NCBI RefSeq assembly: GCF_009807095.1
Contig: NZ_WUCC01000003.1
Span: 186,001-250,000 of the forward strand
From: Rathayibacter sp. VKM Ac-2754
GTDB lineage: Bacteria; Actinomycetota; Actinomycetes; Actinomycetales; Microbacteriaceae
Reading direction: 5' to 3'
DNA: 64,000 nucleotides
Made by a program: the position numbers and the translations under genes. Positions 1 to 64,000 of this stretch are shown here, one piece after another. Numbering within the stretch: the first letter of the stretch is position 1; each line of letters begins with the position of its first letter. A model generated the notes under the pieces. The model was given only the letters and a program-made list of their open reading frames with translations. It was not told the origin of the DNA and searched no databases.

Positions 1-621
1 GGTGCGGGCGGCGGCGGCGATGAGCGAGCCGGTCTTGTCGGCGAGGACGCCGAGGTAGTGCTCGACCGGGTCCTCGCCCGCGCTCGGGCCGACCGTCTCG
101 TGCAGCTGGCCGAGGACCAGGCGCTCGAAGGTGTCGGTCTGGAGCCGGATGGCCCGCTCGCCCAGCTCGGTCATCAGCTGGTTCGCCCGGGCGAACAGCA
201 GGTCACCGGTGAGGATCGCGACGTTGTTGCCCCAGACGGTCTGCGCCGACGGCACTCCGCGCCGCTTCTCGGCCTCGTCCATCACGTCGTCGTGGTAGAG
301 GGAGCCGAGGTGGGTGATCTCGATCGCCTGCGCGGCGCTGAGCACCTCGGGGGTGTTGCCGCGGCCGAGCTGCGCGGTGAGCAGGGTCAGCATCGGGCGC
401 ACCCGCTTGCCGCCGGCCTCGAGGAGGTAGCGCGTCGAGACGTCGGCGACGGCGTCGGCGAACGAGAGCTGGTGGAGCATCCCGGCCTCGACCCGCTCGA
501 GCCCGTCGTCGATCGTGCGGGCGAGCGCGCGATCGGAGGCGGAGGAGAAGATGCGCTCGGAGAGCCCGAGCTGCGCCGTCAGGGACGGGCTGCGGCGGGC
601 GACGGGCGCACTGGCGTTCAC
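1..621 (-). CDS. polyprenyl diphosphate synthase, N-terminal part
   Basis: Isoprenyl chain elongation: condenses isopentenyl diphosphate onto an allylic primer to make the long prenyl tail of menaquinone. The reading frame starts at GTG 621 and runs off the left edge, so only the first 207 residues are here. The first aspartate-rich motif is visible as LYHDDVMDEA with D111, D112 and D115, which binds the Mg-diphosphate; the second DDxxD lies outside the window. It follows menG on the same strand after 40 nt, as expected for a menaquinone operon (MenA attaches this tail, MenG methylates the product). Chain length (hepta-, octa- or nona-prenyl) cannot be told from this fragment. Confidence 0.9.
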   Translation of the reverse strand, partial: MNASAPVARRSPSLTAQLGLSERIFSSASDRALARTIDDGLERVEAGMLHQLSFADAVADVSTRYLLEAGGKRVRPMLTLLTAQLGRGNTPEVLSAAQAIEITHLGSLYHDDVMDEAEKRRGVPSAQTVWGNNVAILTGDLLFARANQLMTELGERAIRLQTDTFERLVLGQLHETVGPSAGEDPVEHYLGVLADKTGSLIAAAART

Positions 622-661
622 AGGGAAACCCTAACGTCTCGCCCCGACGGGGCTCCGGCGC

Positions 662-1378
662 TCATCGGCCGGCGGTGATCGGCTTGACGCCGCGGTGCAG
701 CGCGACGATGCCCGCAGTGAGGTCGCGGTACGCGACTCGCTCGAAGCCCGCCTCGCGGAGCCAGGAGGCGACGACCTTCTGCCCGGGCCAGGCCCGGATC
801 GACTCGCCGAGGTAGTCATACGCCGGGTCGTTCGAGGAGGCGAGGCGCACGACGGCGGGCATCACCTTGGAGAGGTAGAGGTCGTAGGCCGCGGCGAGAG
901 GCTTCGCCTGCGGAGTCGAGAACTCGCAGATCACGACGCGCCCGCCCGGCTTCACCACGCGGAAGAACTCGGCGATCGCCGTCGTGGGCTCGGCGACGTT
1001 GCGCAGGCCGAACGAGATGGTGACGGCGTCGAAGGAGTCGTCCTCGAAGGGGAGGTCCATCGCGTCGGCGTGGACGAACTCGATGCGCTCGTCGTCGGCG
1101 TGACGGCGGCGGCCGACCGAGATCATCCCGCGCGAGAAGTCCGCGGCGACGACGCTCGCTCCGGAGCGCGCGAGCGAGGCGCTCGAGGTGCCGGTGCCCG
1201 CCGCGACGTCGAGGATCCGCTCGCCCGGAGCCGGGTTCACGGCCCGGGTGGTGGCGATGCGCCAGAGGTGGTCGTTGCCGACGGAGAGCACGGTGTTCGT
1301 CAGGTCGTAAGCGGGCGCCACCGTGTCGAACATGGCTGCGACCTCGTCGGGTCGCTTGGTGAGGTCTGCCTTAGTCAC
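662..1378 (-). CDS. menG: demethylmenaquinone methyltransferase
   Basis: Last step of menaquinone synthesis: SAM-dependent C-methylation of demethylmenaquinone. 238 residues, the normal size for the UbiE/MenG family. Residues 24-40 carry the family signature (YDLTN, then VLS, then WR), residues 55-64 are the SAM-binding motif ILDVAAGTGT, and RNVAEP lies near 126-131. Start is GTG 1378, with a TAGACT box ending 8 nt upstream and no Shine-Dalgarno, so the mRNA is probably leaderless. It reads toward the polyprenyl synthase gene and is divergent from menF. Confidence 0.95.
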   Translation of the reverse strand: MTKADLTKRPDEVAAMFDTVAPAYDLTNTVLSVGNDHLWRIATTRAVNPAPGERILDVAAGTGTSSASLARSGASVVAADFSRGMISVGRRRHADDERIEFVHADAMDLPFEDDSFDAVTISFGLRNVAEPTTAIAEFFRVVKPGGRVVICEFSTPQAKPLAAAYDLYLSKVMPAVVRLASSNDPAYDYLGESIRAWPGQKVVASWLREAGFERVAYRDLTAGIVALHRGVKPITAGR

Positions 1379-1386
1379 GATGATCG

Positions 1387-1392
1387 AGTCTA
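1387..1392 (-). promoter_or_regulatory. -10 box of menG
   Basis: TAGACT on the reverse strand, 8 nt before the GTG of menG; no ribosome binding site lies between them. This fits a leaderless or near-leaderless transcript. No strong -35 is seen. Confidence 0.55.
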
Positions 1393-1571
1393 GGGCGGGG
1401 AGCGGCGGGACGGCTGTGCATCCGCCCCGGTCGCACGCCTGTGCAGCGATGGGAGAGGTGCCGGGACCGTCCTGCTCCGCCTAGCCCGACGGCCCCGGAC
1501 CGGATCAGGCTATGCGGGCGCCTCGGGCGGAGGCGTCCCGGGCGTGGGACGACCCGTCTTCTGGCGCGGCG

Positions 1572-1577
1572 TACTCT
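1572..1577 (+). promoter_or_regulatory. -10 box of menF
   Basis: TACTCT followed by exactly 6 nt (gagaac) and GTG 1584. With a normal -10 to +1 distance transcription would begin on the G of the start codon. This is the reason for choosing 1584 over the in-frame ATG at 1512. Confidence 0.6.
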
Positions 1578-1583
1578 GAGAAC

Positions 1584-2846
1584 GTGACGCTCATCGGCAC
1601 CGGGGCTCCTCCTCTCCACGTGGACACGACGCCGCTCGACTCCCCCGTCGACCTCGTCCCGCACGCCGATCCGCGGCGCCCGCTGCTCTGGCAGCGGAAC
1701 GGCTCCGGTCTCACCGGCCTCGGCGAGGCCCTCCGGCTCGAGTTCTCCGGGCCCGACCGGGTGCGCGACGCGGCCGCGTCCTGGCGCGCACTGTCCTCCT
1801 CCGCCGTGGTCTCCGACCCGCTCGGACTGCCTGGGACCGGGCTGGTCGCGTTCGGCGCCTTCACGTTCTCGAGCCGGTCGGCCGAGCGCAGCGTCCTGAT
1901 CGTGCCGCGCACCGTCATCGGCACCCGCGACGGACGCTCGTGGGTCACGACCGTCTCGACGTCCGGAGGCGGTGCACGCCCGGACGTCCCCCCGGCGGCG
2001 GCTCTCGACGACGACTACCGCGTCGACCTCGAGCCCGGAGCGATGACTCCCGACGCCTACCGCGCCGCCGTCGCCTCGGCGGTCGCCGCCATCCGCTCCG
2101 GGTCGCTCGAGAAGGTGGTCCTCGCGCGCGATCTGGTGGGCCGGCTCCCCCGCGACGGGGACCTGCGGCGGATCCTGGGCGACTTCGCCGAGCGCTACTC
2201 CGACTGCTGGACCTTCGCGGTCGACGGATTCCTCGGCGCGAGCCCCGAGACGCTCGTCGGAGTCGACCGCGGTGCGATCACCGCGCGCGTGCTCGCCGGG
2301 ACGAGCGCGCGCGGAGCGGACGCCGCGGAGGACGCTCGGATCGTGCAGGCCCTCCTCGACAGCGCGAAGGACCGCTCCGAGCACGCCTTCGCCATCGCCA
2401 GCCTGGTCAGGGAGCTCCGCCCGCACACCCGTTCACTGACGATCAGCGACGAGCCGTTCGCGCTGCAGCTGCCCAACGTCTGGCATCTCGCGACGGACGT
2501 CCGCGGCACGCTCGACGACGCCTCCACCGCCCTCGACCTCGTCGACGCGCTGCACCCGACGGCCGCCGTCGCCGGCACCCCGACCGACCGGGCGCTCGCG
2601 CTGCTCGAGGAGCTGGAGCCCTTCGACCGCGGCCGCTACGCCGGGCCGGTGGGCTGGATCGACGGCAACGGCGACGGCGAGTGGGCCGTGGGCCTGCGCA
2701 GCACCGCGATCTCGGCCGACGGCGCCGTGACCGCGTGGGCGGGCGCCGGCATCGTCGCCGACAGCGACCCCGCCTCCGAGCTCGCCGAGACCCGGATGAA
2801 ATTCCGCCCGGTCATCGACGCCCTCGGCGGCGCAGCCCGCCCGTAG
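1584..2846 (+). CDS. menF: isochorismate synthase
   Basis: Converts chorismate to isochorismate, the first committed step of menaquinone synthesis. From GTG 1584 the protein has 420 residues. The C-terminal two thirds match the chorismate-binding fold: SGSLEKVVLARD, then LGASPETLVG, then ARVLAGTSARG, HPTAAVAGTP, YAGPVGWIDGNGDGEWAVGLR and AGAGIVADSDP, all characteristic of MenF/EntC. An in-frame ATG exists at 1512, but the -10 box at 1572-1577 lies inside that extension, so the shorter form is preferred. Convergent with menD, with a palindromic repeat cluster between them. Confidence 0.93.
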   Translation: MTLIGTGAPPLHVDTTPLDSPVDLVPHADPRRPLLWQRNGSGLTGLGEALRLEFSGPDRVRDAAASWRALSSSAVVSDPLGLPGTGLVAFGAFTFSSRSAERSVLIVPRTVIGTRDGRSWVTTVSTSGGGARPDVPPAAALDDDYRVDLEPGAMTPDAYRAAVASAVAAIRSGSLEKVVLARDLVGRLPRDGDLRRILGDFAERYSDCWTFAVDGFLGASPETLVGVDRGAITARVLAGTSARGADAAEDARIVQALLDSAKDRSEHAFAIASLVRELRPHTRSLTISDEPFALQLPNVWHLATDVRGTLDDASTALDLVDALHPTAAVAGTPTDRALALLEELEPFDRGRYAGPVGWIDGNGDGEWAVGLRSTAISADGAVTAWAGAGIVADSDPASELAETRMKFRPVIDALGGAARP

Positions 2847-2851
2847 GCGGG

Positions 2852-3030
2852 CCAGCGTCAGCAGATCAGGCTTCAGCCCGACCTTCTGACGGACGGAGAT
2901 CTCGATACGCCCGCTGCGCGGGCTACTCGATCAGCGAGGGCAGGGCGACACGGAGGAGGTCGCTTCTCCCAGGCATGCTGGTCGAGCCCGCAGCCCCGCA
3001 GGGGCGTATCGAGACCCACCAGCTTCAGAG
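2852..3030. repeat. palindromic repeat cluster A (2 units)
   Basis: Between the convergent ends of menF and menD. Unit 1 (2900-2935) reads TCTCGATACGCC, then a hairpin CCGC-TGC-GCGG, then GGCTACTCGATCAGC. Unit 2 (2974-3023) is the opposite orientation, starting CATGCTGGTCGAG, with stem GCCCC-GCA-GGGGC and ending ACCCACCAGC. A truncated CCAGCGTCAGC at 2852-2862 looks like the remnant of a further arm. Likely a bidirectional terminator or REP-like element. Confidence 0.75.
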
Positions 3031-3075
3031 GATCAGTCCTCGAACCTTGTTCGCACGGGCACAGGACGCAGTGCT

Positions 3076-4785
3076 TCAGCGCCCCAGCGGGATCTCGACG
3101 ATGCCGGGCCCGTCGCCGGGCGATGTGAGTGCCTGCTCGAGCTCGCCGCGCGTCGTGGCGCGGCGGTAGCTCCAGCCGTAGGCGCGCGCGAGTGCCTCCA
3201 GGTCGACCGACTGCGGGGTGAACTGAACGCGGTCGAAGGCGTCGGGCGCCGAGCTCGACGCGACCTCGAGGCCGTCGAAGATCGTGCCTCCTCCGTCGTT
3301 GACGACGACCAGCTGCACCCGGGGCCGGCGCTCGCCCGGCGCGAGCATCAGGCCGCCCGCCTCGTGGAGCAGGGTCAGATCGCCCAGGATCACGCGGGTG
3401 ACGCCTCCCCGGCCGCGCTCGGTCGACTGCGACGACGTCGCGATGCCGACCGCCGTCGAGACGGTGCCGTCGATCCCCGCGAGACCGCGGTTGGCGTGCA
3501 CCGTCACCTTCTTGCCGGGCAGCGTGCCGTCGGCCACGCGGATCAGACGGGACGCACCGAACAGGAGGCGGTCGTGCGGCCAGGTGACCCGCCACACCGC
3601 CGACACGACGAACTCGCGGGTCAGGGGCGCGCGCACGGCGGTCAGCGCGTTGCGGGCGTAGCCGCGGCGGTCCTCGACCGACATCGTGCCGCCGTCGGGC
3701 ACCTCGTCGATCGCGTCGGGGTCGGCCGCCTCGAGCAGCGCCCGGCTCGCGAACACCCAGGATCCGGCCCAGGCGCGCTCCGCCCGCTCGGGGCGCGGCG
3801 ACTCGGGCGCGCGCGCGACCTCGACCCCGCCGACACGACGCGCGCGGCGGCCGGGGTTGTAGAACTCGCGGCGACCGTGGTCGACGACGAGCACCTCGAC
3901 GTCGTCGCGGCGCAGCAGCTCGGGGACCTCCCGGGAGAGCGTCGGGTGCCCGAGCACGATCGCGCGCCCGATCCTCCCGCCGTACTCGGGATCGGCGAGC
4001 AGTCGACGCCAGGCGACGACGAGCTGGGGTCCGAAGCGGGCTCCGGAGGAGACCTCGGCGAGCAGGGGCCAGTCTCCGGCCCGGGCGATCGCCTCGGCCT
4101 CGGCTCCGGCCTTGTCTCCGGCGATGACCACGGTGAGCGGCTCGTCGGGACCGGCGCAGACCGTCGTCGACGCGGGCTCCACCGCGGGGAGCTCGAGAGT
4201 GCGGGCCTCGGGATCGGCGAAGTCGGGGAGTCGCGAGGAGAGCGGATCGCGGAACGCGAGGTTCAGGTGCACCGGCCCGCCGGGACGCAGCGCCGCGGTC
4301 ACCGCGCGGTCGGCGAGCTCGGCGGCGACTGCCGGATCGCTCGCGGTGTCGGGAGCGGGGACGTCCTCGAAGTGGCGCACCGCTCGCCCGAAGAGGTCGC
4401 GCTGATCGGTCGTCTGGTTGGAGCGGATCCCGCGGAGCTCGTCCGGCCGGTCGGCGGTCAGCACGATCAGCGGGACGTCCGAGGCATCGGCCTCGAGGAC
4501 CGCGGGGTGGAGGTTCGCCGTCGCCGTGCCGGAGGTGGTCAGGACGACGGCGGGGCGGCCGGACTCCAGGGCGAGGCCGAGAGCGAGGAAGCCAGCGGAG
4601 CGCTCGTCGACGCGCACGTGCAGGCGGACGCTCCCCCGCGTCTCGAGCTCCGCGGCCACGAGGGCCAGCGCCTGCGAGCGGGACCCGGGTGCGACGACGA
4701 GATCGGTGACGCCGAGCGCGACGAAGCGGGTGAGGAGGTCGACCGCGAAGCGAGTGGAAGGGGCGACCGGATCTCGGTCAGGCAT
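3076..4785 (-). CDS. menD: 2-succinyl-5-enolpyruvyl-6-hydroxy-3-cyclohexene-1-carboxylate synthase
   Basis: Thiamin-diphosphate enzyme that joins isochorismate and 2-oxoglutarate (SEPHCHC synthase). 569 residues, full length for actinobacterial MenD. Near the N-terminus VVAPGSRSQALA (31-42) and the catalytic glutamate E61 in RVDERSAGF are seen; GIRSNQTTDQ is the family-specific loop. The C-terminal part has HANRGLAGIDGTVSTA and GDLTLLHEAGG, the diphosphate-Mg site of the TPP fold. ATG 4785 overlaps the stop of the upstream membrane-protein gene by 8 nt, so the two are probably co-translated. Confidence 0.95.
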   Translation of the reverse strand: MPDRDPVAPSTRFAVDLLTRFVALGVTDLVVAPGSRSQALALVAAELETRGSVRLHVRVDERSAGFLALGLALESGRPAVVLTTSGTATANLHPAVLEADASDVPLIVLTADRPDELRGIRSNQTTDQRDLFGRAVRHFEDVPAPDTASDPAVAAELADRAVTAALRPGGPVHLNLAFRDPLSSRLPDFADPEARTLELPAVEPASTTVCAGPDEPLTVVIAGDKAGAEAEAIARAGDWPLLAEVSSGARFGPQLVVAWRRLLADPEYGGRIGRAIVLGHPTLSREVPELLRRDDVEVLVVDHGRREFYNPGRRARRVGGVEVARAPESPRPERAERAWAGSWVFASRALLEAADPDAIDEVPDGGTMSVEDRRGYARNALTAVRAPLTREFVVSAVWRVTWPHDRLLFGASRLIRVADGTLPGKKVTVHANRGLAGIDGTVSTAVGIATSSQSTERGRGGVTRVILGDLTLLHEAGGLMLAPGERRPRVQLVVVNDGGGTIFDGLEVASSSAPDAFDRVQFTPQSVDLEALARAYGWSYRRATTRGELEQALTSPGDGPGIVEIPLGR

Positions 4786-5149
4786 CCCGGCGACCGGAGC
4801 CGTCGGTCTCTCCCGGCTCGTCGAGGTCGGCGAGGTCGCGCTCGAGCTGGGCGATGCGCTCGGCCTGCTCGCGCTCCTTCTCGGGGTCGCGCTCGCGGTG
4901 GATAGTGCCGAGGAAGTCGGGGTCGTCGTCGGGTGCCGTGAAGCGGCGGGTCTCGGCGCGCTGCTTGCGCGGGCGGCCGATCCAGAACCACAGCCCGGCC
5001 CCGATGAGGGGGAGGACGAGGACCACGATCAGCCACGACCACTTCGGGATGGCGCGCACCGCACGGCGATTGCTCAGAGCGACGTCGATCACGGTGTAGA
5101 CCGTGAAGACGGCGAGGGCCACGAGCAGGCCGATGACGAGGCGGATCAT
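4778..5149 (-). CDS. PLDc_N-type small membrane protein
   Basis: 123 residues from ATG 5149. Two hydrophobic helices (about residues 2-22 and 38-60) frame a short basic loop, followed by GRPRKQRAETRRF and a long charged, probably coiled tail rich in Glu/Arg (DPEKEREQAERIAQLERDL). This layout matches the phospholipase D nuclease N-terminal (PLDc_N) membrane domain without any PLD catalytic HKD motif, so it is not itself a phospholipase. It is placed directly before menD with overlap; its role there is unknown. A TACACT box ends 6 nt before ATG, so it is likely leaderless. Confidence 0.8.
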   Translation of the reverse strand: MIRLVIGLLVALAVFTVYTVIDVALSNRRAVRAIPKWSWLIVVLVLPLIGAGLWFWIGRPRKQRAETRRFTAPDDDPDFLGTIHRERDPEKEREQAERIAQLERDLADLDEPGETDGSGRRDA

Positions 5150-5155
5150 GGATTC

Positions 5156-5161
5156 AGTGTA
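5156..5161 (-). promoter_or_regulatory. -10 box of the PLDc_N-menD operon
   Basis: TACACT on the reverse strand, 6 nt (gaatcc) before ATG 5149. It faces an identical TACACT at 5249-5254 serving the divergent gene. Confidence 0.6.
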
Positions 5162-5248
5162 CGTCCGGCGCACTCTCGAAGACGGGGCGCACGGTCGCTG
5201 GACAGGGAGCTCCCGGGGTGCATACGGGACCGTGTGCAGGGGTCGACA

Positions 5249-5254
5249 TACACT
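5249..5254 (+). promoter_or_regulatory. -10 box of the DUF4229 gene
   Basis: TACACT followed by 6 nt (gatgcg) and GTG 5261, with no Shine-Dalgarno. Supports the short start over the long in-frame extension upstream. Confidence 0.6.
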
Positions 5255-5260
5255 GATGCG

Positions 5261-5557
5261 GTGAAACTGAGCCGTGCCGTCATCGTCTACTCGCTCCTGC
5301 GCCTGGCGATGTTCGCCGCTGTGTTCGTGCTGGTGTACCTGCCGGGCCGCACGTTCCTCGACTCCGACCTCACGGCGGCCGTCACCGCCGGCATCGTCGC
5401 GGCCGTCGCGAGCATGTCGCTCTCGTACATCGTGCTGCGCAAGCCCCGCGAGCGCATCGCGGAGGCGATCTACGAGCGCCGCAAGGACGTCCCGCGCAAG
5501 GCCACCGACGACGACATCGAGGACGCCGCGATCGACGCGGCCCGCGACGAGCGCTGA
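5261..5557 (+). CDS. DUF4229-type membrane protein
   Basis: 98 residues from GTG 5261, chosen because the TACACT box lies 6 nt upstream. Two hydrophobic helices (about residues 6-28 and 38-58) are followed by a charged C-terminal tail (KPRERIAEAIYERRKDV...DDIEDAAIDAARDER). The sequence has the look of the actinobacterial DUF4229 family, whose function is not known to me. It is divergent from the menD operon and convergent with menA, which suggests a link to membrane or quinone metabolism only by position. Confidence 0.8.
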   Translation: MKLSRAVIVYSLLRLAMFAAVFVLVYLPGRTFLDSDLTAAVTAGIVAAVASMSLSYIVLRKPRERIAEAIYERRKDVPRKATDDDIEDAAIDAARDER

Positions 5558-5619
5558 CCGCCGGCCTGCCGACTGCACGTCTCAACGGGTTCGGCCGATC
5601 GCGCTGCTCGCCTCCCCCC

Positions 5620-5747
5620 GCTGATCGAGTAGCCCGCGGAGCGCGACGTATCGAGATCCACCAGCGTCGGAAGGACAAGATAGAAGCCCCATCTGCTGAC
5701 GCTGGCGGGTCTCGATACGCCCCTGCGGGGCTACTCGACCAGCATGG
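5620..5747. repeat. palindromic repeat cluster B (2 units, head to head)
   Basis: Lies between the convergent DUF4229 gene and menA. Unit 1 (5620-5668) begins GCTGATCGAGTAGCC with an imperfect CGCGGAGCGCG stem and ends CCACCAGCGTC. Unit 2 (5696-5747) begins CTGACGCTGGCGGG, has stem GCCCC-TGC-GGGGC, and ends TACTCGACCAGCATG. The two face each other across about 27 nt, so the pair is itself a larger inverted repeat. Confidence 0.75.
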
Positions 5748-5781
5748 GGTGGCGACGGGCGCCGGCCCGGTCGCGCATGCG

Positions 5782-6729
5782 TCAGAAGGCCAGCGCCGCG
5801 CCCAGGATCGCGGCGTAGGCGAGGCCGCCGAGGCTCGTCAGCTGCAGGGCGAGGATCAGCTCCTTCGCCGTGCGCGCCGTCAGCGTGATGAGGATCGCCG
5901 GCAGGATCGCGAGCAGGACGAAGAGCGTCAGCCACGCCAGCGGGTAGAACAGCGCCAGGACGACCGCGATCGCGAACGGCACCAGCACGAAGGCGCTGTA
6001 GATCGCCCGCGAGACGGTGGGGCCGGTCAGGACGGCGAGCGTCCGCTTGCCCGACAGGCGGTCGGTCGGGATGTCGCGGATGTTGTTGACCATCAGCACC
6101 GCGCAGGCGAACAGGCCGGCCGCGACCGCGCCGAGCCACGACTCCTGATTGGTGCGGCCGATCTGCACGAACGTGGTGCCGACCGTGGCGACGAGCCCGA
6201 AGAAGACGAAGACGAAGACCTCGCCGAGGCCCAGGTAGCCGTAGGGCCGGCGACCGCCCGTGTAGAACCACCCGGCGGCGATGGCGGCGGCGCCGACGAT
6301 GAGGAGCCACCAGTAGCCCGAGAGGATCGTCAGGGCCAGACCCGCCAGACCCGCCAGACCGAAGAAGACGAGGGCGACGGTCAGCACCGTCTTGGGCTTC
6401 GCCGCGCCCGAGCCGGTGAGCCGCGAGGGGCCGACCCGGTTCTTGTCGGTGCCCCGGACGCCGTCGGAGTAGTCGTTGGCGTAGTTGACGCCGATCTGCA
6501 GAGCGAGCGCGACCGCCAGGCAGAGCAGGGCGCGCACCCAGTGCCAGCCCTCGTCCGTCACCTGCGTCGCCCCGGTGCCGATGAGCACGGGTGCGATGGC
6601 CAGCGGGAGGGTCCGCAGCCGGGCTCCGCCGATCCACTCGCGCGGGCCGGCGGGCTTCACCTCGACCTTGCGGGGGCTGCCTCCGGGGCGGCCGCTGCGC
6701 GGCTTCTTCTTGCGACTCGTACTCGACAC
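5782..6729 (-). CDS. menA: 1,4-dihydroxy-2-naphthoate polyprenyltransferase
   Basis: Membrane UbiA-type prenyltransferase that attaches the polyprenyl tail to 1,4-dihydroxy-2-naphthoate, giving demethylmenaquinone. 315 residues from GTG 6729. After a basic cytosolic N-terminus (about 30 residues, many Arg/Lys) come GARLRTLPLAIAPVLIGTG and the prenyl-diphosphate-binding motif NYANDYSDGVRGTD (82-95). The second Asp motif is in VNNIRDIPTDRLSGKRTLAV. Eight to nine hydrophobic helices follow. A TAGGAT box ends 7 nt before the GTG. It follows menE on the same strand. Confidence 0.95.
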   Translation of the reverse strand: MSSTSRKKKPRSGRPGGSPRKVEVKPAGPREWIGGARLRTLPLAIAPVLIGTGATQVTDEGWHWVRALLCLAVALALQIGVNYANDYSDGVRGTDKNRVGPSRLTGSGAAKPKTVLTVALVFFGLAGLAGLALTILSGYWWLLIVGAAAIAAGWFYTGGRRPYGYLGLGEVFVFVFFGLVATVGTTFVQIGRTNQESWLGAVAAGLFACAVLMVNNIRDIPTDRLSGKRTLAVLTGPTVSRAIYSAFVLVPFAIAVVLALFYPLAWLTLFVLLAILPAILITLTARTAKELILALQLTSLGGLAYAAILGAALAF

Positions 6730-6736
6730 GGAGGGA

Positions 6737-6742
6737 ATCCTA
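6737..6742 (-). promoter_or_regulatory. -10 box of menA
   Basis: TAGGAT on the reverse strand, 7 nt before GTG 6729. The intervening tccctcc has no useful ribosome site, so a leaderless transcript is likely. Confidence 0.5.
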
Positions 6743-6794
6743 CCGAGTGCCCTCCCCGCCGCCTGGGGCCGGGGCGTGCACGGGCTGAGCGGTC

Positions 6795-7946
6795 TCAGGA
6801 ACGCCCCGACTCCTCCGCGGTGCGCTCGAGCGCTCGGCGGTCGGGCTTGCCGGAGGCGAGCAGGGGGATCTCGGGCACGGCGAGGACGGCCGCGGGTGCC
6901 GCCGCCCGCCCGAGGCGCGCGACGACCGCGGCGCGCAGGTCGGCCGGCTCGGGAGGCGTCCCCGCCGTGATCACGACGGGCACCTCTCCCCAGCGCCCGT
7001 CCGACCGGCGGACGACGACGGCGTCGTCGACTCCCCACTCCCGCAGCACCGCCTCGACGGCGTCGAGCGAGACCTTCTCGCCGCCCGAGACGATGACGCG
7101 GTCGAGGCGCCCGGTCACGTTCAGCCGCCCGTCGTTGATCGCTCCAGAGTCGCCCGTGCGGTACCAGCGCTGTCCGTCGCGTGTGACGAAGGCGGCGGCG
7201 GTGCGCTCCTGGTCGATCGCGCCGCTCTCGTCGAGGTAGCCCTCGGCGAGGGTCGGTCCGCCGAGGAGCACCTGGCCGTCCTCGACGCGGGACTGCACGC
7301 CGCGCAGCGGGACACCGTCGTAGACGCAGCCGCCGGCGGTCTCGCTCGAGCCGTAGGTCAGCCGGATGCGCGCGCCGAGCGCCGCGGCCCGGTCGCGCAG
7401 CGCCTGCGGCGTCGACTGCCCGCCGATCAGCAGGGCGTCGAACGAGCGGAGGGTGCCGGCGTCCACCGGGTCGCGCTCGGCACGCTCGAGCAGCCGCGCG
7501 AGCTGCACCGGGACGAGCGACGTGTAGCGGCGCTCCCCCGCCGGCATGGTGCGGGCGGCGTCGAAGAACGCGGCGGCGTCGAAGCCGCCCTGTCTCAGCA
7601 CCACCGGGTCGGCGTCGGCGGTCAGCGAGCGCACCAGCACCTGCACCCCGGCGACGTAGTGCGTCGGGAGGCACAGCAGCCAGCGACCGGGACCGCCCAG
7701 CTCGGCGAGCGTCGCCGACGCGCTCGTGAGCAGCGCCGAGGTGGCGAGCGCCACCCGCTTGGGCGGCCCGGAGGATCCCGAGGTCTCGACGACGACCGCG
7801 ACCCGCTGCGGGACGGTGCCGCTCGCGACAGGAGGCGCACCGGGGGCGGCGATGCGCACGGCGGGGCCGCTGCCGTCGAGGGCGGCGCGGAGGGCGATCA
7901 GGACCGCCTCGGGAGCGGGATCGACCTCGACCAGCGCGCGGGTCAC
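6795..7946 (-). CDS. menE: o-succinylbenzoate-CoA ligase
   Basis: Adenylate-forming enzyme that activates o-succinylbenzoate to its CoA ester. 383 residues, shorter than the ~490 of many bacterial MenE proteins but typical of the compact actinobacterial form. AMP-binding motifs are present in order: VVVETSGSSGPPKRVAL (P-loop, near residue 50-66), LTYGSSETAGGCVYDG, YRTGDSGAINDGRLNVTGRLD, and the C-terminal lysine region ASGKPDRRALE. Start GTG 7946 lies 16 nt after the menB stop, so menB-menE form one operon. Confidence 0.93.
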   Translation of the reverse strand: MTRALVEVDPAPEAVLIALRAALDGSGPAVRIAAPGAPPVASGTVPQRVAVVVETSGSSGPPKRVALATSALLTSASATLAELGGPGRWLLCLPTHYVAGVQVLVRSLTADADPVVLRQGGFDAAAFFDAARTMPAGERRYTSLVPVQLARLLERAERDPVDAGTLRSFDALLIGGQSTPQALRDRAAALGARIRLTYGSSETAGGCVYDGVPLRGVQSRVEDGQVLLGGPTLAEGYLDESGAIDQERTAAAFVTRDGQRWYRTGDSGAINDGRLNVTGRLDRVIVSGGEKVSLDAVEAVLREWGVDDAVVVRRSDGRWGEVPVVITAGTPPEPADLRAAVVARLGRAAAPAAVLAVPEIPLLASGKPDRRALERTAEESGRS

Positions 7947-7962
7947 CTCCGCATCCCGCCGC

Positions 7963-8874
7963 TCAGAACTGCCACGGGAACGGCGACCAGTCGGGGTCGC
8001 GCTTCTCGAGGAAGGAGTCGCGTCCCTCGACGGCCTCGTCGGTGCCGTAGGCGAGACGGGTGGTCTCGCCGGCGAAGAGCTGCTGGCCGACCAGTCCGTC
8101 GTCGACCGCGTTGAAAGCGTACTTGAGCATGCGGATCGCCGTGGGCGACTTGGTCAGGATCGTCTCGGCCCACTCGATCGCGGTCGGCTCGAGCTCGGCG
8201 TGCGGGACGACGGCGTTGACGGCGCCCATCTCGTAGGCGCGCTGCGCCGAGTACTCGCGGGCGAGGAAGAACACCTCGCGGGCGGCCTTCTGCCCGATCT
8301 GACGGGCGAAGTACGCCGATCCGTAGCCCGCGTCGAACGAGCCGACGTCGGCGTCGGTCTGCTTGAAGCGCCCGTGCTCGGCCGAGGCGATCGTGAGGTC
8401 GCAGACCACGTGCAGCGAGTGACCGCCGCCGGCGGCCCAGCCGGGGACCGCCGCGATGACGACCTTGGGCATGAAGCGGATGAGGCGCTGCACCTCGAGG
8501 ATGTGCAGGCGGCCGTTGCGCGCCGCGTCGATCCCCTCGGCGGTCTCGCCGTCGGAGTAGCGGTAGCCGTCGCGGCCCCGGATGCGCTGGTCGCCTCCCG
8601 AGCAGAACGCCCAGCCGCCGTCGCGGGGGCTGGGGCCGTTGCCGGTGAGTATCACGACGCCGATCCGCGGGTTGATCCGGGCGTCCTCGAGGGCGCGGAA
8701 CAGCTCGTCGACGGTGCGCGGCCGGAACGCGTTGCGCACCTCCGGCCGGTCGAACGCGACCCGGGCGATGCGGCCGGAGCGATCGTGGTGGTAGGTGATG
8801 TCCTCGAGACCGTCGAAGCCGTCGACCGGCGCCCAGCGGCGCTCGTCGAACAGCTCGGAAACCTGCGTGCTCAT
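7963..8874 (-). CDS. menB: 1,4-dihydroxy-2-naphthoyl-CoA synthase
   Basis: Crotonase-fold enzyme that closes the second ring of the naphthoquinone from o-succinylbenzoyl-CoA. 303 residues. FDRPEVRNAFRPRTVDEL near residues 40-57, the oxyanion-hole stretch WAFCSGGDQRIRGRDGY, VPGWAAGGGHSLHVVCDLTIAS, and SFDAGYGSAYFARQIGQK with the MenB-type active-site Asp/Tyr/Ser, distinguish it from generic enoyl-CoA hydratases. A TAGGGT box ends 7 nt before ATG 8874. It is the first gene of the menB-menE pair. Confidence 0.95.
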   Translation of the reverse strand: MSTQVSELFDERRWAPVDGFDGLEDITYHHDRSGRIARVAFDRPEVRNAFRPRTVDELFRALEDARINPRIGVVILTGNGPSPRDGGWAFCSGGDQRIRGRDGYRYSDGETAEGIDAARNGRLHILEVQRLIRFMPKVVIAAVPGWAAGGGHSLHVVCDLTIASAEHGRFKQTDADVGSFDAGYGSAYFARQIGQKAAREVFFLAREYSAQRAYEMGAVNAVVPHAELEPTAIEWAETILTKSPTAIRMLKYAFNAVDDGLVGQQLFAGETTRLAYGTDEAVEGRDSFLEKRDPDWSPFPWQF

Positions 8875-8881
8875 GCCGTCG

Positions 8882-8887
8882 ACCCTA
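8882..8887 (-). promoter_or_regulatory. -10 box of menB
   Basis: TAGGGT on the reverse strand, 7 nt before ATG 8874, again without a ribosome site in between. Confidence 0.5.
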
Positions 8888-8933
8888 CTGTCGGGGGCGG
8901 GGAGGACCCTGCGCCCGGGACCCCGGGCACACG

Positions 8934-8965
8934 AAGAGGGACCCCGCTCGCGCGAGGTCCCTCTT
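8934..8965 (-). terminator. hairpin downstream of dps
   Basis: AAGAGGGACC at 8934-8943 pairs perfectly with GGTCCCTCTT at 8956-8965 around a 12-nt GC-rich loop. It starts 12 nt after the dps stop codon. No clear T-run follows. Confidence 0.65.
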
Positions 8966-8976
8966 GGCGCACTCGC

Positions 8977-9522
8977 CTACTTGGCGGTGGAGGTGCGGCG
9001 GTTCTCGGCCGATACCATCCAGGCGTACTGCTCCAGGCTCTGGATGATCGCGTGGAGCAGATCCGCGCTGGTCGGGTCCTCCTCGTCGACCTGGTCGTGG
9101 ACCTCGCGCATGGTGGCGGCGGTGTTCTCGAGGCGGATGGTCACGAGGTCGACCGTCTCGGCGGTGTCGATCTCGCCGTGCGGGTACTCGGGCAGCGTCG
9201 TGGTCGCCGCGACGGTGTCGCTGCGTCCGTCCGGGATGCCGTGCAGCGCGCGCATGCGCTCGGCGATGTCGTCGCTGAACTCACGGGCGGCCTCGATGAT
9301 CTCGTCGAGCTGGAGGTGGAGGTCGCGGAAGTTCTTGCCGACGACGTTCCAGTGGGCCTGCTTGCCCTGGACGTGCAGCTCGATGAGGTCGACGAGGACG
9401 ATCTGGAGGCTGTCGAGCAGCTCCTTGGAGGCCTTGAAGCCCTTCTCGGCGTTCTGGCGGCGGCTGGTCTTGGCGCCGGAGCCGGCGGGGGCTTCGGTGT
9501 GGCGTTCGAGGGTGGTGGTCAT
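8977..9522 (-). CDS. dps: Dps-family DNA-starvation / ferritin-like protein
   Basis: Dodecameric miniferritin that oxidises and stores iron and protects DNA during starvation and oxidative stress. 181 residues from ATG 9522, with an AAAGGA ribosome site upstream. The ferroxidase region is visible as KQAHWNVVGKNFRDLHLQLDEIIEAAREFSDDIAERM (His and Asp/Glu ligands), followed by a four-helix pattern. The N-terminus is Thr/Lys/Arg rich (TTTLERHTEAPAGSGAKTSRR) and could contact DNA. Monocistronic, ending at a hairpin. Confidence 0.92.
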   Translation of the reverse strand: MTTTLERHTEAPAGSGAKTSRRQNAEKGFKASKELLDSLQIVLVDLIELHVQGKQAHWNVVGKNFRDLHLQLDEIIEAAREFSDDIAERMRALHGIPDGRSDTVAATTTLPEYPHGEIDTAETVDLVTIRLENTAATMREVHDQVDEEDPTSADLLHAIIQSLEQYAWMVSAENRRTSTAK

Positions 9523-9728
9523 GGACCGATCCTTTCTCTTGCAGAGCCGGAGTGCGGATCTCCGACTCCGAGTGTGGCTGATGCTGCTGGGCGACTCCCG
9601 GACGCGAGTGGTGCGGGAGCTGGACGGCGGCCGGGCGCGTCGCGGCGACCGGCGTGCTCAGGCGATGGTTCCGGTCTACGCTCCCCCGCGGCCTGGTTCA
9701 AGCGGGTTGCGCGCCGACGGCGGCGGGT

Positions 9729-11552
9729 CTAGCGGCGGGAGCGCTCGCTCAGCTTGTCGGGCGCGAGCTCCTCGATCGTGATCGCCGCGTTGACCAGGGC
9801 GAGGTGGCTGAGCCCCTGCGGCAGGTTCCCCCAGAAGGCGAGATCGTCGACCGCGACCATCTCGGACATGATCCCCACGTCGTTCGGGATCGTCGCCACC
9901 AGCTCGTCCATCAGCGCGATCGCCTCGTCGTGCCGCCCCACGCACGCCAGAGCGGACGCGAGCCAGAACGAGCAGGCGACGAACGGGTGCTCCTCGCCCT
10001 CCATCCCGGAGTAGCGGAACATCAGGGATCCCCGGCCGAGCTCGGCGACCAGGGCGTCGATCGTCGAGATCATCCGCTCACCGCGCTCGTATCCGCTCGT
10101 GGTGTGCAGCAGGACGGAGGCGTCGAGCTCCTCGGTGCCCGGGTACATCACGTACGAGCCGAGGGCGTCCGACCAGCAGTTCTCCTCGATCCAGTCGCGG
10201 ATGCGATCGCGCTCGAAGCGCCAGCGGTCGGCGCTTCCCGGCACCTGGCCCAGCTCGGCGAGGTGCACGGCGGCGTCGAGCGCCTGCCAGCAGCCCATCT
10301 TCGACGAGGTGTAGTGCTGCTCCTCCTCGAGCTCCCACATGCCGGCGTCGCGGTTGCGCCAGAGGTCGCAGGTGGTGTCGGCGACGCGGGAGAGCAGCCG
10401 ACCGGTCTGGATGTCGAGGACGTTGCCCTCGTCGACGTAGATGCGGCAGATGTCGAAGAGGTCGCCGAACACGCCGAGCTGCAGCTGGTCCTGGGCGCCG
10501 TTCCCCGAGACGACGGGGCCGATGCCCGCCCATCCCGGGACGTCGTACTCGGTGAGCCCGGTCGGCAGCGAGCCGTCGAGCCCGTAGAAGATGTGCAGGT
10601 CGGGTCCGTGCTCCTTGATCGTGCGCAGGAGCCACGAGAGCGCGGCGTGCGTCTCCTCCCGCAGCCCGAAGCGGACCAGGGCGTGCGCCGTGTACGCGGC
10701 GTCCCGCACCCAGGCGAAGCGGTAGTCCCAGTTCTTGCCGCCGTTGGGCGACTCCGGGAGCGACGTGGTCGCAGCGGCCGCGATCGCCCCGGTGGGCGAG
10801 TAGATCAGCAGCTTGAGCGCGAGCGCACTGCGCTGGACGGCTTCGGCCCAGGGGCCGTCGTAGGAGAACTCCTCCGACCAGTCCTGCCAGCTGCGGACGG
10901 TGCGGTCGATGCCGCGGTCGACGTTCGTCGCGTCCGGGAAGTGCAGGGGCTCGTCGTGGGTGGCCGAGACGACGAGAACGTGGCGGCTCGGGTCCTTCTC
11001 GGACGTCACGACGAACGATCCGGTGAGCTCGTCGCCGGCGCCGGAGGGCGCGTCGTCCCTGTCCGGCCCGTGGCCGTCCCCGGTCACCCCGATCGTGATG
11101 TCGCCGACGCGGATCAGCGAGCGGCCGTCGGCGTTCTGGATCCACGGCGACATCGTGCCCAGGCCGGTCCCCGGGCGCACGGCCCAGCGCATCCGCACCT
11201 CGCCGTCGACGCCGTCGACCCGCCGCGCGAGCTCGGCCCACGGGAGGCGCCCGGCGATGCCGGTCACGAGGGCGTCGGTCACCCGCACGGTGCCCGACTC
11301 CGTGCTGAAGGTGGTCTGCAGGACGTTCGTGTCCTTGAGGTACTCGCGCGTCACCTCGGCCGGCTCGACCGGTGCGAGCTCGATGCAGCCGCCCGAGCGA
11401 CCGTCGATGAGGGCGGCGAACGCGGGGACCGAGCCGAGGTCGGGGACGGGCATCCAGTCGACGCTGCCGTCCCGGGCGATCAGCGCGACGGTCCTGCCGT
11501 CGCCGATCGCCGCGTAGTCGCGCAGGGGTCTCGTCGCTCTGTGCTCCGCCAT
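9729..11552 (-). CDS. GH15-family glucoamylase/trehalase-like hydrolase
   Basis: 607 residues of the cytosolic GH15 type: an N-terminal beta domain beginning with the common RPLRDYAAIGDGRTVALIARDGSVDWMPVPD and LIDGRSGG signature, and a C-terminal alpha/alpha barrel with NWDYRFAWVRDAAYTAHALVRFG, GRDEE-like helices, and YKP-free SGMEGEEHPFVACSFWLASALA. Family members hydrolyse alpha-glucosidic bonds; actinobacterial relatives include trehalases, so trehalose is the leading guess for the substrate. No signal peptide. A TAGCGT box ends 6 nt before ATG 11552, so it is probably leaderless and monocistronic. Confidence 0.88.
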   Translation of the reverse strand: MAEHRATRPLRDYAAIGDGRTVALIARDGSVDWMPVPDLGSVPAFAALIDGRSGGCIELAPVEPAEVTREYLKDTNVLQTTFSTESGTVRVTDALVTGIAGRLPWAELARRVDGVDGEVRMRWAVRPGTGLGTMSPWIQNADGRSLIRVGDITIGVTGDGHGPDRDDAPSGAGDELTGSFVVTSEKDPSRHVLVVSATHDEPLHFPDATNVDRGIDRTVRSWQDWSEEFSYDGPWAEAVQRSALALKLLIYSPTGAIAAAATTSLPESPNGGKNWDYRFAWVRDAAYTAHALVRFGLREETHAALSWLLRTIKEHGPDLHIFYGLDGSLPTGLTEYDVPGWAGIGPVVSGNGAQDQLQLGVFGDLFDICRIYVDEGNVLDIQTGRLLSRVADTTCDLWRNRDAGMWELEEEQHYTSSKMGCWQALDAAVHLAELGQVPGSADRWRFERDRIRDWIEENCWSDALGSYVMYPGTEELDASVLLHTTSGYERGERMISTIDALVAELGRGSLMFRYSGMEGEEHPFVACSFWLASALACVGRHDEAIALMDELVATIPNDVGIMSEMVAVDDLAFWGNLPQGLSHLALVNAAITIEELAPDKLSERSRR

Positions 11553-11558
11553 ACCCCC

Positions 11559-11564
11559 ACGCTA
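11559..11564 (-). promoter_or_regulatory. -10 box of the GH15 gene
   Basis: TAGCGT on the reverse strand, 6 nt before ATG 11552. Confidence 0.5.
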
Positions 11565-11625
11565 GGCGCCTCGGGCGGTGCGCCACGCGGGCTTGCGGCG
11601 TCCAGAGGATGCCGGTACCGACGGA

Positions 11626-12528
11626 TCAGGCCGCTGCGACTCCGCCGAACTCGGCCATGCGCTCGGTGAACTCGGCGCGGTCGGCCTCCTCGAGGAGGCT
11701 GTTCGCGTAGCCCGCGAGGAAGGCCCCGCTGTCGGACGGAGTGACGCCCACGTCGTCGAGCATCGTCGCGACCTCGCCGGTCGGGTCGGAGTCGAGGTCG
11801 ACGAGGCCGAGCTCGATCGAGGGGACCGCCTGGGTGCTCGAGTAGGCCGTCACGATCCAGAGCGAGGCGGAGGCGTCCTCGTCCGAGAGGTCGCCGTCGA
11901 GGTCGTAGCCGACCTGCGACCACTCCGCCGGGGTGTCGGCGATGTCGACGGAGTCGAAGCCGAGCGGCGCGAGCGCGGCGGTGAAGAGGTCGACGACGGC
12001 CTGCTTGTCGGCGGCGGTGCCGAGCTCGGCGTCGGCGTAGTCGGTGGCCGAGATGTAGTCGTACAGCAGCGACGGCCCGCCGTACGCGTTGTCGGAGCGC
12101 TCGTAGTACTCGTCGTCGGCCGAGACCCAGCCGCCGATCACGGCGGCCTCGACGGCGGACACGGCGGCGGTGGACGCGGCGATCGCCGCCTCCGCCGAGG
12201 GCTGATCGAGCACGAGCGCCGCGTCGCCGTCCTGGTAGCCCGGGTAGTCGTAGAACGGATCGCTCGCGTCGCCGCCGGCGTCGGGGTCGTCCGTCGAGCC
12301 GAACGGGTCGTCGGAGTAGCCGGGGATGCCGGTCGGCACGGCGTCGCCCGCCACGTCGACCGCGGCACCCACGGTCCACGCGAGCAGACCGCCGAGGACG
12401 GCGGTGTAGACCAGCCCGACGGCGGCGCTCGAGGCGAGGGCGATCCACCCTCCGGTGCCGAGCGGGCGGCGCCCGGGAATCGGCGCGGCCTGCGGCGCGG
12501 GCGGCAGGCTCATCGGGATCTGACTCAT
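11626..12528 (-). CDS. acidic membrane-anchored protein of unknown function
   Basis: 300 residues, not recognised. A short Pro-rich cytosolic N-terminus (PPAPQAAPIPGRRPLG) leads into one hydrophobic segment at about 27-55 (IALASSAAVGLVYTAVLGG and following), then a very Asp/Tyr-rich outer region (GYSDDPFGSTDDPDAGGDAS) and a compact C-terminal domain ending LLEEADRAEFTERMAEFGG. The topology suggests one membrane helix with a periplasm-like exposed acidic domain. It is divergent from menC with a shared 113-nt upstream region; no functional link is evident. Confidence 0.65.
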   Translation of the reverse strand: MSQIPMSLPPAPQAAPIPGRRPLGTGGWIALASSAAVGLVYTAVLGGLLAWTVGAAVDVAGDAVPTGIPGYSDDPFGSTDDPDAGGDASDPFYDYPGYQDGDAALVLDQPSAEAAIAASTAAVSAVEAAVIGGWVSADDEYYERSDNAYGGPSLLYDYISATDYADAELGTAADKQAVVDLFTAALAPLGFDSVDIADTPAEWSQVGYDLDGDLSDEDASASLWIVTAYSSTQAVPSIELGLVDLDSDPTGEVATMLDDVGVTPSDSGAFLAGYANSLLEEADRAEFTERMAEFGGVAAA

Positions 12529-12641
12529 CGCGTTCCTCCGGGCTCGAGCGGCAGCGCCGCCAGTCTCGCACGGGGTGCAGGCGGGTCCGAGCGGGGGCGG
12601 GCCCGGTTCTCGACGCCGTCGCTCCGGAGGAGAATGGCCGC

Positions 12642-13640
12642 ATGGACGATGACGTGCCCGGATCCCCCCTCCCCTCCCTCGCCGAGGTCGACGCGGGCCT
12701 GCGCGTCGTGTCGCTGCCGCTGCGGACGCGCTTCCGCGGGGTCGACCACCGCGAGATCGCGCTGGTGCGCGGGCCGGAGGGCTGGACGGAGTTCTCTCCG
12801 TTCCTCGAGTACGGCCCCGAGGAGTCGGCCGCCTGGCTCCGCGCGGCGCTCGACTACGGCTGGAGCGAGCAGCCCGCCGCGCTCCGCGACCGGATCCCCG
12901 TCAATGCGACGGTGCCCGCGGTCGATCCCGCCGACGTCGCCGCGATCCTCGCGAGCTACCACGGCTGCCGGACCGCCAAGGTCAAGGTCGCCGAGCGCGG
13001 CCAGGCCCTCGCCGACGACGTCGCTCGCGTCGAGGAGGTCCGCCGCGTAATCGGGCCGGAGGGACGCATCCGCATCGACGCGAACGGGGCGTGGAACGTC
13101 GACGAGGCCGAGCACGCCGTGCACGCGATGGCGGGAGTGGACCTCGAGTACCTCGAGCAGCCCTGCGCGAGCGTCGACGAGCTGGCCGAGCTGCGCTACC
13201 GGGTGAAGTACATGGGCATCCCGATCGCGGCCGACGAGAGCGTGCGCAAGGCCGTCGATCCGCTCGCCGTCGCGCGTGCGGGCGCCGCCGATCTGCTGGT
13301 GGTCAAGGCGCAGCCGCTCGGAGGCGTGCGCCGCGCCCTCGCGATCACCGCCGAAGCCGGCCTGCCCGCCGTGGTCTCGAGCGCCCTCGACAGCTCGGTC
13401 GGGCTCGCGATGGGTGCGGCGCTCGCGGCCGCTCTGCCCGAGCTGCCCTACGACTGCGGGCTGGGGACGGCCGCCCTCCTCGCCGCCGACGTCACCGCGG
13501 CTCCGCTGCGCCCGGTCGACGGGTCGATCGCGGTCGAGCGCGTCGACGTGTCCGAGGAGCTGCTCGAGCGCCTCGCGGTGTCGCCCGAGCGCCTCGCCTG
13601 GTGGCGGGCGCGGCTGCGCGACTCCTTCGCTCTGCTCTGA
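12642..13640 (+). CDS. menC: o-succinylbenzoate synthase
   Basis: Enolase-superfamily enzyme that dehydrates SHCHC to o-succinylbenzoate. 332 residues. Family hallmarks: KVKVAERGQ (catalytic Lys of KxK), RIDANGAWNVDEA (metal Asp), LEYLEQPC (metal Glu), IAADESVRK (metal Asp), and LVVKAQPLGG with the general-base lysine. ATG 12642 follows GAGAAT by 6 nt and a GGAGG by 11 nt, so either a leaderless or a weakly led start is possible. It is separate from the other men genes, which lie on the opposite strand. Confidence 0.93.
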   Translation: MDDDVPGSPLPSLAEVDAGLRVVSLPLRTRFRGVDHREIALVRGPEGWTEFSPFLEYGPEESAAWLRAALDYGWSEQPAALRDRIPVNATVPAVDPADVAAILASYHGCRTAKVKVAERGQALADDVARVEEVRRVIGPEGRIRIDANGAWNVDEAEHAVHAMAGVDLEYLEQPCASVDELAELRYRVKYMGIPIAADESVRKAVDPLAVARAGAADLLVVKAQPLGGVRRALAITAEAGLPAVVSSALDSSVGLAMGAALAAALPELPYDCGLGTAALLAADVTAAPLRPVDGSIAVERVDVSEELLERLAVSPERLAWWRARLRDSFALL

Positions 13641-13655
13641 GCATCGGGGGGAGGG

Positions 13656-13670
13656 GAACCGGCGCGGTTC
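13656..13670 (+). terminator. small hairpin after menC
   Basis: GAACCG-gcg-CGGTTC, a 6-bp perfect stem 15 nt after the menC stop. Short and without a T-run, so only a weak terminator candidate. Confidence 0.35.
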
Positions 13671-13774
13671 GGAGGACCGAAGCGTGGTGAACCGAGTGGT
13701 GCAGTGGGGCCAGAATGGAGCTGCCCGGTCGCCGACGCCCGCCGCTCCCTCCTTCCCCCTCTGATCGGAGACCC

Positions 13775-14725
13775 GTGCCCGCCGTTCCCGTCTTCCTCGA
13801 TTGCGACACCGGCATCGACGACTCGCTCGCCCTCGCCTACCTGCTGCGCTCGCCGCTCGCCGATCTCGTGGGCATCAGCACCGTGAGCGGCAACACCGAC
13901 GCCCGCCAGGCCGCGGTGAACACCCTCGGCCTGCTCGCGCTCGCCGGTCGCACCGACATCCCCGTCGCCGTCGGCGCGCACGACTTCCTCGAAGAGGCCT
14001 ACGCCGGCGGCGCGCCGTACGTGCACGGCGACAACGGCATCGGAGGCGTCACCCTGCCCGCCGGCGCCGAGCCGGTCGACGAGGACCCGGCCGACCTGCT
14101 CCTCCGCCTCGCCCGCGAGCACGCCGGCGAGCTGCGCCTGGTGGCGATCGGGCCGCTCACGAACATCGCCCACGCGCTGCGCAAGCACGCCGAGCTGCCC
14201 TCGCTGCTGCACTCGGTCACCGTCATGGGCGGTGCGGCACTCGTCCCCGGCAACGTCAGCACGGTGGCGGAGGCGAACATCTGGCACGACCCCGCCGCGG
14301 CCGCCGAGGTGGTCGCCGCCGACTGGGATCTCACCCTCGTCCCGCTCGACGTGACGATGCGGCACCTGATGACGGAGGAGCACCGCGCGGTGCTGCTCGG
14401 CTCGGCCGACCCGCTCGCCGAGACGATCGGCCGCGCGCTCGACTTCTACTTCGACTTCTACGTCGGCCACTTCGGCGTCCGCAGCGCCGCGCTGCACGAC
14501 CCGATGGCCGCCGCGATCGCGCTCGATGCCGTGGATGTCGCCTCCGCCCCGCGCGTGCCCGTCGAAGTCGACGCGACGTTCGGACCCGGCCGCGGCCAGA
14601 CCCTGCCCGACCTGCGCGGCATCTACCGCGACGTGCACCCCGAGGGCTCGCGGACCCGCTTCGTCCTCGCCCTCGACGCCCCCTTCGCCCCGCACCTGAT
14701 CGACGTCATCACGGGCGGCGCCTGA
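13775..14725 (+). CDS. inosine-uridine-type nucleoside hydrolase
   Basis: Cleaves ribonucleosides to ribose and base. 316 residues from GTG 13775, which follows CGGAG at a workable distance. The N-terminal Ca-binding cluster is intact: FLDCDTGIDDSLAL, the DxDxGxDD motif. Also visible are STVSGNTDARQAAVN, VHGDNGIGG, IGPLTNIAHAL, and EANIWHDPAAAAEVV. No signal peptide, so a cytosolic salvage enzyme. Convergent with ccsB across repeat cluster C. An in-frame ATG at 13715 would add a 20-residue low-complexity Pro/Arg tail and is less likely. Confidence 0.9.
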   Translation: MPAVPVFLDCDTGIDDSLALAYLLRSPLADLVGISTVSGNTDARQAAVNTLGLLALAGRTDIPVAVGAHDFLEEAYAGGAPYVHGDNGIGGVTLPAGAEPVDEDPADLLLRLAREHAGELRLVAIGPLTNIAHALRKHAELPSLLHSVTVMGGAALVPGNVSTVAEANIWHDPAAAAEVVAADWDLTLVPLDVTMRHLMTEEHRAVLLGSADPLAETIGRALDFYFDFYVGHFGVRSAALHDPMAAAIALDAVDVASAPRVPVEVDATFGPGRGQTLPDLRGIYRDVHPEGSRTRFVLALDAPFAPHLIDVITGGA

Positions 14726-14790
14726 CGCCTCCGGCTCGGGCGGGCCGGCGCCCCGGTCGAGCCCGCGGCCCCGCCGGCGGTCGCGTCACC

Positions 14791-14920
14791 CATGCTGGTC
14801 GAGTAGCCCCGCAGGGGCGTATCGAGACCCACCAGCGTCAAGAGATAAAGCCGTCGATCCGGCCCTCTGACGCTGGTGGATCTCGACACGCCGCATTCTG
14901 CGGCTACTCGATCAGCGAGG
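14791..14920. repeat. palindromic repeat cluster C (2 units, head to head)
   Basis: Between the convergent nucleoside hydrolase and ccsB genes. Unit 1 (14791-14840) starts CATGCTGGTCGAGTAG, stem GCCCC-GCA-GGGGC, ends CCACCAGCGTCA. Unit 2 (14868-14916) starts TGACGCTGGTGG, stem GCCGCA-TTC-TGCGGC, ends TACTCGATCAGC. The outer TGACGCTGG/CCAGCGTCA arms pair with each other across a 27-nt spacer. The remaining 14921-15059 is GC-rich with no gene that I can support. Confidence 0.78.
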
Positions 14921-15059
14921 AGGGGACAGCCGTAAGCGAGGAGGAGTGCCTCGCATCGACGGGTCCCGGCGGGGCCGATCGCAAGGCGGAGGAGGGGCTC
15001 GTAGCGGAGCTACGTGCCCCGACGACAACGCCGCGAGCGGCCCCGCCAGGGCCCGCCGA

Positions 15060-16142
15060 TCACATGCCGGTGTCGAGGCCGGAGTAGGCGTGGAGCCCCT
15101 TGAAGAACACGTTGACGACGCCGAAGTTGAACATGACGGCGGCGAAGCCGATGATCGCGAGCCAGGCCGAGGGGGTGCCGCGCCACCCGCGGGTCGCGCG
15201 GGCGTGGATGTAGCCGGCGTAGATGGTCCAGATGATGAAGGTCCAGACCTCCTTGGTGTCCCAGCCCCAGTAGCGGCCCCAGGCCTTCTCGGCCCAGACG
15301 GCGCCCGCGATGAGGGTGAAGGTCCAGAGGATGAAGCCGATGATCGTGACGCGGTACGCGAGGTTCTCGAGGGTCAGCGCGCTGGGCAGGGTGCGCAGGA
15401 ACTTCAGGACGGAGCGGGGCGACTCGCCCTCCGACTCCCTCCGCGACTGGAGGAGCTGGGTGACCGAGAGCGCGAAGCCGAGGGCGAAGAACGCCGTGCC
15501 GAGGATCGCGACGAGCACGTGGATCACGAGCCAGTACGACTGCAGTGCCGGCGGCAGCGGGACGACGGCGACGTAGTAGTTGACCGTCGCGACTCCGAGC
15601 AGCACCAGGACGAGCCCGGTGATGAAGGCGCCGAGGAAGCGGAGATCCCAGCGCAGCTGCACGGCGAGGAACACGCCGATGATGATCAGGGTCCCGGTGA
15701 TCGAGAACTCGTACATGTTGGCCCACGGCACGCGCCCGGCCGCCACGCCGCGGAGCACGGTCGCCCCGAGGTGCAGCACGAAGGCGAGCAGCGTGAGCGA
15801 GAAGCCGATGCGCATCGCCTTCGAGCGCGCCGGGGCGTTGTAGACCTCGTCCTCGACGCGGCTGCCGAGGCGCGAGAGGGTCGCCGTCGGGCGGCCCGAG
15901 CCGCCGGCCTCCGTCGCCCTGCCGCTCGCCGCGCGGTCGGCGGCGGCCGCCGAGGCGACGCGCTCCGCCTCCTGCACGACCTCGATCGACTCGCCGTCGG
16001 CGATCGAGGAGCGGCGGGCGAGGTCGACCGCGAAGAAGATGAACGCCAGCGCGTAGATGCCCATCGCGGAGTAGAGGCACAGCACGGAGTACTGAGAGAG
16101 GGTCTCGATCACCTCCTCAGGGTAATCGCTGCGGGCCGCCAC
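15060..16142 (-). CDS. ccsB: cytochrome c biogenesis protein CcsB/ResC
   Basis: Membrane haem-handling half of the System II cytochrome c synthetase, working with ResB on the outer face of the membrane. 360 residues with about eight hydrophobic helices. The tryptophan-rich haem-binding signature is WGRYWGWDTKEVWTFIIW, and conserved histidines occur in FVLHLGATVLRG and LVIHVLVAILG. An extra hydrophilic loop (about 45-95, Ala/Arg/Glu rich) separates helix 1 from the rest. Start GTG 16142 is the longest frame; GTG codons a few residues later are alternatives. Last gene of the resA-ccdA-resB-ccsB operon. Confidence 0.93.
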   Translation of the reverse strand: MAARSDYPEEVIETLSQYSVLCLYSAMGIYALAFIFFAVDLARRSSIADGESIEVVQEAERVASAAAADRAASGRATEAGGSGRPTATLSRLGSRVEDEVYNAPARSKAMRIGFSLTLLAFVLHLGATVLRGVAAGRVPWANMYEFSITGTLIIIGVFLAVQLRWDLRFLGAFITGLVLVLLGVATVNYYVAVVPLPPALQSYWLVIHVLVAILGTAFFALGFALSVTQLLQSRRESEGESPRSVLKFLRTLPSALTLENLAYRVTIIGFILWTFTLIAGAVWAEKAWGRYWGWDTKEVWTFIIWTIYAGYIHARATRGWRGTPSAWLAIIGFAAVMFNFGVVNVFFKGLHAYSGLDTGM

Positions 16143-16202
16143 CGCCCCTGCGCGAACGCACAGGTAAGGATGCCCTTCCTCCTCCGGGCGACGAGAGGCG
16201 CG

Positions 16203-17924
16203 TCAGGACCCGTCGAGTGGCGCGTGCCGGTCGGCCACCTCGCGCACCGCGCGGACCAGCTGCGGGTCCTCGCCGCGCGCCAGGCCCGCGTACTCGAGGG
16301 TCAGTCCACCGTCGGCACCGGTCGTCGCCTTGACCCACACCCGGCGGCGCGGGACGAACAGCGAGGTGAGCAGTCCGGCGAGCACCAGGATCGCGAACAG
16401 CAGCACCCAGCTCTGCGTGGCGTCGTGGTGGATGTCGAACGAGGCGAACCGCTTGACGCTGTCGGTCCCGACGATCGACGGGTCGGCTCCGACGTTCTCG
16501 AAGGTGACCGTGCCGAGGTCGTCCGGCAGATCGGCCGTCTGCCCCGGCTTGAGCGTGATCGAGGCCACCCCCGTCTGCCCGCCGGTGAGGCGCGTCAGCG
16601 AGTCGGTGTTGAGCACGTAGACGGAGGTGGGCACGCCGGCGTCGAGGCCGAGGTCGCCCGCGAAGACGTTCAGAGACAGCACGGGGTACTGCAGGTCGGG
16701 GAAGATCGAGGTCGAGGCGCCCGACGCGAGCTCGTCCTGGGTGGGGTAGAAGAACCCGGTCATGCCGATCTGCTCGGCGAGGCCGTCGGGGACCTTCACG
16801 ACTCCGACCGAGGTCAGGTTGGCGTCCTGCGGGAGGAAGGGCACGGCGTCGGTGAAGATCGCCGTCCCCGAGGGGTCCCGCACCGTGATCGTCGGCGCGT
16901 AGCCGTTGCCGAGCAGGTAGACGTTGGTGCCGCCGATCGAGAGCGGCTCGTTGACCTTGATCGTGCGGTCCTCCGTGCCGCCACCGCGCTCGGTCGTGGT
17001 CACGTTCGCCGTGAAGTCGACGGGCTGCCCCAGCGCCTGCTGGTTCTGCTCCTCGTACTGCACGTCGAGGCTGTCGAGCGTCAGCTGGTACGGATCGAGC
17101 TGGCTGCTGTCGAAGAACCGGCCCGGGTTGAACGAGTCGTAGGCCGCGAGGTTGTTGGCGAAGCCCTGGCCGCCCTCGACGAGCACGCGCTGCCCGCTGT
17201 AGCCGAAACCGCCGCCGACTCCGACGGCCACGAGGATCCCGACCAGCGCCGAGTGGAACACCAGGTTGCCGGTCTCGCGGAGGTAGCCGCGCTCGGCCGA
17301 GACGCTCGTCCAGCGCCCGCGCGGGTCGGCGTAGCGCTCGACGCGGTAGCCCGCGCGGCGCAGCACGGCGTGAGCCGAGTCGATCGCCTCGGCCTCGCTC
17401 GCCCCGTCGACCTCGCGCACGGTGTACCCGGCGAGGCGCTGCAGGCGCGCGGGGGTGCGCGGCGGCCGCGAGCGCATCGCCTCGAAGTGGTGCTTCGTGC
17501 GCGGGATGATGCAGCCGATCAGCGAGATGAACAGCAGCAGGTAGATGCTCGAGAACCAGGCCGAGGTGTAGGTGTCGAACGCCTGCACCTTGTCGAGCAG
17601 CGGGGCCAGATCGGGGTTGTCGACGAAGTACTGGGTGACGCCGTTGGGGTCGGAGGAGCGCTGCGGCACCAGGGAGCCCGGGACCGCCGCGATCGCGAGC
17701 AGCAGCAGGAGGAACAGCGCCGTGCGCATGCTCGTGAGCTGGCGCCACATCCAGCGCAGCCAGCCGACGAGGCCGAGCTTGGGCTGCGTGACGGTGTCGG
17801 CGTCGGAGTCGAAGTGGTCGGCCGGGCGGAACGTCGCGTCGGCGCGCTTCTGCGCCTCGTCGCCGTCGACCGGCGCGCCGGACTCGGGCCTCGAGCCGGA
17901 CTCAGATCGCGGGCTGGAAGCCAT
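16203..17924 (-). CDS. resB: cytochrome c biogenesis protein ResB
   Basis: Partner of CcsB in delivering and ligating haem to apocytochrome c. 573 residues. Helices at about 55-80 (WRQLTSMRTALFLLLLLAIA and on) and 115-140, a third near residue 200, and a large extracytoplasmic domain (about 210-500) before a final helix (SWVLLFAILVLAGLLTSLFV). The RSSDPNGVTQYF and PRTKHHFEAM stretches are usual for actinobacterial ResB. ATG 17924 lies 22 nt inside the ccdA gene, so translation is coupled. Confidence 0.93.
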   Translation of the reverse strand: MASSPRSESGSRPESGAPVDGDEAQKRADATFRPADHFDSDADTVTQPKLGLVGWLRWMWRQLTSMRTALFLLLLLAIAAVPGSLVPQRSSDPNGVTQYFVDNPDLAPLLDKVQAFDTYTSAWFSSIYLLLFISLIGCIIPRTKHHFEAMRSRPPRTPARLQRLAGYTVREVDGASEAEAIDSAHAVLRRAGYRVERYADPRGRWTSVSAERGYLRETGNLVFHSALVGILVAVGVGGGFGYSGQRVLVEGGQGFANNLAAYDSFNPGRFFDSSQLDPYQLTLDSLDVQYEEQNQQALGQPVDFTANVTTTERGGGTEDRTIKVNEPLSIGGTNVYLLGNGYAPTITVRDPSGTAIFTDAVPFLPQDANLTSVGVVKVPDGLAEQIGMTGFFYPTQDELASGASTSIFPDLQYPVLSLNVFAGDLGLDAGVPTSVYVLNTDSLTRLTGGQTGVASITLKPGQTADLPDDLGTVTFENVGADPSIVGTDSVKRFASFDIHHDATQSWVLLFAILVLAGLLTSLFVPRRRVWVKATTGADGGLTLEYAGLARGEDPQLVRAVREVADRHAPLDGS

Positions 17925-18642
17925 TGATCACCCCTGCGAGGGATCCGTAGACGAGGGTGTTCCAGATCCCGGTCACCATGAGGACTCCGATCAGGACGAG
18001 GGCGACACCGCCCGCGATGTTGATGGCGCGGATGTGGCGCTTCACGACGGCGAGGGCGGTGGTGACCCAGCTGAAGCCGAAGGCCACGAGCAGGAAGGGC
18101 AGACCGAGTCCGAGGCAGTACATCAGCGCGAGGAGCGCGCCCCGCCACGGCGACCCCGCTCCGAGCCCCAGCGCCAGGATCGAGCTGAGGGTCGGGCCGA
18201 GGCACGGGGTCCAGCCGATCCCGAAGACGATGCCCAGCAGCGGTGCGCCGATCAGGCCGGTCGCGGGCCGGATGCTCGGGCGGAGCGTCCGCTGCAGGAA
18301 CGAGAACTGCCCGATGAAGACGAGGCCCATCGCGATGACGACCACGCCGAGCACGCGGGTGATGACGTCGCTGTAGCGCTGCATCCAGAAGCCGATCGAC
18401 CCCGCCGCCGCCCCGTAGAGCACGAAGACCAGCGAGAAGCCGAGCACGAAGAGCAGCACGCCGAGCACGACGCGGCGTCGCCCCCGAGCGGCCCGCTCGT
18501 CGGCATCGGTGAACCCGCCGACGTAGGCGAGGTAGCCGGGGACGAGCGGAAGCACGCAGGGCGACGCGAACGACACCAGGCCGGCGAGGAGCGCGATCGG
18601 CACCGCGAGGAGCAGCTGTCCGCTGATGACGATGTCGCCCAC
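17902..18642 (-). CDS. ccdA: thiol-disulfide transporter CcdA
   Basis: Polytopic membrane protein carrying reducing electrons from cytosolic thioredoxin to the extracytoplasmic ResA. 246 residues, six helices. The two redox cysteines sit in the conserved Pro contexts FASPCVLPLVPGYLAYVGG (about residues 26-44) and GIGWTPCLGPTLSSILALG. Start GTG 18642 is 4 nt after the resA stop; its end overlaps resB. Confidence 0.94.
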   Translation of the reverse strand: MGDIVISGQLLLAVPIALLAGLVSFASPCVLPLVPGYLAYVGGFTDADERAARGRRRVVLGVLLFVLGFSLVFVLYGAAAGSIGFWMQRYSDVITRVLGVVVIAMGLVFIGQFSFLQRTLRPSIRPATGLIGAPLLGIVFGIGWTPCLGPTLSSILALGLGAGSPWRGALLALMYCLGLGLPFLLVAFGFSWVTTALAVVKRHIRAINIAGGVALVLIGVLMVTGIWNTLVYGSLAGVINGFQPAI

Positions 18643-18646
18643 GCCG

Positions 18647-19237
18647 CTACTCCGGTGCCGCGAGCGTGTCGCTCACGAGCGTCGACAGGATCGACGCCTC
18701 CTGCAGCTGACCGAGGATCCGCGAGGCGACGCGCCCCTCCTTGTCGAGGACGAGCGTGGTCGGCACCGCGTTCGGCGGAACCTTGCCCGAGAAGGCGAGC
18801 TGCGCCGATCCGTCGACGTCGACGATCGAGGGGTAGGTGAGGCCGTAGGTCTGGGCGAAGGCCGCCGCGGTCGGAGCCTGGTCGCGCACGTTGATCCCGA
18901 CGAATGAGACCTCCTGGCCCGCGAACTCGGTGTTCACCGACTCGAGGTCGGCGGCCTCGGCCCGGCAGGGTGCGCAGCTGGCGTACCAGAAGTTGACGAC
19001 CACGACGCGGCCGGCGAGATCGGCGGAGTCCATGCTCTCGCCGTTCTCGTCGGTGCCGGAGAAGACGATCGGGTCGTCGCGGTCGTCGGCCGCGATCTCG
19101 GTGACGGTCCCGTCGCCCGAGATGTAGCCCTTGTTGTCGCCGCTGCGGTACTGCGTCGCGAGCTCGTCCTCGGTGCAGCCCGACAGCACGAGCGCGGCGG
19201 CGAGCGCCAGCACCGCCGCGGCGCGGACCCGCGCCAT
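18647..19237 (-). CDS. resA: TlpA/ResA-like thioredoxin lipoprotein
   Basis: Extracytoplasmic thiol reductase that keeps the apocytochrome c CxxCH site reduced. 196 residues from ATG 19237. Signal peptide with lipobox LVLSGC, Cys21 being the lipidated residue. The thioredoxin domain runs about 60-195 with the active site NFWYASCAPC (Cys88 and Cys91) and the cis-proline loop NAVPTTLVLD. The ATG shares one base with the upstream stop codon (TGATG), a strong sign of coupling to the histidine phosphatase gene. Confidence 0.92.
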   Translation of the reverse strand: MARVRAAAVLALAAALVLSGCTEDELATQYRSGDNKGYISGDGTVTEIAADDRDDPIVFSGTDENGESMDSADLAGRVVVVNFWYASCAPCRAEAADLESVNTEFAGQEVSFVGINVRDQAPTAAAFAQTYGLTYPSIVDVDGSAQLAFSGKVPPNAVPTTLVLDKEGRVASRILGQLQEASILSTLVSDTLAAPE

Positions 19238-19881
19238 CAGACGGCTCCGACGTCGGTCGCGAGGCCTTGGAGGCCGGCCGCGGGGTCGGAGTAGCCGACC
19301 TCGACGAACCGGTCGCCGCGACGCTCGAAGGTGGTGATGCTCGACAGAGCGCACCGGCGCTTGCGCGGATCGTGGAAGAGCCGCTCCCCCGCGATCGCGC
19401 GATGGGCCGTCCAGATCGGGAGCTGGTGGCTGACCAGGGCGACGTCGCCCTCGACGGTCGACTCCCAGGCCGACTCCATCGCGGCGTACATGCGCGCCGA
19501 GATCGAGAGGTAGGGCTCGCCCCAGCTGGGCTCGAAGGGGTTGCGGAGCGACGGCCAGCTGCGGGGGTCGCGCAGCGCCGACGCGCGCGCCTCCATCCGC
19601 TTGCCCTCGAACTTGTTGGTGGGCTCGATGATCCGCTCGTCGATGGCGACCTCGATCTCGAACGCCTGCGAGAGCGGCTGCGCCGACTCCCGGGTGCGCT
19701 GGAGCGGGGAGGCGATCAGCGCGGTCACGTGGCGGCGCCGCTCGAGCAGGTCGTCGGCGGCCGAGCGCGCCATCCGGTGGCCGAGCTCGGAGAGCCGGAA
19801 GTTCGGGAGTCGCCCGTAGAGGACCCGGTCGGGGTTGAACACCTCGCCGTGCCGCACGAGATGGATCTGATCGGCAACCAC
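19237..19881 (-). CDS. histidine phosphatase family protein
   Basis: Phosphoglycerate-mutase-like phosphatase. 214 residues from GTG 19881. LVRHGE has the phospho-accepting His11; R-rich SPLQRTRESAQPL carries the second phosphate-binding arginine; VSHQLPIW has the second catalytic His. It is the first gene of the cytochrome c maturation operon, a common placement in Microbacteriaceae, though its substrate is unknown. A TTG at 19890 would add three residues, but the TACACT -10 box covers that codon, so 19881 is favoured. Confidence 0.9.
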   Translation of the reverse strand: MVADQIHLVRHGEVFNPDRVLYGRLPNFRLSELGHRMARSAADDLLERRRHVTALIASPLQRTRESAQPLSQAFEIEVAIDERIIEPTNKFEGKRMEARASALRDPRSWPSLRNPFEPSWGEPYLSISARMYAAMESAWESTVEGDVALVSHQLPIWTAHRAIAGERLFHDPRKRRCALSSITTFERRGDRFVEVGYSDPAAGLQGLATDVGAV

Positions 19882-19889
19882 GAGCGTCA

Positions 19890-19895
19890 AGTGTA
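19890..19895 (-). promoter_or_regulatory. -10 box of the histidine phosphatase/res operon
   Basis: TACACT on the reverse strand, 8 nt before GTG 19881. It overlaps the alternative TTG start, which argues against that start. Confidence 0.5.
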
Positions 19896-19956
19896 CGGAA
19901 CGCGGGGTGGAGGAACGCCGGGAACAGGGTCGCCTGAGCCGCAGGCGCGCTCAGGC

Positions 19957-20721
19957 TCAGCGCCGCGCGAGGACCGCCGATGAGATCCGGCGCACGAGCG
20001 CGTCGGGGAGGTGCCTCGCGATCGCGACGGGAACGCCGAACCGCCAGGACGGCACCGAGACCACGCGACCCCGGGCGACATCGCGGAGGAACTCCTCGAC
20101 CACCGCGTCGGCGTCGAGCCAGAGGGCGGCGGGGATCGAGGAGGTGTCCATCGCCGCGCGCTCGTGGAACTCGGTGCGCACCCAGCCCGGGCAGAGCGCG
20201 GCGGCCCTGACTCCGGTGCCGCGCAGCTCGACGGCGAGCGACTGCGTGAACGCGGTCGCCCAGGCCTTCACCGCGGAGTAGGGGCCGAGGTGCACGAAGC
20301 CGGCGACGCTCGAGACGGTGAGGATCGCGCCCTCCCGACGGGCGGTCATCGCCTCCGCCGCCGCGCCCGAGAGCACCGAGACGGAGCGGACCATCACCTC
20401 GAGTGCCTCGTCCTGCGCCGCGATGTCGGGCTCGGAGAAGCTGCCGTCGATGCCGAACCCCGCGTTGTTGACGAGGACCCGGACGGGGCGGACGGGGTCG
20501 GCCACCCGCTCGCGCACTCGCTCGACCTGCTCCCGGTCGCTGAGGTCGGCGGCGAGCACCTCGACGTGCGGGGCGCCGAGCGCGCGGAACGCGACCGCCG
20601 CCTCCTCGAGCCGCTGCTCGTTCCGCGCGACCAGCACGAGGCTCCAGCCCCGTCGGGCGAAGGCGCGGGCGAACGCGGCGCCGATGCCGGTGGACGCGCC
20701 GGTGATCAGTGCGGTGCTCAT
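19957..20721 (-). CDS. short-chain dehydrogenase/reductase
   Basis: 254-residue classical SDR. NAD(P)-binding TGASTGIG at 7-14, NNAGFG near 85-90, and catalytic Ser137/138, Tyr148 and Lys152 (YSAVK). The Arg after GWSLVLVAR suggests NADPH preference. The substrate cannot be inferred. TAGCAT ends 6 nt before ATG 20721, so it is probably leaderless. Its promoter end faces the low-GC island. Confidence 0.9.
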   Translation of the reverse strand: MSTALITGASTGIGAAFARAFARRGWSLVLVARNEQRLEEAAVAFRALGAPHVEVLAADLSDREQVERVRERVADPVRPVRVLVNNAGFGIDGSFSEPDIAAQDEALEVMVRSVSVLSGAAAEAMTARREGAILTVSSVAGFVHLGPYSAVKAWATAFTQSLAVELRGTGVRAAALCPGWVRTEFHERAAMDTSSIPAALWLDADAVVEEFLRDVARGRVVSVPSWRFGVPVAIARHLPDALVRRISSAVLARR

Positions 20722-20727
20722 GCCGGG

Positions 20728-20733
20728 ATGCTA
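20728..20733 (-). promoter_or_regulatory. -10 box of the SDR gene
   Basis: TAGCAT on the reverse strand, 6 nt before ATG 20721. Confidence 0.5.
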
Positions 20734-20865
20734 GCCCGGCGGGCTAACCAACAGCGGTGACACATTCCGCAGCAACAGTCGAGGAGTGCGGGGAGTCGAT
20801 TTCAGTGGAGCCTTCCGTGTCGATCCAAACTGACCGCCAGTATCAGTGGTAGCAGGCAACACCCC

Positions 20866-20886
20866 GTGCTTGACTTGCGCAAGCAC
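20866..20886. repeat. inverted repeat upstream of the EACC1-like gene
   Basis: GTGCTTG at 20866-20872 pairs with CAAGCAC at 20880-20886 across 7 nt, and the inner CTTGCGCAAG is a second palindrome. It lies about 85 nt before the start codon: a possible operator or a hairpin in the leader. No convincing -10/-35 pair could be placed. Confidence 0.4.
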
Positions 20887-20971
20887 GCCGACGGCGAAGA
20901 GATCCGACGAGCGGCGTGCTACAAATTAAGCAATTGCACTTTGCGGCAACAAGATGAATTTGAGGGAATCA

Positions 20972-21325
20972 ATGAGCGAACTAGCTGCGTTTCGAGTATC
21001 ACTTCCCGCTGCGATCGCTGAGGAGATGCTCGGTGAGCAAATTGCGCAGAAATCTGTCGACGTCCGAAACGGAGACATAATCGGCCTCGCCCTCGATATT
21101 GCGGAAGGAGTTGCAACGACGGTTGGTCTTGTTGTTGCGGTCTCAGAGATCAGTGACATTTCGAGAAAACTCCTGAACCACATCGGGCGCAAGTCGAAAA
21201 AGGCTGTAGTCGTGACGCTCCGCTACGAAGGAGTAACGACAGAGCATCGCCTTACGGACGACCCCGAAGCCGCTGTGCGTGAGCTCGAGCAAATCATTAA
21301 AGAGCGAATGCGCCCGATCGACTAA
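20972..21325 (+). CDS. EACC1-like small protein of a predicted conflict system
   Basis: 117 residues from ATG 20972, preferred over ATG 20954 because GAGGGA at 20962-20967 sits just before it. Short N-terminal beta/alpha part, then a Gly/Ala/Val-rich hydrophobic stretch (IIGLALDIAEGVATTVGLVV), a basic link (RKLLNHIGRKSKK), then a beta strand AVVVTLRYEG and a helix AVRELEQIIKER. This order resembles the effector-associated constant component 1 (EACC1) proteins described as fixed partners of proteolytic effectors in bacterial conflict systems; the match is by pattern and context, not by search. Convergent with, and overlapping by 29 bp, the CHAT protease gene. Confidence 0.6.
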   Translation: MSELAAFRVSLPAAIAEEMLGEQIAQKSVDVRNGDIIGLALDIAEGVATTVGLVVAVSEISDISRKLLNHIGRKSKKAVVVTLRYEGVTTEHRLTDDPEAAVRELEQIIKERMRPID

Positions 21326-23960
21326 CACTCTCGTCGGAGGAGAGTCCTACGACGACGGAGCTCACCGTGAGCCCTGCCCACCAGTAGATATCTCGACGTC
21401 CGGCATTTTCCGCGATGAAGCGCTTCTGAGCATAAGCAAGCGCTTGTCCGAGCGAGGACTTCGCCAGCAACTGTTCCAACACGCCTTGAACGAGCATTGA
21501 GGTCTCCCTCGCTGGCACGGCCCAGAGACTGCTCAGGACCTCTTGCGCTCCGCGTGCATGTAGGGTTGCTAATAGTCCTGTGACATCCACCTCCCCATCG
21601 GAACCAGAAAAGCAAGACGCAGCTATCACGCGGGCAGGAATCCTTAAGCCAAGTAGATCGTGGACGAAGAGCGGTTCACCCTCCTCGGCGGTAAACCGGT
21701 AGCCCATGCCCACGCCCTCTCCATGGGAGCTTAGAATCAGTAAGTCGAATGTTTCGTCCGCCAGTGCGAACCGCAACGCAGCCGGGTCCACCACGAGTGT
21801 CAGATGCAATACGCCCAGCGCCTCGAGGCGTCGTAAATTTTCTACCTCACCGCGAGCGCTTTCGGAAGCGAGCATCAGAACCATCGGCACATCCCTCATC
21901 GACTGTACCGGTCGGGAATCGGCCGGAGGTACGAAAGGCGCATGAAGAATTTCTCTCCGCTTGATGAGAAGCTCACCTTTGCTGCCTAAGGCAGCAATTG
22001 GAATATTACGGAGTTGGCCGTCGACATCGAAAAGCACCCTTTCCCCGTCAGCCCGCTTCTGCATCAAGTCCACCCCCAAAGCAATGGCTAACTCAACACG
22101 CGCCACCTGCCAAAGTTCCTCAAAACTCGAGACCATAGAAGAAAGAATAGGATCGAAGCGCCTCGCGAGAACGCCAAGTAGCTTGACTGTCCCCGCTCGC
22201 AATCGGGTTGATCGCAACCACATACGGCCCGAAGGCTCGGAGATTGCCGACACCAACCTGACCCTTCCATCAACGTCGATTACCGTCGCAGTGACTGTCC
22301 AACTCCCAAGGAGAACAGGAACTTCGCGACGCGTGACGGGCCGCGGCATGAGTACCGACGCGTAACCGGCTCCTACCGCTGCCGATAGTTTGCGGCGAAG
22401 TTCCTCAATTCTTGAGGTTAGCTCGTGGATGTCAAAGCCGCCGAGCGAGGACTCCACTGCCCTAAGAGAACTCCGCAGTTCCACGAGGAGCGATTGCGCG
22501 ACAGGAGAGAGCGGAATCGACGAAGAAAGAACCAACTCACGCAACGTACCCTCACGCCATGCCTGCATGATGGCGATTGCTGAGTGCGCGGAGGCGGAAC
22601 CTGCTGATACGAGCGTGACCGCGAACAAGCACGTTTCGAGCAACCTTCTCCGAGCGACTATTGCAACGCGGCGCTCATGCGGAGTGAGCACACCACCTCC
22701 CAAGACGGACATTGCCTCCGCGGCGCGGAGCACGCATTGAAGGGCACGATGATCTTCACCGTTTCTAGCGCAGGCGATAGCCATATCTCCCAAAAACTCA
22801 GCGATGAGCGAGAATGGCACTTGCCACGCAAAGTCTACTTCTAGTCGAGCCACAATCGATGCCGCATATTGGAAGGAACCTTCCTCGTTGGCAAGTCGCA
22901 CAAGCGGACCCGCAAGTACGGCGCCGGCCGCACCCGAGTAAAGGTCAGCGACTCCGACCGCGTTCGCGAAGTCGCGGGCGTGGTTCACGTCACTAGTTCT
23001 CAAGATAAATCGCAACTCCAGGCCTGTTGCTAGCAGCATGGCTGTTCGACGAATATTGGTCCCATCGCCAATCTCTCGGCGTACATCACTCAGCTCTTGC
23101 GCTGCCCGTTGCAATTCGCCCGCTTCTTCGTCTATCCAAGACCTCACTTGACCGAGAGTTACTACAAGCAGATCCGCCGTCTCTTGCGGTAAGGGGGTCC
23201 GAAATTGCGCTCTCGCGCCAGCTAGCGAGGTTGCCCTTTGGCTGTTGACGGACGCCGCCTCCCTGTCATTCAGGAGCATCGCCGTTAGTGCGAGGAGAAC
23301 TGACGCCATATAGGTTATTTTGACATCGCCCTCGCTCGTCGATATTTTGAGAACTAGCTGTAGGACCCGACGTGCATCCGATATTCTAAGCTGAGTTAGT
23401 AGAGCCCAGCCAGCGGACGCCAATGAACCTAACCAAATCGTCCATGCCTGCGAAAAAGCGGTTGCCGCGCTCATCAGTGCCCGGTCAGTCACTAGATCGG
23501 CCCAGGCGTCTTCGAGAGCCGCGAGGTCAGCAGTGAGGCGAGAATGGTTTGCCGTGATCGCATCAATTGCCATTCTGGCTGCGAATAGATTCGGCAATAA
23601 TTGCTTAGCAAAATCGGGATCGACATGCTCGATTAAGTCAATCGCTGCCTGAATATTGCTGGAGGCGGCATCCATCTGATCGCCAGTAGGCTCTTCAGCC
23701 TTCATGATTGCCACCCCCGAAGCGAGAGCGCCAACGAGAACCGACTTCGCGAGAGCCGGACGTCCCTCAGCTAAGGCGACGATCTCGCTGGCCAGGGCTA
23801 TAGCGGAGTCGGGATCGCCATTATCGGCCGCCCGTAGTGCATTCGCGGCAAGCGATCGACCCTTCAACCACCGCACAGCCGCTCCGCTCATCGCCCCGAC
23901 CACAGACAAGTAATGGGTTACGTCGCCGCTTGCCCAGATCGACGCCGGTACTTGGCTCAC
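21297..23960 (-). CDS. CHAT-domain (caspase-like) protease with helical-repeat N-terminus
   Basis: 887 residues from GTG 23960 (864 from ATG 23891; the start is uncertain, GAGGGC precedes the GTG). Residues 1 to about 590 are almost all alpha-helical with TPR-like Ala/Leu spacing. The last ~290 residues form a CHAT domain: RNIPIAALG, LLILSSHGEGVGMGY with the catalytic His746, VIAASCFSGSDG with the catalytic Cys783, and the C-terminal VLSSLWAVPARETSMLV helix. CHAT proteases cleave partner proteins on activation in defence and cell-death systems. The helical part is the likely sensor or regulatory region. Codon usage and G+C are far from the flanking genes. The partner is the EACC1-like gene, tail to tail. 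Confidence 0.85.
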   Translation of the reverse strand: MSQVPASIWASGDVTHYLSVVGAMSGAAVRWLKGRSLAANALRAADNGDPDSAIALASEIVALAEGRPALAKSVLVGALASGVAIMKAEEPTGDQMDAASSNIQAAIDLIEHVDPDFAKQLLPNLFAARMAIDAITANHSRLTADLAALEDAWADLVTDRALMSAATAFSQAWTIWLGSLASAGWALLTQLRISDARRVLQLVLKISTSEGDVKITYMASVLLALTAMLLNDREAASVNSQRATSLAGARAQFRTPLPQETADLLVVTLGQVRSWIDEEAGELQRAAQELSDVRREIGDGTNIRRTAMLLATGLELRFILRTSDVNHARDFANAVGVADLYSGAAGAVLAGPLVRLANEEGSFQYAASIVARLEVDFAWQVPFSLIAEFLGDMAIACARNGEDHRALQCVLRAAEAMSVLGGGVLTPHERRVAIVARRRLLETCLFAVTLVSAGSASAHSAIAIMQAWREGTLRELVLSSSIPLSPVAQSLLVELRSSLRAVESSLGGFDIHELTSRIEELRRKLSAAVGAGYASVLMPRPVTRREVPVLLGSWTVTATVIDVDGRVRLVSAISEPSGRMWLRSTRLRAGTVKLLGVLARRFDPILSSMVSSFEELWQVARVELAIALGVDLMQKRADGERVLFDVDGQLRNIPIAALGSKGELLIKRREILHAPFVPPADSRPVQSMRDVPMVLMLASESARGEVENLRRLEALGVLHLTLVVDPAALRFALADETFDLLILSSHGEGVGMGYRFTAEEGEPLFVHDLLGLRIPARVIAASCFSGSDGEVDVTGLLATLHARGAQEVLSSLWAVPARETSMLVQGVLEQLLAKSSLGQALAYAQKRFIAENAGRRDIYWWAGLTVSSVVVGLSSDESVSRSGAFAL

Positions 23961-24045
23961 GCCCTCACCGAAACACACTTTACGGCTGAGAGCGCGCGGA
24001 GCTAGCTGTGCCAAGACGGCGGCGGACCGTGCGACCCCTCGCGAG

Positions 24046-24051
24046 TAGACT
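24046..24051 (+). promoter_or_regulatory. -10 box of aspS
   Basis: TAGACT, 8 nt before GTG 24060, with no ribosome site between. The low-GC island ends immediately upstream, so any -35 contribution may have been replaced by the insertion. Confidence 0.5.
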
Positions 24052-24059
24052 CCCCTACC

Positions 24060-25415
24060 GTGACCGACGCGACCCGCCTCCCCCGAACCACCGTCAAGAA
24101 GCTCGCCGCCCTCGAAGACGGGCCGGTGCGCGTCTCCGGCTGGGTCGAGACCGTGCGCGATCAGAAGAAGGTGCAGTTCGTCGTCCTCCGCGACGAGTCG
24201 GGCGCCGTCCAGCTGGTGAACCCCGCCGTCCGCGAGGCCGTCGAGGGAGACGCCGCATCGGAGGCGAAGCTCGCGATCACCGAGGCGATCTCCGGCCTCG
24301 CGCAGGGCTCCTTCATCACGGTCACCGGCGCGCTGAAGCACGACGAGCGCGTGAAGCTCGGCGGCATCGAGGTCAAGCTCGAGGCGCTCGAGATCGTGTC
24401 CGAGTCGATCCCCGAGGCGCCCATCGCGCCCGACTCCGGCATCGACAAGCGCATGGACTGGCGCTTCCTCGACCTGCGCCGCCCCGAGCAGAACCTGATC
24501 GCCCGCGTGCAGACCACGTTCGAGCACGCCCTGCGCACCTACTGGGTCGAGAACGACTTCATCGAGATCCACACCCCGAAGCTGATGGCGAGCGCCTCGG
24601 AGTCGCGCGCCGAGCTCTTCGAGGTCGAGTACTTCGAGACCAAGGCCTACCTCGCGCAGAGCCCGCAGTTCTTCAAGCAGATGGCGCAGCCCGCCGGCTT
24701 CGGCAAGGTCTTCGAGGTCGGACCGGCCTTCCGCGCCGACCCGAGCTTCACGTCGCGGCACGCGACCGAGTTCACCAGCGTCGACTCCGAGGTGTCCTGG
24801 ATCGACTCGCACGAGGACGTCATGGAGCTGCACGAGCAGCTCATCGTCGCGGGCCTCACCGCGGTCGTCGCGAAGCACGGCGCCGAGGTCAAGGCGCTCT
24901 TCGACATCGACCTCACCGTGCCGACCACGCCGTTCCCGCGCATCCCGCTGGCCGAGGCCAAGCGCATCGTCGCCGAGCGCGGCTACGAGGTGCCCCGCGC
25001 CGACGACGACATGGACCCCGAGGGCGAGCGCCGCATCGCGGCCTACGTGCAGGAGGAGTTCGGCCACGACTTCGTCTTCCTGACCGACTACGCCTCGAGC
25101 ATCCGGCCGTTCTACCACATGCGCCGCGAGGGCGACGCGACGATCACCAACAGCTACGACCTCATCTACAACGGGGTCGAGATCTCGACCGGCGCCCAGC
25201 GCGAGCACCGCGTCGACGTGCTCGTCGAGCAGGCGCGCGAGAAGGGCCTCGACCCCGAGGAGCTCGAGTTCTACCTCGACTTCTTCCGCTACGGCGTGCC
25301 CCCGCACGGAGGCTTCGGCATGGGCCTGTCCCGCGTCATCATGCTGATGCTGCACCAGGCCAACCTCCGCGAGGTCACCTACCTCTTCCGCGGCCCGACG
25401 CGCCTGCTGCCCTAG
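24060..25415 (+). CDS. aspS: aspartate-tRNA ligase, archaeal/eukaryotic type
   Basis: 451 residues, about 140 fewer than the usual bacterial AspRS, and lacking the GAD insertion. An OB-fold anticodon-binding domain at 15-110 (VRVSGWVETVRDQKKVQFVVLRD) is followed by the class II core: motif 1 around 150-185, motif 2 FEVGPAFRADPSFTSRHATEFT, motif 3 GFGMGLSRVIMLML. That compact form is the archaeal/eukaryotic one, probably non-discriminating (Asp and Asn tRNA) if no AsnRS is encoded elsewhere; this cannot be decided here. Ends in a very strong bidirectional terminator. Confidence 0.9.
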   Translation: MTDATRLPRTTVKKLAALEDGPVRVSGWVETVRDQKKVQFVVLRDESGAVQLVNPAVREAVEGDAASEAKLAITEAISGLAQGSFITVTGALKHDERVKLGGIEVKLEALEIVSESIPEAPIAPDSGIDKRMDWRFLDLRRPEQNLIARVQTTFEHALRTYWVENDFIEIHTPKLMASASESRAELFEVEYFETKAYLAQSPQFFKQMAQPAGFGKVFEVGPAFRADPSFTSRHATEFTSVDSEVSWIDSHEDVMELHEQLIVAGLTAVVAKHGAEVKALFDIDLTVPTTPFPRIPLAEAKRIVAERGYEVPRADDDMDPEGERRIAAYVQEEFGHDFVFLTDYASSIRPFYHMRREGDATITNSYDLIYNGVEISTGAQREHRVDVLVEQAREKGLDPEELEFYLDFFRYGVPPHGGFGMGLSRVIMLMLHQANLREVTYLFRGPTRLLP

Positions 25416-25436
25416 GCGCCGCCCCGCCGCACGACC

Positions 25437-25502
25437 GAGGGAACCCCGGAGCATCGAGACCACCCGCACGCGCGGGACGCCTCGACGCTCCGGGGTTCCC
25501 TC
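25437..25502. terminator. bidirectional terminator after aspS
   Basis: GAGGGAACCCCGGAGC at 25437-25452 pairs base for base with GCTCCGGGGTTCCCTC at 25487-25502; the 34-nt loop holds an extra small stem. It separates convergent aspS and the small membrane-protein gene. Confidence 0.8.
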
Positions 25503-25505
25503 GCG

Positions 25506-25859
25506 TCAGCGCGGGAGGCTCTCGAACGGCACCCGGCGGCTCAGCCAGGTCAGCACGCCGGCGAGGGCGGCGAGGACGACGGCAGGGATCAGGAGGAGCC
25601 AGAGGCTCGACGTCACCGCGAAGAGCACCAGCGCCAGCGCGGCGAGACCGGCGCCGACGGCGAAGTTCCAGCGGACGTCGGTCACCATCCCGGCCTGCGG
25701 TCTCGGCCACATCACGACGAGCGCGGTCGCGAGCGGGCCGAGGAACAGCGCGATGACGAACCACCGCCAGCGCGAGCGGCCCTTCTGCTCGGCGAGGCCC
25801 GCGGTGACGATCGCGAGGGCGAGCCAGATCCAGCTGGAGTCCTGCAGGGTGGAGGTCAT
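25506..25859 (-). CDS. small multi-helix membrane protein of unknown function
   Basis: 117 residues with four hydrophobic segments (about 9-22, 33-50, 64-82, 85-104) joined by short basic loops (EQKGRSRWRW, SRRVPFESLPR). Not recognised as a named family. It is transcribed toward the aspS terminator; its upstream side is occupied by the 167-bp palindromic element. Confidence 0.65.
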   Translation of the reverse strand: MTSTLQDSSWIWLALAIVTAGLAEQKGRSRWRWFVIALFLGPLATALVVMWPRPQAGMVTDVRWNFAVGAGLAALALVLFAVTSSLWLLLIPAVVLAALAGVLTWLSRRVPFESLPR

Positions 25860-25867
25860 GCGCCGAG

Positions 25868-26034
25868 CCTAGGGCGCGTCGAACACGAGACCGCCGTCGC
25901 GAGCACGGCCTGATCGTGCGAGCTGCAAGGAGCGGATCGAAGACCCATGCGGGCATGGGACGAGATCCGCGACGCCGCAGATCGAGCGATCAGGCCGAGC
26001 GGAGCACGCGGGATCGTGTTCGACACGCCCTAGG
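25868..26034. repeat. 167-bp long-palindrome element (MITE-like or hairpin RNA)
   Basis: 21-bp terminal inverted repeats match at 20 of 21 positions (25868-25888 against 26014-26034, both ending in CCTAGG). Inside, GGCCTGATCG (25907-25916) pairs with CGATCAGGCC (25987-25996), GCGGATC (25932-25938) with GATCCGC (25964-25970), and CCCATGC (25944-25950) with GCATGGG (25953-25959) around a 2-nt loop. All pairs share one centre of symmetry near 25951, so the whole element can fold into a single hairpin. The TAG of the TetR gene lies in its right end. Confidence 0.8.
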
Positions 26035-26644
26035 GCGCGGGCAGGATCACCAGGTCGAGGTAGTCGGCCAGGCACGCCACCATGTCGACCGCGTCGTGGT
26101 CGAGCAGCCACTGCAGCTGGATGCCGTCCCACAGCGCGATGATCGACGCCGCGACTCGGTCGGGATCGGTGCCCTCGCGCAGCCGGCCGGCGTCGCGCAG
26201 GGCCCGCAGCTCGTGCGCGTACTCGCCGCGGAGCCTCCCGAAGCGCTGGGCGAAGAACTCGCGCCCCGGATGCTCGTCGGTCGTCGACTCCCCGCACAGC
26301 ACCGAGTAGAGCTCGATCACTCCGGGTGCCGACTCGTTGTAGCGGGTCTGGCGCAGGATGCCCGCGACGAGCCCCTCCTCGGGGTCGAGCGGTGACGAGC
26401 CGTCGCCCGTGATCAGGTCGCGATGCCGCAGCACGGCGAGCAGCAGCTCGTTCTTGGTCGGGAAGTAGTGCAGGAGGCTCGTCTGACTGAGGCCGACGCG
26501 GTCGGCGACGTCCTGCAGCGAGCCGCGGGCGTAGCCGCGCGCCGCGAAGACCGCGTGCGCCGCCTCGATGATGCTGCGCCGGCGCTCGGCCGACTTCGCG
26601 TAGGGGCCGCGGCGCGCACTGCGGGTCGGGACCGCCTCGGTCAT
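26030..26644 (-). CDS. TetR-family transcriptional regulator
   Basis: 204 residues from ATG 26644, preceded by GAGGAG at 9 nt, which decides this start over a longer in-frame extension. N-terminal helix-turn-helix: RRSIIEAAHAVFAARGYARGSLQDVADRVGLSQTSLLHYFPTK, about residues 22-62. The C-terminal ligand domain includes GDGSSPLDPEEGLVAGIL and ends DLVILPAP. It is divergent from the sugar ABC operon and probably represses it in the absence of a galactoside, by analogy; the inducer is unknown. The last codons overlap the 167-bp palindrome. Confidence 0.9.
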   Translation of the reverse strand: MTEAVPTRSARRGPYAKSAERRRSIIEAAHAVFAARGYARGSLQDVADRVGLSQTSLLHYFPTKNELLLAVLRHRDLITGDGSSPLDPEEGLVAGILRQTRYNESAPGVIELYSVLCGESTTDEHPGREFFAQRFGRLRGEYAHELRALRDAGRLREGTDPDRVAASIIALWDGIQLQWLLDHDAVDMVACLADYLDLVILPAP

Positions 26645-26739
26645 CGCCTGCTCCTCGTGCACCGGAGGGGTGAGCCTCCCTCGGATCGCCAGCGTAGCGC
26701 GCGCTCCGCCCACCGGGCGTCACGGTTGCGGAACGAATT

Positions 26740-26755
26740 TCGAGCAGGTACTCGA
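26740..26755. promoter_or_regulatory. candidate operator between tetR and the sugar operon
   Basis: Perfect inverted repeat TCGAG-caggta-CTCGA in the 180-bp divergent region. Size and symmetry suit a TetR-type dimer; no test of this was possible. Confidence 0.4.
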
Positions 26756-26824
26756 CATTGTGATAGCGTCCCGATCATCCGCGGCAGAGAGGCCCGGAAC
26801 TCCACCACGATGAAGTGAGGGACA

Positions 26825-28159
26825 GTGGAACCGTTCACACGGAGACAGCTCATCGCCGCCGGACTCGGCACCGCGGCACTCGCCGGGCTCACCGCCTGCG
26901 CCACCCCCGGCACCGTCTCGGTCAACTCGGCGGCGGCCATCCCCGCCGCGAGCGGCCCGATCCGGCTGCAGTACTGGGCCTGGCTCAAGGACCTGCAGAA
27001 GGTCTGCGACGTCTGGAACGCCTCGCACCCCGACGTGCAGGTCGACGCCGTCTGGATCCCCGGCGGCAACGCCGGCGGCTACCAGAAGCTCTACTCGGCC
27101 CTCGCGGCCGGCGGCGGCCCCGACATCGGCCAGGTCGAGATGCGCTCGCTGCCCGAGTTCATGCTCGTCAACGGGCTCGTCGACCTCAACCGCTACGGCG
27201 CCGAGCAGTACGCCGACCGCTACGACCCCACCCTCTGGGGGCAGGTCAGCTACACCGGAGGCGTCTACGGGATCCCGCAGGACAGCGGCCCCATGGCGAT
27301 GTTCTACCAGCCAGAGGTCTTCGCCCAGGTCGGTGCGGAGCCTCCCGCCACCTGGGACGAGTGGTCCGCGGTCGCGACCGAGCTCCGCGGCATCGACTCC
27401 TACATCGACTGCTTCCCGCTCGCCGACGCCTCGGTCTTCGCCGCCTTCGCGACGCAGGCCGGAGCCAAGTGGCTCACGGCCGAGGAGGACGGCTGGGTCA
27501 TCGACATGACCGACAAGGCGACGACGAAGGTGGCCCAGTTCTTCGACATCGCCATCGACCAGGACCTCGTGCAGACCGGGTACGGGGCCTACTCCCCCGC
27601 GTGGTTCGCGGCCGCCGCGAACGGCGGGATCGCCTCCTGCACCACCGGCAGCTGGGGCGACGCCCTCATCCAGGGCGTCAGCGGAGGCAGCGGCAAGTGG
27701 CGGGTCGCGCCGATGCCGGTCTGGGGCGACACAGGCTACGGCTCGAGCTACCTCGGCGGCTCGACGGCCGCGATCTTCGCGAGCAGCGAGCATCCGCAGG
27801 AGGCGCTCGAGTTCGCCGTCTGGATGACCACCTCCCGGGAGGGCATCGACGCGATGATCGCGAACAGCGGCATCGGCTGGTCGCCCGCCGTCGGCGAGAT
27901 CGGCACCACCCGGCAGGAGCCGAGCGAGTTCTTCAGCGGCGAGAACTACTACGAGGACGTCCTCGTGCCCGCCTCCGAGGAGCAGAACCCCGACTGGTCG
28001 TGGTGGCCCGTCACCCAGCAGTCGTTCAACATCCTCAGCGACGGCTTCCGCAAGAAGGCGTCGGGGCTGTCCCTCGTCGACGCCGTCGCGGAGGCCGAGG
28101 ACCAGATCATCACGGTCTTCGAGAACAAGGGCCTCAGCATCAGGAAGGCATCGGCATGA
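26825..28159 (+). CDS. sugar ABC transporter substrate-binding lipoprotein
   Basis: 444 residues, family 1 solute-binding protein. Starts at GTG 26825 after GTGAGGGA. N-terminal twin-arginine MEPFTRRQLIAAG with a lipobox LTAC (Cys at about 25) indicates Tat export and lipid anchoring. The body shows the usual pattern: IRLQYWAWLKDLQKVCDVWNASHPDVQVDAVWIPGGN, GGPDIGQVE, GIPQDSGPMAMFYQPEVF. It presents the sugar to the two permeases that follow with ATGA overlap. Linked beta-galactosidase suggests a lactose- or galactoside-type ligand, by context only. Confidence 0.92.
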   Translation: MEPFTRRQLIAAGLGTAALAGLTACATPGTVSVNSAAAIPAASGPIRLQYWAWLKDLQKVCDVWNASHPDVQVDAVWIPGGNAGGYQKLYSALAAGGGPDIGQVEMRSLPEFMLVNGLVDLNRYGAEQYADRYDPTLWGQVSYTGGVYGIPQDSGPMAMFYQPEVFAQVGAEPPATWDEWSAVATELRGIDSYIDCFPLADASVFAAFATQAGAKWLTAEEDGWVIDMTDKATTKVAQFFDIAIDQDLVQTGYGAYSPAWFAAAANGGIASCTTGSWGDALIQGVSGGSGKWRVAPMPVWGDTGYGSSYLGGSTAAIFASSEHPQEALEFAVWMTTSREGIDAMIANSGIGWSPAVGEIGTTRQEPSEFFSGENYYEDVLVPASEEQNPDWSWWPVTQQSFNILSDGFRKKASGLSLVDAVAEAEDQIITVFENKGLSIRKASA

Positions 28160-29103
28160 CGACCACGACGTCCCCCGCCGCCGCCGCGGTCGCGGCCACC
28201 TCGGGAAGACCGGCGAATCGCAGCCGCGCCGTCGGCCGCGCCCCGTGGATCCTCCTGGCGCCGTTCCTGGCGCTCTTCGTCCTCACCTTCATCATCCCGA
28301 TCGTCGTCGCCATCGGCTCCAGCTTCACGAAGGTGACCCGCTCGGGCCTCTTCGGCGAGGCCGGCGTCACCAGCGGGTTCGCGGGCTTCGACAACTACGC
28401 GCAGGCCCTCGCCGACGGCAACTTCATCGCCTCCATCGGCCGCATGTTCCTCTTCGGCCTCGTGCAGGTCCCGGTGATGATCGCGCTCTGCACAGTGCTC
28501 GCGCTGATGCTCGAGTCGGCGTCCGCGCGGATGCCCGGCTTCTTCCGCGCCGCGTACTTCCTGCCCTACGGGGTGCCCGGAGTGATCGCGACGATCCTCT
28601 GGTCGTTCCTCTACGTCCCGGGGCTCAGCCCGATCATCGACGCGGCGAACGTCGTCGGCCTCGAGCCCGACTTCCTCGGCGCCAACTCGGTGCTCTGGTC
28701 GATCGCGAACATCTCGCTCTGGAGCTACACCGGCTACAACATGCTGATCATCGTCGCTCAGCTGAAGGCGATCCCGGTCGAGCTCTACGAGGCCGCGAAG
28801 GTCGACGGAGCGTCCACCTGGCGCGTCGCGCGCAGCATCCAGCTGCCGCTCATCCGCCCCGCCCTGGTGCTCACGACGATCTTCTCGATCATCGGCACGC
28901 TGCAGCTCTTCGCCGAGGCGCAGGTGCTCAAGACCGTCGCCCCGGCCATCGACAGCCAGTACACGCCGAACCTCAGCGCGTACACGACCGCGTTCGCCTA
29001 CAACGACTACAACGTCGCCGCCGCGCAGGCCGTCCTGATCGCGCTGGTCGCGTTCATCCTCTCGTTCACGTTCCTCTCGATCTCGAACAGGAAGTCCTCA
29101 TGA
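28156..29103 (+). CDS. sugar ABC transporter permease 1 (MalF-like)
   Basis: 315 residues from ATG 28156, whose ATG shares bases with the stop of the binding-protein gene. Six hydrophobic helices; the EAA loop that docks the ATPase is ELYEAAKVDGASTWRVARSI. A poly-Ala/Thr N-terminus precedes helix 1. It forms the membrane channel with permease 2. Confidence 0.92.
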   Translation: MTTTTSPAAAAVAATSGRPANRSRAVGRAPWILLAPFLALFVLTFIIPIVVAIGSSFTKVTRSGLFGEAGVTSGFAGFDNYAQALADGNFIASIGRMFLFGLVQVPVMIALCTVLALMLESASARMPGFFRAAYFLPYGVPGVIATILWSFLYVPGLSPIIDAANVVGLEPDFLGANSVLWSIANISLWSYTGYNMLIIVAQLKAIPVELYEAAKVDGASTWRVARSIQLPLIRPALVLTTIFSIIGTLQLFAEAQVLKTVAPAIDSQYTPNLSAYTTAFAYNDYNVAAAQAVLIALVAFILSFTFLSISNRKSS

Positions 29104-30038
29104 GCACGGTCGAGCGCACTGAGCAGCCCACCACGACGACCGGAGTGGTCACCGCCGACCGCCCGGCGAGGCCCGGCCGCGGCCCCGACCGATCGGCGGG
29201 CCGCAACCGCGCCTCGACGATCATCGTCACCGCGATCCTCGTCATCGTCTCGGTCTACTTCCTCGTCCCCGTCTACTGGGTCGTCGTCGCGGCGACCAAG
29301 ACCACCGAGGACCTCTTCGCCACTTACGGCTTCTGGTTCGCGCCGACCTTCGCGCTCTGGGACAACCTCCGCCAGGTGCTGACCTACGACGGCGGGATCT
29401 TCGTCCGCTGGTTCCTCAACTCCGTCCTCTACGCCGGAGTCGGCGCCCTGCTCGCCACCTACCTCGCGGCCGCCGGCGGCTACGCGCTGGCGAAGTACGA
29501 GTTCAAGGGCAGCAAGCTCGTCTTCGGCACGATCCTCGCCGGCGTCCTCGTCCCGGGGACCGCGACGGCGCTCCCCCTGTTCCTCCTCTTCAGCCAGATG
29601 GGGATCGCGAACACCTACTGGAGCGTGCTGATCCCCTCGCTGGTCTCGCCGTTCGGCCTCTTCCTCTGCCGCATCTACGCGCAGGCGACGGTCGACACGG
29701 CGATCATCGAGGCGGCACGGATCGACGGGGCGGGCGAGCTGCGGATCTTCCACACGCTGGGACTGCGCATCCTCACCCCGGCCCTGGTGACCGTGTTCCT
29801 CTTCCAGCTGGTCGGGATCTGGAACAACTACTTCCTGCCGCTCGTGATGCTCTCGGACACCGAGCTCTTCCCGATCACGCTCGGCCTCAACAACTGGCTC
29901 AGTCAGGTCGATCGCCTGCCCGAGTTCTACGAGCTGACGACCGGCGGCGTGCTGCTGTCGATCATCCCGCTCGCCATCGCCATGATCGTGCTGCAGCGCT
30001 TCTGGCGCGGCGGCCTGACGGAAGGCTCCGTGAAGTGA
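29100..30038 (+). CDS. sugar ABC transporter permease 2 (MalG-like)
   Basis: 312 residues from ATG 29100 (ATGA overlap with permease 1). Six helices and an EAA motif AIIEAARIDGAGELRIFHTLG. No ATP-binding subunit gene accompanies the operon, so a shared MsiK-type ATPase encoded elsewhere is likely, as usual for actinobacterial CUT1 systems. Confidence 0.92.
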   Translation: MSTVERTEQPTTTTGVVTADRPARPGRGPDRSAGRNRASTIIVTAILVIVSVYFLVPVYWVVVAATKTTEDLFATYGFWFAPTFALWDNLRQVLTYDGGIFVRWFLNSVLYAGVGALLATYLAAAGGYALAKYEFKGSKLVFGTILAGVLVPGTATALPLFLLFSQMGIANTYWSVLIPSLVSPFGLFLCRIYAQATVDTAIIEAARIDGAGELRIFHTLGLRILTPALVTVFLFQLVGIWNNYFLPLVMLSDTELFPITLGLNNWLSQVDRLPEFYELTTGGVLLSIIPLAIAMIVLQRFWRGGLTEGSVK

Positions 30039-33000
30039 CGACTCCCCCGACGACGTCCCACTACCTCACCGACACGGCCCCGGGATCCGGCCTCCGCCGG
30101 CCCGCCCGGTCGTGGCTGCACACCGATGCTCCCTCGCTCTCGCTCGACGGGGAGTGGCGGTTCCGCCTGCTCCCCGCCGCTCCGGGAACGCTCGGGGGTC
30201 TCGGGGTGCTGCCCGACGGCGAGGGAGTGGACGACGTCGGGGGCGAGTCCTTCGACGACTCCGACTGGGATCTGATGACGGTTCCTGCGCACTGGGTCCT
30301 CGAGGGCGACGGCCGTTACGGCCGCCCCGCCTACACGAACGTGCAGTTCCCCTTCGCGACCGAGCCGCCCTTCGTGCCCGACGAGAACCCGACGGGCGAC
30401 TACCGGCGCACGTTCGAGGTCCCGGAGTCGTGGGGCGACGCCGAGGCCGTCGTCCTGCGCTTCGACGGGGTCGAGTCGCGCTACCGGGTGTGGGTCAACG
30501 GCGTCGAGATCGGCATCGGATCCGGCAGCCGCCTCGCGCAGGAGTTCGACGTGACCGCGGCGGTGCGGCCGGGTGAGAACCTCGTGGTCGTGCGCGTGCA
30601 CCAGTGGTCGGCGTCGAGCTACGTCGAGGACCAGGACCAGTGGTGGCTGCCGGGGATCTTCCGCTCGGTGCACCTGCTCGCACGTCCTGTCGGCGGGATC
30701 GAGGACGCCTGGGTGCGGGCCTCCTACGCCGCGGGCGCCGGCCGGCTCGACACCGAGATCAGGGCCGAGGCATCGGCGTTCCCCGTCACGCTGCGCGTCC
30801 CCGAGCTGGGCATCGAGACGGTCTGGGCCACGGCCGACGAGGTCGCGCCGATCGACGTGCCCGTCGTCGAGCCGTGGTCGGCGGAGGTGCCACGGCTGTA
30901 CGACGCCGAGCTCGCCTCCACGGGCGAGACGGTGTCGCTGCGCATCGGCTTCCGCACGATCGAGATCCGAGGCGACCGGTTCCTCGTGAACGGCTCCCGC
31001 GTCGTCTTCCACGGCGTGAACCGGCACGAGACGCACCCCGATCGCGGTCGCGCCTTCGACGAGGACTTCGCCCGCGCCGACCTCGCGATGATGAAGCGCT
31101 TCAACGTCAACGCGATCCGCAGCAGCCACTACCCGCCGCACCCGCGCCTGCTCGATCTCGCCGACGAGCTCGGCTTCTGGGTGATCCTCGAGTGCGATCT
31201 CGAGACCCACGGCTTCGAGCGCTACGGCTGGGCCGGCAACCCGAGCGACGACCCCGCCTGGCGCGAGGCGTACCTCGACCGGATCGAGCGCACGCTCGAG
31301 CGCGACAAGAACCATCCGAGCATCGTGATCTGGTCGCTCGGCAACGAGGCCGGCACCGGCGCGAACCTCGCCGCGATGTCGGCCTGGGTGCACGGCCGCG
31401 ACCCCGAGCGCCCCGTGCACTACGAGGGCGACCACACCGGCGCCTACACCGACGTGTACTCGCGGATGTACTCCTCGATCCCCGAGACCGAGCGGATCGG
31501 CCGCGACGACTCGCGCTCGATCCTCCTGGGCTGCACGGCCGGCGAGTCGGCGCGCCAGCGGACCAAGCCGTTCCTGCTCTGCGAGTACGTGCACGCGATG
31601 GGCAACGGACCGGGCGCCATCGACCAGTACGAGGATCTCGTCGACCGCCACCCGCGCCTGCACGGCGGCTTCGTCTGGGAGTGGCGAGACCACGGCCTCC
31701 GGGCGCGCACCGCCGACGGCGTCGAGTACTACGCCTACGGCGGCGACTTCGGCGAGGTCGTGCACGACGGCAACTTCGTGATGGACGGAATGGTGCTCTC
31801 GGACGGCACGCCGAGCCCCGGCCTGTTCGAGTGGAAGCAGATCGTGTCGCCCGTTCGCGTCAGCGTCGAGGCGGACGCCATCGTCGTCGAGAACCGCCGG
31901 CACGTCGCCTCCACCGCCGATCTCCGCTTCGCCTGGCGGCTCGAGATCGAGGGGCGGGTCACGGCGGAGGGGACCCTCGACACCTCCGCGATCGCGGCGG
32001 GCGACTCCGCGCGGCTCCCGCTTCCCGCCGTCGATGCGCCGATCGGCGGCGAGACCTGGCTGACGGTCGACGTCGTCCTCGCCTCGGCGACCGCCTGGGC
32101 GGAGGAGGGCCACGTCCTCGCCACGGGGCAGCGCCGCATCTCGGCTCCCGCCGCGACCCCCTCGTGGGCGCGGTCGCGGGCCGGAGGAGCGCTCGACGCC
32201 TCCGGTGCCCTCGGCCCGGCCCGCTTCCGGCACGGGCGGCTCGCCTCCCTCGCCGGACTAGCGGTCGACGGTCCGCGCGCCGAGCTCTGGCGGGCGCCGA
32301 CCGACAACGACGAGGGCGCCGGATTCCCGGGCTACCTCGACGAGGACCCGTGGGCGGGCGACGGACGCGGGACCGACGCGCCCTCCTCCGCCTCGCTCTG
32401 GAGGGGGGCGGGCCTCGACCGGCTGGTCGGCCGGATCGAGGAGGTGGACACCTCCGACGGCGTCCGTCGGCGCACGCGCTGGTCGGCCGCCGACCTCGAC
32501 GCGGCGCTCCTGGTCGAGGAGCGCTGGAGCACCGACGGCGACGCCGCCGTGCTGCGGGTCGACCTCGCACCCACGCGCGGCTGGGGCTCGGTCTGGCCGC
32601 GGCTCGGGATCCGGCTCGACCTCCCGGCATCCGTCGACTCCGCGGAGTGGTTCGGCACGGGGCCCCGGGAGTCGTACCCCGACAGCCTGCGCGCCGCTCG
32701 GGTCGGCCGCTTCTCGGCGGGCATCGACGAGCTCTCGACGACCTACGCCCGGCCGCAGGAGAACGGGCACCGCAGCGCGGTGCGCGAGCTGATCCTGAGC
32801 GAGGGAGGCTCGCCGCGCCTGCGGATCGAGGCCGCCGCCGACCTGCACGGCCGACTCCCCGGCTTCACGCTCTCCCGCTACACGGCGCACGAGCTGACGG
32901 CGGCCGCGCACCCGCACGAGCTCCCGCCGTCGACCCGCTCGGTGCTGACCATCGACGCGGCCCAGCACGGCCTCGGCTCGCGCGCCTGCGGCCCCGACGT

Positions 33001-33067
33001 CTGGCCCGACTTCCAGCTGCGCCCCGAGGCCCGCACGATCCTGCTGCGCTTCACAGCCCTCGGCTGA
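30035..33067 (+). CDS. lacZ: beta-galactosidase, GH2
   Basis: 1010 residues, close to E. coli LacZ in size. Start GTG 30035 overlaps the permease stop. Jelly-roll, immunoglobulin-like and TIM-barrel domains are all present, plus the C-terminal beta-sandwich. NRHETHP marks the sugar site; acid/base Glu438 is in WSLGNEAGTG; nucleophile Glu517 is in LLCEYVHAMGNGPG. No signal peptide: cytosolic hydrolysis of the sugar brought in by the preceding transporter. Last gene of the operon, ending at repeat cluster D. Confidence 0.95.
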   Translation: MTTPPTTSHYLTDTAPGSGLRRPARSWLHTDAPSLSLDGEWRFRLLPAAPGTLGGLGVLPDGEGVDDVGGESFDDSDWDLMTVPAHWVLEGDGRYGRPAYTNVQFPFATEPPFVPDENPTGDYRRTFEVPESWGDAEAVVLRFDGVESRYRVWVNGVEIGIGSGSRLAQEFDVTAAVRPGENLVVVRVHQWSASSYVEDQDQWWLPGIFRSVHLLARPVGGIEDAWVRASYAAGAGRLDTEIRAEASAFPVTLRVPELGIETVWATADEVAPIDVPVVEPWSAEVPRLYDAELASTGETVSLRIGFRTIEIRGDRFLVNGSRVVFHGVNRHETHPDRGRAFDEDFARADLAMMKRFNVNAIRSSHYPPHPRLLDLADELGFWVILECDLETHGFERYGWAGNPSDDPAWREAYLDRIERTLERDKNHPSIVIWSLGNEAGTGANLAAMSAWVHGRDPERPVHYEGDHTGAYTDVYSRMYSSIPETERIGRDDSRSILLGCTAGESARQRTKPFLLCEYVHAMGNGPGAIDQYEDLVDRHPRLHGGFVWEWRDHGLRARTADGVEYYAYGGDFGEVVHDGNFVMDGMVLSDGTPSPGLFEWKQIVSPVRVSVEADAIVVENRRHVASTADLRFAWRLEIEGRVTAEGTLDTSAIAAGDSARLPLPAVDAPIGGETWLTVDVVLASATAWAEEGHVLATGQRRISAPAATPSWARSRAGGALDASGALGPARFRHGRLASLAGLAVDGPRAELWRAPTDNDEGAGFPGYLDEDPWAGDGRGTDAPSSASLWRGAGLDRLVGRIEEVDTSDGVRRRTRWSAADLDAALLVEERWSTDGDAAVLRVDLAPTRGWGSVWPRLGIRLDLPASVDSAEWFGTGPRESYPDSLRAARVGRFSAGIDELSTTYARPQENGHRSAVRELILSEGGSPRLRIEAAADLHGRLPGFTLSRYTAHELTAAAHPHELPPSTRSVLTIDAAQHGLGSRACGPDVWPDFQLRPEARTILLRFTALG

Positions 33068-33105
33068 GCCCAGGCCGACTGCCGAGGGACGTCCGTAGGG
33101 AGACG

Positions 33106-33290
33106 GGTCTCGATACGCCGCCTGCGGCGGCTACTCGACCAGCGAGCTCGCCCCCTCCATGCTGATCGAGTAGCCCTCGAAGAGGGCGTATCGAGATCCG
33201 CGTCCGTCAGAAGACAAGGGCAGAAGCCCCCTCTGCTGACGCTCGTGGGTCTCGATACGCCCCTGCGGGGCTGCGAGCTCGACCAGCATG
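33106..33290. repeat. palindromic repeat cluster D (3 units)
   Basis: Fills most of the 291 bp between convergent lacZ and the Pro/Glu-repeat surface gene. Unit 1 33106-33143, stem GCCGCC-TGC-GGCGGC. Unit 2 33158-33211, stem GCCCTC-GAA-GAGGGC, opposite orientation. Unit 3 33235-33290, stem GCCCC-TGC-GGGGC with a variant GGGGCTGCGAGCTCGACC right arm. Stems differ but each stays paired. Confidence 0.78.
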
Positions 33291-33358
33291 CAGTGCCGCG
33301 GCCGTAGGCCTACGACTCACCGCTGCAGGCGTTTCACTCACCACTGAAGGTGACGCGC

Positions 33359-34888
33359 CTACTCCTCCGTGGGGTGCGGCAGCGGCCCGCCGATGAGGAG
33401 GTCGTCGTTCTCGCGGCGACGGCGGAGCACGACCGCGGTCACGAGTCCGGCGACGAGCGCAGCGACGAGGACGCCCGCGCCGATGGTGAGGCCGACGCCG
33501 GCCGACAGACCGCCGGTCCCCTCCGTGCTGGGCACGGAGGTCAGACCGGTCTTCGCCGCGGTGATCGCGATGCCGCAGACCTGCGACGCCTCGGGGACCT
33601 CGGCGGCCGAGGCGCCCTCGGGGTAGGCGACGGTCACGGCCGCCGTGCGTCCCGACACCGAGCCGACGGCGACGATGCAGTAGAGCTCTGCCGTCGGGTC
33701 CTTCACGACGGAGTCGCCGAGGGCGAGATCGGACCAGCCGAGCGCGTCGACGCGGACCGCCAGGTCGCCGGCGGCGAGGTCGGCGCGCTTGCCCGCCGTC
33801 GTGTACGCCGCGAGGGCGACGCTCTCGACAGGGCCGAAGCCCCAGACGGCGCCGCGCGGCGCCTCCGCCTGCTCGCCGCTCACCTGTCGGGGCTCGACCA
33901 GGACGCCGGGCCCGGAGGAGGACACGAGCGTGAACGTCGTCGTCGCGCTCGATCCACGGTCGCCCGTCATGGTGACCGAGTACGCGCCGATCGCGGCGAG
34001 CGCCGCCGCGGGCACGGCGGCCGAACCGGTGCTGAAGGCCGCTCCGTCCTCGCGGGTGACGGTCAGGGCCGTCTCGGTGCCGGCGGGCGCACGGAGCGAC
34101 GCGGTGGCGGTCTCCTCGCGCTGGAACCCGGCGTAGGCGACGCCGACGCCGTAGAAGCGGGCGAGGTCGACGGTGAGCGCTCCGGGATCGACCCCGGCAT
34201 CGCGCGTGAGGTAGACCGAGACGGCGGGGGTGCTCGCCTCAGTGGCGGGCTGGCCCTCGGCCGCTGGCGCGGGCGCCGCTGCCGGGTCCGCGGCGGACGT
34301 CGAGAGGAGGGTGCGGCCCGGAGCCGACGCGCGGGGCGGTGCGGAGCCCGCCTCGGTCGTCGCGGTACCGCCGGTGCTGCCTCCGTTGCCGCCCGTGGTG
34401 CCTCCGCCGGTGGTTCCGCCGCCCGTGGTGCCTCCGTTGCCGCCCGTGCCACTGGACGGCTGGGCGGGCTGATCGGGCTGATTGGGCTGTGCAGGCTGAT
34501 TGGGCTGGCTCGGCTGCTGCGGCTGAGTCGGCTGCGTGGGCGCGGTCGGCTCCTCCTCGATCGGAGGCACGACGACGGGCGGCTCCTCCACCGGAGGCTG
34601 GGCCGGCGGCTCCTCCTCGATCGGCGGCACGACGACGGGCGGCTCCTCCACCGGAGGCTGGGCCGGCGGCTCCTCCTCGATCGGCGGCACGACGACGGGC
34701 GGCTCCTCGACCGGAGGCTCCGTCGGCTGCTCCTCCTGGATCGGCCCCACGGGCTCGGTCAGGACCGACGACGCGGGGTCGGACGGCACGAGCTCGCCGG
34801 CCTGTGCTGCCGAGGGCAGCGCGAGGGTGGCGAGGAGCACCGCGAGGACGACCGAGGAGGCCGCTGTACGGCGACGCTGACGTGACAT
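33359..34888 (-). CDS. Pro/Glu-repeat, membrane-anchored surface protein
   Basis: 509 residues. Signal peptide (RRRTAASSVVLAVLLATLALPSAAQA), then three 20-residue repeats built on PPVEEPPVVVPPIEEE, a Pro/Gln and Gly/Thr linker (QPSQPNQPAQPN, GGTTGGGTTGG), a globular region from about 235, and a C-terminal helix (GLTIGAGVLVAALVAGLVTAVVL) followed by RRRRENDDLL. This is the plan of a wall-spanning stalk with a membrane anchor rather than a sortase (no LPXTG) substrate. The globular domain is not recognised. Target or ligand unknown. Confidence 0.7.
   Translation of the reverse strand: MSRQRRRTAASSVVLAVLLATLALPSAAQAGELVPSDPASSVLTEPVGPIQEEQPTEPPVEEPPVVVPPIEEEPPAQPPVEEPPVVVPPIEEEPPAQPPVEEPPVVVPPIEEEPTAPTQPTQPQQPSQPNQPAQPNQPDQPAQPSSGTGGNGGTTGGGTTGGGTTGGNGGSTGGTATTEAGSAPPRASAPGRTLLSTSAADPAAAPAPAAEGQPATEASTPAVSVYLTRDAGVDPGALTVDLARFYGVGVAYAGFQREETATASLRAPAGTETALTVTREDGAAFSTGSAAVPAAALAAIGAYSVTMTGDRGSSATTTFTLVSSSGPGVLVEPRQVSGEQAEAPRGAVWGFGPVESVALAAYTTAGKRADLAAGDLAVRVDALGWSDLALGDSVVKDPTAELYCIVAVGSVSGRTAAVTVAYPEGASAAEVPEASQVCGIAITAAKTGLTSVPSTEGTGGLSAGVGLTIGAGVLVAALVAGLVTAVVLRRRRENDDLLIGGPLPHPTEE
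34551..34730. repeat. 60-bp tandem repeat, 3 copies, inside the surface gene
   Basis: Near-identical 60-bp copies at 34551-34610, 34611-34670 and 34671-34730. In frame they give the 20-residue Pro/Glu unit. Copies 1 and 2 differ by a single base in the first line compared; the third diverges at its right end. Confidence 0.9.
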
Positions 34889-34930
34889 GGATGTTCCTCC
34901 CCCGGCCGAGGCGCGGCGTGCACCCCGGAG

Positions 34931-34950
34931 ACGGGGAGCTGTCTCCCCGT
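34931..34950. promoter_or_regulatory. hairpin in the upstream region of the surface gene
   Basis: ACGGGGAG-ctgt-CTCCCCGT, an 8-bp perfect stem 43 nt upstream of the surface-protein ATG. Could sit in the 5' leader or be an operator. The rest of 34889-35128 holds a 14-bp direct repeat (see findings) and no gene. Confidence 0.4.
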
Positions 34951-35128
34951 GAAGAGACTATGCGCGTTCGGGGGACAGCCGAAGGAAATCGGGTCCCCTG
35001 AGCGAGTGCCGTCTACAACATTCCGGTCACGGCTCAGGCCCCAACCGCTCGGGTCAGGCCGTCATCGACTCACGCGACGGCCGCACACCATCCGAGACCA
35101 CGCGACGGCCGCGGGCCGTGCCATGAGC

Positions 35129-35431
35129 TCAGACCTCGAAGTCGACGCAGGCGCGCTCGCGCACGAGCGGCCGGATGAAGCCGGCGACCCGTCGGTGGTC
35201 GGGGTGCTCGACGTAGGCGTTCAGCGCGTCGGCGTCGGCGTAGTCGGCGACCAGCACCATGTCGAAGTTGTCCTTGGGGAAGAGCGCGTTCTTGCCGATG
35301 GTCATCGACTCGATCTCGGGGATGATCGGCAGCAGGCTGCGCAGGGCGTCCGAGATCTGCTCGGTGTGCTCCGAGCGCTGGGCGGGGTCGACGGCGTTCA
35401 GCTTCCAGGCGACGACGTGGCGGATGGTCAT
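35129..35431 (-). CDS. Dabb-family (stress-responsive alpha/beta barrel) protein
   Basis: 100 residues from ATG 35431, which overlaps the glutaredoxin-like stop (ATGA). MTIRHVVAWKL at the N-terminus and a ferredoxin-like alpha/beta pattern ending YVEHPDHRRVAGFIRPLV match the Dabb family of small dimeric barrels. These are often stress-induced, and their activity is not generally known. Second gene of a two-gene operon. Confidence 0.85.
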   Translation of the reverse strand: MTIRHVVAWKLNAVDPAQRSEHTEQISDALRSLLPIIPEIESMTIGKNALFPKDNFDMVLVADYADADALNAYVEHPDHRRVAGFIRPLVRERACVDFEV

Positions 35432-35697
35432 GCGTGCTCCAGGAGGGCTCGGCGGAGACGGACAGGGTCGATGCGCCAGTAGGTGTGGACGCGCCCGTCG
35501 ATCAGGAGGACGGGGATCTCCTCGACGTACTGCTCGTGCAGCTCCGGATCGTCGAGGATCGACAGCTCGGACAGCGCGACCGCCGGGGCACCCGAGACGC
35601 TCCCCAGATCGGAGAGGACCCCCTGGATCACCGTGCGGGCGTCGTCGCAGAGATGGCAGCCCGGCTTCCCCACGAGGGTCAGCTGCACGTCGGTCAT
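35428..35697 (-). CDS. glutaredoxin-like (DUF836) protein
   Basis: 89 residues from ATG 35697. Thioredoxin fold with the redox pair in LVGKPGCHLCDDAR (CxxC at about residues 13-16) and a cis-Pro EEIPVLLIDG loop. It is shorter than classical glutaredoxin and typical of the actinobacterial gene found near bS22. TACACT 6 nt upstream of the ATG supports a leaderless start. Confidence 0.88.
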   Translation of the reverse strand: MTDVQLTLVGKPGCHLCDDARTVIQGVLSDLGSVSGAPAVALSELSILDDPELHEQYVEEIPVLLIDGRVHTYWRIDPVRLRRALLEHA

Positions 35698-35703
35698 CGG
35701 GCC

Positions 35704-35709
35704 AGTGTA
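35704..35709 (-). promoter_or_regulatory. -10 box of the glutaredoxin-Dabb operon
   Basis: TACACT on the reverse strand, 6 nt (ggcccg) before ATG 35697. Confidence 0.6.
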
Positions 35710-35782
35710 GAGGGAGCCTCGGGTACGCCGGGCCGGGGCGCGCACCGTGCCGTTTCGTCCGAATCGGACCCGTAACGCAGAC

Positions 35783-35814
35783 GAGCGCCCTACCCCGGTG
35801 TGGGGCGGACGCTC
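35783..35814 (-). terminator. hairpin downstream of bS22
   Basis: GAGCG ... CGCTC arms with an inner CCCC-ggtgt-GGGG stem, about 20 nt after the bS22 stop. It separates bS22 from the glutaredoxin promoter. Confidence 0.5.
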
Positions 35815-35834
35815 GAGTGGGAAGTGGCGCGAGC

Positions 35835-35933
35835 CTACTTCTTGTTGCGACGCTGGTGACGAGTCTTGCGAAGCAGCTTGCGGTGCTTCTTCTTCGCCAT
35901 ACGCTTGCGACGCTTCTTGATGACAGAACCCAC
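35835..35933 (-). CDS. small ribosomal protein bS22 (AURKAIP1/COX24 domain)
   Basis: Only 32 residues, GTG 35933 to TAG, preceded by GTGAGG at a normal distance. Almost every residue is Lys, Arg or His: it starts GSVIKKRRKRMAKKKHRK and continues LLRKTRHQRRNKK. This is the actinobacterial small-subunit protein first noticed in mycobacterial ribosome structures, close to the AURKAIP1/COX24 signature. In mycobacteria the gene sits near proC; here proC is about 2.8 kb away. Confidence 0.88.
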   Translation of the reverse strand: MGSVIKKRRKRMAKKKHRKLLRKTRHQRRNKK

Positions 35934-36037
35934 GAAGACCTCACAACGTTCAGGGGGCCGACCGCCCGACGGACGGCCGCTTACGAAAAACTGGCTCCCG
36001 CGAGCTTACACGACGCCGGGTGCCGCCGTGTCCGGCG

Positions 36038-36496
36038 TCACTTGCGGATGCGCAGGGCCTCCGCCACCTTCGTCGCGCCCTCGCTCACGCCGCGCTGGAT
36101 GTCCTGCACGACGGTGCTGACCTGATGGGTCCGGTCGGCCAGCGCGCGGCCGAGCGACTCGGCCCGCGCCGCGGTCGGAGCGTCGAGCAGCACGGGTCCG
36201 GCGTCGACCTCCTCGGTGGAGAGGAACGGGAGGAGCCAGTCCTCCACCTCCTCGAGCGGCGAGTACTGCAGCGCGTAGTAGCGGTGCTGCCCGCTCTCGC
36301 GGACGGTGACGAGCCCCGCCTCGCGCAGGACCTTGAGGTGCTTCGACACCGTCGGCTGACTGAGCTCGAGCCGCGCGACGATCCGCGAGACGCTGATGCC
36401 TCCGACGCCCACATCGCCCGCCTCCCGCTGCTCCAGCAGGATCGAGAGGATGTCGCGACGCGTGCCGTCCGCGATCACCGCGAAGATGTCAGCCAT
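36038..36496 (-). CDS. ArsR-family winged-helix regulator
   Basis: 152 residues. The winged HTH occupies about 8-85: GTRRDILSILLEQREAGDVG, LELSQPTVSKHLKVLREAGLV (recognition helix), then the wing RESGQHRYYALQ. No metal-binding CxC is seen in the recognition helix, so it is probably not a metal sensor. The C-terminal half (LSTEEVDAGPVLLDAPTAARAESLG) is a helical extension that I cannot name. It is divergent from trkH. Confidence 0.85.
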   Translation of the reverse strand: MADIFAVIADGTRRDILSILLEQREAGDVGVGGISVSRIVARLELSQPTVSKHLKVLREAGLVTVRESGQHRYYALQYSPLEEVEDWLLPFLSTEEVDAGPVLLDAPTAARAESLGRALADRTHQVSTVVQDIQRGVSEGATKVAEALRIRK

Positions 36497-36581
36497 ACCG
36501 CCCAGGCTAGTCAGCGCGGCTCCACGCCGACCAGGCGAGTCGCCCGCACTCCCTGTGCCCGGGAGGGCGGTGCGGGCCGGG

Positions 36582-36587
36582 TAGCAT
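36582..36587 (+). promoter_or_regulatory. -10 box of trkH
   Basis: TAGCAT; transcription would start near 36594 and leave a leader of about 19 nt carrying GGAGG. It overlaps the upstream in-frame ATG 36586, which therefore cannot be the start if the box is used. Confidence 0.5.
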
Positions 36588-36612
36588 GGCCGCGATCGAG
36601 TGGAGGATCGCC

Positions 36613-38067
36613 GTGGTGGTTCGACAGCAGTTCCGGAGCCCCGTGGGCGTCTCCCCGATCTCGCCGTGGTCGGGCTTCGAGCGGGCCCGCGATCTCATCG
36701 ACGACTTCGCCGGCCGGTCGCCGTCGCGCTTCGCGATCCTGATCTTCTCGGCGCTCATCCTCGTCTTCACGCTGCTGTTCTCCCTGCCGATCTCGAGCAC
36801 GACCGGCACCGTCACTCCGCTGCACGACGCCTTCTTCACCGCGATGTCGGTGATCTGCGTCACCGGCCTCGCGACGGTCGACATGGCCACCTACTGGTCG
36901 GCGTTCGGCCACTCGATCATCTTCATCGGCGTCAACATCGGCGCCCTCGGCGTGCTCACCCTGGCGTCGATCATGGGCATGGCCGTGTCACGGCGGCTGG
37001 GGCTGCGCGCGAAGCTCATGGTCGCGAGCGACTCGAACCCGCTCCGGATCCACTCGGGCCCCGTCGCCGAGGGCCAGGCGGTCCGGCTCGGCGAGATCGG
37101 CGGGCTGCTCACGACGGTCGCCGTCAGCGCCGCCGCGATCGAGATCATCGTCGCTCTCCTGCTGTTCCCGCGGATGCTGATCGACGGGATCCCGATCGGC
37201 GAGGCCGTGTGGCACTCCTTCTACTACTCGGCCATGGCGTTCACGAACACCGGGTTCGCGCCGAACGCCGCAGGGCTCACCCCGTTCGAGGACGACTACT
37301 GGTTCCTCGGCATCCTGATGATCGGCGTGTTCCTCGGCTCGATCGGCTTCCCCGTGATCTACGCCCTCTCGCGGGGCTGGCGCCGTCCGAGCAAGTGGTC
37401 GGTGCACGTCAAGCTGACGCTGCTCACCTCCGTGATCCTGCTGGTCGCCGGGGCGGCGCTGTACATCGTGCTCGAGTTCGACAATCCGAAGACCTTCGGG
37501 ACGCTCGATGCGGGCGACACCGTGTTCCAGTCCTTCTTCCTGTCGACGATGACCCGCTCCGGCGGCTTCTCGACGATCACGATCCCCGATCTCAACGGCT
37601 CGAGTCTGCTCGTCACCGACATGCTGATGTTCATCGGCGGAGGCTCGGCCTCGACCGCGGGCGGCATCAAGGTCACGACGCTGGCGATCCTGTTCCTCGC
37701 CGCGTTCGCCGAGGCGCGCGGCGTGAACGACATGGAGGCGTTCGGCCGCCGCATCCCGAACGACGTGCTGCGGCTGGGCGTCTCGGTCGTGCTGTGGGGG
37801 GCGACCACCGTGGCCGTCTCGTCGGTGATCATCCTGCACATCACGAAGGCCTCCCTCGACTACGTGCTGTTCGACGTGATCTCGGCGTTCGCGACGTCGG
37901 GGCTGTCGACGGGGCTCACCGCCGAGCTGCCGCCGTCCGGCGTCTACGTGCTCGCGCTGACCATGTTCATGGGGCGCGTTGGTACCGTGACACTCGCCGC
38001 CGCGCTCGCCGCCAGCCAGCGCAGGCAGCTGTTCAGACGACCCGAAGAGAGGCCCATCGTTGGTTGA
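36613..38067 (+). CDS. trkH: Trk/Ktr potassium uptake channel subunit
   Basis: 484 residues from GTG 36613, chosen because GGAGG lies 6 nt before it and the -10 box lies at 36582-36587. Membrane K+ channel of the TrkH/KtrB superfamily: four repeated selectivity-filter loops are visible as FTAMSVICVTGLATV, YYSAMAFTNTGFAPNA, TMTRSGGFSTITIPDLN and FATSGLSTGLTAELPPS, each with a glycine in the pore position. It is followed by trkA, whose product gates it. Confidence 0.93.
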   Translation: MVVRQQFRSPVGVSPISPWSGFERARDLIDDFAGRSPSRFAILIFSALILVFTLLFSLPISSTTGTVTPLHDAFFTAMSVICVTGLATVDMATYWSAFGHSIIFIGVNIGALGVLTLASIMGMAVSRRLGLRAKLMVASDSNPLRIHSGPVAEGQAVRLGEIGGLLTTVAVSAAAIEIIVALLLFPRMLIDGIPIGEAVWHSFYYSAMAFTNTGFAPNAAGLTPFEDDYWFLGILMIGVFLGSIGFPVIYALSRGWRRPSKWSVHVKLTLLTSVILLVAGAALYIVLEFDNPKTFGTLDAGDTVFQSFFLSTMTRSGGFSTITIPDLNGSSLLVTDMLMFIGGGSASTAGGIKVTTLAILFLAAFAEARGVNDMEAFGRRIPNDVLRLGVSVVLWGATTVAVSSVIILHITKASLDYVLFDVISAFATSGLSTGLTAELPPSGVYVLALTMFMGRVGTVTLAAALAASQRRQLFRRPEERPIVG

Positions 38068-38731
38068 CCGCATCAGGTACGACGCCCCGGTGCTGGTGAT
38101 CGGCCTGGGGCGCTTCGGCGCCGCCACCGCCGGCCAGCTCGATCGACTCGACCGCGAGGTGCTCGCCGTCGACGCCGACGCCGGCCTCGTGCAGAAGTGG
38201 TCGGAGCGGGTCACCCACGCCGTCCAGGCCGACGCGCGCTCGCTCGACGCCCTCGCGCAGATCGGCGCGCAGGACTTCCAGGTCGCCGTCGTCGCCGTCG
38301 GCTCCTCGATCGAGGCGTCGGTGCTGATCACCGCGAACCTCGTCGACCTCAAGATCCCGCAGATCTGGGCCAAGGCGATCTCGCGCTCGCACGGCAAGAT
38401 CCTCGAGCGGATCGGCGCCAACCACGTCATCTACCCCGAGGCCGAGGCCGGCGAGCGCGTCGCGCACCTCGTCTCGGGCCGCATGCTCGACTTCATCGAG
38501 TTCGACGACGACTTCGTGCTGGCCAAGATGTACCCGCCCAAGCCGATCCGGGGCCTCACCCTCACCGAGTCGGGGGTGCGCCGCAAGCACCGGGTGACGG
38601 TCGTCGGAGTGAAGAGCCCCGGCAAGCCGTTCACCTACGCCACCGAGCAGACCGTGGTCTCGAACCACGACCTGATCGTGGTCAGCGGCACCCCCAGCGA
38701 CATCGAGCGCTTCGCGGCCCTCGGCTCCTGA
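38060..38731 (+). CDS. trkA: TrkA/KtrA-type RCK regulatory subunit
   Basis: 223 residues. Starts at TTG 38060, overlapping the trkH stop by 8 nt. The Rossmann nucleotide site is VLVIGLGRFGAATAGQLDRL, with the acidic end AVDADAGLVQ; the C-terminal RCK_C lobe follows FDDDFVLAKMYPP. It binds NAD(H) or ATP and gates TrkH. The TTG start and overlap suggest strict coupling. Confidence 0.92.
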   Translation: MVDRIRYDAPVLVIGLGRFGAATAGQLDRLDREVLAVDADAGLVQKWSERVTHAVQADARSLDALAQIGAQDFQVAVVAVGSSIEASVLITANLVDLKIPQIWAKAISRSHGKILERIGANHVIYPEAEAGERVAHLVSGRMLDFIEFDDDFVLAKMYPPKPIRGLTLTESGVRRKHRVTVVGVKSPGKPFTYATEQTVVSNHDLIVVSGTPSDIERFAALGS

Positions 38732-38740
38732 GGCGGGGCG

Positions 38741-39586
38741 TCAGGAGGCGGCGAGCTCGCGGGCGCGGGCCAGGGCCGCGTCGGTCGCGCGGGTGAAGAG
38801 CGCGGCGAGGTCCGCCTCCTGCAGCACGGCGACGGCGCGCTCCGTGGTGCCGTTCGGGCTGGTGACCCGGCGGCGCAGCTCGGCCGGGTCCTCGCCGGAG
38901 TCGACGAGCAGCTCGGCCGCACCGAGGAAGGTGCCGTTGACCATGGTCGCGGCCTGCTCGGGAGTGAAGCCCTTGGCGATCGCGGCGGCCGTGAGCTGCT
39001 CGATCAGGAGGAAGACGTAGGCCGGGCCCGAGCCCGAGATCGTGGAGAGCGCGTCGAGCTGCGACTCCGGCACCTCGACCACCTCGCCGACCGTCTCGAA
39101 CAGCCGGCGCACCAGGGCGAGATCATCGGCGCTCGAGCGCGTGCCCGCGCTCAGCCCCGTGACGGCGCGGCCGACGACGGCCGGGGTGTTGGGCATCGAG
39201 CGCAGCACGGCGACCGTCGGGGGCAGGTGCCGCTCGAACGTCTCGACCGTGACTCCGGCGGCCACGCTCACCACGACCGTGCCCGGAGCGAGCGCCTCGG
39301 CGATCTCGTCGAGCAGCGCCGTCACCATGTGCGGCTTGACGGCCACGAGCACGACGGAGGCGCCCTCGACCGCGCGGCGGTTCGCCTCCGGATCATCGCC
39401 GGTCGCGAGCGCGGTCACGACGGGGTGGTCGTCCCACACCGCGGCCTTGGCCGAGTCGCGGTTGGTGACCCGGACTCCGCCCTCGACCCGCACCCCCGGC
39501 GCGAGGAGCCCCGAGAGGATCGCGCCGCCCATCGAGCCGAGGCCCAGGACGGCGATGGACGGGAGCTGCACGGGAGCGTCGGTCAC
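38741..39586 (-). CDS. proC: pyrroline-5-carboxylate reductase
   Basis: Last step of proline synthesis. 281 residues from GTG 39586. Rossmann motif IAVLGLGSMGGAILSGLL, VLVAVKPHMV, LRSMPNTPAVVGRAVTGL and SGSGPAYVFLLIEQLT are the P5CR signatures. A GTG at 39592 is also in frame, but TAGGAT ends 6 nt before 39586, the spacing seen at the other leaderless starts here. Confidence 0.93.
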   Translation of the reverse strand: MTDAPVQLPSIAVLGLGSMGGAILSGLLAPGVRVEGGVRVTNRDSAKAAVWDDHPVVTALATGDDPEANRRAVEGASVVLVAVKPHMVTALLDEIAEALAPGTVVVSVAAGVTVETFERHLPPTVAVLRSMPNTPAVVGRAVTGLSAGTRSSADDLALVRRLFETVGEVVEVPESQLDALSTISGSGPAYVFLLIEQLTAAAIAKGFTPEQAATMVNGTFLGAAELLVDSGEDPAELRRRVTSPNGTTERAVAVLQEADLAALFTRATDAALARARELAAS

Positions 39587-39592
39587 CCGCAC

Positions 39593-39598
39593 ATCCTA
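39593..39598 (-). promoter_or_regulatory. -10 box of proC
   Basis: TAGGAT on the reverse strand, 6 nt before GTG 39586; covers the region just upstream of the alternative GTG 39592. Confidence 0.55.
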
Positions 39599-39641
39599 CG
39601 AAGCGCAGGCGAGCGGGTCCGCCGCGCCGCCCCGGACTCCC

Positions 39642-39647
39642 TAGGAT
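39642..39647 (+). promoter_or_regulatory. -10 box of the CDF gene
   Basis: TAGGAT; start of transcription near 39654, leaving a leader with AGGAG at 39681-39685 for the GTG at 39691. Confidence 0.5.
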
Positions 39648-39690
39648 GGCCCGACCGCCCCACCCGCATTCGGATCCTCGAGGAGACCAC

Positions 39691-40623
39691 GTGAGCGCAT
39701 CCGGAGGAAGCAGGGCCATCATCGCGGCGCTGTCCGCGAATCTCGGCATCGCACTGACCAAGTTCGTCGCCTGGTTCTTCTCGGGTTCGGCCTCGATGCT
39801 GGCCGAGGGCGTGCACTCCCTCGCCGACTCCGGCAACCAGCTGCTCCTGTTGCTCGGCGGCCGCAAGTCCCGCCGGGCGGCCGACGACGAGCACCCCTTC
39901 GGCTACGGCCGCGAGCGCTACGTCTACGCCTTCGTCGTCGCGATCATCCTGTTCTCGGTCGGCGGCGTCTTCTCGCTCTACGAGGGCATCGACAAGATCA
40001 CCCACCCGCACGAGCTCGAGAACGTCTGGCTCCCGATCCTCGTCCTGCTCGTGTCGATCGGCCTCGAGAGCTACTCGCTGCGCACCGCGGTGAAGGAGTC
40101 GAACCCCGCCCGGGGCGCGCAGTCGTGGCCGCAGTTCATCCGCCGCGCGAAGGCTCCGGAGCTGCCGGTCGTGCTGCTCGAGGACGTCGCCGCCCTGACC
40201 GGTCTGACCTTCGCGCTCCTCGGAGTCGTCCTCTCGGTGATCACCGGCAACTCGGTGTTCGACGCGATCGGCACGATCATGATCGGCACCCTGCTGATCG
40301 TCGTCGCGATCGTCCTCGGCGTCGAGACGAAGAGCCTCCTGGTCGGCGAGGGTGCGACGCCGGTCGACACCTCGGCGATCCGCTCCGCGATCGAGGCCGG
40401 CGACGACGTCGAGCGCATCATCCACATGAGGACCCTCTACCTCGGGCCCGACGAGATCCTCGTCGCCGCGAAGCTCGCCTTCCCGGCCGCCGAGACCGTC
40501 GCGCAGCTCGCCGCGGGCATCGACGCGACCGAGCAGCGGATCCGCGACGCCGTGCCGGCCGCCCGCGTCATCTACCTCGAACCGGACGTCGACCGCGCGG
40601 CGAGCACCGGGAGCGCCGGCTGA
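39691..40623 (+). CDS. cation diffusion facilitator transporter
   Basis: 310 residues from GTG 39691, placed by AGGAG 5 nt upstream. CDF fold: helix 2 with ASMLAEGVHSLADSGNQ (metal site HxxxD), helix 5 with LEDVAALTGL, and DDEHPFGYGRERYVYAF. These exporters move Zn, Mn, Fe or Co out against a proton gradient; the metal is not predictable here. Its TGA overlaps the ATG of the amidotransferase gene. Confidence 0.92.
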   Translation: MSASGGSRAIIAALSANLGIALTKFVAWFFSGSASMLAEGVHSLADSGNQLLLLLGGRKSRRAADDEHPFGYGRERYVYAFVVAIILFSVGGVFSLYEGIDKITHPHELENVWLPILVLLVSIGLESYSLRTAVKESNPARGAQSWPQFIRRAKAPELPVVLLEDVAALTGLTFALLGVVLSVITGNSVFDAIGTIMIGTLLIVVAIVLGVETKSLLVGEGATPVDTSAIRSAIEAGDDVERIIHMRTLYLGPDEILVAAKLAFPAAETVAQLAAGIDATEQRIRDAVPAARVIYLEPDVDRAASTGSAG

Positions 40624-41309
40624 TGCGGCGCGCACTCGCGATCGTCAACGAGCGGGGCGCCGGACTCGGCGTCCTCGACCCGATCCTCCGCGCGCAGGGC
40701 TTCGAGGTCGAGGCGGTCGCCGGCACCGACCTCGGCTCGGTCGACATCGTCGAGCCCGACCTGGTCGTCACCCTCGGATCGAGCGCCGGCGTCTACGAGA
40801 CCGTCCACCACCCCTTCATCACCCCCGAGATCGCGCTGCTGCAGGACCGCCTGCACCACCGCAGGCCCACCCTCGGCATCTGCTTCGGGGCGCAGCTCCT
40901 CGCCGCCGCGCTCGGTGAGCGCGTCTACGCGGGCCCGACCCGCGAGGTCGGCTTCCGCACGATCGAGCCGACGGAGGCCGGGCTGCGGTCGCCGCTGCGG
41001 CACTTCGCCGGCGTGCCCGTGATGCAGTGGCACGGCGACACCTTCGACCTCCCGACGGGCGCGACCCTGCTGGCCACCTCCGACGCGTATCCGGTCGAGG
41101 CGTTCGGCATCGGCGACTGGCTCCTCGGCGTGCAGTTCCACCCCGAGCTCACGGGCGCCATGGCCGGGCGCTGGCTGGAGGGCGACGCCGAGTACGCCGC
41201 CGAGGCCGGCTACCGGGCCGACGCGCTCGAGGACGACGTGCACGCCGGACGCTTCGCCCGGATGCGCGAGGCGACCGAGCTCGCGCTGGCGGACTGGCTC
41301 GGGGCCTGA
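40623..41309 (+). CDS. class I glutamine amidotransferase-type protein
   Basis: 228 residues, ATG 40623 overlapping the CDF stop. Triad residues Cys87 (GICFGAQLLAA), His173 and Glu175 (QFHPEL) are intact, as in GuaA-type amidotransferase domains, but no synthetase partner domain is attached. The acceptor is unknown. Coupling to the CDF exporter is tight but mechanistically unexplained. Confidence 0.88.
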   Translation: MRRALAIVNERGAGLGVLDPILRAQGFEVEAVAGTDLGSVDIVEPDLVVTLGSSAGVYETVHHPFITPEIALLQDRLHHRRPTLGICFGAQLLAAALGERVYAGPTREVGFRTIEPTEAGLRSPLRHFAGVPVMQWHGDTFDLPTGATLLATSDAYPVEAFGIGDWLLGVQFHPELTGAMAGRWLEGDAEYAAEAGYRADALEDDVHAGRFARMREATELALADWLGA

Positions 41310-41316
41310 CCTCCGC

Positions 41317-41793
41317 TCAGCGCCGGGCCGTGAAGAAGTCGACGAGCAGCCGAGTGCTCTCCTCGGCGCGCACACCGGGGTAGACCTCGACCACGTGGTT
41401 GTGGCGGCGGTCGCGGAGGAGGTCGTGCAGCGATCCCGCCGCTCCCGCCTTCTCGTCCCAGGCCCCGAAGACGACGCGCTCGATCCGGGAGGCGAGGATG
41501 GCGCCCGCGCACATGGTGCACGGCTCGAGCGTGACGACGAGCGTGCAGCCGGTCAGCTGCCAGTCCTCGCGCGCCGCGGCGGCCTCGCGCAGGGCGACGA
41601 CCTCGGCGTGAGCGGTCGGATCCGTCCGCAGCTCCTTCTCGTTGCGCCCGCGGCCGATGACGGCACCGTCTGCGTCGACGACCACCGCGCCGACCGGTAC
41701 GTCGCCCCATCCGGAGGCGCGCCTCGCCTCGGCGAGCGCCAGCGCCATCCACGCATCGGAGCCGGCGGGGAGGCGCAGGTCGCTCTCGCGCAT
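41317..41793 (-). CDS. tadA: tRNA adenosine deaminase / CMP-dCMP-type nucleoside deaminase
   Basis: 158 residues from ATG 41793, which has GGAGG upstream. Zn ligands: His62 and Glu64 in TAHAEVVAL, Cys92 and Cys95 in LEPCTMCAGAI. TadA converts A34 to inosine in tRNA-Arg; the MALALAEARRASGWGDVPVGAVVVD N-terminus matches TadA. Convergent with the amidotransferase gene (8-nt gap) and divergent from upp. Confidence 0.9.
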   Translation of the reverse strand: MRESDLRLPAGSDAWMALALAEARRASGWGDVPVGAVVVDADGAVIGRGRNEKELRTDPTAHAEVVALREAAAAREDWQLTGCTLVVTLEPCTMCAGAILASRIERVVFGAWDEKAGAAGSLHDLLRDRRHNHVVEVYPGVRAEESTRLLVDFFTARR

Positions 41794-41833
41794 CGCGCCA
41801 CTCCTCCCGGCTCGGCCGACCACGGCCGGCAAG

Positions 41834-41839
41834 TAGATT
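41834..41839 (+). promoter_or_regulatory. -10 box of upp
   Basis: TAGATT followed by 6 nt (gagctt) and ATG 41846: leaderless layout. Confidence 0.6.
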
Positions 41840-41845
41840 GAGCTT

Positions 41846-42481
41846 ATGCGCGTCCACGTAGCCGACCACCCGCTGATCACGCACAAGCTCACCGTGCTGC
41901 GCGACAAGCGCACCCCCTCCCCCACCTTCCGGCAGCTCGCCGAGGAGCTGATGACCCTGCTCGCCTACGAGGCGACCCGCGGCGTCCGCACCCGCTCGGT
42001 CACCATCGAGACCCCGGTCACGACGACGACGGGCCTCGCCCTCAGCGACCCGCAGCCGCTCGTGGTCCCCATCCTCCGCGCGGGTCTGGGGATGCTCGAG
42101 GGCATGGTGAAGCTCATCCCGACCGCCGAGGTCGGCTTCCTCGGGATGGCGCGCAACGAGGAGACCCTCGAGCCGACCACCTACGCCGAGCGCCTCCCCG
42201 AGGACCTGTCGAACCGCCAGTGCTTCGTGCTCGACCCGATGCTCGCCACCGGAGGCTCGCTGATCGCCGCGATCCAGTTCCTCTTCGACCGCGGAGCCGT
42301 CGACGTCACCGCAGTGTGCCTCCTGGCGGCTCCGGAGGGTCTCGCCGCCGTCGAGAAGGCGTTCGGCGACCGCGACGTGACGATCGTGCTCGGCTCGCTC
42401 GACGAGCGCCTCAACGAGCTCGGCTACATCGTCCCCGGCCTGGGCGACGCGGGCGACCGCCTCTACGGCCTGGCCGGCTGA
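41846..42481 (+). CDS. upp: uracil phosphoribosyltransferase
   Basis: Pyrimidine salvage: uracil plus PRPP gives UMP. 211 residues. [18 protein letters not shown] at the N-terminus, [14 protein letters not shown], the PRPP motif [16 protein letters not shown] and the uracil-binding tail [23 protein letters not shown] are all standard UPRT. Leaderless by promoter spacing. Confidence 0.95.
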
Positions 42482-42514
42482 CCCCGCGCATTATCCCCGA
42501 CCTGCGGAAATCTG

Positions 42515-42544
42515 TTGACGCACTCCGTCATCGTCCGCTTTACT
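42515..42544 (+). promoter_or_regulatory. promoter of the Cys leader peptide / winged-helix gene
   Basis: -35 TTGACG at 42515-42520 and -10 TTTACT at 42539-42544, 18-nt spacing. Transcription would begin about one base before the ATG at 42552. Confidence 0.6.
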
Positions 42545-42551
42545 TCTGACC

Positions 42552-42653
42552 ATGACTGACAACGCGCACGCCCTGACCTCCTTCGAGGCCTCCGGGAATG
42601 CAAGCATGATGATGGCCGGGGGCCTCGTCATGTGCTGTCGAATGTGTGCTTGA
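42552..42653 (+). CDS. Cys-ending leader peptide (candidate attenuator)
   Basis: 33 residues, no long-gene size, starting at ATG 42552 almost at the transcription start. After a bland N-terminal part (TDNAHALTSFEASGNASMMMAGG) the peptide ends LVMCCRMCA, with Cys28, Cys29 and Cys32 just before TGA. Clustered codons for one amino acid before a stop, with mutually exclusive stems around them (GAGGCC 42585-42590, GGCCTC 42621-42626, GAGGC 42652-42656, CCTC 42662-42665), are the layout of a charged-tRNA-sensing attenuator. The downstream gene is the winged-helix regulator. Confidence 0.6.
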   Translation: MTDNAHALTSFEASGNASMMMAGGLVMCCRMCA

Positions 42654-42692
42654 GGCACTGACCTCGCCGGATCCCCGTACGTCCTCCGCCCG

Positions 42693-42760
42693 CCGATCGC
42701 TCTGATCGCGCCGATCCTCCCGATCGGGCCGATCTCTCCGATCGGGCTGGCGTCGCAGGC
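42693..42760 (+). repeat. GATC-rich array in the leader-regulator spacer
   Basis: Eight-fold recurrence of GATC, mostly as CCGATC/CCCGATCGGG, between the leader peptide and the regulator. CCCGATCGGG is self-complementary and several arms could exchange partners. Part of the attenuation region or simply a local expansion. Confidence 0.45.
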
Positions 42761-42886
42761 GCGGTGGATCCCTCGGATGCTCGCATCCGTCTCTGCCGGC
42801 CGCGTCACGCGGACGGCGCTTCTGCGCACACCCGGATCCGCTCCCCGGACACCCGTCCCGGATCCGAACACCCCCAAGGATTCGTC

Positions 42887-43594
42887 ATGACCCTCCTCCA
42901 CGCTCGCACCGTCTCCCCCGCCGCCGAGACCCCCCGCCTCCAGGCCGCTCCCGAGAGCGTCCCCACTCCGCCCCGCCTCCGCGCTGTGCCGCAGGGCACC
43001 GAGGCCCGCGGCTTCGCCCTCTACGTCGGCATCGACGAGGCGAAGGCCCGCGCCGCCGGAGTCGACCTCGGCCGCCTCGTCGAGGAGCTCAAGCGCGTCA
43101 CCGCCCAGCTCGCCCCCGACGCCGAGACCTACGCCTCCGTCGCCCTCGCGCCGCAGGGCGCCGGCGGTCGCGACGTCGACGTCGTCCGCCTCGCCCTCCA
43201 GGACCCGGCGGCGGTCGCCCGCCGCCGCGCTGACGCCGAGCCCGACCTCGACCGCGCCCCCGGAGGAGTCGTCATCGACATCTCCCGCAAGCGCGTCATC
43301 CTCGACGACGAGACCACCGCGCTCACCTACAAGGAGTTCGAGCTGCTGCAGTACCTCGTCCTCCGCGAGGGCCGCACCATCGAGCGCGCCGAGCTGATCG
43401 CCTCCCTCTGGGGCGCCGCCGACGACGACGCCCCCAACGAGCGCACCATCGACGTCCACGTCCGCCGCCTCCGCGCCAAGCTCGGCCGCTACGAGGACAT
43501 CGTCCGCACCGTCCGCGGCGTCGGCTACCGCTTCGACCGCCACGCCGACGTCGCCATCCGCTACGCATCGACGCCGTCGCCCGACCTCTTCTGA
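42887..43594 (+). CDS. winged-helix (OmpR-type DNA-binding domain) regulator without a receiver
   Basis: 235 residues from ATG 42887; AAGGA 6 nt upstream sets the start. Residues 130-228 form an OmpR/PhoB-type DNA-binding domain: VVIDISRKRVILDDETTALTYKEFELLQYL, the recognition helix RTIDVHVRRLRAKLG, and VRGVGYRF wing. The first 125 residues hold no receiver (no phospho-Asp) and no domain that I recognise; GFALYVGIDEAKARAAGVDLGRLVEELKRV looks like a small alpha/beta sensor. The Cys leader peptide upstream suggests control linked to sulfur or cysteine supply, as inference. Confidence 0.8.
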   Translation: MTLLHARTVSPAAETPRLQAAPESVPTPPRLRAVPQGTEARGFALYVGIDEAKARAAGVDLGRLVEELKRVTAQLAPDAETYASVALAPQGAGGRDVDVVRLALQDPAAVARRRADAEPDLDRAPGGVVIDISRKRVILDDETTALTYKEFELLQYLVLREGRTIERAELIASLWGAADDDAPNERTIDVHVRRLRAKLGRYEDIVRTVRGVGYRFDRHADVAIRYASTPSPDLF

Positions 43595-43799
43595 GTCGGA
43601 TTGCTGCGCGAGCGCGAAGCGCTCGCTCCGCCGCGGTCGGCTCCCAGGGTGGTTGCGATTCGCAGAGCGTGGTGCGTTCGGCTCGTGGGAAACGCTGGCA
43701 CGCGTTTCCCACCGGACGCCTCGAGGGTGGCAGCTGGTCGTCCGCCCCGCGCCCGGGGGTGTGCGGCTGCGCCGGCACCTCTCGTCTGCTGGCCGCCGG

Positions 43800-44155
43800 C
43801 ATGCTCGTCGAGCAGCCGCCGGAGGCGGCGTGTCGAGCGACGATGCCGCTTCGCCTCTCAGTGGGGAGGGAGAAGTCGGCGCCCGTCGCCCAGCATGCTG
43901 GTCGAGCCCGCAGCCCCGCAGGGGCGTATCGAGACCCATCAGCTTCAGCAGTTCTTGCTTCTGATCTGGACTTCTGACGCTGGTGGATCTCGATACGCCC
44001 GCAAGCGGGCTACTCGATCAGCAAGGAAGGGACCACACGCAAGAGGTCACTTCTCCTGAGAGACCCACCCGCTTCAGCAGATCGGGCTTCTGATCCGGAC
44101 TCCTGACGCTGGCGGATCTCGATACGCCCGCTGCGCGGGCTGCTCGATCAGCGAG
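43800..44155. repeat. palindromic repeat cluster E (4 units)
   Basis: The 0.9-kb gap after the winged-helix gene. Units at 43800-43838 (diverged, stem CCGCC-gga-GGCGG), 43894-43946 (GCCCC-GCA-GGGGC), 43974-44022 (GCCCGC-AA-GCGGGC) and 44104-44152 (GCCCGC-TGC-GCGGGC). 43595-43799 is GC-rich without a supportable gene; 44156-44265 likewise. Confidence 0.75.
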
Positions 44156-44267
44156 GGAGGCGCTCGATCGCCGCACCGGCAGGCGTACTCGGCTCGCTTC
44201 TCCCCCAGGTTCCGGCGGCGGAGGAGCCCTCCCGGAGGTGTCCCGCGACGTCTCAGGAAATCGGCAC

Positions 44268-44295
44268 TTGCGGCGTTATCGATCCGTTATATAGT
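44268..44295 (+). promoter_or_regulatory. promoter of the candidate small RNA
   Basis: -35 TTGCGG at 44268-44273 and -10 TATAGT at 44290-44295, 16-nt spacing (TATATA at 44288 is a second choice). An unusually AT-rich patch in this chromosome. Expected +1 near 44302. Confidence 0.55.
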
Positions 44296-44301
44296 TCAAG
44301 A

Positions 44302-44405
44302 GCGTTAGTCGTTTGCTGTGGCGGCGAAGCGCGAATGTGATTGCAGGACACTCTTGGTGCAAGGGAATGAAGGCCGGCCGCTCGCCTCAGCGGCCGGCCT
44401 TCTGT
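44302..44405 (+). ncRNA. candidate small RNA of about 100 nt
   Basis: A promoter and an intrinsic terminator stand about 100 nt apart with no open frame that stops between them; the only GTG frame runs straight through the terminator stem. The body (gagcgttagtcgtttgctg, then gcgaatgtgattgc and ggacactcttggtgcaag) is far less GC-rich than its surroundings. No known family was recognised. Confidence 0.5.
44370..44401 (+). terminator. intrinsic terminator of the candidate small RNA
   Basis: AAGGCCGGCCGCT at 44370-44382 pairs perfectly with AGCGGCCGGCCTT at 44389-44401 across a 6-nt loop; CTGTCGTTCC follows. Confidence 0.75.
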
Positions 44406-44478
44406 CGTTCCCGGCGCCTGTGCGCGAGGACGTCCGGTCCGGCTCCGCGGGGTGCGTCACCTGAGCGTCACGACGACG

Positions 44479-44484
44479 TATCCT
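44479..44484 (+). promoter_or_regulatory. -10 box of the marR gene
   Basis: TATCCT; +1 near 44491, leaving a short leader with GAGGAG at 44495-44500 before GTG 44506. Confidence 0.5.
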
Positions 44485-44505
44485 GAGCAGGACAGAGGAG
44501 GCCGC

Positions 44506-44946
44506 GTGGCATCGAGACGCGCCGTGGCGGCCTGGGAGTCGCTCTTCCGGGCCCAGGTCCACGTGATGCGGACGCTGAGCACCGAGTTCCCCTCGAAGGA
44601 GATCTCGCTCAACGAATACGACGTCCTCTTCAACCTGACCCGGCAGCCCGAACGGCGCGCCCGCCTCCGCGATCTCAACCGGCACGTGCTGCTGACCCAG
44701 CCGAGCGTGAGTCGGCTGATCGACCGTCTCGTCGGCCGCGGTCTCGTGACCAAGAGCGAGGACCCGACCGATGCCCGCGGCACGGTCATCGCGATCACGG
44801 ACGAGGGCTACGACCTGTTCCGCCGGGTCGCCCTGACGCACATGGAGACCATCTCGGACCAGGTGGGGTCGGCGCTCGACGACGACGAGCTGGCTCAGCT
44901 GATCGCGCTCTGCGACAAGCTCCGCGACGGTGTCGACTCGGCCTGA
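44506..44946 (+). CDS. MarR-family transcriptional regulator
   Basis: 146 residues from GTG 44506, placed by GAGGAG 5 nt upstream and the -10 box at 44479. Winged helix: YDVLFNLTRQPERRARLRDLNRHVLLTQPSVSRLIDRLVGRGLV, wing KSEDPTDARGTVIAITDEG. No cysteine that could serve as a redox switch in the DNA-binding part, so the ligand is unknown. A 26-bp palindrome with TTG...CAA ends lies 52 nt past the gene, in front of the next one. Confidence 0.88.
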   Translation: MASRRAVAAWESLFRAQVHVMRTLSTEFPSKEISLNEYDVLFNLTRQPERRARLRDLNRHVLLTQPSVSRLIDRLVGRGLVTKSEDPTDARGTVIAITDEGYDLFRRVALTHMETISDQVGSALDDDELAQLIALCDKLRDGVDSA

Positions 44947-44997
44947 CGCGCCTCGCTCCTCCGAGGGTGGATCCGGCGACGATCGGTCGTTCCGAGA

Positions 44998-45023
44998 CCG
45001 CTTGAGGACATGTCCGCAAGCGG
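44998..45023. promoter_or_regulatory. 26-bp palindrome, candidate MarR operator
   Basis: CCGCTTG-a-GGACATGTCC-g-CAAGCGG; 24 of 26 positions are symmetric. The TTG...CAA ends and length are usual for MarR-type sites. It covers the -35 TTGAGG (45002-45007) of a promoter whose -10 TAGCGT is at 45027-45032. Confidence 0.55.
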
Positions 45024-45032
45024 CTCTAGCGT
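45002..45032 (+). promoter_or_regulatory. promoter of the secreted-protein gene
   Basis: TTGAGG and TAGCGT, 19 nt apart. The -35 is inside the 26-bp palindrome, so binding there would block transcription. Confidence 0.45.
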
Positions 45033-45119
45033 GCGGGGATCGTGTCTCGGGAAGCTCGGTGGGCCCCGCCGGTGCTCGCTCCTGACGCCGGACCGACGCG
45101 CCGACCGACAGGACATGCC

Positions 45120-45548
45120 GTGACGACCACCTCCGACCGCCCTCACGACGCACGACCCGCCTCCGTTCGGCGCCGCTCGGTCGTGCACGGCGCCTGGACC
45201 GCGCCGGTGGTCCTCGCCGCCGTCACCGCCCCCGCTGCAGCGGCCTCGAACCCGGCTCCGGTCCTCACCGTGTCCTTCTCCTCGACGGGCGGCGGCGGCG
45301 GCTACGTGAACGTGACTCTGGAGGCCGCGGACGGCACGCCCCTGCAGCAGCGCTTCGCGATCGAGGGGCGCGACAGGCAGTCCGGGGAGTGGGTGGCGCT
45401 GTACCGACCGAGCACCGACGCGAACGGATTCTTCGCGAGCACGATCCCCGGCGGGCTCGCGATCGACTACTCGGCGGTGCGCATCACGGCCGATGTCGCG
45501 GGCTACGGGACCCTCACGAGCCAGGAGGCGGCGCTGCCCTTCCCCTGA
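45120..45548 (+). CDS. secreted protein of unknown function
   Basis: 142 residues from GTG 45120 with AGGA upstream. Twin-arginine-like export signal RRRSVVHGAWTAPVVLAAVTAPAAAAS, then a single beta-rich domain (VLTVSFSSTGGGGGYVNVTLEAADG, then LQQRFAIEGRDRQSGEWVALYRP and SAVRITADVAGYGTL) that resembles an Ig-like or adhesin-type fold without a named family match. Its promoter appears to be under the MarR palindrome. Confidence 0.6.
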   Translation: MTTTSDRPHDARPASVRRRSVVHGAWTAPVVLAAVTAPAAAASNPAPVLTVSFSSTGGGGGYVNVTLEAADGTPLQQRFAIEGRDRQSGEWVALYRPSTDANGFFASTIPGGLAIDYSAVRITADVAGYGTLTSQEAALPFP

Positions 45549-45635
45549 GGCGCCTGCGGTGCGCTGCTAGCACGCCACCGCGACTCGCTGCCAGCTCTTC
45601 GCGACGGCCGCCGCCTCGCGGATCATGGAGGGACC

Positions 45636-47096
45636 ATGAGCTCCTCCTCCCCCACCCTCGTCTGGCTCCGCGACGACCTGCGTCTCGCCGACAACCCCGC
45701 CCTGCGCGCGGCGGTCGACCGCGACGCTCCGGTCGCCGTCCTCTACGTGCTCGACGACGAGTCGCCGGGCATCCGTCCGCTGGGTGGCGCCGCGCGCTGG
45801 TGGCTGCACGGCAGCCTGGTCGCGCTGTCGGCCGATCTCGAGGAGCACGGCGCCTCCCTCCTGCTGCGGCGCGGACCCGCGGAGGCGGTCGTCCTGCAGC
45901 TCGCCGAGGAGATCGGTGCCGGCGCCGTGCACTGGAACCGCCGCTACGGCGGCGCCGAGCGCGCTGTCGACACCGCGGTCAAGGAGGGCCTGCGCTCGCG
46001 CGGCGTCGAGGCCGAGAGCCACCAGGGCTCGCTGCTCTTCGAGCCGTGGACCGTGCAGACGGGAGGCGGCGGCCCCTACTCCGTCTACACGCCCTTCGCG
46101 CGGGCCTGCCGGAACCGCGACACGCCCCGGGCTCCGCTCGCCCGCCCGCGCTCGATCGACGGCTTCACCGGCGAGGTCGCCTCGGACGTCCTCGACGGCT
46201 GGGAACTGCTGCCGACGCGCCCCGACTGGGCCGAGGGCCTGCGGGAGCGCTGGGAGCCGGGCGAGAAGGCCGCGGCGAAGCGCCTCCGCGCCTTCATCGC
46301 CGAGCAGCTCGACGAGTACGCCGACGGCCGCGACAAGCCGGCGCAGGACGCGACCTCGAACCTCTCGGCGCACCTGCGCTGGGGCGAGATCAGCCCGTTC
46401 CAGGTCTGGCACGCGGTCGACGAGGCGCACCGCGACGGGACGCACCGCGGGGAGGGCGGTGAGCGCTTCGCCTCCGAGGTGCTCTGGCGCGAGTTCTGCT
46501 ACCACCTGCTCTTCCACTGGCCCGACCTGGCCACCGCCAACTTCGACACGCGCTTCGACTCGTTCCCGTGGGGCGAGCCGCACGGCGCCGAGCTCGAGGC
46601 GTGGCAGCAGGGGCGCACCGGCTACCCGCTGGTGGACGCCGGGATGCGCGAGCTGTGGCGCACGGGCTACATGCACAACCGCGTGCGGATGGTGACGGCG
46701 TCGTTCCTGATCAAGAACATGCTCGTCGACTGGCGCGTGGGCGAGAGCTGGTTCTGGGACACGCTCGTCGATGCCGACCCCGCGAGCAACGCGGCCAACT
46801 GGCAGTGGGTGGCGGGGTCGGGGGCCGACGCGTCGCCGTACTTCCGTGTCTTCAATCCGGTGACGCAGTCGAAGAAGTTCGATCCGGACGGCGGCTACAT
46901 CCGCGGGAACGTGGCGGAGCTCGCCTCGGTGGAGGGCTCCGCGATCCACGAGCCGTGGACCCTGGGCGACACCCTCACTCCGGACGGCGAGGACTACCCG
47001 GCGCCGATCCTCGACCTGAAGGAGACGCGGGCGCACGCGCTCGACGCGTTCGCGATGATCAAGAGCGCGCCGCGGACGATCGCGCACGGGTCGTAG
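45636..47096 (+). CDS. phr: deoxyribodipyrimidine photolyase
   Basis: 486 residues from ATG 45636 after GGAGGGA. Light-driven repair of cyclobutane pyrimidine dimers. N-terminal antenna domain LVWLRDDLRLADNPALR; FAD domain with TSNLSAHLRWGEIS, WREFCYHLLFHWPD, GYPLVDAGMRELWRTGYMHNRVRMV and WQWVAGSGADASPYFRVFNPV, including the electron-transfer tryptophans. Class I CPD photolyase rather than cryptochrome is the simplest reading. Convergent with cysE. Confidence 0.93.
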   Translation: MSSSSPTLVWLRDDLRLADNPALRAAVDRDAPVAVLYVLDDESPGIRPLGGAARWWLHGSLVALSADLEEHGASLLLRRGPAEAVVLQLAEEIGAGAVHWNRRYGGAERAVDTAVKEGLRSRGVEAESHQGSLLFEPWTVQTGGGGPYSVYTPFARACRNRDTPRAPLARPRSIDGFTGEVASDVLDGWELLPTRPDWAEGLRERWEPGEKAAAKRLRAFIAEQLDEYADGRDKPAQDATSNLSAHLRWGEISPFQVWHAVDEAHRDGTHRGEGGERFASEVLWREFCYHLLFHWPDLATANFDTRFDSFPWGEPHGAELEAWQQGRTGYPLVDAGMRELWRTGYMHNRVRMVTASFLIKNMLVDWRVGESWFWDTLVDADPASNAANWQWVAGSGADASPYFRVFNPVTQSKKFDPDGGYIRGNVAELASVEGSAIHEPWTLGDTLTPDGEDYPAPILDLKETRAHALDAFAMIKSAPRTIAHGS

Positions 47097-47120
47097 GGGC
47101 CGCCCCGGGACTCCCGGCGG

Positions 47121-47201
47121 ACCTCCGGCTCGCGGAATCACGTTCGGCTCGCAGGAATCGGCGCATCCCGCGAGCCGAACGCGGTCTCACGAGCCGGAGG
47201 T
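47121..47201. repeat. two-tier palindrome between phr and cysE
   Basis: Outer arms ACCTCCGGCTCG (47121-47132) and CGAGCCGGAGGT (47190-47201); inner arms CGTTCGGCTCGC (47141-47152) and GCGAGCCGAACG (47170-47181). Both sets are perfectly complementary and nested, joined by 8-nt bulges on each side. Likely a bidirectional terminator between two convergent genes; unrelated in sequence to the TCTCGATACG family. Confidence 0.7.
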
Positions 47202-47261
47202 GATCCGACGGGCCGGAGTGACGGGGTCGCGGCGCGCGGACACGGCGCGTCGAGCGGGTGC

Positions 47262-47813
47262 CTAGATGTAGATCGCGGGGTCGACGAAGAAGCCGGAGTC
47301 GGCGAGGGCGTCGTCGGCGCGGCCCATCGCCCGCAGGTCGCGCGCGGGGATGCCGACCAGCACCGCGCCGTCGGGCGCGTCCTTCACGACGACCGCATTG
47401 GCGCCGACGCTGACGTCGGAGCCGAGGATGATCGGGCCGAGCACCACGGCACCGGCCCCGAGGACGACCCGGTCGCCGATCGTCGGGTGGCGGCGCTCGC
47501 GCCGCGCCGACTTCCCGCCGAGCGTCACGCCGTGGTAGAGCATGCAGTCGTCGCCGATCCGCGCGGTCTCGCCGATGACCACCCCCATGCCGTGGTCGAT
47601 GAAGAGGCGGCGGCCGATCACGGCGCCCGGGTGGATCTCGACGCCGGTCGCGGCGCGGGCGGCCTGGGAGAGCAGACGCGCGGGCAGGCGGAACCCGCGC
47701 CGCCACCAGGAGTGGGCGACGCGGTGCACCCACACGGCGTGGAGCCCCGGGTACGCGAGGACGACCTCGGCGGTGCTCCGGGCCGCGGGGTCGCGCACGC
47801 GGGCCGTCCGCAC
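47262..47813 (-). CDS. cysE: serine O-acetyltransferase
   Basis: Makes O-acetylserine for cysteine synthesis. The left-handed beta-helix hexapeptide repeats are clear: [49 protein letters not shown] 47813 (183 residues) is the only ATG/GTG/TTG available, but family-like sequence ([21 protein letters not shown]) continues upstream toward a CTG at 47900, which would give 212 residues and overlap the cysK stop. No ATG, GTG or TTG exists in any reverse frame between 47814 and 47900, so a non-standard start is possible. Second gene after cysK. Confidence 0.85.
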
Positions 47814-47896
47814 GTCCTCGCGCAGGCGCCGGATCGCGCCGAGAGAACGGCTCCCGGCCGGGCTCGCGGCGTCCCGACCGGGGCGGGGCTTCGCGC

Positions 47897-48832
47897 TCAG
47901 CTGCGGAGGTCCTCGTAGAGGACGGTCGAGATGTAGCGCTCGCCGAAGTCGCAGACGATCGCGACGATCGTCTTGCCGGCGTTCTCGGGGCGCTTCGCGA
48001 CCTCGAGAGCCGCCCACATGATCGAGCCGGAGGAGATGCCTCCGAGGATCCCCTCCTGGGCCGCGAGGTCGCGTGCCACCCGGACGGAGTCGGCGAGGGT
48101 GGCGTCGATGATCTCGTCGTAGATCTCGCGGTCGAGGATCGCCGGGACGAAGTTGGCGCCGATCCCCTGGATCTTGTGCGGGCCGGCGGTGCCCTGGGTG
48201 AGCAGCGGCGAGTCGATCGGCTCGACGCCGATGATCTGCACGCCGGGCTTGCGCTCCTTGAGGACCTGGCCGACACCGGTGATGGTGCCGCCCGTGCCGA
48301 TGCCGGCGACGAAGACGTCGACCTCGCCGTCGGTATCGTTCCAGATCTCCTCGGCGGTGGTGCGGCGGTGCACCTCCGGGTTGGCGGCGTTCTCGAACTG
48401 GCGGGCCAGGATCGCGCCGGGAGTCTCGGCGACGATCGCCTGCGCCTTCTCGACCGCACCGCGCATGCCCTCGCCACCGGGCGTCAGCACGATCTCGGCT
48501 CCATAGGCGCGCAGCAGCACGCGACGCTCGATCGACATGGTCTCGGGCATCGTCAGCACGACCTTGTAGCCGCGGGCCGCGCCGACGAGCGCCAGGGCGA
48601 TGCCGGTGTTGCCGCTGGTGCCCTCCACGATCGTGCCGCCGGGCGGGAGCTCGCCGGACGCCTCGGCGGCGTCGACGATCGCGACGCCGATGCGGTCCTT
48701 CACGCTGTTCGCGGGATTGTAGAACTCGAGCTTGGCGAGAACCGTCGCGCTCTCCGCGCCCTCGAGGCGGTTGACGCGGACGAGAGGGGTGTTGCCGACG
48801 AGCTGCGTCACGTCGTCGTAGATGCGTGCCAT
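47897..48832 (-). CDS. cysK: cysteine synthase A
   Basis: PLP enzyme joining O-acetylserine and sulfide to cysteine. 311 residues from ATG 48832. Lys45 in [14 protein letters not shown] carries [14 protein letters not shown] (70-80) is the substrate loop; [13 protein letters not shown] anchors the phosphate. It is directly followed by cysE, the enzyme making its substrate, the common CysK-CysE pair. Confidence 0.95.
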
Positions 48833-49194
48833 GGTGGTGTGCTTTCTGCCGGATCCGACTGTCCCGGGGCTCCGGGACCGGCGCATGGTGCGGAATGCTG
48901 TGCCGCGTCCTGCGCGAGGGACGCAGGCTCCACGATACGGATGCATCGACCCCGCAGGGGCCTTCGTTACGGGCTTCCCCAGGGTCCGCGGCGGCCCCCG
49001 CCGACGCGCGATCGACGGCCGCCTGAGAGGGCACCTGTGCATCTCCCGCCATCGGCATGTCGTCCTGCGGGAGGACGCGGCCGTGTCAGGGGTGTCACGT
49101 ACGATCTTTCAGGGGACGCATGTTCGACGCGGGGCTCTCGCCCCTCCCCCTCTGCACTGCCACGGCTCCGCCGTGCCGAAAGGACGACCGCTCC

Positions 49195-51648
49195 ATGGCA
49201 CTTCCCACCGCATCCCGCCGCTCCGCCGAGCCGCTCGGGATGTCGCTGCGGGCGATCATGGGATTCATCGGGATGAGCGTCGTGGCGGGCGTCCTGATCA
49301 CGGTCGGGGTCACTCCGGCGCTCGCGCTCACCGGTCTCGCGACGAGCAACACGATCGGGCTCTTCCAGAACCTGCCCGGCTACCTCGACGTCGGCCAGCT
49401 GATGCAGCGCACCAACATCTACGCGGGCGACGGCACCACGCTGCTCGCCTCCGTCTACGACCAGAACCGCGTCGAGGTCGGCTGGGACGACGTCGCGCAG
49501 ACCGCGAAGGACGCAGCGGTCGCGGGCGAGGACCCCCGCTTCTACGAGCACGGCGGCATCGACCTGCAGGGCACCCTCCGCGCCGTGTCCCAGACGTACC
49601 TCCTCGGCAACGACTCGGGCGGCGGATCCTCGATCACCCAGCAGTACGTGAAGAACGTGCTCGTGCAGAAGGCCGAGTCGATCACCGACGAGGCAGAGCG
49701 CGACGCGGCGTACAAGGAGGCGATCGATCCGACCCCCGAGCGCAAGCTCAAGGAGATGCGCCTCGCGATCGGCCTCGAGAAGGAGTCATCGAAGGACGAC
49801 ATCCTCCTCGGCTACCTCAACATCGCCCTCTTCGGAGGCACCGTCTACGGCATCGAGGCGGCCGCCAACTACTACTACGGCATCCCCGCGAGCCAGCTCT
49901 CGACCTCGCAGGCCGCCTCGCTCATCGCGATCGTGAACAACCCCGAGAAGTTCCGCTTCGACGACCCGGCCGACGAGGCGAACGGCGCAGCCAACGGCTA
50001 CGCGCTGACCAAGGAGCGTCGCGACTACATCCTCTCGGAGGAGCTGAAGTACGCCAAGATCAGCCAGGAGCAGTACGACGCCGCCGTCGCCGAGCCGATC
50101 ACGCCGACCATCACCCAGCCCTCCACGGGCTGCGCGACCGCGGGGAACGCCGCCTACTTCTGCGACTACGTGCTCAACGTGCTGCGCAACGACACCGTCT
50201 TCGGCGAGACCGACGACGAGCGCTACCAGCGGATCCGCCAGGGCGGCTTCGACGTCGTGACGACGCTCGACCTCGACATCCAGGGCTCGTCGCAGTCGGC
50301 CCTCAGCGCCTACATCCCCGCCACCGACTCGCGCTTCGAGCTCGGCGCGACCGCCGCGACGGTGCAGCCCGGGACGGGACGGGTGCTGTCGATGGTGCAG
50401 AACACGAACTACAGCCAGGACGAGGAGTTCCTCGCCGCGAACCCCGGCTACACCGCCATCAACCTCAACGTCGACCTCGCCATGGGCGGTGGGTCCGGCG
50501 TCCAGACCGGCTCCACCTACAAGGTCTTCACCCTCGCGCGGTGGCTCATGTCCGGGCACACGATCAACGAGTCGTTCGCGTCTCCGACCTCGGGCTTCGG
50601 CTCGTACCAGCAGAAGTGCAACCTCGACGGCGACGGGTACTACAACGGGAGCCGGTTCACCCCGAAGAACGACTCCTCCTCCGAGGACGCGGGCTCGATG
50701 ACGGCGCTCCAGGCCACCACGAACTCGATCAACACCGGATTCATGGGCATGGCCCACGAGCTCGACGTCTGCGACATCCGCACCACCGCGGAGTCCTTCG
50801 GGGTCCACCGCGCCGACGGACGCGAGCTCCAGAGCGGCCCCGCCTCCGTCCTCGGCACGAACGAGATCGCGCCGCTCACCATCGCCACGGCGTACGCCGG
50901 CATCGCCAACGACGGCACCACCTGCTCGGCGATCGTGATCGACCGGATCACCGACGCCTCCGGAGCGGCCGTCGCCGCCCCCACCTCGACCTGCACGCCC
51001 TCGGTCACCGCAGATGTCGCGCACGGCATGCAGTACGCGATGCAGCGTGTCATGACCTCGGGCACCGGCTACGCCTCCGACCCGAGGGACGGCATCGAGC
51101 ACATCGGCAAGACCGGGACCACCGACGACGCCGCCGACGTCTGGACCGCGGGAGCCAGCAAGTCGGCCGCCCTGGCGGTCTGGGTGGGCAGCATCAACGG
51201 GTTCGACGACGGCACCAAGATCAACCTCCGCAACATCAGGCTGACCGGCACCGAGGGGACACCCCTCCAGGCCGCGCAGACCCGTCACGCCATCTTCAAG
51301 CCGATCATGACCGCGCTGGATGCGAAGTACGGCGGCGACGACTTCACCGATCCGCCGACCTCGATGCTCGCCTCCTCACCGCGGAGCTCGACGACGACCG
51401 AGGTCCCCGACGTGACGGGTCAGACCGTCGCCGAGGCCTCCGCGACGCTGACCGCGGCGGGCTTCACCGTCGGCATCACCGAGCCCGTCGACTCGTCGGC
51501 CGTCGCTCAGGGCGCCGTCGCCTCGACGACTCCGAGCGCCGGAGAGACCGTGCTCCGCGGGGCGGTCGTGCCGCTGCAGGTCAGCACCGGCGAGGCCCCC
51601 GCCAACACGGGCGACATCGCCGACATCGAGGGCACGCTCCTCGAGTAG
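49195..51648 (+). CDS. class A penicillin-binding protein 1
   Basis: Bifunctional peptidoglycan synthase. 817 residues from ATG 49195, AAAGGA upstream. One signal-anchor helix (about 22-48), then a glycosyltransferase 51 domain with AGEDPRFYEHGGIDLQG and GGSSITQQYVKNVLVQ, then a transpeptidase domain with Ser440 in STYK, SIN in TTNSINTG, and KTGT, and a C-terminal PASTA-like repeat VPDVTGQTVAEASATLTAAGF. It is the first of a tandem duplicate. No regulator adjoins. Confidence 0.92.
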   Translation: MALPTASRRSAEPLGMSLRAIMGFIGMSVVAGVLITVGVTPALALTGLATSNTIGLFQNLPGYLDVGQLMQRTNIYAGDGTTLLASVYDQNRVEVGWDDVAQTAKDAAVAGEDPRFYEHGGIDLQGTLRAVSQTYLLGNDSGGGSSITQQYVKNVLVQKAESITDEAERDAAYKEAIDPTPERKLKEMRLAIGLEKESSKDDILLGYLNIALFGGTVYGIEAAANYYYGIPASQLSTSQAASLIAIVNNPEKFRFDDPADEANGAANGYALTKERRDYILSEELKYAKISQEQYDAAVAEPITPTITQPSTGCATAGNAAYFCDYVLNVLRNDTVFGETDDERYQRIRQGGFDVVTTLDLDIQGSSQSALSAYIPATDSRFELGATAATVQPGTGRVLSMVQNTNYSQDEEFLAANPGYTAINLNVDLAMGGGSGVQTGSTYKVFTLARWLMSGHTINESFASPTSGFGSYQQKCNLDGDGYYNGSRFTPKNDSSSEDAGSMTALQATTNSINTGFMGMAHELDVCDIRTTAESFGVHRADGRELQSGPASVLGTNEIAPLTIATAYAGIANDGTTCSAIVIDRITDASGAAVAAPTSTCTPSVTADVAHGMQYAMQRVMTSGTGYASDPRDGIEHIGKTGTTDDAADVWTAGASKSAALAVWVGSINGFDDGTKINLRNIRLTGTEGTPLQAAQTRHAIFKPIMTALDAKYGGDDFTDPPTSMLASSPRSSTTTEVPDVTGQTVAEASATLTAAGFTVGITEPVDSSAVAQGAVASTTPSAGETVLRGAVVPLQVSTGEAPANTGDIADIEGTLLE

Positions 51649-51731
51649 CGGCAGCGCCCCTCGGGTGGGCGCCCGCGGCGACTCGGCCGAGGAGCCTGGC
51701 GCGCCTGAACGAGGATGTCGGCGGCCTCGCC

Positions 51732-51737
51732 TAGGGT
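51732..51737 (+). promoter_or_regulatory. -10 box of the second penicillin-binding protein gene
   Basis: TAGGGT; +1 near 51744, so the mRNA starts upstream of GAGGA (51751-51755) and the CTG at 51762 and downstream of nothing else that could start translation in this frame. Confidence 0.5.
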
Positions 51738-51761
51738 GCTGATGCAGCGAGAGGATCCACC

Positions 51762-54191
51762 CTGAAGCGACCGAACGTCCCCGTCTTCCAGCCCCGTCGA
51801 ACCGTCCACGGAGCTCTCGGCGCGCTGTTCGGATTCGTGATCGTCAGCGTGATCGCGGGCCTGCTCGCCACGGTCGTCGTGGCCCCCGCCGTCGCCCTCA
51901 CGACGGTGGCGACCTCGGGCACGATCTCGGCGTTCGAGTCCCTCCCGAGCTACCTCGAGGTCGGCGAGCTGATGCAGAAGACCGACGTCTACGCGGGCGA
52001 CCCCGACGACCCGACGCTCCTCGCCTCCTTCTACGACCAGAACCGGATCGAGGTGTCGGGCGACCAGATCGCCGACTCGGTGAAGGACGCCCTCGTCGCG
52101 AGCGAGGATCCGCGGTTCTACGACCACGGCGGCATCGACCTCCAGGGCACGCTGCGGGCGATCGCGAGCACGTACATCCTGAACAGCGACACCCAGGGCG
52201 GCTCCTCCATCACGCAGCAGTACGTCAAGAACGTGCTCGTGCAGAAGGCCGAGTCGATCACCGACGAGGCCGAGCGCGACGCGGCCTACAAGGAGGCCAC
52301 GGCGACGACTCCCGAGCGCAAGCTCAAGGAGATGCGCCTCGCGATCGGCCTCGAGAAGGAGTCGTCGAAGGACGACATCCTCCTCGGCTACCTCAACATC
52401 GCCCTGTTCGGCGGCACGGTCTACGGCATCGAGGCCGCCGCCGAGTACTACTTCGGCACCACCGCGGCCGATCTGTCGGTCAGCCAGTCCGCGGCACTGC
52501 TGGCCATCGTCAACAACCCCGAGAAGTTCCGCTTCGACCGGCCCGACGACGCCGCGAACGGGGCGGCCACCGGCTACGCCCTGACGACCGCGCGCCGCGA
52601 CTACATCCTCGATCGGATGCTCGAGTACGGCAAGATCGACGCCGCCACGCACGACGCCGCGACGGCCGAGCCGATCGTGCCCGACATCACCCCGCCCTCC
52701 ACCGGCTGCCAGACCGCCGGCAGCGCCGCCTACTTCTGCGACTACGTCTCGCACGTGCTGCGCAACGACCCGGCTCTCGGGGCCACCGACGAGGAGCGCT
52801 ACGCGGCCGTCAAGCGGGGCGGGCTGAAGGTCTACACGACCATCGACCTCGGGCTCCAGGAGACCGCGCAGAAGCTCATGGACGAGCAGGTCCCCGCCTC
52901 CGATCCGCGGTTCGACGTCGGAGCCACCGCCGTCGCCGTGCAGGCCGGGACCGGCAGGGTGCTCACAATGGTGCAGAACAAGCGCTACAGCCAGGATCCG
53001 GAGGTCATCGCCAGCGGCCCCGAGTACTCGGCGATCAACCTCAACGTCGACGCCTCCCTCGGCGGCGGCGACGGGTTCCAGACCGGATCGGCCTACAAGG
53101 TCTTCACCCTGGCCGAGTGGCTGGACAGCGGGCGCACGCTGCTCGAGAGGTTCGACACGAAGCGGCAGAACTGGACCGGATTCTCGGACAGCTGCAACGG
53201 CACGCAGAACTACGCCGGTTACAACCCCAAGAACGCCGGTGACGGCGGCTACGCCGACACCGGGACGGCGCTCGACTCGACCGTGTACTCGCTCAACACG
53301 GGGTTCACGGGGATGTCGCACCTGCTCGACCTCTGCGAGATCAGGAAGACGGCCGAGGCGTTCGGCGTCCACCGCGCCGATGGCGACGACCTGGTGCAGA
53401 GCGCCGCATCGGTGCTCGGCACGAACGAGATCGCGCCGCTGACCATGGCCGTGGCCTACGCCGGGATCGCCGACGACGGCACGACCTGCACCCCCGTCGC
53501 CATCTCGGCGATCATCGGGCCCGACGGTGCGTCGATACCGCCCGCGGAGTCGGAGTGCACCCGGTCGGTCCCCACCGACGTGGCGCACGCCATGCAGTAC
53601 GCGATGCTCAAGGTCACCGCCGAGGGCACGGGCACCCCCGCCGATCCGAAGGACGGCATCGAGCACATCACCAAGACCGGCACGACGGACGACTCGGCCG
53701 ACACCTGGGCCCTCGGCGCCTCCAGCACGACCTCGCTCGTCGTCTGGGTCGGCAGCATCTCGGCGCAGGCCGACGGCGATCGCGTGGACCTCGACACGAT
53801 CGACTTCGACAGCGGATGGGCACCGAGCGCCCGGCACCGGATCTGGAAGCCGCTGATGACCGAGATCGACGCGCGCTACGGCGGCTCCGACTTCTCGGCC
53901 GCCGACCCGTCGATGATCGCGGCTCCGCAGGTCACCGTGCCCGACGTCACCGGGCGCAGCCCCGACAGCGCCGCTCAGGCACTCGTCGCCGCCGGTTTCT
54001 CGGTCGGGCCGACCACGCAGGTCGACGCGACGCAGCCGCTCGGAACGGTGTCCACCACCGTTCCCGCGGCCGGCGCGAAGGTCGACAAGGGCTCCGAGAT
54101 CGCGATCCAGCTCAGCACGGGGACGCCGCCGGCTCCTGCTCCGGCTCCTGCTCCGGCTCCTGCTCCGGCCGCCCCGGCTCCCGCCGGATAG
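51762..54191 (+). CDS. class A penicillin-binding protein 2
   Basis: 809 residues if it starts at CTG 51762, which has GAGGA 6 nt upstream; the next in-frame candidate (GTG 51837) would remove the basic N-terminus and cut into the membrane helix, and no ATG, GTG or TTG lies between. Domains as in its upstream paralogue: GT51 (SEDPRFYDHGGIDLQG), transpeptidase with Ser443 in SAYK, SLN, KTGT, a PASTA repeat (VPDVTGRSPDSAAQALVAAGF), and an (Ala-Pro) tail. A stretch of about 60 residues around QQYVKNVLVQKAESITDEAE is almost identical to the first copy. Confidence 0.9.
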   Translation: MKRPNVPVFQPRRTVHGALGALFGFVIVSVIAGLLATVVVAPAVALTTVATSGTISAFESLPSYLEVGELMQKTDVYAGDPDDPTLLASFYDQNRIEVSGDQIADSVKDALVASEDPRFYDHGGIDLQGTLRAIASTYILNSDTQGGSSITQQYVKNVLVQKAESITDEAERDAAYKEATATTPERKLKEMRLAIGLEKESSKDDILLGYLNIALFGGTVYGIEAAAEYYFGTTAADLSVSQSAALLAIVNNPEKFRFDRPDDAANGAATGYALTTARRDYILDRMLEYGKIDAATHDAATAEPIVPDITPPSTGCQTAGSAAYFCDYVSHVLRNDPALGATDEERYAAVKRGGLKVYTTIDLGLQETAQKLMDEQVPASDPRFDVGATAVAVQAGTGRVLTMVQNKRYSQDPEVIASGPEYSAINLNVDASLGGGDGFQTGSAYKVFTLAEWLDSGRTLLERFDTKRQNWTGFSDSCNGTQNYAGYNPKNAGDGGYADTGTALDSTVYSLNTGFTGMSHLLDLCEIRKTAEAFGVHRADGDDLVQSAASVLGTNEIAPLTMAVAYAGIADDGTTCTPVAISAIIGPDGASIPPAESECTRSVPTDVAHAMQYAMLKVTAEGTGTPADPKDGIEHITKTGTTDDSADTWALGASSTTSLVVWVGSISAQADGDRVDLDTIDFDSGWAPSARHRIWKPLMTEIDARYGGSDFSAADPSMIAAPQVTVPDVTGRSPDSAAQALVAAGFSVGPTTQVDATQPLGTVSTTVPAAGAKVDKGSEIAIQLSTGTPPAPAPAPAPAPAPAAPAPAG
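54131..54171 (+). repeat. 12-bp microsatellite in the Ala-Pro tail
   Basis: GCTCCTGCTCCG-type 12-bp unit repeated in tandem at the end of the second penicillin-binding protein, giving the PAPAPAPAP tail. Length likely variable between strains. Confidence 0.7.
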
Positions 54192-54209
54192 CCGGGGCGC
54201 GGCGGGTCC

Positions 54210-54608
54210 TCAGGCCTGGACGGCCGCCGCCGGCAGCAGCCCGTACTCGACGAGCTCGGCGTCGGTCAGGAGGCGGCTGCGGATCAGGAAGCGCTTGCCC
54301 TCCGGCGCCTCGACGCTGAAGCCGCTGCCCCGGCCGTCGACCACGTCGACGGTCAGGTGCGTGTGCTTCCAGTACTCGAACTGCGTGCGGGACATGAAGA
54401 ACTCGATCGGCTCGAGTCCCTCGATCCGCAGCGTCTCGAGCAGCACGTCGGAGGCGCCGGTGCGGAACATCCCGACCGGGAAGCACATCGGCGAGCTGCC
54501 GTCGCAGCATCCGCCCGACTGGTGGAACATCAGCGGCCCGTGCAGCGCCACCATCCTGCGCAGCATGTCCGCCGCGTCCGCTGTCACATCGACTCGCGTG
54601 CTCGTCAT
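54210..54608 (-). CDS. DUF779-family protein
   Basis: 132 residues from ATG 54608, GAGAGG upstream. Motif HQSGGCCDGSSPMCFP with conserved cysteines, then RIEGLEPIEFFMSRTQFEYWKHTHL. Members of this family nearly always accompany an acetaldehyde-type dehydrogenase gene, as here (aldehyde dehydrogenase is 374 nt upstream). Biochemical activity unknown to me. Confidence 0.85.
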   Translation of the reverse strand: MTSTRVDVTADAADMLRRMVALHGPLMFHQSGGCCDGSSPMCFPVGMFRTGASDVLLETLRIEGLEPIEFFMSRTQFEYWKHTHLTVDVVDGRGSGFSVEAPEGKRFLIRSRLLTDAELVEYGLLPAAAVQA

Positions 54609-54668
54609 GGCCTCGCCTCTCTCGTTCGTATCGCGTCCGGGCGGCCCGGGTGCGGAATTCCCGACTGC

Positions 54669-54796
54669 TGACGCTGGTGGGTCTCGATACGCCCCTGCGG
54701 GGCTACTCGACCAGCATGGGTGGCCGCCAGCGCGGATTCCTCCGTCATCGCTCGAGCTCGACACGCCCCTACAGGGCTTCGGGCTCGACCAGCATG
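54669..54796. repeat. palindromic repeat cluster F (2 units)
   Basis: In the 374-bp gap between the DUF779 gene and the dehydrogenase. Unit 1 54669-54718, stem GCCCC-TGC-GGGGC, TGACGCTGG outer arm present. Unit 2 54751-54796 is degenerate (CTCGAGCTCGACACGCCCCT...GGGCTCGACCAGCATG). Confidence 0.65.
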
Positions 54797-54859
54797 CTTC
54801 CGCCCCGACCGGGAGGTGCCGAGGTGCCGCAGGCACCGCGCAAGGTGGGAGCGCCGAAC

Positions 54860-54887
54860 GGCGGATTCGCGTTCCAGCGAATCCGCC
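54860..54887 (-). terminator. hairpin downstream of the aldehyde dehydrogenase gene
   Basis: GGCGGATTCGC and GCGAATCCGCC, 11 bp, loop gttcca, about 95 nt after the stop codon on the reverse strand. No T-run. Confidence 0.55.
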
Positions 54888-54982
54888 TAGGCGCGGAGGC
54901 TCCCCGCTCCTCCCACCGCAACCACCTCGAGAAGCCGACTGCGGCGACGGCGACGAGGAACGAGGAGCCGTTGCAGACCAAC

Positions 54983-56557
54983 TCAGAAGAAGCCCATCGG
55001 CCCTTCCGCGTAGGACACCAGCAGGTTCTTCGTCTGCTGGTAGTGGTCGAGCATCACCTTGTGGTTCTCGCGTCCGATGCCCGACTGCTTGTAGCCGCCG
55101 AAGGCCGCGTGCGCGGGGTACTGGTGATACGTGTTCGACCAGACGCGGCCCGCTTCGATGGCGCGGCCGGCGCGGTAGAGCTGGGCGCCGTTGCGGCTCC
55201 AGACGCCGGCGCCGAGGCCGTAGAGCGTGTCGTTGGCGATACCGATGGCGTCGTCGAAGTCGTCGAAGGATGTCAGGGCGAGCACGGGTCCGAAGATCTC
55301 CTCCTGGAAGATGCGCATGGAGTTGCGCCCCTCGAAGACCGTCGGATTGACGTAGTAGCCGCCGCTGAGCTCGCCGCCGAGGTCGGCCCGGTCGCCACCG
55401 ATGAGCAGCTTCGCGCCCTCCTGCTTGCCGATGTCCATGTAGGACAGGATCTTCTCGAGCTGATCGTTCGACGCCTGGGCGCCGATCATCGTGGCCGTGT
55501 CGAGCGGGTTGCCCTGCTTGATGCGGCGGACCCTCTCGAGGCCGTCGCCGACGAAGTCGTCGTAGATCGACTTCTGCACGAGCGCGCGGGACGGGCAGGT
55601 GCAGACCTCGCCCTGGTTGAGGGCGAAGAACGAGAAGCCCTCGAGCGCCTTGTCGTAGAAGGAGTCGCGTTCGGCGGCCACGTCGGCGAAGAAGACGTTG
55701 GGGCTCTTACCCCCGAGCTCCAGCGTCACCGGGATGAGGTTCTCGCTCGCGTACTGCATGATCAGGCGGCCGGTGGTCGTCTCTCCGGTGAAGGCGATCT
55801 TGCGGATGCGCGGGTGCGACGCGAGGGGCGCACCGGCCTCGATGCCGAAGCCGTTCACGACGTTGAGCACGCCCGCCGGGATCAGATCGGCGATCAGATC
55901 GAGGAGCACGTGGATCGACGCGGGCGTCTGCTCGGCCGGCTTGAGCACGACGCAGTTGCCGGCCGCGAGGGCGGGGGCGAGCTTCCACACCGCCATCAGG
56001 ATCGGGAAGTTCCAGGGGATGATCTGGCCGACCACGCCCAGCGGCTCGTGGAAGTGGTAGGCGATGGTGTCGTGGTCGATCTCGGAGACGCCTCCCTCCT
56101 GCGCGCGGATCGCTCCGGCGAAGTAGCGGAAGTGGTCGATCGCGAGCGGGATGTCGGCGGCGAGGGTCTCGCGCACCGGCTTGCCGTTCTCCCAGGTCTC
56201 GGCGACCGCGAGGAGCTCGAGGTTCGCCTCCATCCGGTCGGCGATCTTCAGCAGCATGTTCGATCGCTCGGCCGGGCTGCTTTTGCCCCAGCTCGCGAAC
56301 GCCTTCCAGCCGGCCTCGACTGCGCGGTCGACGTCGGCGGCCGTGCCGCGCGCGATCTCGCAGAACGGCTTGCCGGTGATCGGGGTGATGTTCTCGAAGT
56401 ACTGGCCACTGGCGGGGGCGACGTGCTCGCCTCCGATGAAGTGGTCGTAGCGCGAGCGGTAGGAGGCGACGGATCCCTCCGCGCCCGGGTTGGCGTAGAC
56501 CGTGGACTCCGGTTCCTTCGGTGCCTGCTCGGCGACCGGATCGGCGTACAGCGTCAT
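54983..56557 (-). CDS. NAD-dependent aldehyde dehydrogenase (acetaldehyde/ExaC type)
   Basis: Oxidises aldehydes, typically acetaldehyde from ethanol, to acids. 524 residues from ATG 56557 (GGAGG 4 nt upstream decides it over an ATG 12 nt earlier). Rossmann stretch [19 protein letters not shown], glutamate in [14 protein letters not shown], and catalytic Cys in [16 protein letters not shown]-terminal extension of about 40 residues. Neighbouring GAF regulator and DUF779 gene fit the ExaC-type group. Confidence 0.93.
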
Positions 56558-56649
56558 GTGGACCTCCATCGACGTCGTTGTCGGCGGACGCGGGATGATG
56601 CGCCCGCTCCGACGCTACGTCGAGGGAGGTTGCAGAGCGTTGCGCGGGC

Positions 56650-57873
56650 TCAGCCGCGCTCGAGCGCCTCGAGGTGGGCCACCACTCCGGGTCGTCGCGG
56701 CGATCGCCGGGGCAGGATGTGCAGCAGCTCGATCCAGACCTCGGCGTCCTCGCTGCCGTCGGGGCCGTTCGCGTAGGCGAGCAGCGTCTCGACGGCGGCG
56801 CTGGTCAGGACGCTCTCGCGCACCCGGGCGCGCAGCTCCTCGGCGATCGCGCGGATCCCGGGCGCCTCGGAGCCGGGCAGCGGCGGGCCGGCGTAGGCGT
56901 CGAGTGCGAGCCGGTGCGAGCCGCGGTCGAGCAGCCCGAGCACCTGCCTCGCGTCGAGGTCGACCGGGCTGCCCAGCCGGTAGGGGCGTGACAGCGGCGC
57001 GAGGCGCGGCAGCGCCCGCTCGAGGACCTTGCGCAGGCGCACCATCTCGGCACGGACCGTCACGACCGCCTCCTCCCGGCCGTGCAGCTGCAGCGCGAGC
57101 TGCTCGGCCGAGAGCCCGGCGCGGTGCCAGGCGAGCAGGGTCAGGATCTCGGCGTGGCGCGCGCTCAGCTCGAGCGCGACGGAGTCGGCGGTGACGAGCC
57201 CGGTCTCGCGCCCGAGCACGCGGAGGCTCGGCGCCCGCGCCGCGGTGGGCCGGGGCCGGCGCGCGCTCGGCGGGCGGCGCAGCCTCTGGATGAGCAGCTC
57301 GCTCTCGACGGCCGCCGCGGTCGCCTCCATCAGGGGCAGCGTCTGCGGCGCGACGACCTCCGCTCCCCCGGTGATGTCGATGACTCCGAGGATCTCGTGC
57401 GTCTCGGGGTCGTGGATCGGGACGGCGGTGCAGCTCCACGGATGGACGAGGGAGGCGAAGTGCTCGGCGCCGTGGATCTGCACGCCGTGATCGAGCACCA
57501 GCGCGGTGCCGGGCGCGGAGGTGCCGACGTCGGGCTCGGCCCAGGCCGCCCCCTCGACGAACGACATGCCCTCGGCGAGACCCTTGAGCCGCTGGTCGCC
57601 GTCGATCCAGAGCAGGCGGCCGAGCGCGTCGCCGACCGCGACGAGCACGCCGCTGTCCTCGTCGGCGTCGCGCACCAGGAGGCGCCGGATGACCGGGAGG
57701 ACCGAGGCGAGCGGGTGACCCATCCGGTACTCGCGCAGATCGGAGCTCGTGAAGGTCAGCGGGGCGGTCAGGCGCTCCGGATCGAGGCGGCGCCCCCGCG
57801 CGCGCTCCCAGGAGGCCTCGACGAGCGGGCGCCGACGACCGCTCCCGGGAAGTGCCAGCCAGGGGTTGGTCAT
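56650..57873 (-). CDS. GAF-domain transcriptional regulator (acetoin/ethanol activator-like)
   Basis: 407 residues from ATG 57873. A GAF-type sensor spans about 60-200 (VLVAVGDALGRLLWIDGDQRLKGLAEGMSFVEGAAW, TCTAVPIHDPETHEILGVIDITGG). The C-terminal half has a helix-turn-helix-like section (ARHAEILTLLAWHRAGLSAEQLALQLHG). There is no sigma-54 AAA+ domain, unlike AcoR, as usual for the actinobacterial version. Position right upstream of the aldehyde dehydrogenase indicates that it controls that gene, responding to an aldehyde or alcohol, by inference. Confidence 0.8.
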   Translation of the reverse strand: MTNPWLALPGSGRRRPLVEASWERARGRRLDPERLTAPLTFTSSDLREYRMGHPLASVLPVIRRLLVRDADEDSGVLVAVGDALGRLLWIDGDQRLKGLAEGMSFVEGAAWAEPDVGTSAPGTALVLDHGVQIHGAEHFASLVHPWSCTAVPIHDPETHEILGVIDITGGAEVVAPQTLPLMEATAAAVESELLIQRLRRPPSARRPRPTAARAPSLRVLGRETGLVTADSVALELSARHAEILTLLAWHRAGLSAEQLALQLHGREEAVVTVRAEMVRLRKVLERALPRLAPLSRPYRLGSPVDLDARQVLGLLDRGSHRLALDAYAGPPLPGSEAPGIRAIAEELRARVRESVLTSAAVETLLAYANGPDGSEDAEVWIELLHILPRRSPRRPGVVAHLEALERG

Positions 57874-57931
57874 GCGCTCCGCCCCTCGTCGTCGATCGGT
57901 GAGGCGCCAGGGCGCCGCGGCACGAGCGAGG

Positions 57932-58855
57932 CTACTCCGCGAGGCTCGGCGCCGCCTCACGATCGGTGCGCTTCGCGGGCAGGGCGAGGAGGAGCACGGC
58001 GGCGACGAGGACGGCGACGCCGGCGATCGCCTCCGCGGTCAGCCGCTCTCCGAGCACGGCGACGCCCAGGAGGGTCGCGGTGGCGGGCTCGACGAGCGTC
58101 AGCGTCGAGACGGTCGCGGCGGGCAGCACCTCGAGGCCCCGGGCGAAGAAGGTGTAGGCGAGGGCGACGGTGACCACGCCGAGCCAGAGCACGGCGGGGA
58201 GGGAGCCGGAGAGCTGCTGCGGGGCGCCACCGAGGAGGATCGGCAGGGCGAGCACGGCCGCGACTCCGAACTGCGCCCCCATCGCGGCCGCCGGGGTGAA
58301 CCCGCGCTCGAGCAGCAGCTTGCCGCAGACCGCGTAGAGCGCGTAGGAGGCGCCCGCGCCGGCGGAGCCGGCGAGACCCAGCAGCGAGACGCCTCCGCCC
58401 GCACCGCCCGTGAGAAGGCCCGCGAGCAGCACGACGCCGACGGCGGCCAGGGCGGTGGAGGCGAACCAGCGGCCGGCCGGCACGGTGCGCAGCACCAGCC
58501 ACTCGAGCAGGCCCGTGAAGGCCGGCGCCGAGCCGAGCGCGACGATGGTGCCGACCGCGACGCCGTTCTCGGCCGTGCCGGTGAAGAAGGCCGGCTGGTA
58601 GGCGGCGACGCCGACGGCCCCGAGGAGGACGAGGAGGATCGTCGACGCCCGGGGTCGCCGCGGGGTGCGACGGGGCCCGCGAGCCGCCTCGAGGCCGAGG
58701 AGGGCGGCGAGGAGCGCGCCGCCGAGCACGATCCGCGCGGCACCGAGCAGGAGCGGATCGACGCCGGCCGCGCCCAGGGACTGCGCCGTGCCCGTGGTGC
58801 CGAAGCAGACGGCGGCGAACACCACCGCGCCGATCGCCGAGCCGCGGTTCGCCAT
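57932..58855 (-). CDS. EamA-family (DMT) transporter
   Basis: 307 residues, ten hydrophobic helices in two EamA repeats (each opening GAVVFAAVCFGTTG-like and closing with PATATLLGVAVLGERLTAEAI). Such proteins export amino acids, purines or other small metabolites; substrate unknown. Start ATG 58855 without a clear Shine-Dalgarno. Confidence 0.85.
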   Translation of the reverse strand: MANRGSAIGAVVFAAVCFGTTGTAQSLGAAGVDPLLLGAARIVLGGALLAALLGLEAARGPRRTPRRPRASTILLVLLGAVGVAAYQPAFFTGTAENGVAVGTIVALGSAPAFTGLLEWLVLRTVPAGRWFASTALAAVGVVLLAGLLTGGAGGGVSLLGLAGSAGAGASYALYAVCGKLLLERGFTPAAAMGAQFGVAAVLALPILLGGAPQQLSGSLPAVLWLGVVTVALAYTFFARGLEVLPAATVSTLTLVEPATATLLGVAVLGERLTAEAIAGVAVLVAAVLLLALPAKRTDREAAPSLAE

Positions 58856-58971
58856 GCCGTCCCGTTCCGGCGCCCGAGCGGCGCTCTCTGCCCAGTGTGC
58901 CAGGGCGGATCCGGGTCTCGCGGCCCCGGGGCGCAGGATGAGCGGTACGGTCGAGGCGAAGGGCGGACAGC

Positions 58972-59802
58972 ATGGGCATCGCAGAACCGTTCGACGTCGA
59001 GAGCTACACGCGGAGCGCGCACGGGAGCCTCCACGACCGGTTCTCGCTGCGGGAGTTCGAGGACACTCCGCTCGACCGGGAGGCGATCGTCGCGACCGCC
59101 TACCTGCGCGCGGTCGAGCACGCGGTGATCGCGCGAGTGCTGCCGATCGCGCGCGTGCACCCCGACCGCCGGGTGCGGGCGTTCGCGCCCACCTGGGCGG
59201 CGGAGCGCCACCGCATCGCCGACGCGCTGGGCGAGGTGCTCGCCGCGTCGCCGCAGATCCGCGGAGTGGACACGCGCCCGCCCGAGCAGGCCGCGATCCG
59301 GCGGGGGCTGCGCGATCGGGCGGCGGGTCTGCTCGCGGGGCCCCTGGCGCTTGCGCTCGCCGTCGACACCCACGTGGCGATCCACGCCTACCGACGGCTC
59401 GCGCGGCTGTCGCTGCACCCCGAGATGGAGCGGGTGGCGGAGGCGGCGATCGCGATCCTGGAGCGGCAGGCGGACTTCTTCGGCGAGCTCGCCGCCGGTG
59501 CGATCGGCCGACCGCTCGCGGGCCGGATCGTGGCGGCGACGCTGCTCGGCGTGCTGCGCCTGCCGCTCGGCGAGGCGACGCTGCCGGAGCCGCTCGCGCG
59601 CGAAGGGCGCGAGCTCGTGCACGGGCGCGACGACGGCGGGCTCGAGGGCATCGACGCGGGCGTGACCGGGGCGTTCGCGCTGCCCTGCACGGCCGCGCGG
59701 CGGCTGCTGCAGCCGCACCGGTCGGTGGCGGTGCGGCTCGCGCGGCGGGCGGGGCGGCTGGGGGCGGACGTCGAGGCGGGCGTGCGGGGGCTGCTGGGCT
59801 GA
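58972..59802 (+). CDS. helical protein of unknown function
   Basis: 276 residues, not recognised. Long amphipathic helices rich in Arg and Ala: AIVATAYLRAVEHAVIARVLPIARVH, then AAERHRIADALGEVLAASPQIRGV, AVDTHVAIHAYRRLARLS, MERVAEAAIAILERQADFFGELAA. The repeated Glu/His spacing recalls ferritin-like bundles, but no full iron-site pattern was confirmed. No signal peptide or membrane helix. A TACGGT precedes ATG 58972. Transcribed away from the EamA gene. Confidence 0.6.
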   Translation: MGIAEPFDVESYTRSAHGSLHDRFSLREFEDTPLDREAIVATAYLRAVEHAVIARVLPIARVHPDRRVRAFAPTWAAERHRIADALGEVLAASPQIRGVDTRPPEQAAIRRGLRDRAAGLLAGPLALALAVDTHVAIHAYRRLARLSLHPEMERVAEAAIAILERQADFFGELAAGAIGRPLAGRIVAATLLGVLRLPLGEATLPEPLAREGRELVHGRDDGGLEGIDAGVTGAFALPCTAARRLLQPHRSVAVRLARRAGRLGADVEAGVRGLLG

Positions 59803-59813
59803 CGGAGGATCTG

Positions 59814-59863
59814 CTGACGCTGGTGGGTCTCGATACGCCGCCTGCGGCGGCTACTCGACCAGC
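59814..59863. repeat. palindromic repeat unit G
   Basis: A single unit just after the unknown-function gene: TGACGCTGGTGGGTC, stem GCCGCC-TGC-GGCGGC, TACTCGACCAGCA. 59864-59945 follows with an unrelated GC-rich local repeat (GCCGGCGGG/GCAGAGCGG). No gene in the 229-bp gap. Confidence 0.7.
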
Positions 59864-60002
59864 AGGCCGGAGCCGGCGGGTAGAGCGGCCGGCGGGCGGC
59901 GCCGGCGGGCAGAGCGGGCGGCGGCCGGGGCCGGCGGGCAGAGCGGCCTGCGGTGACGGCCTCCGCGCAGCCGGGCGTCATCTCGCTGTCACCCGTCTGC
60001 GG

Positions 60003-60008
60003 TACCGT
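60003..60008 (+). promoter_or_regulatory. -10 box of the DUF218 gene
   Basis: TACCGT; +1 near 60015, with GGAGG at 60023-60027 and ATG at 60032. Confidence 0.45.
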
Positions 60009-60031
60009 GACGGCCGGGGATCGGAGGCCGC

Positions 60032-60592
60032 ATGCGCGGAGCACTGCGCTCGGCGCGCCGCATCGCGGTCGTCGCGCTGATCGCCATCGTCGTGCTGGTG
60101 GCCGTCGGGGTCCCCGTCTACGTCTTCCCGGCGACCGACGCGGTTCCCGCTCGCGCCGACGCGGTGCTCGTGCTCGGTCCGCCCACGCGGGCCCGCACCG
60201 ACCTCGGTCGCGAGCTGGTCGAGGAGGGCGTGGCCGACACGCTCCTCATCTCGGTCTGGGCTTCGGAGCTGGCGGCGGCGCCCGACGAGAGCGACGTGGT
60301 CGCCTGCGACGAGCCGGACATGACGGTGATCTGCTTCACCGCCGAGCCGGGAACGACCCAGGGCGAGGCGCGGGCCCTCCGCGACTACGCGGACGCGAAC
60401 GGCTGGGACACCGTGCTCGTGATCACCCAGACGCCCCACATCACGCGGGCGCGGATCCTGATGGAGCGCTGCTGGGGCGGCACGGTGCTGATGGAGTCCT
60501 CGGGCGAGCCGTTCACGCTCGGCGACTGGGCCTACGAGTACGCGTACCAGACCGGCGCCTTCGCGAAGGTGCTCGTCGAGCAGGGCTGCTGA
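60032..60592 (+). CDS. DUF218 (YdcF/SanA-like) membrane-anchored protein
   Basis: 186 residues from ATG 60032 with GGAGG 4 nt upstream. One N-terminal anchor helix (AVVALIAIVVLVAVGVPVYV) then the DUF218 domain: ADAVLVLGPPTRARTDLGRELVEEGVADTLLIS, TAEPGTTQGEARALRDYA, VLVITQTPHITRARILMERC. Family members act at the cell envelope, some in cell-wall stress. Function in this organism is unknown. Confidence 0.8.
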   Translation: MRGALRSARRIAVVALIAIVVLVAVGVPVYVFPATDAVPARADAVLVLGPPTRARTDLGRELVEEGVADTLLISVWASELAAAPDESDVVACDEPDMTVICFTAEPGTTQGEARALRDYADANGWDTVLVITQTPHITRARILMERCWGGTVLMESSGEPFTLGDWAYEYAYQTGAFAKVLVEQGC

Positions 60593-60611
60593 GCGCCGCC
60601 CCCGCTCGCGG

Positions 60612-63600
60612 TCAGCCCAGCAGCTCGCGGACGTCCTCCGCGGTGATGCCTCCGGCGGCCGCCGCGCCGTCGTCGGACATGACCGCCGCGAAGAGCGCGG
60701 CCTTCGCCTCCTTGAGGGCCATCACCTTCTCCTCGATCGTGTCCTTCGCGACGAGGCGGTAGACCATGACCGACCGCGTCTGCCCGATGCGGTGCGCGCG
60801 GTCGACGGCCTGCGACTCCGTCGCCGGGTTCCACCACGGGTCGAGCAGGATGCAGTAGTCGGCCTCGGTGAGGTTGAGGCCGAAGCCGCCCGCCTTGAGC
60901 GAGATCAGGAACACGCCGGCGTCGCCCGATCGGAAGCGCTCGATCACCTCGTCGCGCTTCTTGGTCGCTCCGTCGAGGTAGGCGTACTCGACGCCCGCCG
61001 CGTCGAGACGCCCGCGCACTCGGCCGAGGAAGCGGGTGAACTGGCTGAACACCAGGACCCGGTGCCCCTCGGCGAGCGCGTCGGCGAGGAGCTCGTCGAG
61101 CAGGTCGAGCTTGGTCGACGGGACGGTCGCGTGCGCCTCGTCGACGAGGGCGGCGTCGAGCGCGACCTGCCGCAGCACCGTGAGGGCGCGGAAGATGGCG
61201 AAGCGGTTCTTCTCGAAGTCGCCGATGAGGCCGAGCACCCGCTGCCGCTCGCGGGCGAGATAGGTGTCGTAGACCTTCCGCTGGCGCGTGCCGAGCTCGA
61301 CCTGGAGGGTCTGCTCCTGCTTGGGCGGCAGCTCCGTCGCCACGAGCTCCTTGGTGCGCCGCAGCATGAGCGGGCGGATCCGGCGCCGCAGCTGGCTGAG
61401 CTTCTCGGAGTCGGCGTCGCGCTCGATCGGCTTCTGGTAGAACTCGGCGAATCCGACCGGCGAGGGGAACAGACCCGGCGCGACGATCGAGAGGAGCGAC
61501 CACAGCTCCATCACGTTGTTCTCCATCGGCGTACCCGTGATGGCCAGCTTGAACGGCACGTCGAGGCGTCGCGCCAGCTGGTGCGTGGCCGACTGCCGGT
61601 TCTTGACGAACTGGGCCTCGTCGAGCATGAAGCCCGCCCAGCGGATGCCCGCGTACGACTCGTAGTCGAGGCGGAAGAGGGCGTAGGAGGTGACCACCAG
61701 CTCGGCCTCGCCGATCACGCTCGAGAGCGCCCGGCGCTTCTTCTTCGAGGTCTCGTCGATGCCGACGACCGTGAGCCCCGGCGCGAAGCGCTTGGCCTCG
61801 CCGACCCAGTTGGGCACCACGCTCGTCGGCGCCACGACGAGGAACGGGCGGGGCGAGGTGCCGGCGTCACCGATCTCGGCCCGCTGCTCCTGCATCGCCC
61901 GGGCGATCAGCGCGAGCGACTGCACCGTCTTGCCGAGGCCCATGTCGTCGGCGAGGACCCCGCCGAGCTGGTTGTCGTAGAGGAACGAGAGCCAGTCGTA
62001 GCCGAGCTGCTGGTAGGGCCGCAGCTCGACCGAGAAGCCGTCGGGCAGCGGACGCGACTCGAGCGCCCCCGTGGCCGTGAATCCGGAGAGCCCCTCGACC
62101 GCGCGACGCCATGCCGCCGCCTGCGCCTCGACGACGCCGAGCTCGACGAGCTCGTCCCACAGGGACGACTGGAACCGGCTGATGCGCAGGGTCTCGCCCT
62201 GGTCGTCCGAGAGCTCGCGCGCCTCGGCGATCAGCTCGCGGAGGCGCCCGAAGCGCTCGTCGTCGAGCGCGAAGTAGACGCCGCTCGGCAGCACCATGTA
62301 CTCGTCGCCGCGTGCGAGGGCGAGGAAGATCTCGGCGAGCGGGACGGCCTCGTCGTTGACCGTGACCGAGATCTCGAGGTTGAACCAGTCGCGGCTGTCG
62401 GGCTGCGCGACCGTCTGCACGGCGACGACCGGGGCCGTCTCGGCCTCGCGGTACTCGACGCGCTCGCCGATCTCCTCGATCTCGACGGTCCCGAGCTCGC
62501 GGAGCCGCTCGACCTCGCCGGTCAGGAAGCCGACCGTCTGCATGCCGCGCAGGTCGAAGGAGGGGCGCAGGCGCCGGCTCGAGCGCGAGACGAGGGCGGG
62601 CGTCGACTCCGGATCGATGCCGGCGCCGGTGAGCGAGTCGAGGATGCGCTGCTCGGCCTCGGCGTCGCGGTAGCCGGACTCGTCGTCGAGCCGCAGCGGG
62701 AGGCGCTCGGCCTCGACTCCGCGGGCGCCCTCGACGCCGTAGCGCCACCACCAGGAGCCGCGGAGACCGGCGCCGTCGGTGTGCTCGAGGGTGAGCCCGA
62801 GTCGCGGCTCGGGCACGGGCGGCGCCTCGAACGAGCCGTCGCGCGAGACGATCGCGAACAGGCGGTGCAGCCGCTGGTAGTGCTCGGTGAGGAACGCCGA
62901 CTCCTCCTGCTCGGGGATGCGGATCGCCTCGCGGCTCCAGAGGAAGGTGCGGGCGGAGGAGACCAGCGGCGCCGCGAAGGGGACGAGGGTCACGGGGCGG
63001 GCGCGCAGCTCGTCACCCGCCGCCCAGGTGTAGAGGCCGACGGCGGGGTCGCCGATGAAGCCGAACTCCTCGGGCGCCGGGTGGTCGCCGATCGCGACCA
63101 GCGAGCGCAGCTCGAGGCCGTTCGCCGTGCGGGTGACGTCGATGGAGGCGGTCGCCGTGGTGTCGAGGATGCGCAGCGGCGACTGGTCGCGGTCGCCCAT
63201 GACCAGGCCGATGCCCGCCCGGACGGCGCCGTGCAGCGCCGCCCAGATGGCCTCGCTCCGGCACTGGTCGAGGTAGAGCCACGTGTCGGGCGAGTAGTAG
63301 CTGGAGGCGCTGTGGCCCGAGAGGATGCCCTGCATCTCGCGGACGATGTCGATCTGGCGCTCGTCGTAGTCGTGGCTGTAGTGCAGGAAGCCGAGGTCGC
63401 GCCAGCTGGTGCCGGTGCGCACCCAGCGGTCGCGGTCGCCCATCCGCACCGGCCGGACGCCCAGACGCGGGCGGGGCTCGGGCGGCGGTCGGTAGCTGTT
63501 GTAGCGGCCGGGCGGGCGCCGCACGGGCTCGCCCGGGAGGAGCTCGAACTGGAGGCCCAGGGGGATGCCGGAGTGGGTGCGCTCGGCGCCCGCGAGCAGC

Positions 63601-63995
63601 GGGGCGAGCGCGCTGCGCCACTCCGGGACCGCGTCGACGCCGGCGGTGGGGCCTGCGAGGCCGCCGTCGCGCTCGCGGCGCAGCGCCTCGACGAGCACCG
63701 CGGCGACGTGCTTGCACTCGTGCTTGACCGGGCAGCTGCAGGCGCCGCCGAGCAGGATCGAGTGGTCGCCCTCGTCGCGCAGCTGCACGCTGACGGCGTA
63801 CGGCGAGCGACCGGAGCCCTGGACCTGCCCGAAGAGCCGGGTGCGGCCGCCGAACCACTGCAGCTCGCCGACCCGGCCCTGGTCGGCGTAGCCGGTGCCC
63901 TTCTCGAAGGCGGCGGAGCCGACCAGAGCCCGGATGTCCTGCTCGGAGAACGGCTCGCGGGTCGTCGTCCCGGGCGCGTCCGACGGCGGCACCAC
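60612..63995 (-). CDS. SWIM-domain SNF2-family helicase
   Basis: 1127 residues if it starts at GTG 63995; the start may lie beyond the window. An N-terminal SWIM zinc finger CSCPVKHECKHVAAVL (about residues 85-100) precedes a long adaptor (to about 650). The helicase core has ADDMGLGKTVQSLALI (Walker A), MLDEAQFVKN (DEAQ box), TGTPMENNVMELWSLL, and the C-terminal lobe QFTRFLGRVRGRL to ATESQAVDRAHRIGQTRSVMVY. Such proteins remodel protein-DNA complexes such as RNA polymerase. Convergent with the DUF218 gene, 19 nt apart. Confidence 0.9.
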   Translation of the reverse strand: MVPPSDAPGTTTREPFSEQDIRALVGSAAFEKGTGYADQGRVGELQWFGGRTRLFGQVQGSGRSPYAVSVQLRDEGDHSILLGGACSCPVKHECKHVAAVLVEALRRERDGGLAGPTAGVDAVPEWRSALAPLLAGAERTHSGIPLGLQFELLPGEPVRRPPGRYNSYRPPPEPRPRLGVRPVRMGDRDRWVRTGTSWRDLGFLHYSHDYDERQIDIVREMQGILSGHSASSYYSPDTWLYLDQCRSEAIWAALHGAVRAGIGLVMGDRDQSPLRILDTTATASIDVTRTANGLELRSLVAIGDHPAPEEFGFIGDPAVGLYTWAAGDELRARPVTLVPFAAPLVSSARTFLWSREAIRIPEQEESAFLTEHYQRLHRLFAIVSRDGSFEAPPVPEPRLGLTLEHTDGAGLRGSWWWRYGVEGARGVEAERLPLRLDDESGYRDAEAEQRILDSLTGAGIDPESTPALVSRSSRRLRPSFDLRGMQTVGFLTGEVERLRELGTVEIEEIGERVEYREAETAPVVAVQTVAQPDSRDWFNLEISVTVNDEAVPLAEIFLALARGDEYMVLPSGVYFALDDERFGRLRELIAEARELSDDQGETLRISRFQSSLWDELVELGVVEAQAAAWRRAVEGLSGFTATGALESRPLPDGFSVELRPYQQLGYDWLSFLYDNQLGGVLADDMGLGKTVQSLALIARAMQEQRAEIGDAGTSPRPFLVVAPTSVVPNWVGEAKRFAPGLTVVGIDETSKKKRRALSSVIGEAELVVTSYALFRLDYESYAGIRWAGFMLDEAQFVKNRQSATHQLARRLDVPFKLAITGTPMENNVMELWSLLSIVAPGLFPSPVGFAEFYQKPIERDADSEKLSQLRRRIRPLMLRRTKELVATELPPKQEQTLQVELGTRQRKVYDTYLARERQRVLGLIGDFEKNRFAIFRALTVLRQVALDAALVDEAHATVPSTKLDLLDELLADALAEGHRVLVFSQFTRFLGRVRGRLDAAGVEYAYLDGATKKRDEVIERFRSGDAGVFLISLKAGGFGLNLTEADYCILLDPWWNPATESQAVDRAHRIGQTRSVMVYRLVAKDTIEEKVMALKEAKAALFAAVMSDDGAAAAGGITAEDVRELLG

Positions 63996-64000
63996 GTCAC

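Follow-up and report, generated by a model that had tools for sequence, protein, structure and literature searches.

A CHAT-domain protease gene and a small convergent gene on one low-GC insert: a candidate two-gene conflict cassette

In the account of it given by Kaur et al. (PMC7159879), an actinobacterial conflict system couples a caspase with EACC1, a small membrane protein with one helix, whose gene lies 5' of the effector gene; the effector frequently begins with a caspase domain. Defense systems that bear a CHAT domain are also known, and a table in PMC10952713 names Borvo and type III-E CRISPR. According to PMC10028731, Csx29 cleaves Csx30, a protein from the same locus.

Within the 64-kb stretch of DNA analyzed here (the window), a gene for a CHAT protein adjoins a gene for a protein of 117 amino acids (aa), which an initial annotation had called EACC1-like. 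Our literature searches, which took in few subscription journals and no preprints, returned no description of a convergent CHAT/small-protein pair. Here, we compare the two genes, their insertion site and their relatives with the described systems.

Two convergent genes on one low-GC insert

The CHAT gene lies on the minus strand (21297-23960) and encodes 887 aa from a GTG start. This start is uncertain, as the spacing of the ribosome site at the GTG (23960) is poor and a second candidate, an ATG in the same frame, lies at 23891. A Pfam scan of the 887-aa protein placed a CHAT domain at residues 628 to 866 (minus strand, 21363-22079; PF12770, E = 2.6e-21), with a score of 76.8 bits against a curated cut-off of 24. 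On the basis of the sequence and alignments, the predicted general base is His746 in the motif SSHGEG (codon at 21723-21725, minus strand), and the predicted nucleophile is Cys783 in the motif AASCFSG (21612-21614, minus strand). Both residues are invariant in a 4-sequence and a 7-sequence alignment of CHAT proteins, and they line up with the dyad in most of 14 other CHAT proteins. The position, strand and length of the gene, its full CHAT domain and its catalytic pair are all as initially annotated. In a separate observation on the same 14 proteins, the His position does not read HG in five (L104, L106, L108, L110 and L111); these form a CHAT-like group from one genus (g102) and are possibly inactive or misaligned.

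As a single sequence, the 887-aa protein matched none of the solved chains. A profile of seven CHAT domains, the one from the window included, matched the solved chain 8rot_B at E = 7.5e-17, the TPR-CHAT chains of Craspase at about 1e-10, Csx29 at 6e-6 (Csx29/TPR-CHAT chains together, 9e-11 to 0.003) and separases weakly. A single-sequence AF2 model of the CHAT part had a mean pLDDT of 33. N-terminal to the domain, residues 1 to 600 (minus strand, 22160-23960) are probably a helical repeat (TPR-like) solenoid, as judged from composition and from Pfam matches under the cut-off (TPR_14, E = 2.1; TPR_2, E = 4.1). The helical N-terminus that had been annotated is seen only weakly, in TPR matches below threshold. 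The gene is the only CHAT gene in its genome.

The small open reading frame (ORF) lies on the plus strand (20972-21325), and its 3' end overlaps that of the CHAT ORF by 29 nt (21297-21325, from the ORF coordinates). A ribosome-binding-like GAGGG, read directly from the plus strand at 20962-20966, ends 5 bases 5' of its ATG; an alternative in-frame ATG at 20954 would give a protein of 123 aa. Scored on the codon usage of the CHAT gene, the ORF reaches +21.0 bits in its own frame and -13.9 to -89.3 in the other five, and the highest score among 500 base shuffles was -10.9 (mean, -67.0; standard deviation, 19.3). Length alone is not significant: when the region was shuffled 500 times, an open stretch of at least 117 codons arose in 55 cases. 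The small ORF is a real gene by its codon usage, if not by length alone.

The small protein has a hydrophobic stretch at residues 39 to 57 (plus strand, 21086-21142), with a mean hydropathy of 1.84 and a summed insertion cost of 5.3 on a simple published scale. The stretch includes one Asp, one Glu and two glycines, and as a predicted membrane helix it is marginal. A single-sequence AF2 model (mean pLDDT, 54) suggests a separate strand-strand-helix end, and no solved chain similar to the protein was found. The strand, length and convergence of the small ORF and its hydrophobic Gly/Ala middle are as annotated, and the annotated beta-then-helix end agrees with the low-confidence model.

Both genes lie in a low-GC insert of about 3.3 kb between a short-chain dehydrogenase (SDR) gene and aspS (20742-24022, with limits good to about 10 bases), and they alone fill it. 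The GC content of the insert is 0.571 versus 0.722 in the left flank. At third codon positions (GC3), the CHAT gene (0.582) and the small gene (0.568) resemble each other, whereas the flanking genes stand at 0.957 and 0.985. In two genomes of the same genus (G263 and G685), the SDR and aspS flanks join within 14 and 4 bp, and the insert is absent. Because the flanks meet directly in these relatives and the two genes share their GC3, the CHAT and small genes very probably arrived together as one compact foreign unit. This upholds the compact unit of the initial annotation in so far as it consists of a real CHAT gene and a real small gene of like composition on one insert.

The insert is flanked by the SDR gene on one side and by a gene for a class II aminoacyl-tRNA synthetase of the D, K, N type on the other, and the immediate neighbors comprise SDR, His phosphatase, thioredoxin-like and aminoacyl-tRNA synthetase genes. 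The annotated lack of a neighboring NTPase holds for the immediate flanks, and no defense gene lies immediately beside the pair. The edges of the insert share no direct repeat of at least 8 bases and one 8-base inverted match. There is no tRNA in the window, and the hit counts of promoter and terminator scans were about those expected by chance (2 versus 1.3 and 2 versus 3.4, respectively).

We compared the junction across the genus (window positions 20736-24030 and loci L117, L119, L122, L127, L128 and L130 to L138). All 15 genomes, our own included, carry aspS. The SDR-aspS distance is below 200 bp in five of them (14, 4, 196, 109 and 56 bp), and the junction carries 1.3 to 7.8 kb of differing cargo in the other ten, including that of the window. 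The cargo in the window has the lowest GC content (0.571, versus 0.655 to 0.768 for the other nine). Ten cargo proteins scanned from other genomes were ordinary metabolic or regulatory proteins, namely oxidoreductases, one exonuclease, one wall-binding peptidase, components of ABC transporters, a regulator of the LacI type, one histidine kinase and one response regulator. We considered the junction as a defense hotspot and rejected the idea on this ordinary cargo. Given the differing, ordinary contents in other genomes, the SDR-aspS junction is a variable site and no defense island, and the CHAT pair is a single separate arrival.

The small protein compared with EACC1

Pfam EACC1 (PF19953) does not match the 117-aa protein. 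A whole-genome search with the same model found nothing at the small gene and two sub-threshold matches elsewhere (E = 0.049 and 0.44). We drew on 16 EACC1 matches, which came from 11 of the 118 class genomes searched, and built a local profile from 12 of these, dropping four that were longer, incomplete or uncleanly called (L078, L079, L083 and L085). On this profile, the small protein scored 1.4 bits, whereas left-out true members scored 34.4 to 86.9 bits. Nulls were provided by 2,000 shuffles and 142 small gene-called proteins; the small protein ranked 294th of the 1,960 scored among its own shuffles and 11th of 137 among real small proteins. An hhalign comparison with EACC1 gave a probability of 1.1% locally and 0.2% globally.

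Gene layout also differs. Nine of the 12 EACC1 loci have a co-directional next gene that encodes a Peptidase_C14 domain near its start; no Peptidase_C14 was seen in the stretch examined at the remaining three. All nine EACC1 partners scanned carry this domain at the N-terminus, whereas in the window the two genes converge and the CHAT domain is C-terminal. The EACC1 likeness proposed for the small protein thus fails on the missing Pfam match, the shuffle-like profile score, and a gene order and partner architecture unlike those of the 12 loci, and we reject the assignment on sequence.

One could still suppose a very divergent true EACC1 system, its EACC1 beyond sequence detection and its caspase replaced by a CHAT protease. 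The small protein has the same length as EACC1, its central hydrophobic stretch is of similar place and strength (1.84, versus 1.39 to 2.21 among EACC1 members), and its strand and helix order looks similar by eye. Set against this are the scores just given (1.4 bits on the 12-member profile and 1.1% in local hhalign), the differing gene order and partner architecture, and the commonness of the layout: of 69 small proteins taken from the compared loci and the window, 14 have a central hydrophobic stretch. We consider such an origin very improbable. The small protein may work like EACC1, but filing it as EACC1 is unsupported. Since the layout recurs in so many small proteins, a label based on size and hydrophobic layout is unsafe, and the wider lesson is that an EACC1 label needs more than these two features.

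Searches for a second pair

At E ≤ 0.001, homologs of the small protein were found in none of 299 family genomes, its own aside. Weaker matches came from the class (31 of 296 genomes at E ≤ 0.1; best, 8.3e-4), the genus (1 of 15 genomes, at 0.0075, with a stop inside the match) and the phylum (8 of 346 genomes at E ≤ 0.01; best, 6.9e-5), genome sets that overlap with each other and with the family set. The alignments inspected (all eight from the phylum and part of those from the class) are pieces only, inside much longer open frames, and we read them as chance. The strongest counter to the absence of a homolog is the match at 6.9e-5, which sits in a 636-aa open frame. A search of 4,381 small ORFs from the CHAT, EACC1 and junction loci gave a best E of 0.24 (reversed control, 1.2), and plasmids and phages yielded no match at E ≤ 10.

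For the full CHAT protein, no match at 1e-8 was found in 394 class genomes, its own aside. The CHAT part alone matched 13 of 346 phylum genomes at 1e-3 (best, 2.7e-7) and none of 125 family genomes; in plasmids, the only matches were eight weak cyanobacterial CHAT/TPR proteins (E = 0.01 to 0.6). Scans of genome contigs and viral sequences, one of which included EACC1, turned up no confirmed relative; these scans miss distant relatives, as they require short exact or near-exact peptides. The nearest CHAT proteins, those of locus L055 and of the 13 phylum genomes, share about 30% identity over the catalytic part. The nearest within the genus (1.2e-7; 29%) is a 1023-aa CHAT protein encoded at L055:4674-7745, which is another site in G263, one of the two relatives that lack the insert. 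Two further genes come after its own, encoding 179 and 111 aa, and neither resembles the small gene in the window.

CHAT genes are patchy, with at least one, in varied places, in 12 of 40 genus and order relatives. We compared 26 regions derived from 27 matches (our own included) together with 13 regions from the phylum, and a local CHAT profile recovered the ORF in 37 of these 39, missing L054 and L059. Five of the 36 other CHAT loci have a hydrophobic ORF of 80 to 160 aa within 300 bp, none of them similar to the small protein. No second pair appeared among these 36 loci. This absence is limited to the searches made, because gene calls were rough and exact-peptide scans see close relatives only. 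Within that scope, the small protein has no detectable EACC1 similarity and the pair does not recur elsewhere. By eye, three other loci (L103, L107 and L112) have CHAT proteins of 869 to 961 aa near ECF sigma-like genes or small companions, and the sigma-factor neighbors recall the protease/sigma link of type III-E CRISPR.

The two genes could be passengers of one foreign DNA piece, with no working link between them. An unlinked passenger is conceivable given the convergent order and a pair seen only once so far; the searches made yielded no convincing homolog of the small protein, and the SDR-aspS junction takes unrelated genes in other species. Arguing the other way, the insert consists of only these two genes, with overlapping ends and equal codon usage. 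On balance, we see this as a somewhat unlikely explanation, though one to be taken seriously.

Possible function and likeness to known systems

The reading that we favor, plausible if still tentative, is a horizontally acquired compact two-gene cassette, in which a CHAT protease is paired with a dedicated partner that associates with the membrane as a regulator or sensor. Of this reading, the foreign two-gene insert itself has good support. The larger product would be a caspase-like cysteine protease with a long, probably TPR-like helical N-terminus, and the small protein its dedicated partner, most likely a membrane-associating regulator or sensor. The protease would be held inactive until a trigger, such as phage infection or envelope stress, is registered, either by its helical region or via the small protein at the membrane. 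Cleavage of a cellular or phage target at the His746/Cys783 site would follow, and the infected cell would arrest growth or die. By analogy with Borvo and type III-E CRISPR, a CHAT protease on an accessory insert points to a possible role of programmed proteolysis in conflict.

Several lines of evidence are consistent with such a cassette: the CHAT domain and dyad, the profile match to solved CHAT proteases, the equal GC3, the fit of the small gene to the codon usage of the CHAT gene, and a single insert missing from relatives. CHAT domains occur in known defense systems, a caspase with a one-helix partner provides a precedent, and CHAT genes are accessory. Against the cassette stand the lack of a second copy in the searches made and the convergent order, which is unusual for a regulator and effector and means that the two share no transcript. 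The hydrophobic stretch, interrupted by Asp and Glu, is marginal; no defense gene is immediately adjacent, and the junction in relatives holds ordinary metabolic and regulatory genes. Searches with PADLOC and PHROGs gave no match, and the AF2 models are of low confidence.

The small protein might instead be the substrate of the CHAT protease, kept latent until cleavage releases its hydrophobic helix to act on membranes. Bacterial gasdermins, which are cleaved by their proteases, would be the model for such an arrangement, although the small protein is too short for a gasdermin. The hydrophobic middle and the separate strand-strand-helix end suggested by the low-confidence model would suit a protein of this kind, and separate promoters, which the convergent order requires, suit a stockpiled substrate. 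That CHAT proteases can cut a protein from their own locus is described for Csx29 and Csx30 in PMC10028731. Yet no cleavage site can be named, there is no homolog for comparison, and acidic residues lie within the helix; we hold this alternative to be unlikely. Most economically, the small protein would serve the protease, either as a membrane-side regulator or as a substrate; the sequence favors neither over the other.

Returning to the regulated cassette, a narrower form of it would be a hitherto undescribed minimal module, controlled by a protease and mobilized on the 3.3-kb insert, in which an orphan helical-repeat CHAT protein works with a convergently encoded, membrane-associating protein of a new family, and its trigger is set jointly by the 29-nt antisense overlap of the two transcripts and by contact between protease and partner. 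We rate this specific version as distinctly unlikely.

Among described systems, the EACC1-caspase system, as set out under System 4 in Kaur et al. (2020; PMC7159879), shares with the pair a two-gene make-up of a caspase-like protease and a protein of about 120 aa. The small proteins of both have one central hydrophobic stretch, and the EACC1 system occurs in the same taxonomic class. In EACC1 loci, by contrast, the small gene comes first, on the same strand as a gene with an N-terminal Peptidase_C14, whereas the window has convergent genes, a C-terminal CHAT domain and a small protein with no sequence similarity to EACC1.

Csx29/TPR-CHAT of type III-E CRISPR (Craspase) resembles the larger protein in having a helical part followed by CHAT with a His/Cys dyad. 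It differs in its setting, as the immediate flanks in the window hold no gRAMP/Cas7-11, Csx30 or CASP-sigma; Csx30, at the 565 residues given in PMC10028731, is far bigger than the 117-aa protein. Borvo (BovA), a phage defense gene, is likewise a CHAT protein in an accessory locus, but the CHAT protein in the window matches no PADLOC BovA model and has a small neighbor. Two other members of our CHAT alignment do match BovA models (best, 6.5e-7). Of the solved chains, 8rot_B, a CHAT domain-containing protein of 991 aa, matches the CHAT profile best; we found no paper for this code.

Taken together, these comparisons suggest that the cassette is a rare orphan helical-repeat-CHAT variant of the CHAT conflict proteases with an uncharacterized small partner. 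The pair is small enough for a two-gene laboratory test. If it works as a unit, it would represent a second, independently built plan of protease and small membrane partner, beside that of EACC1.
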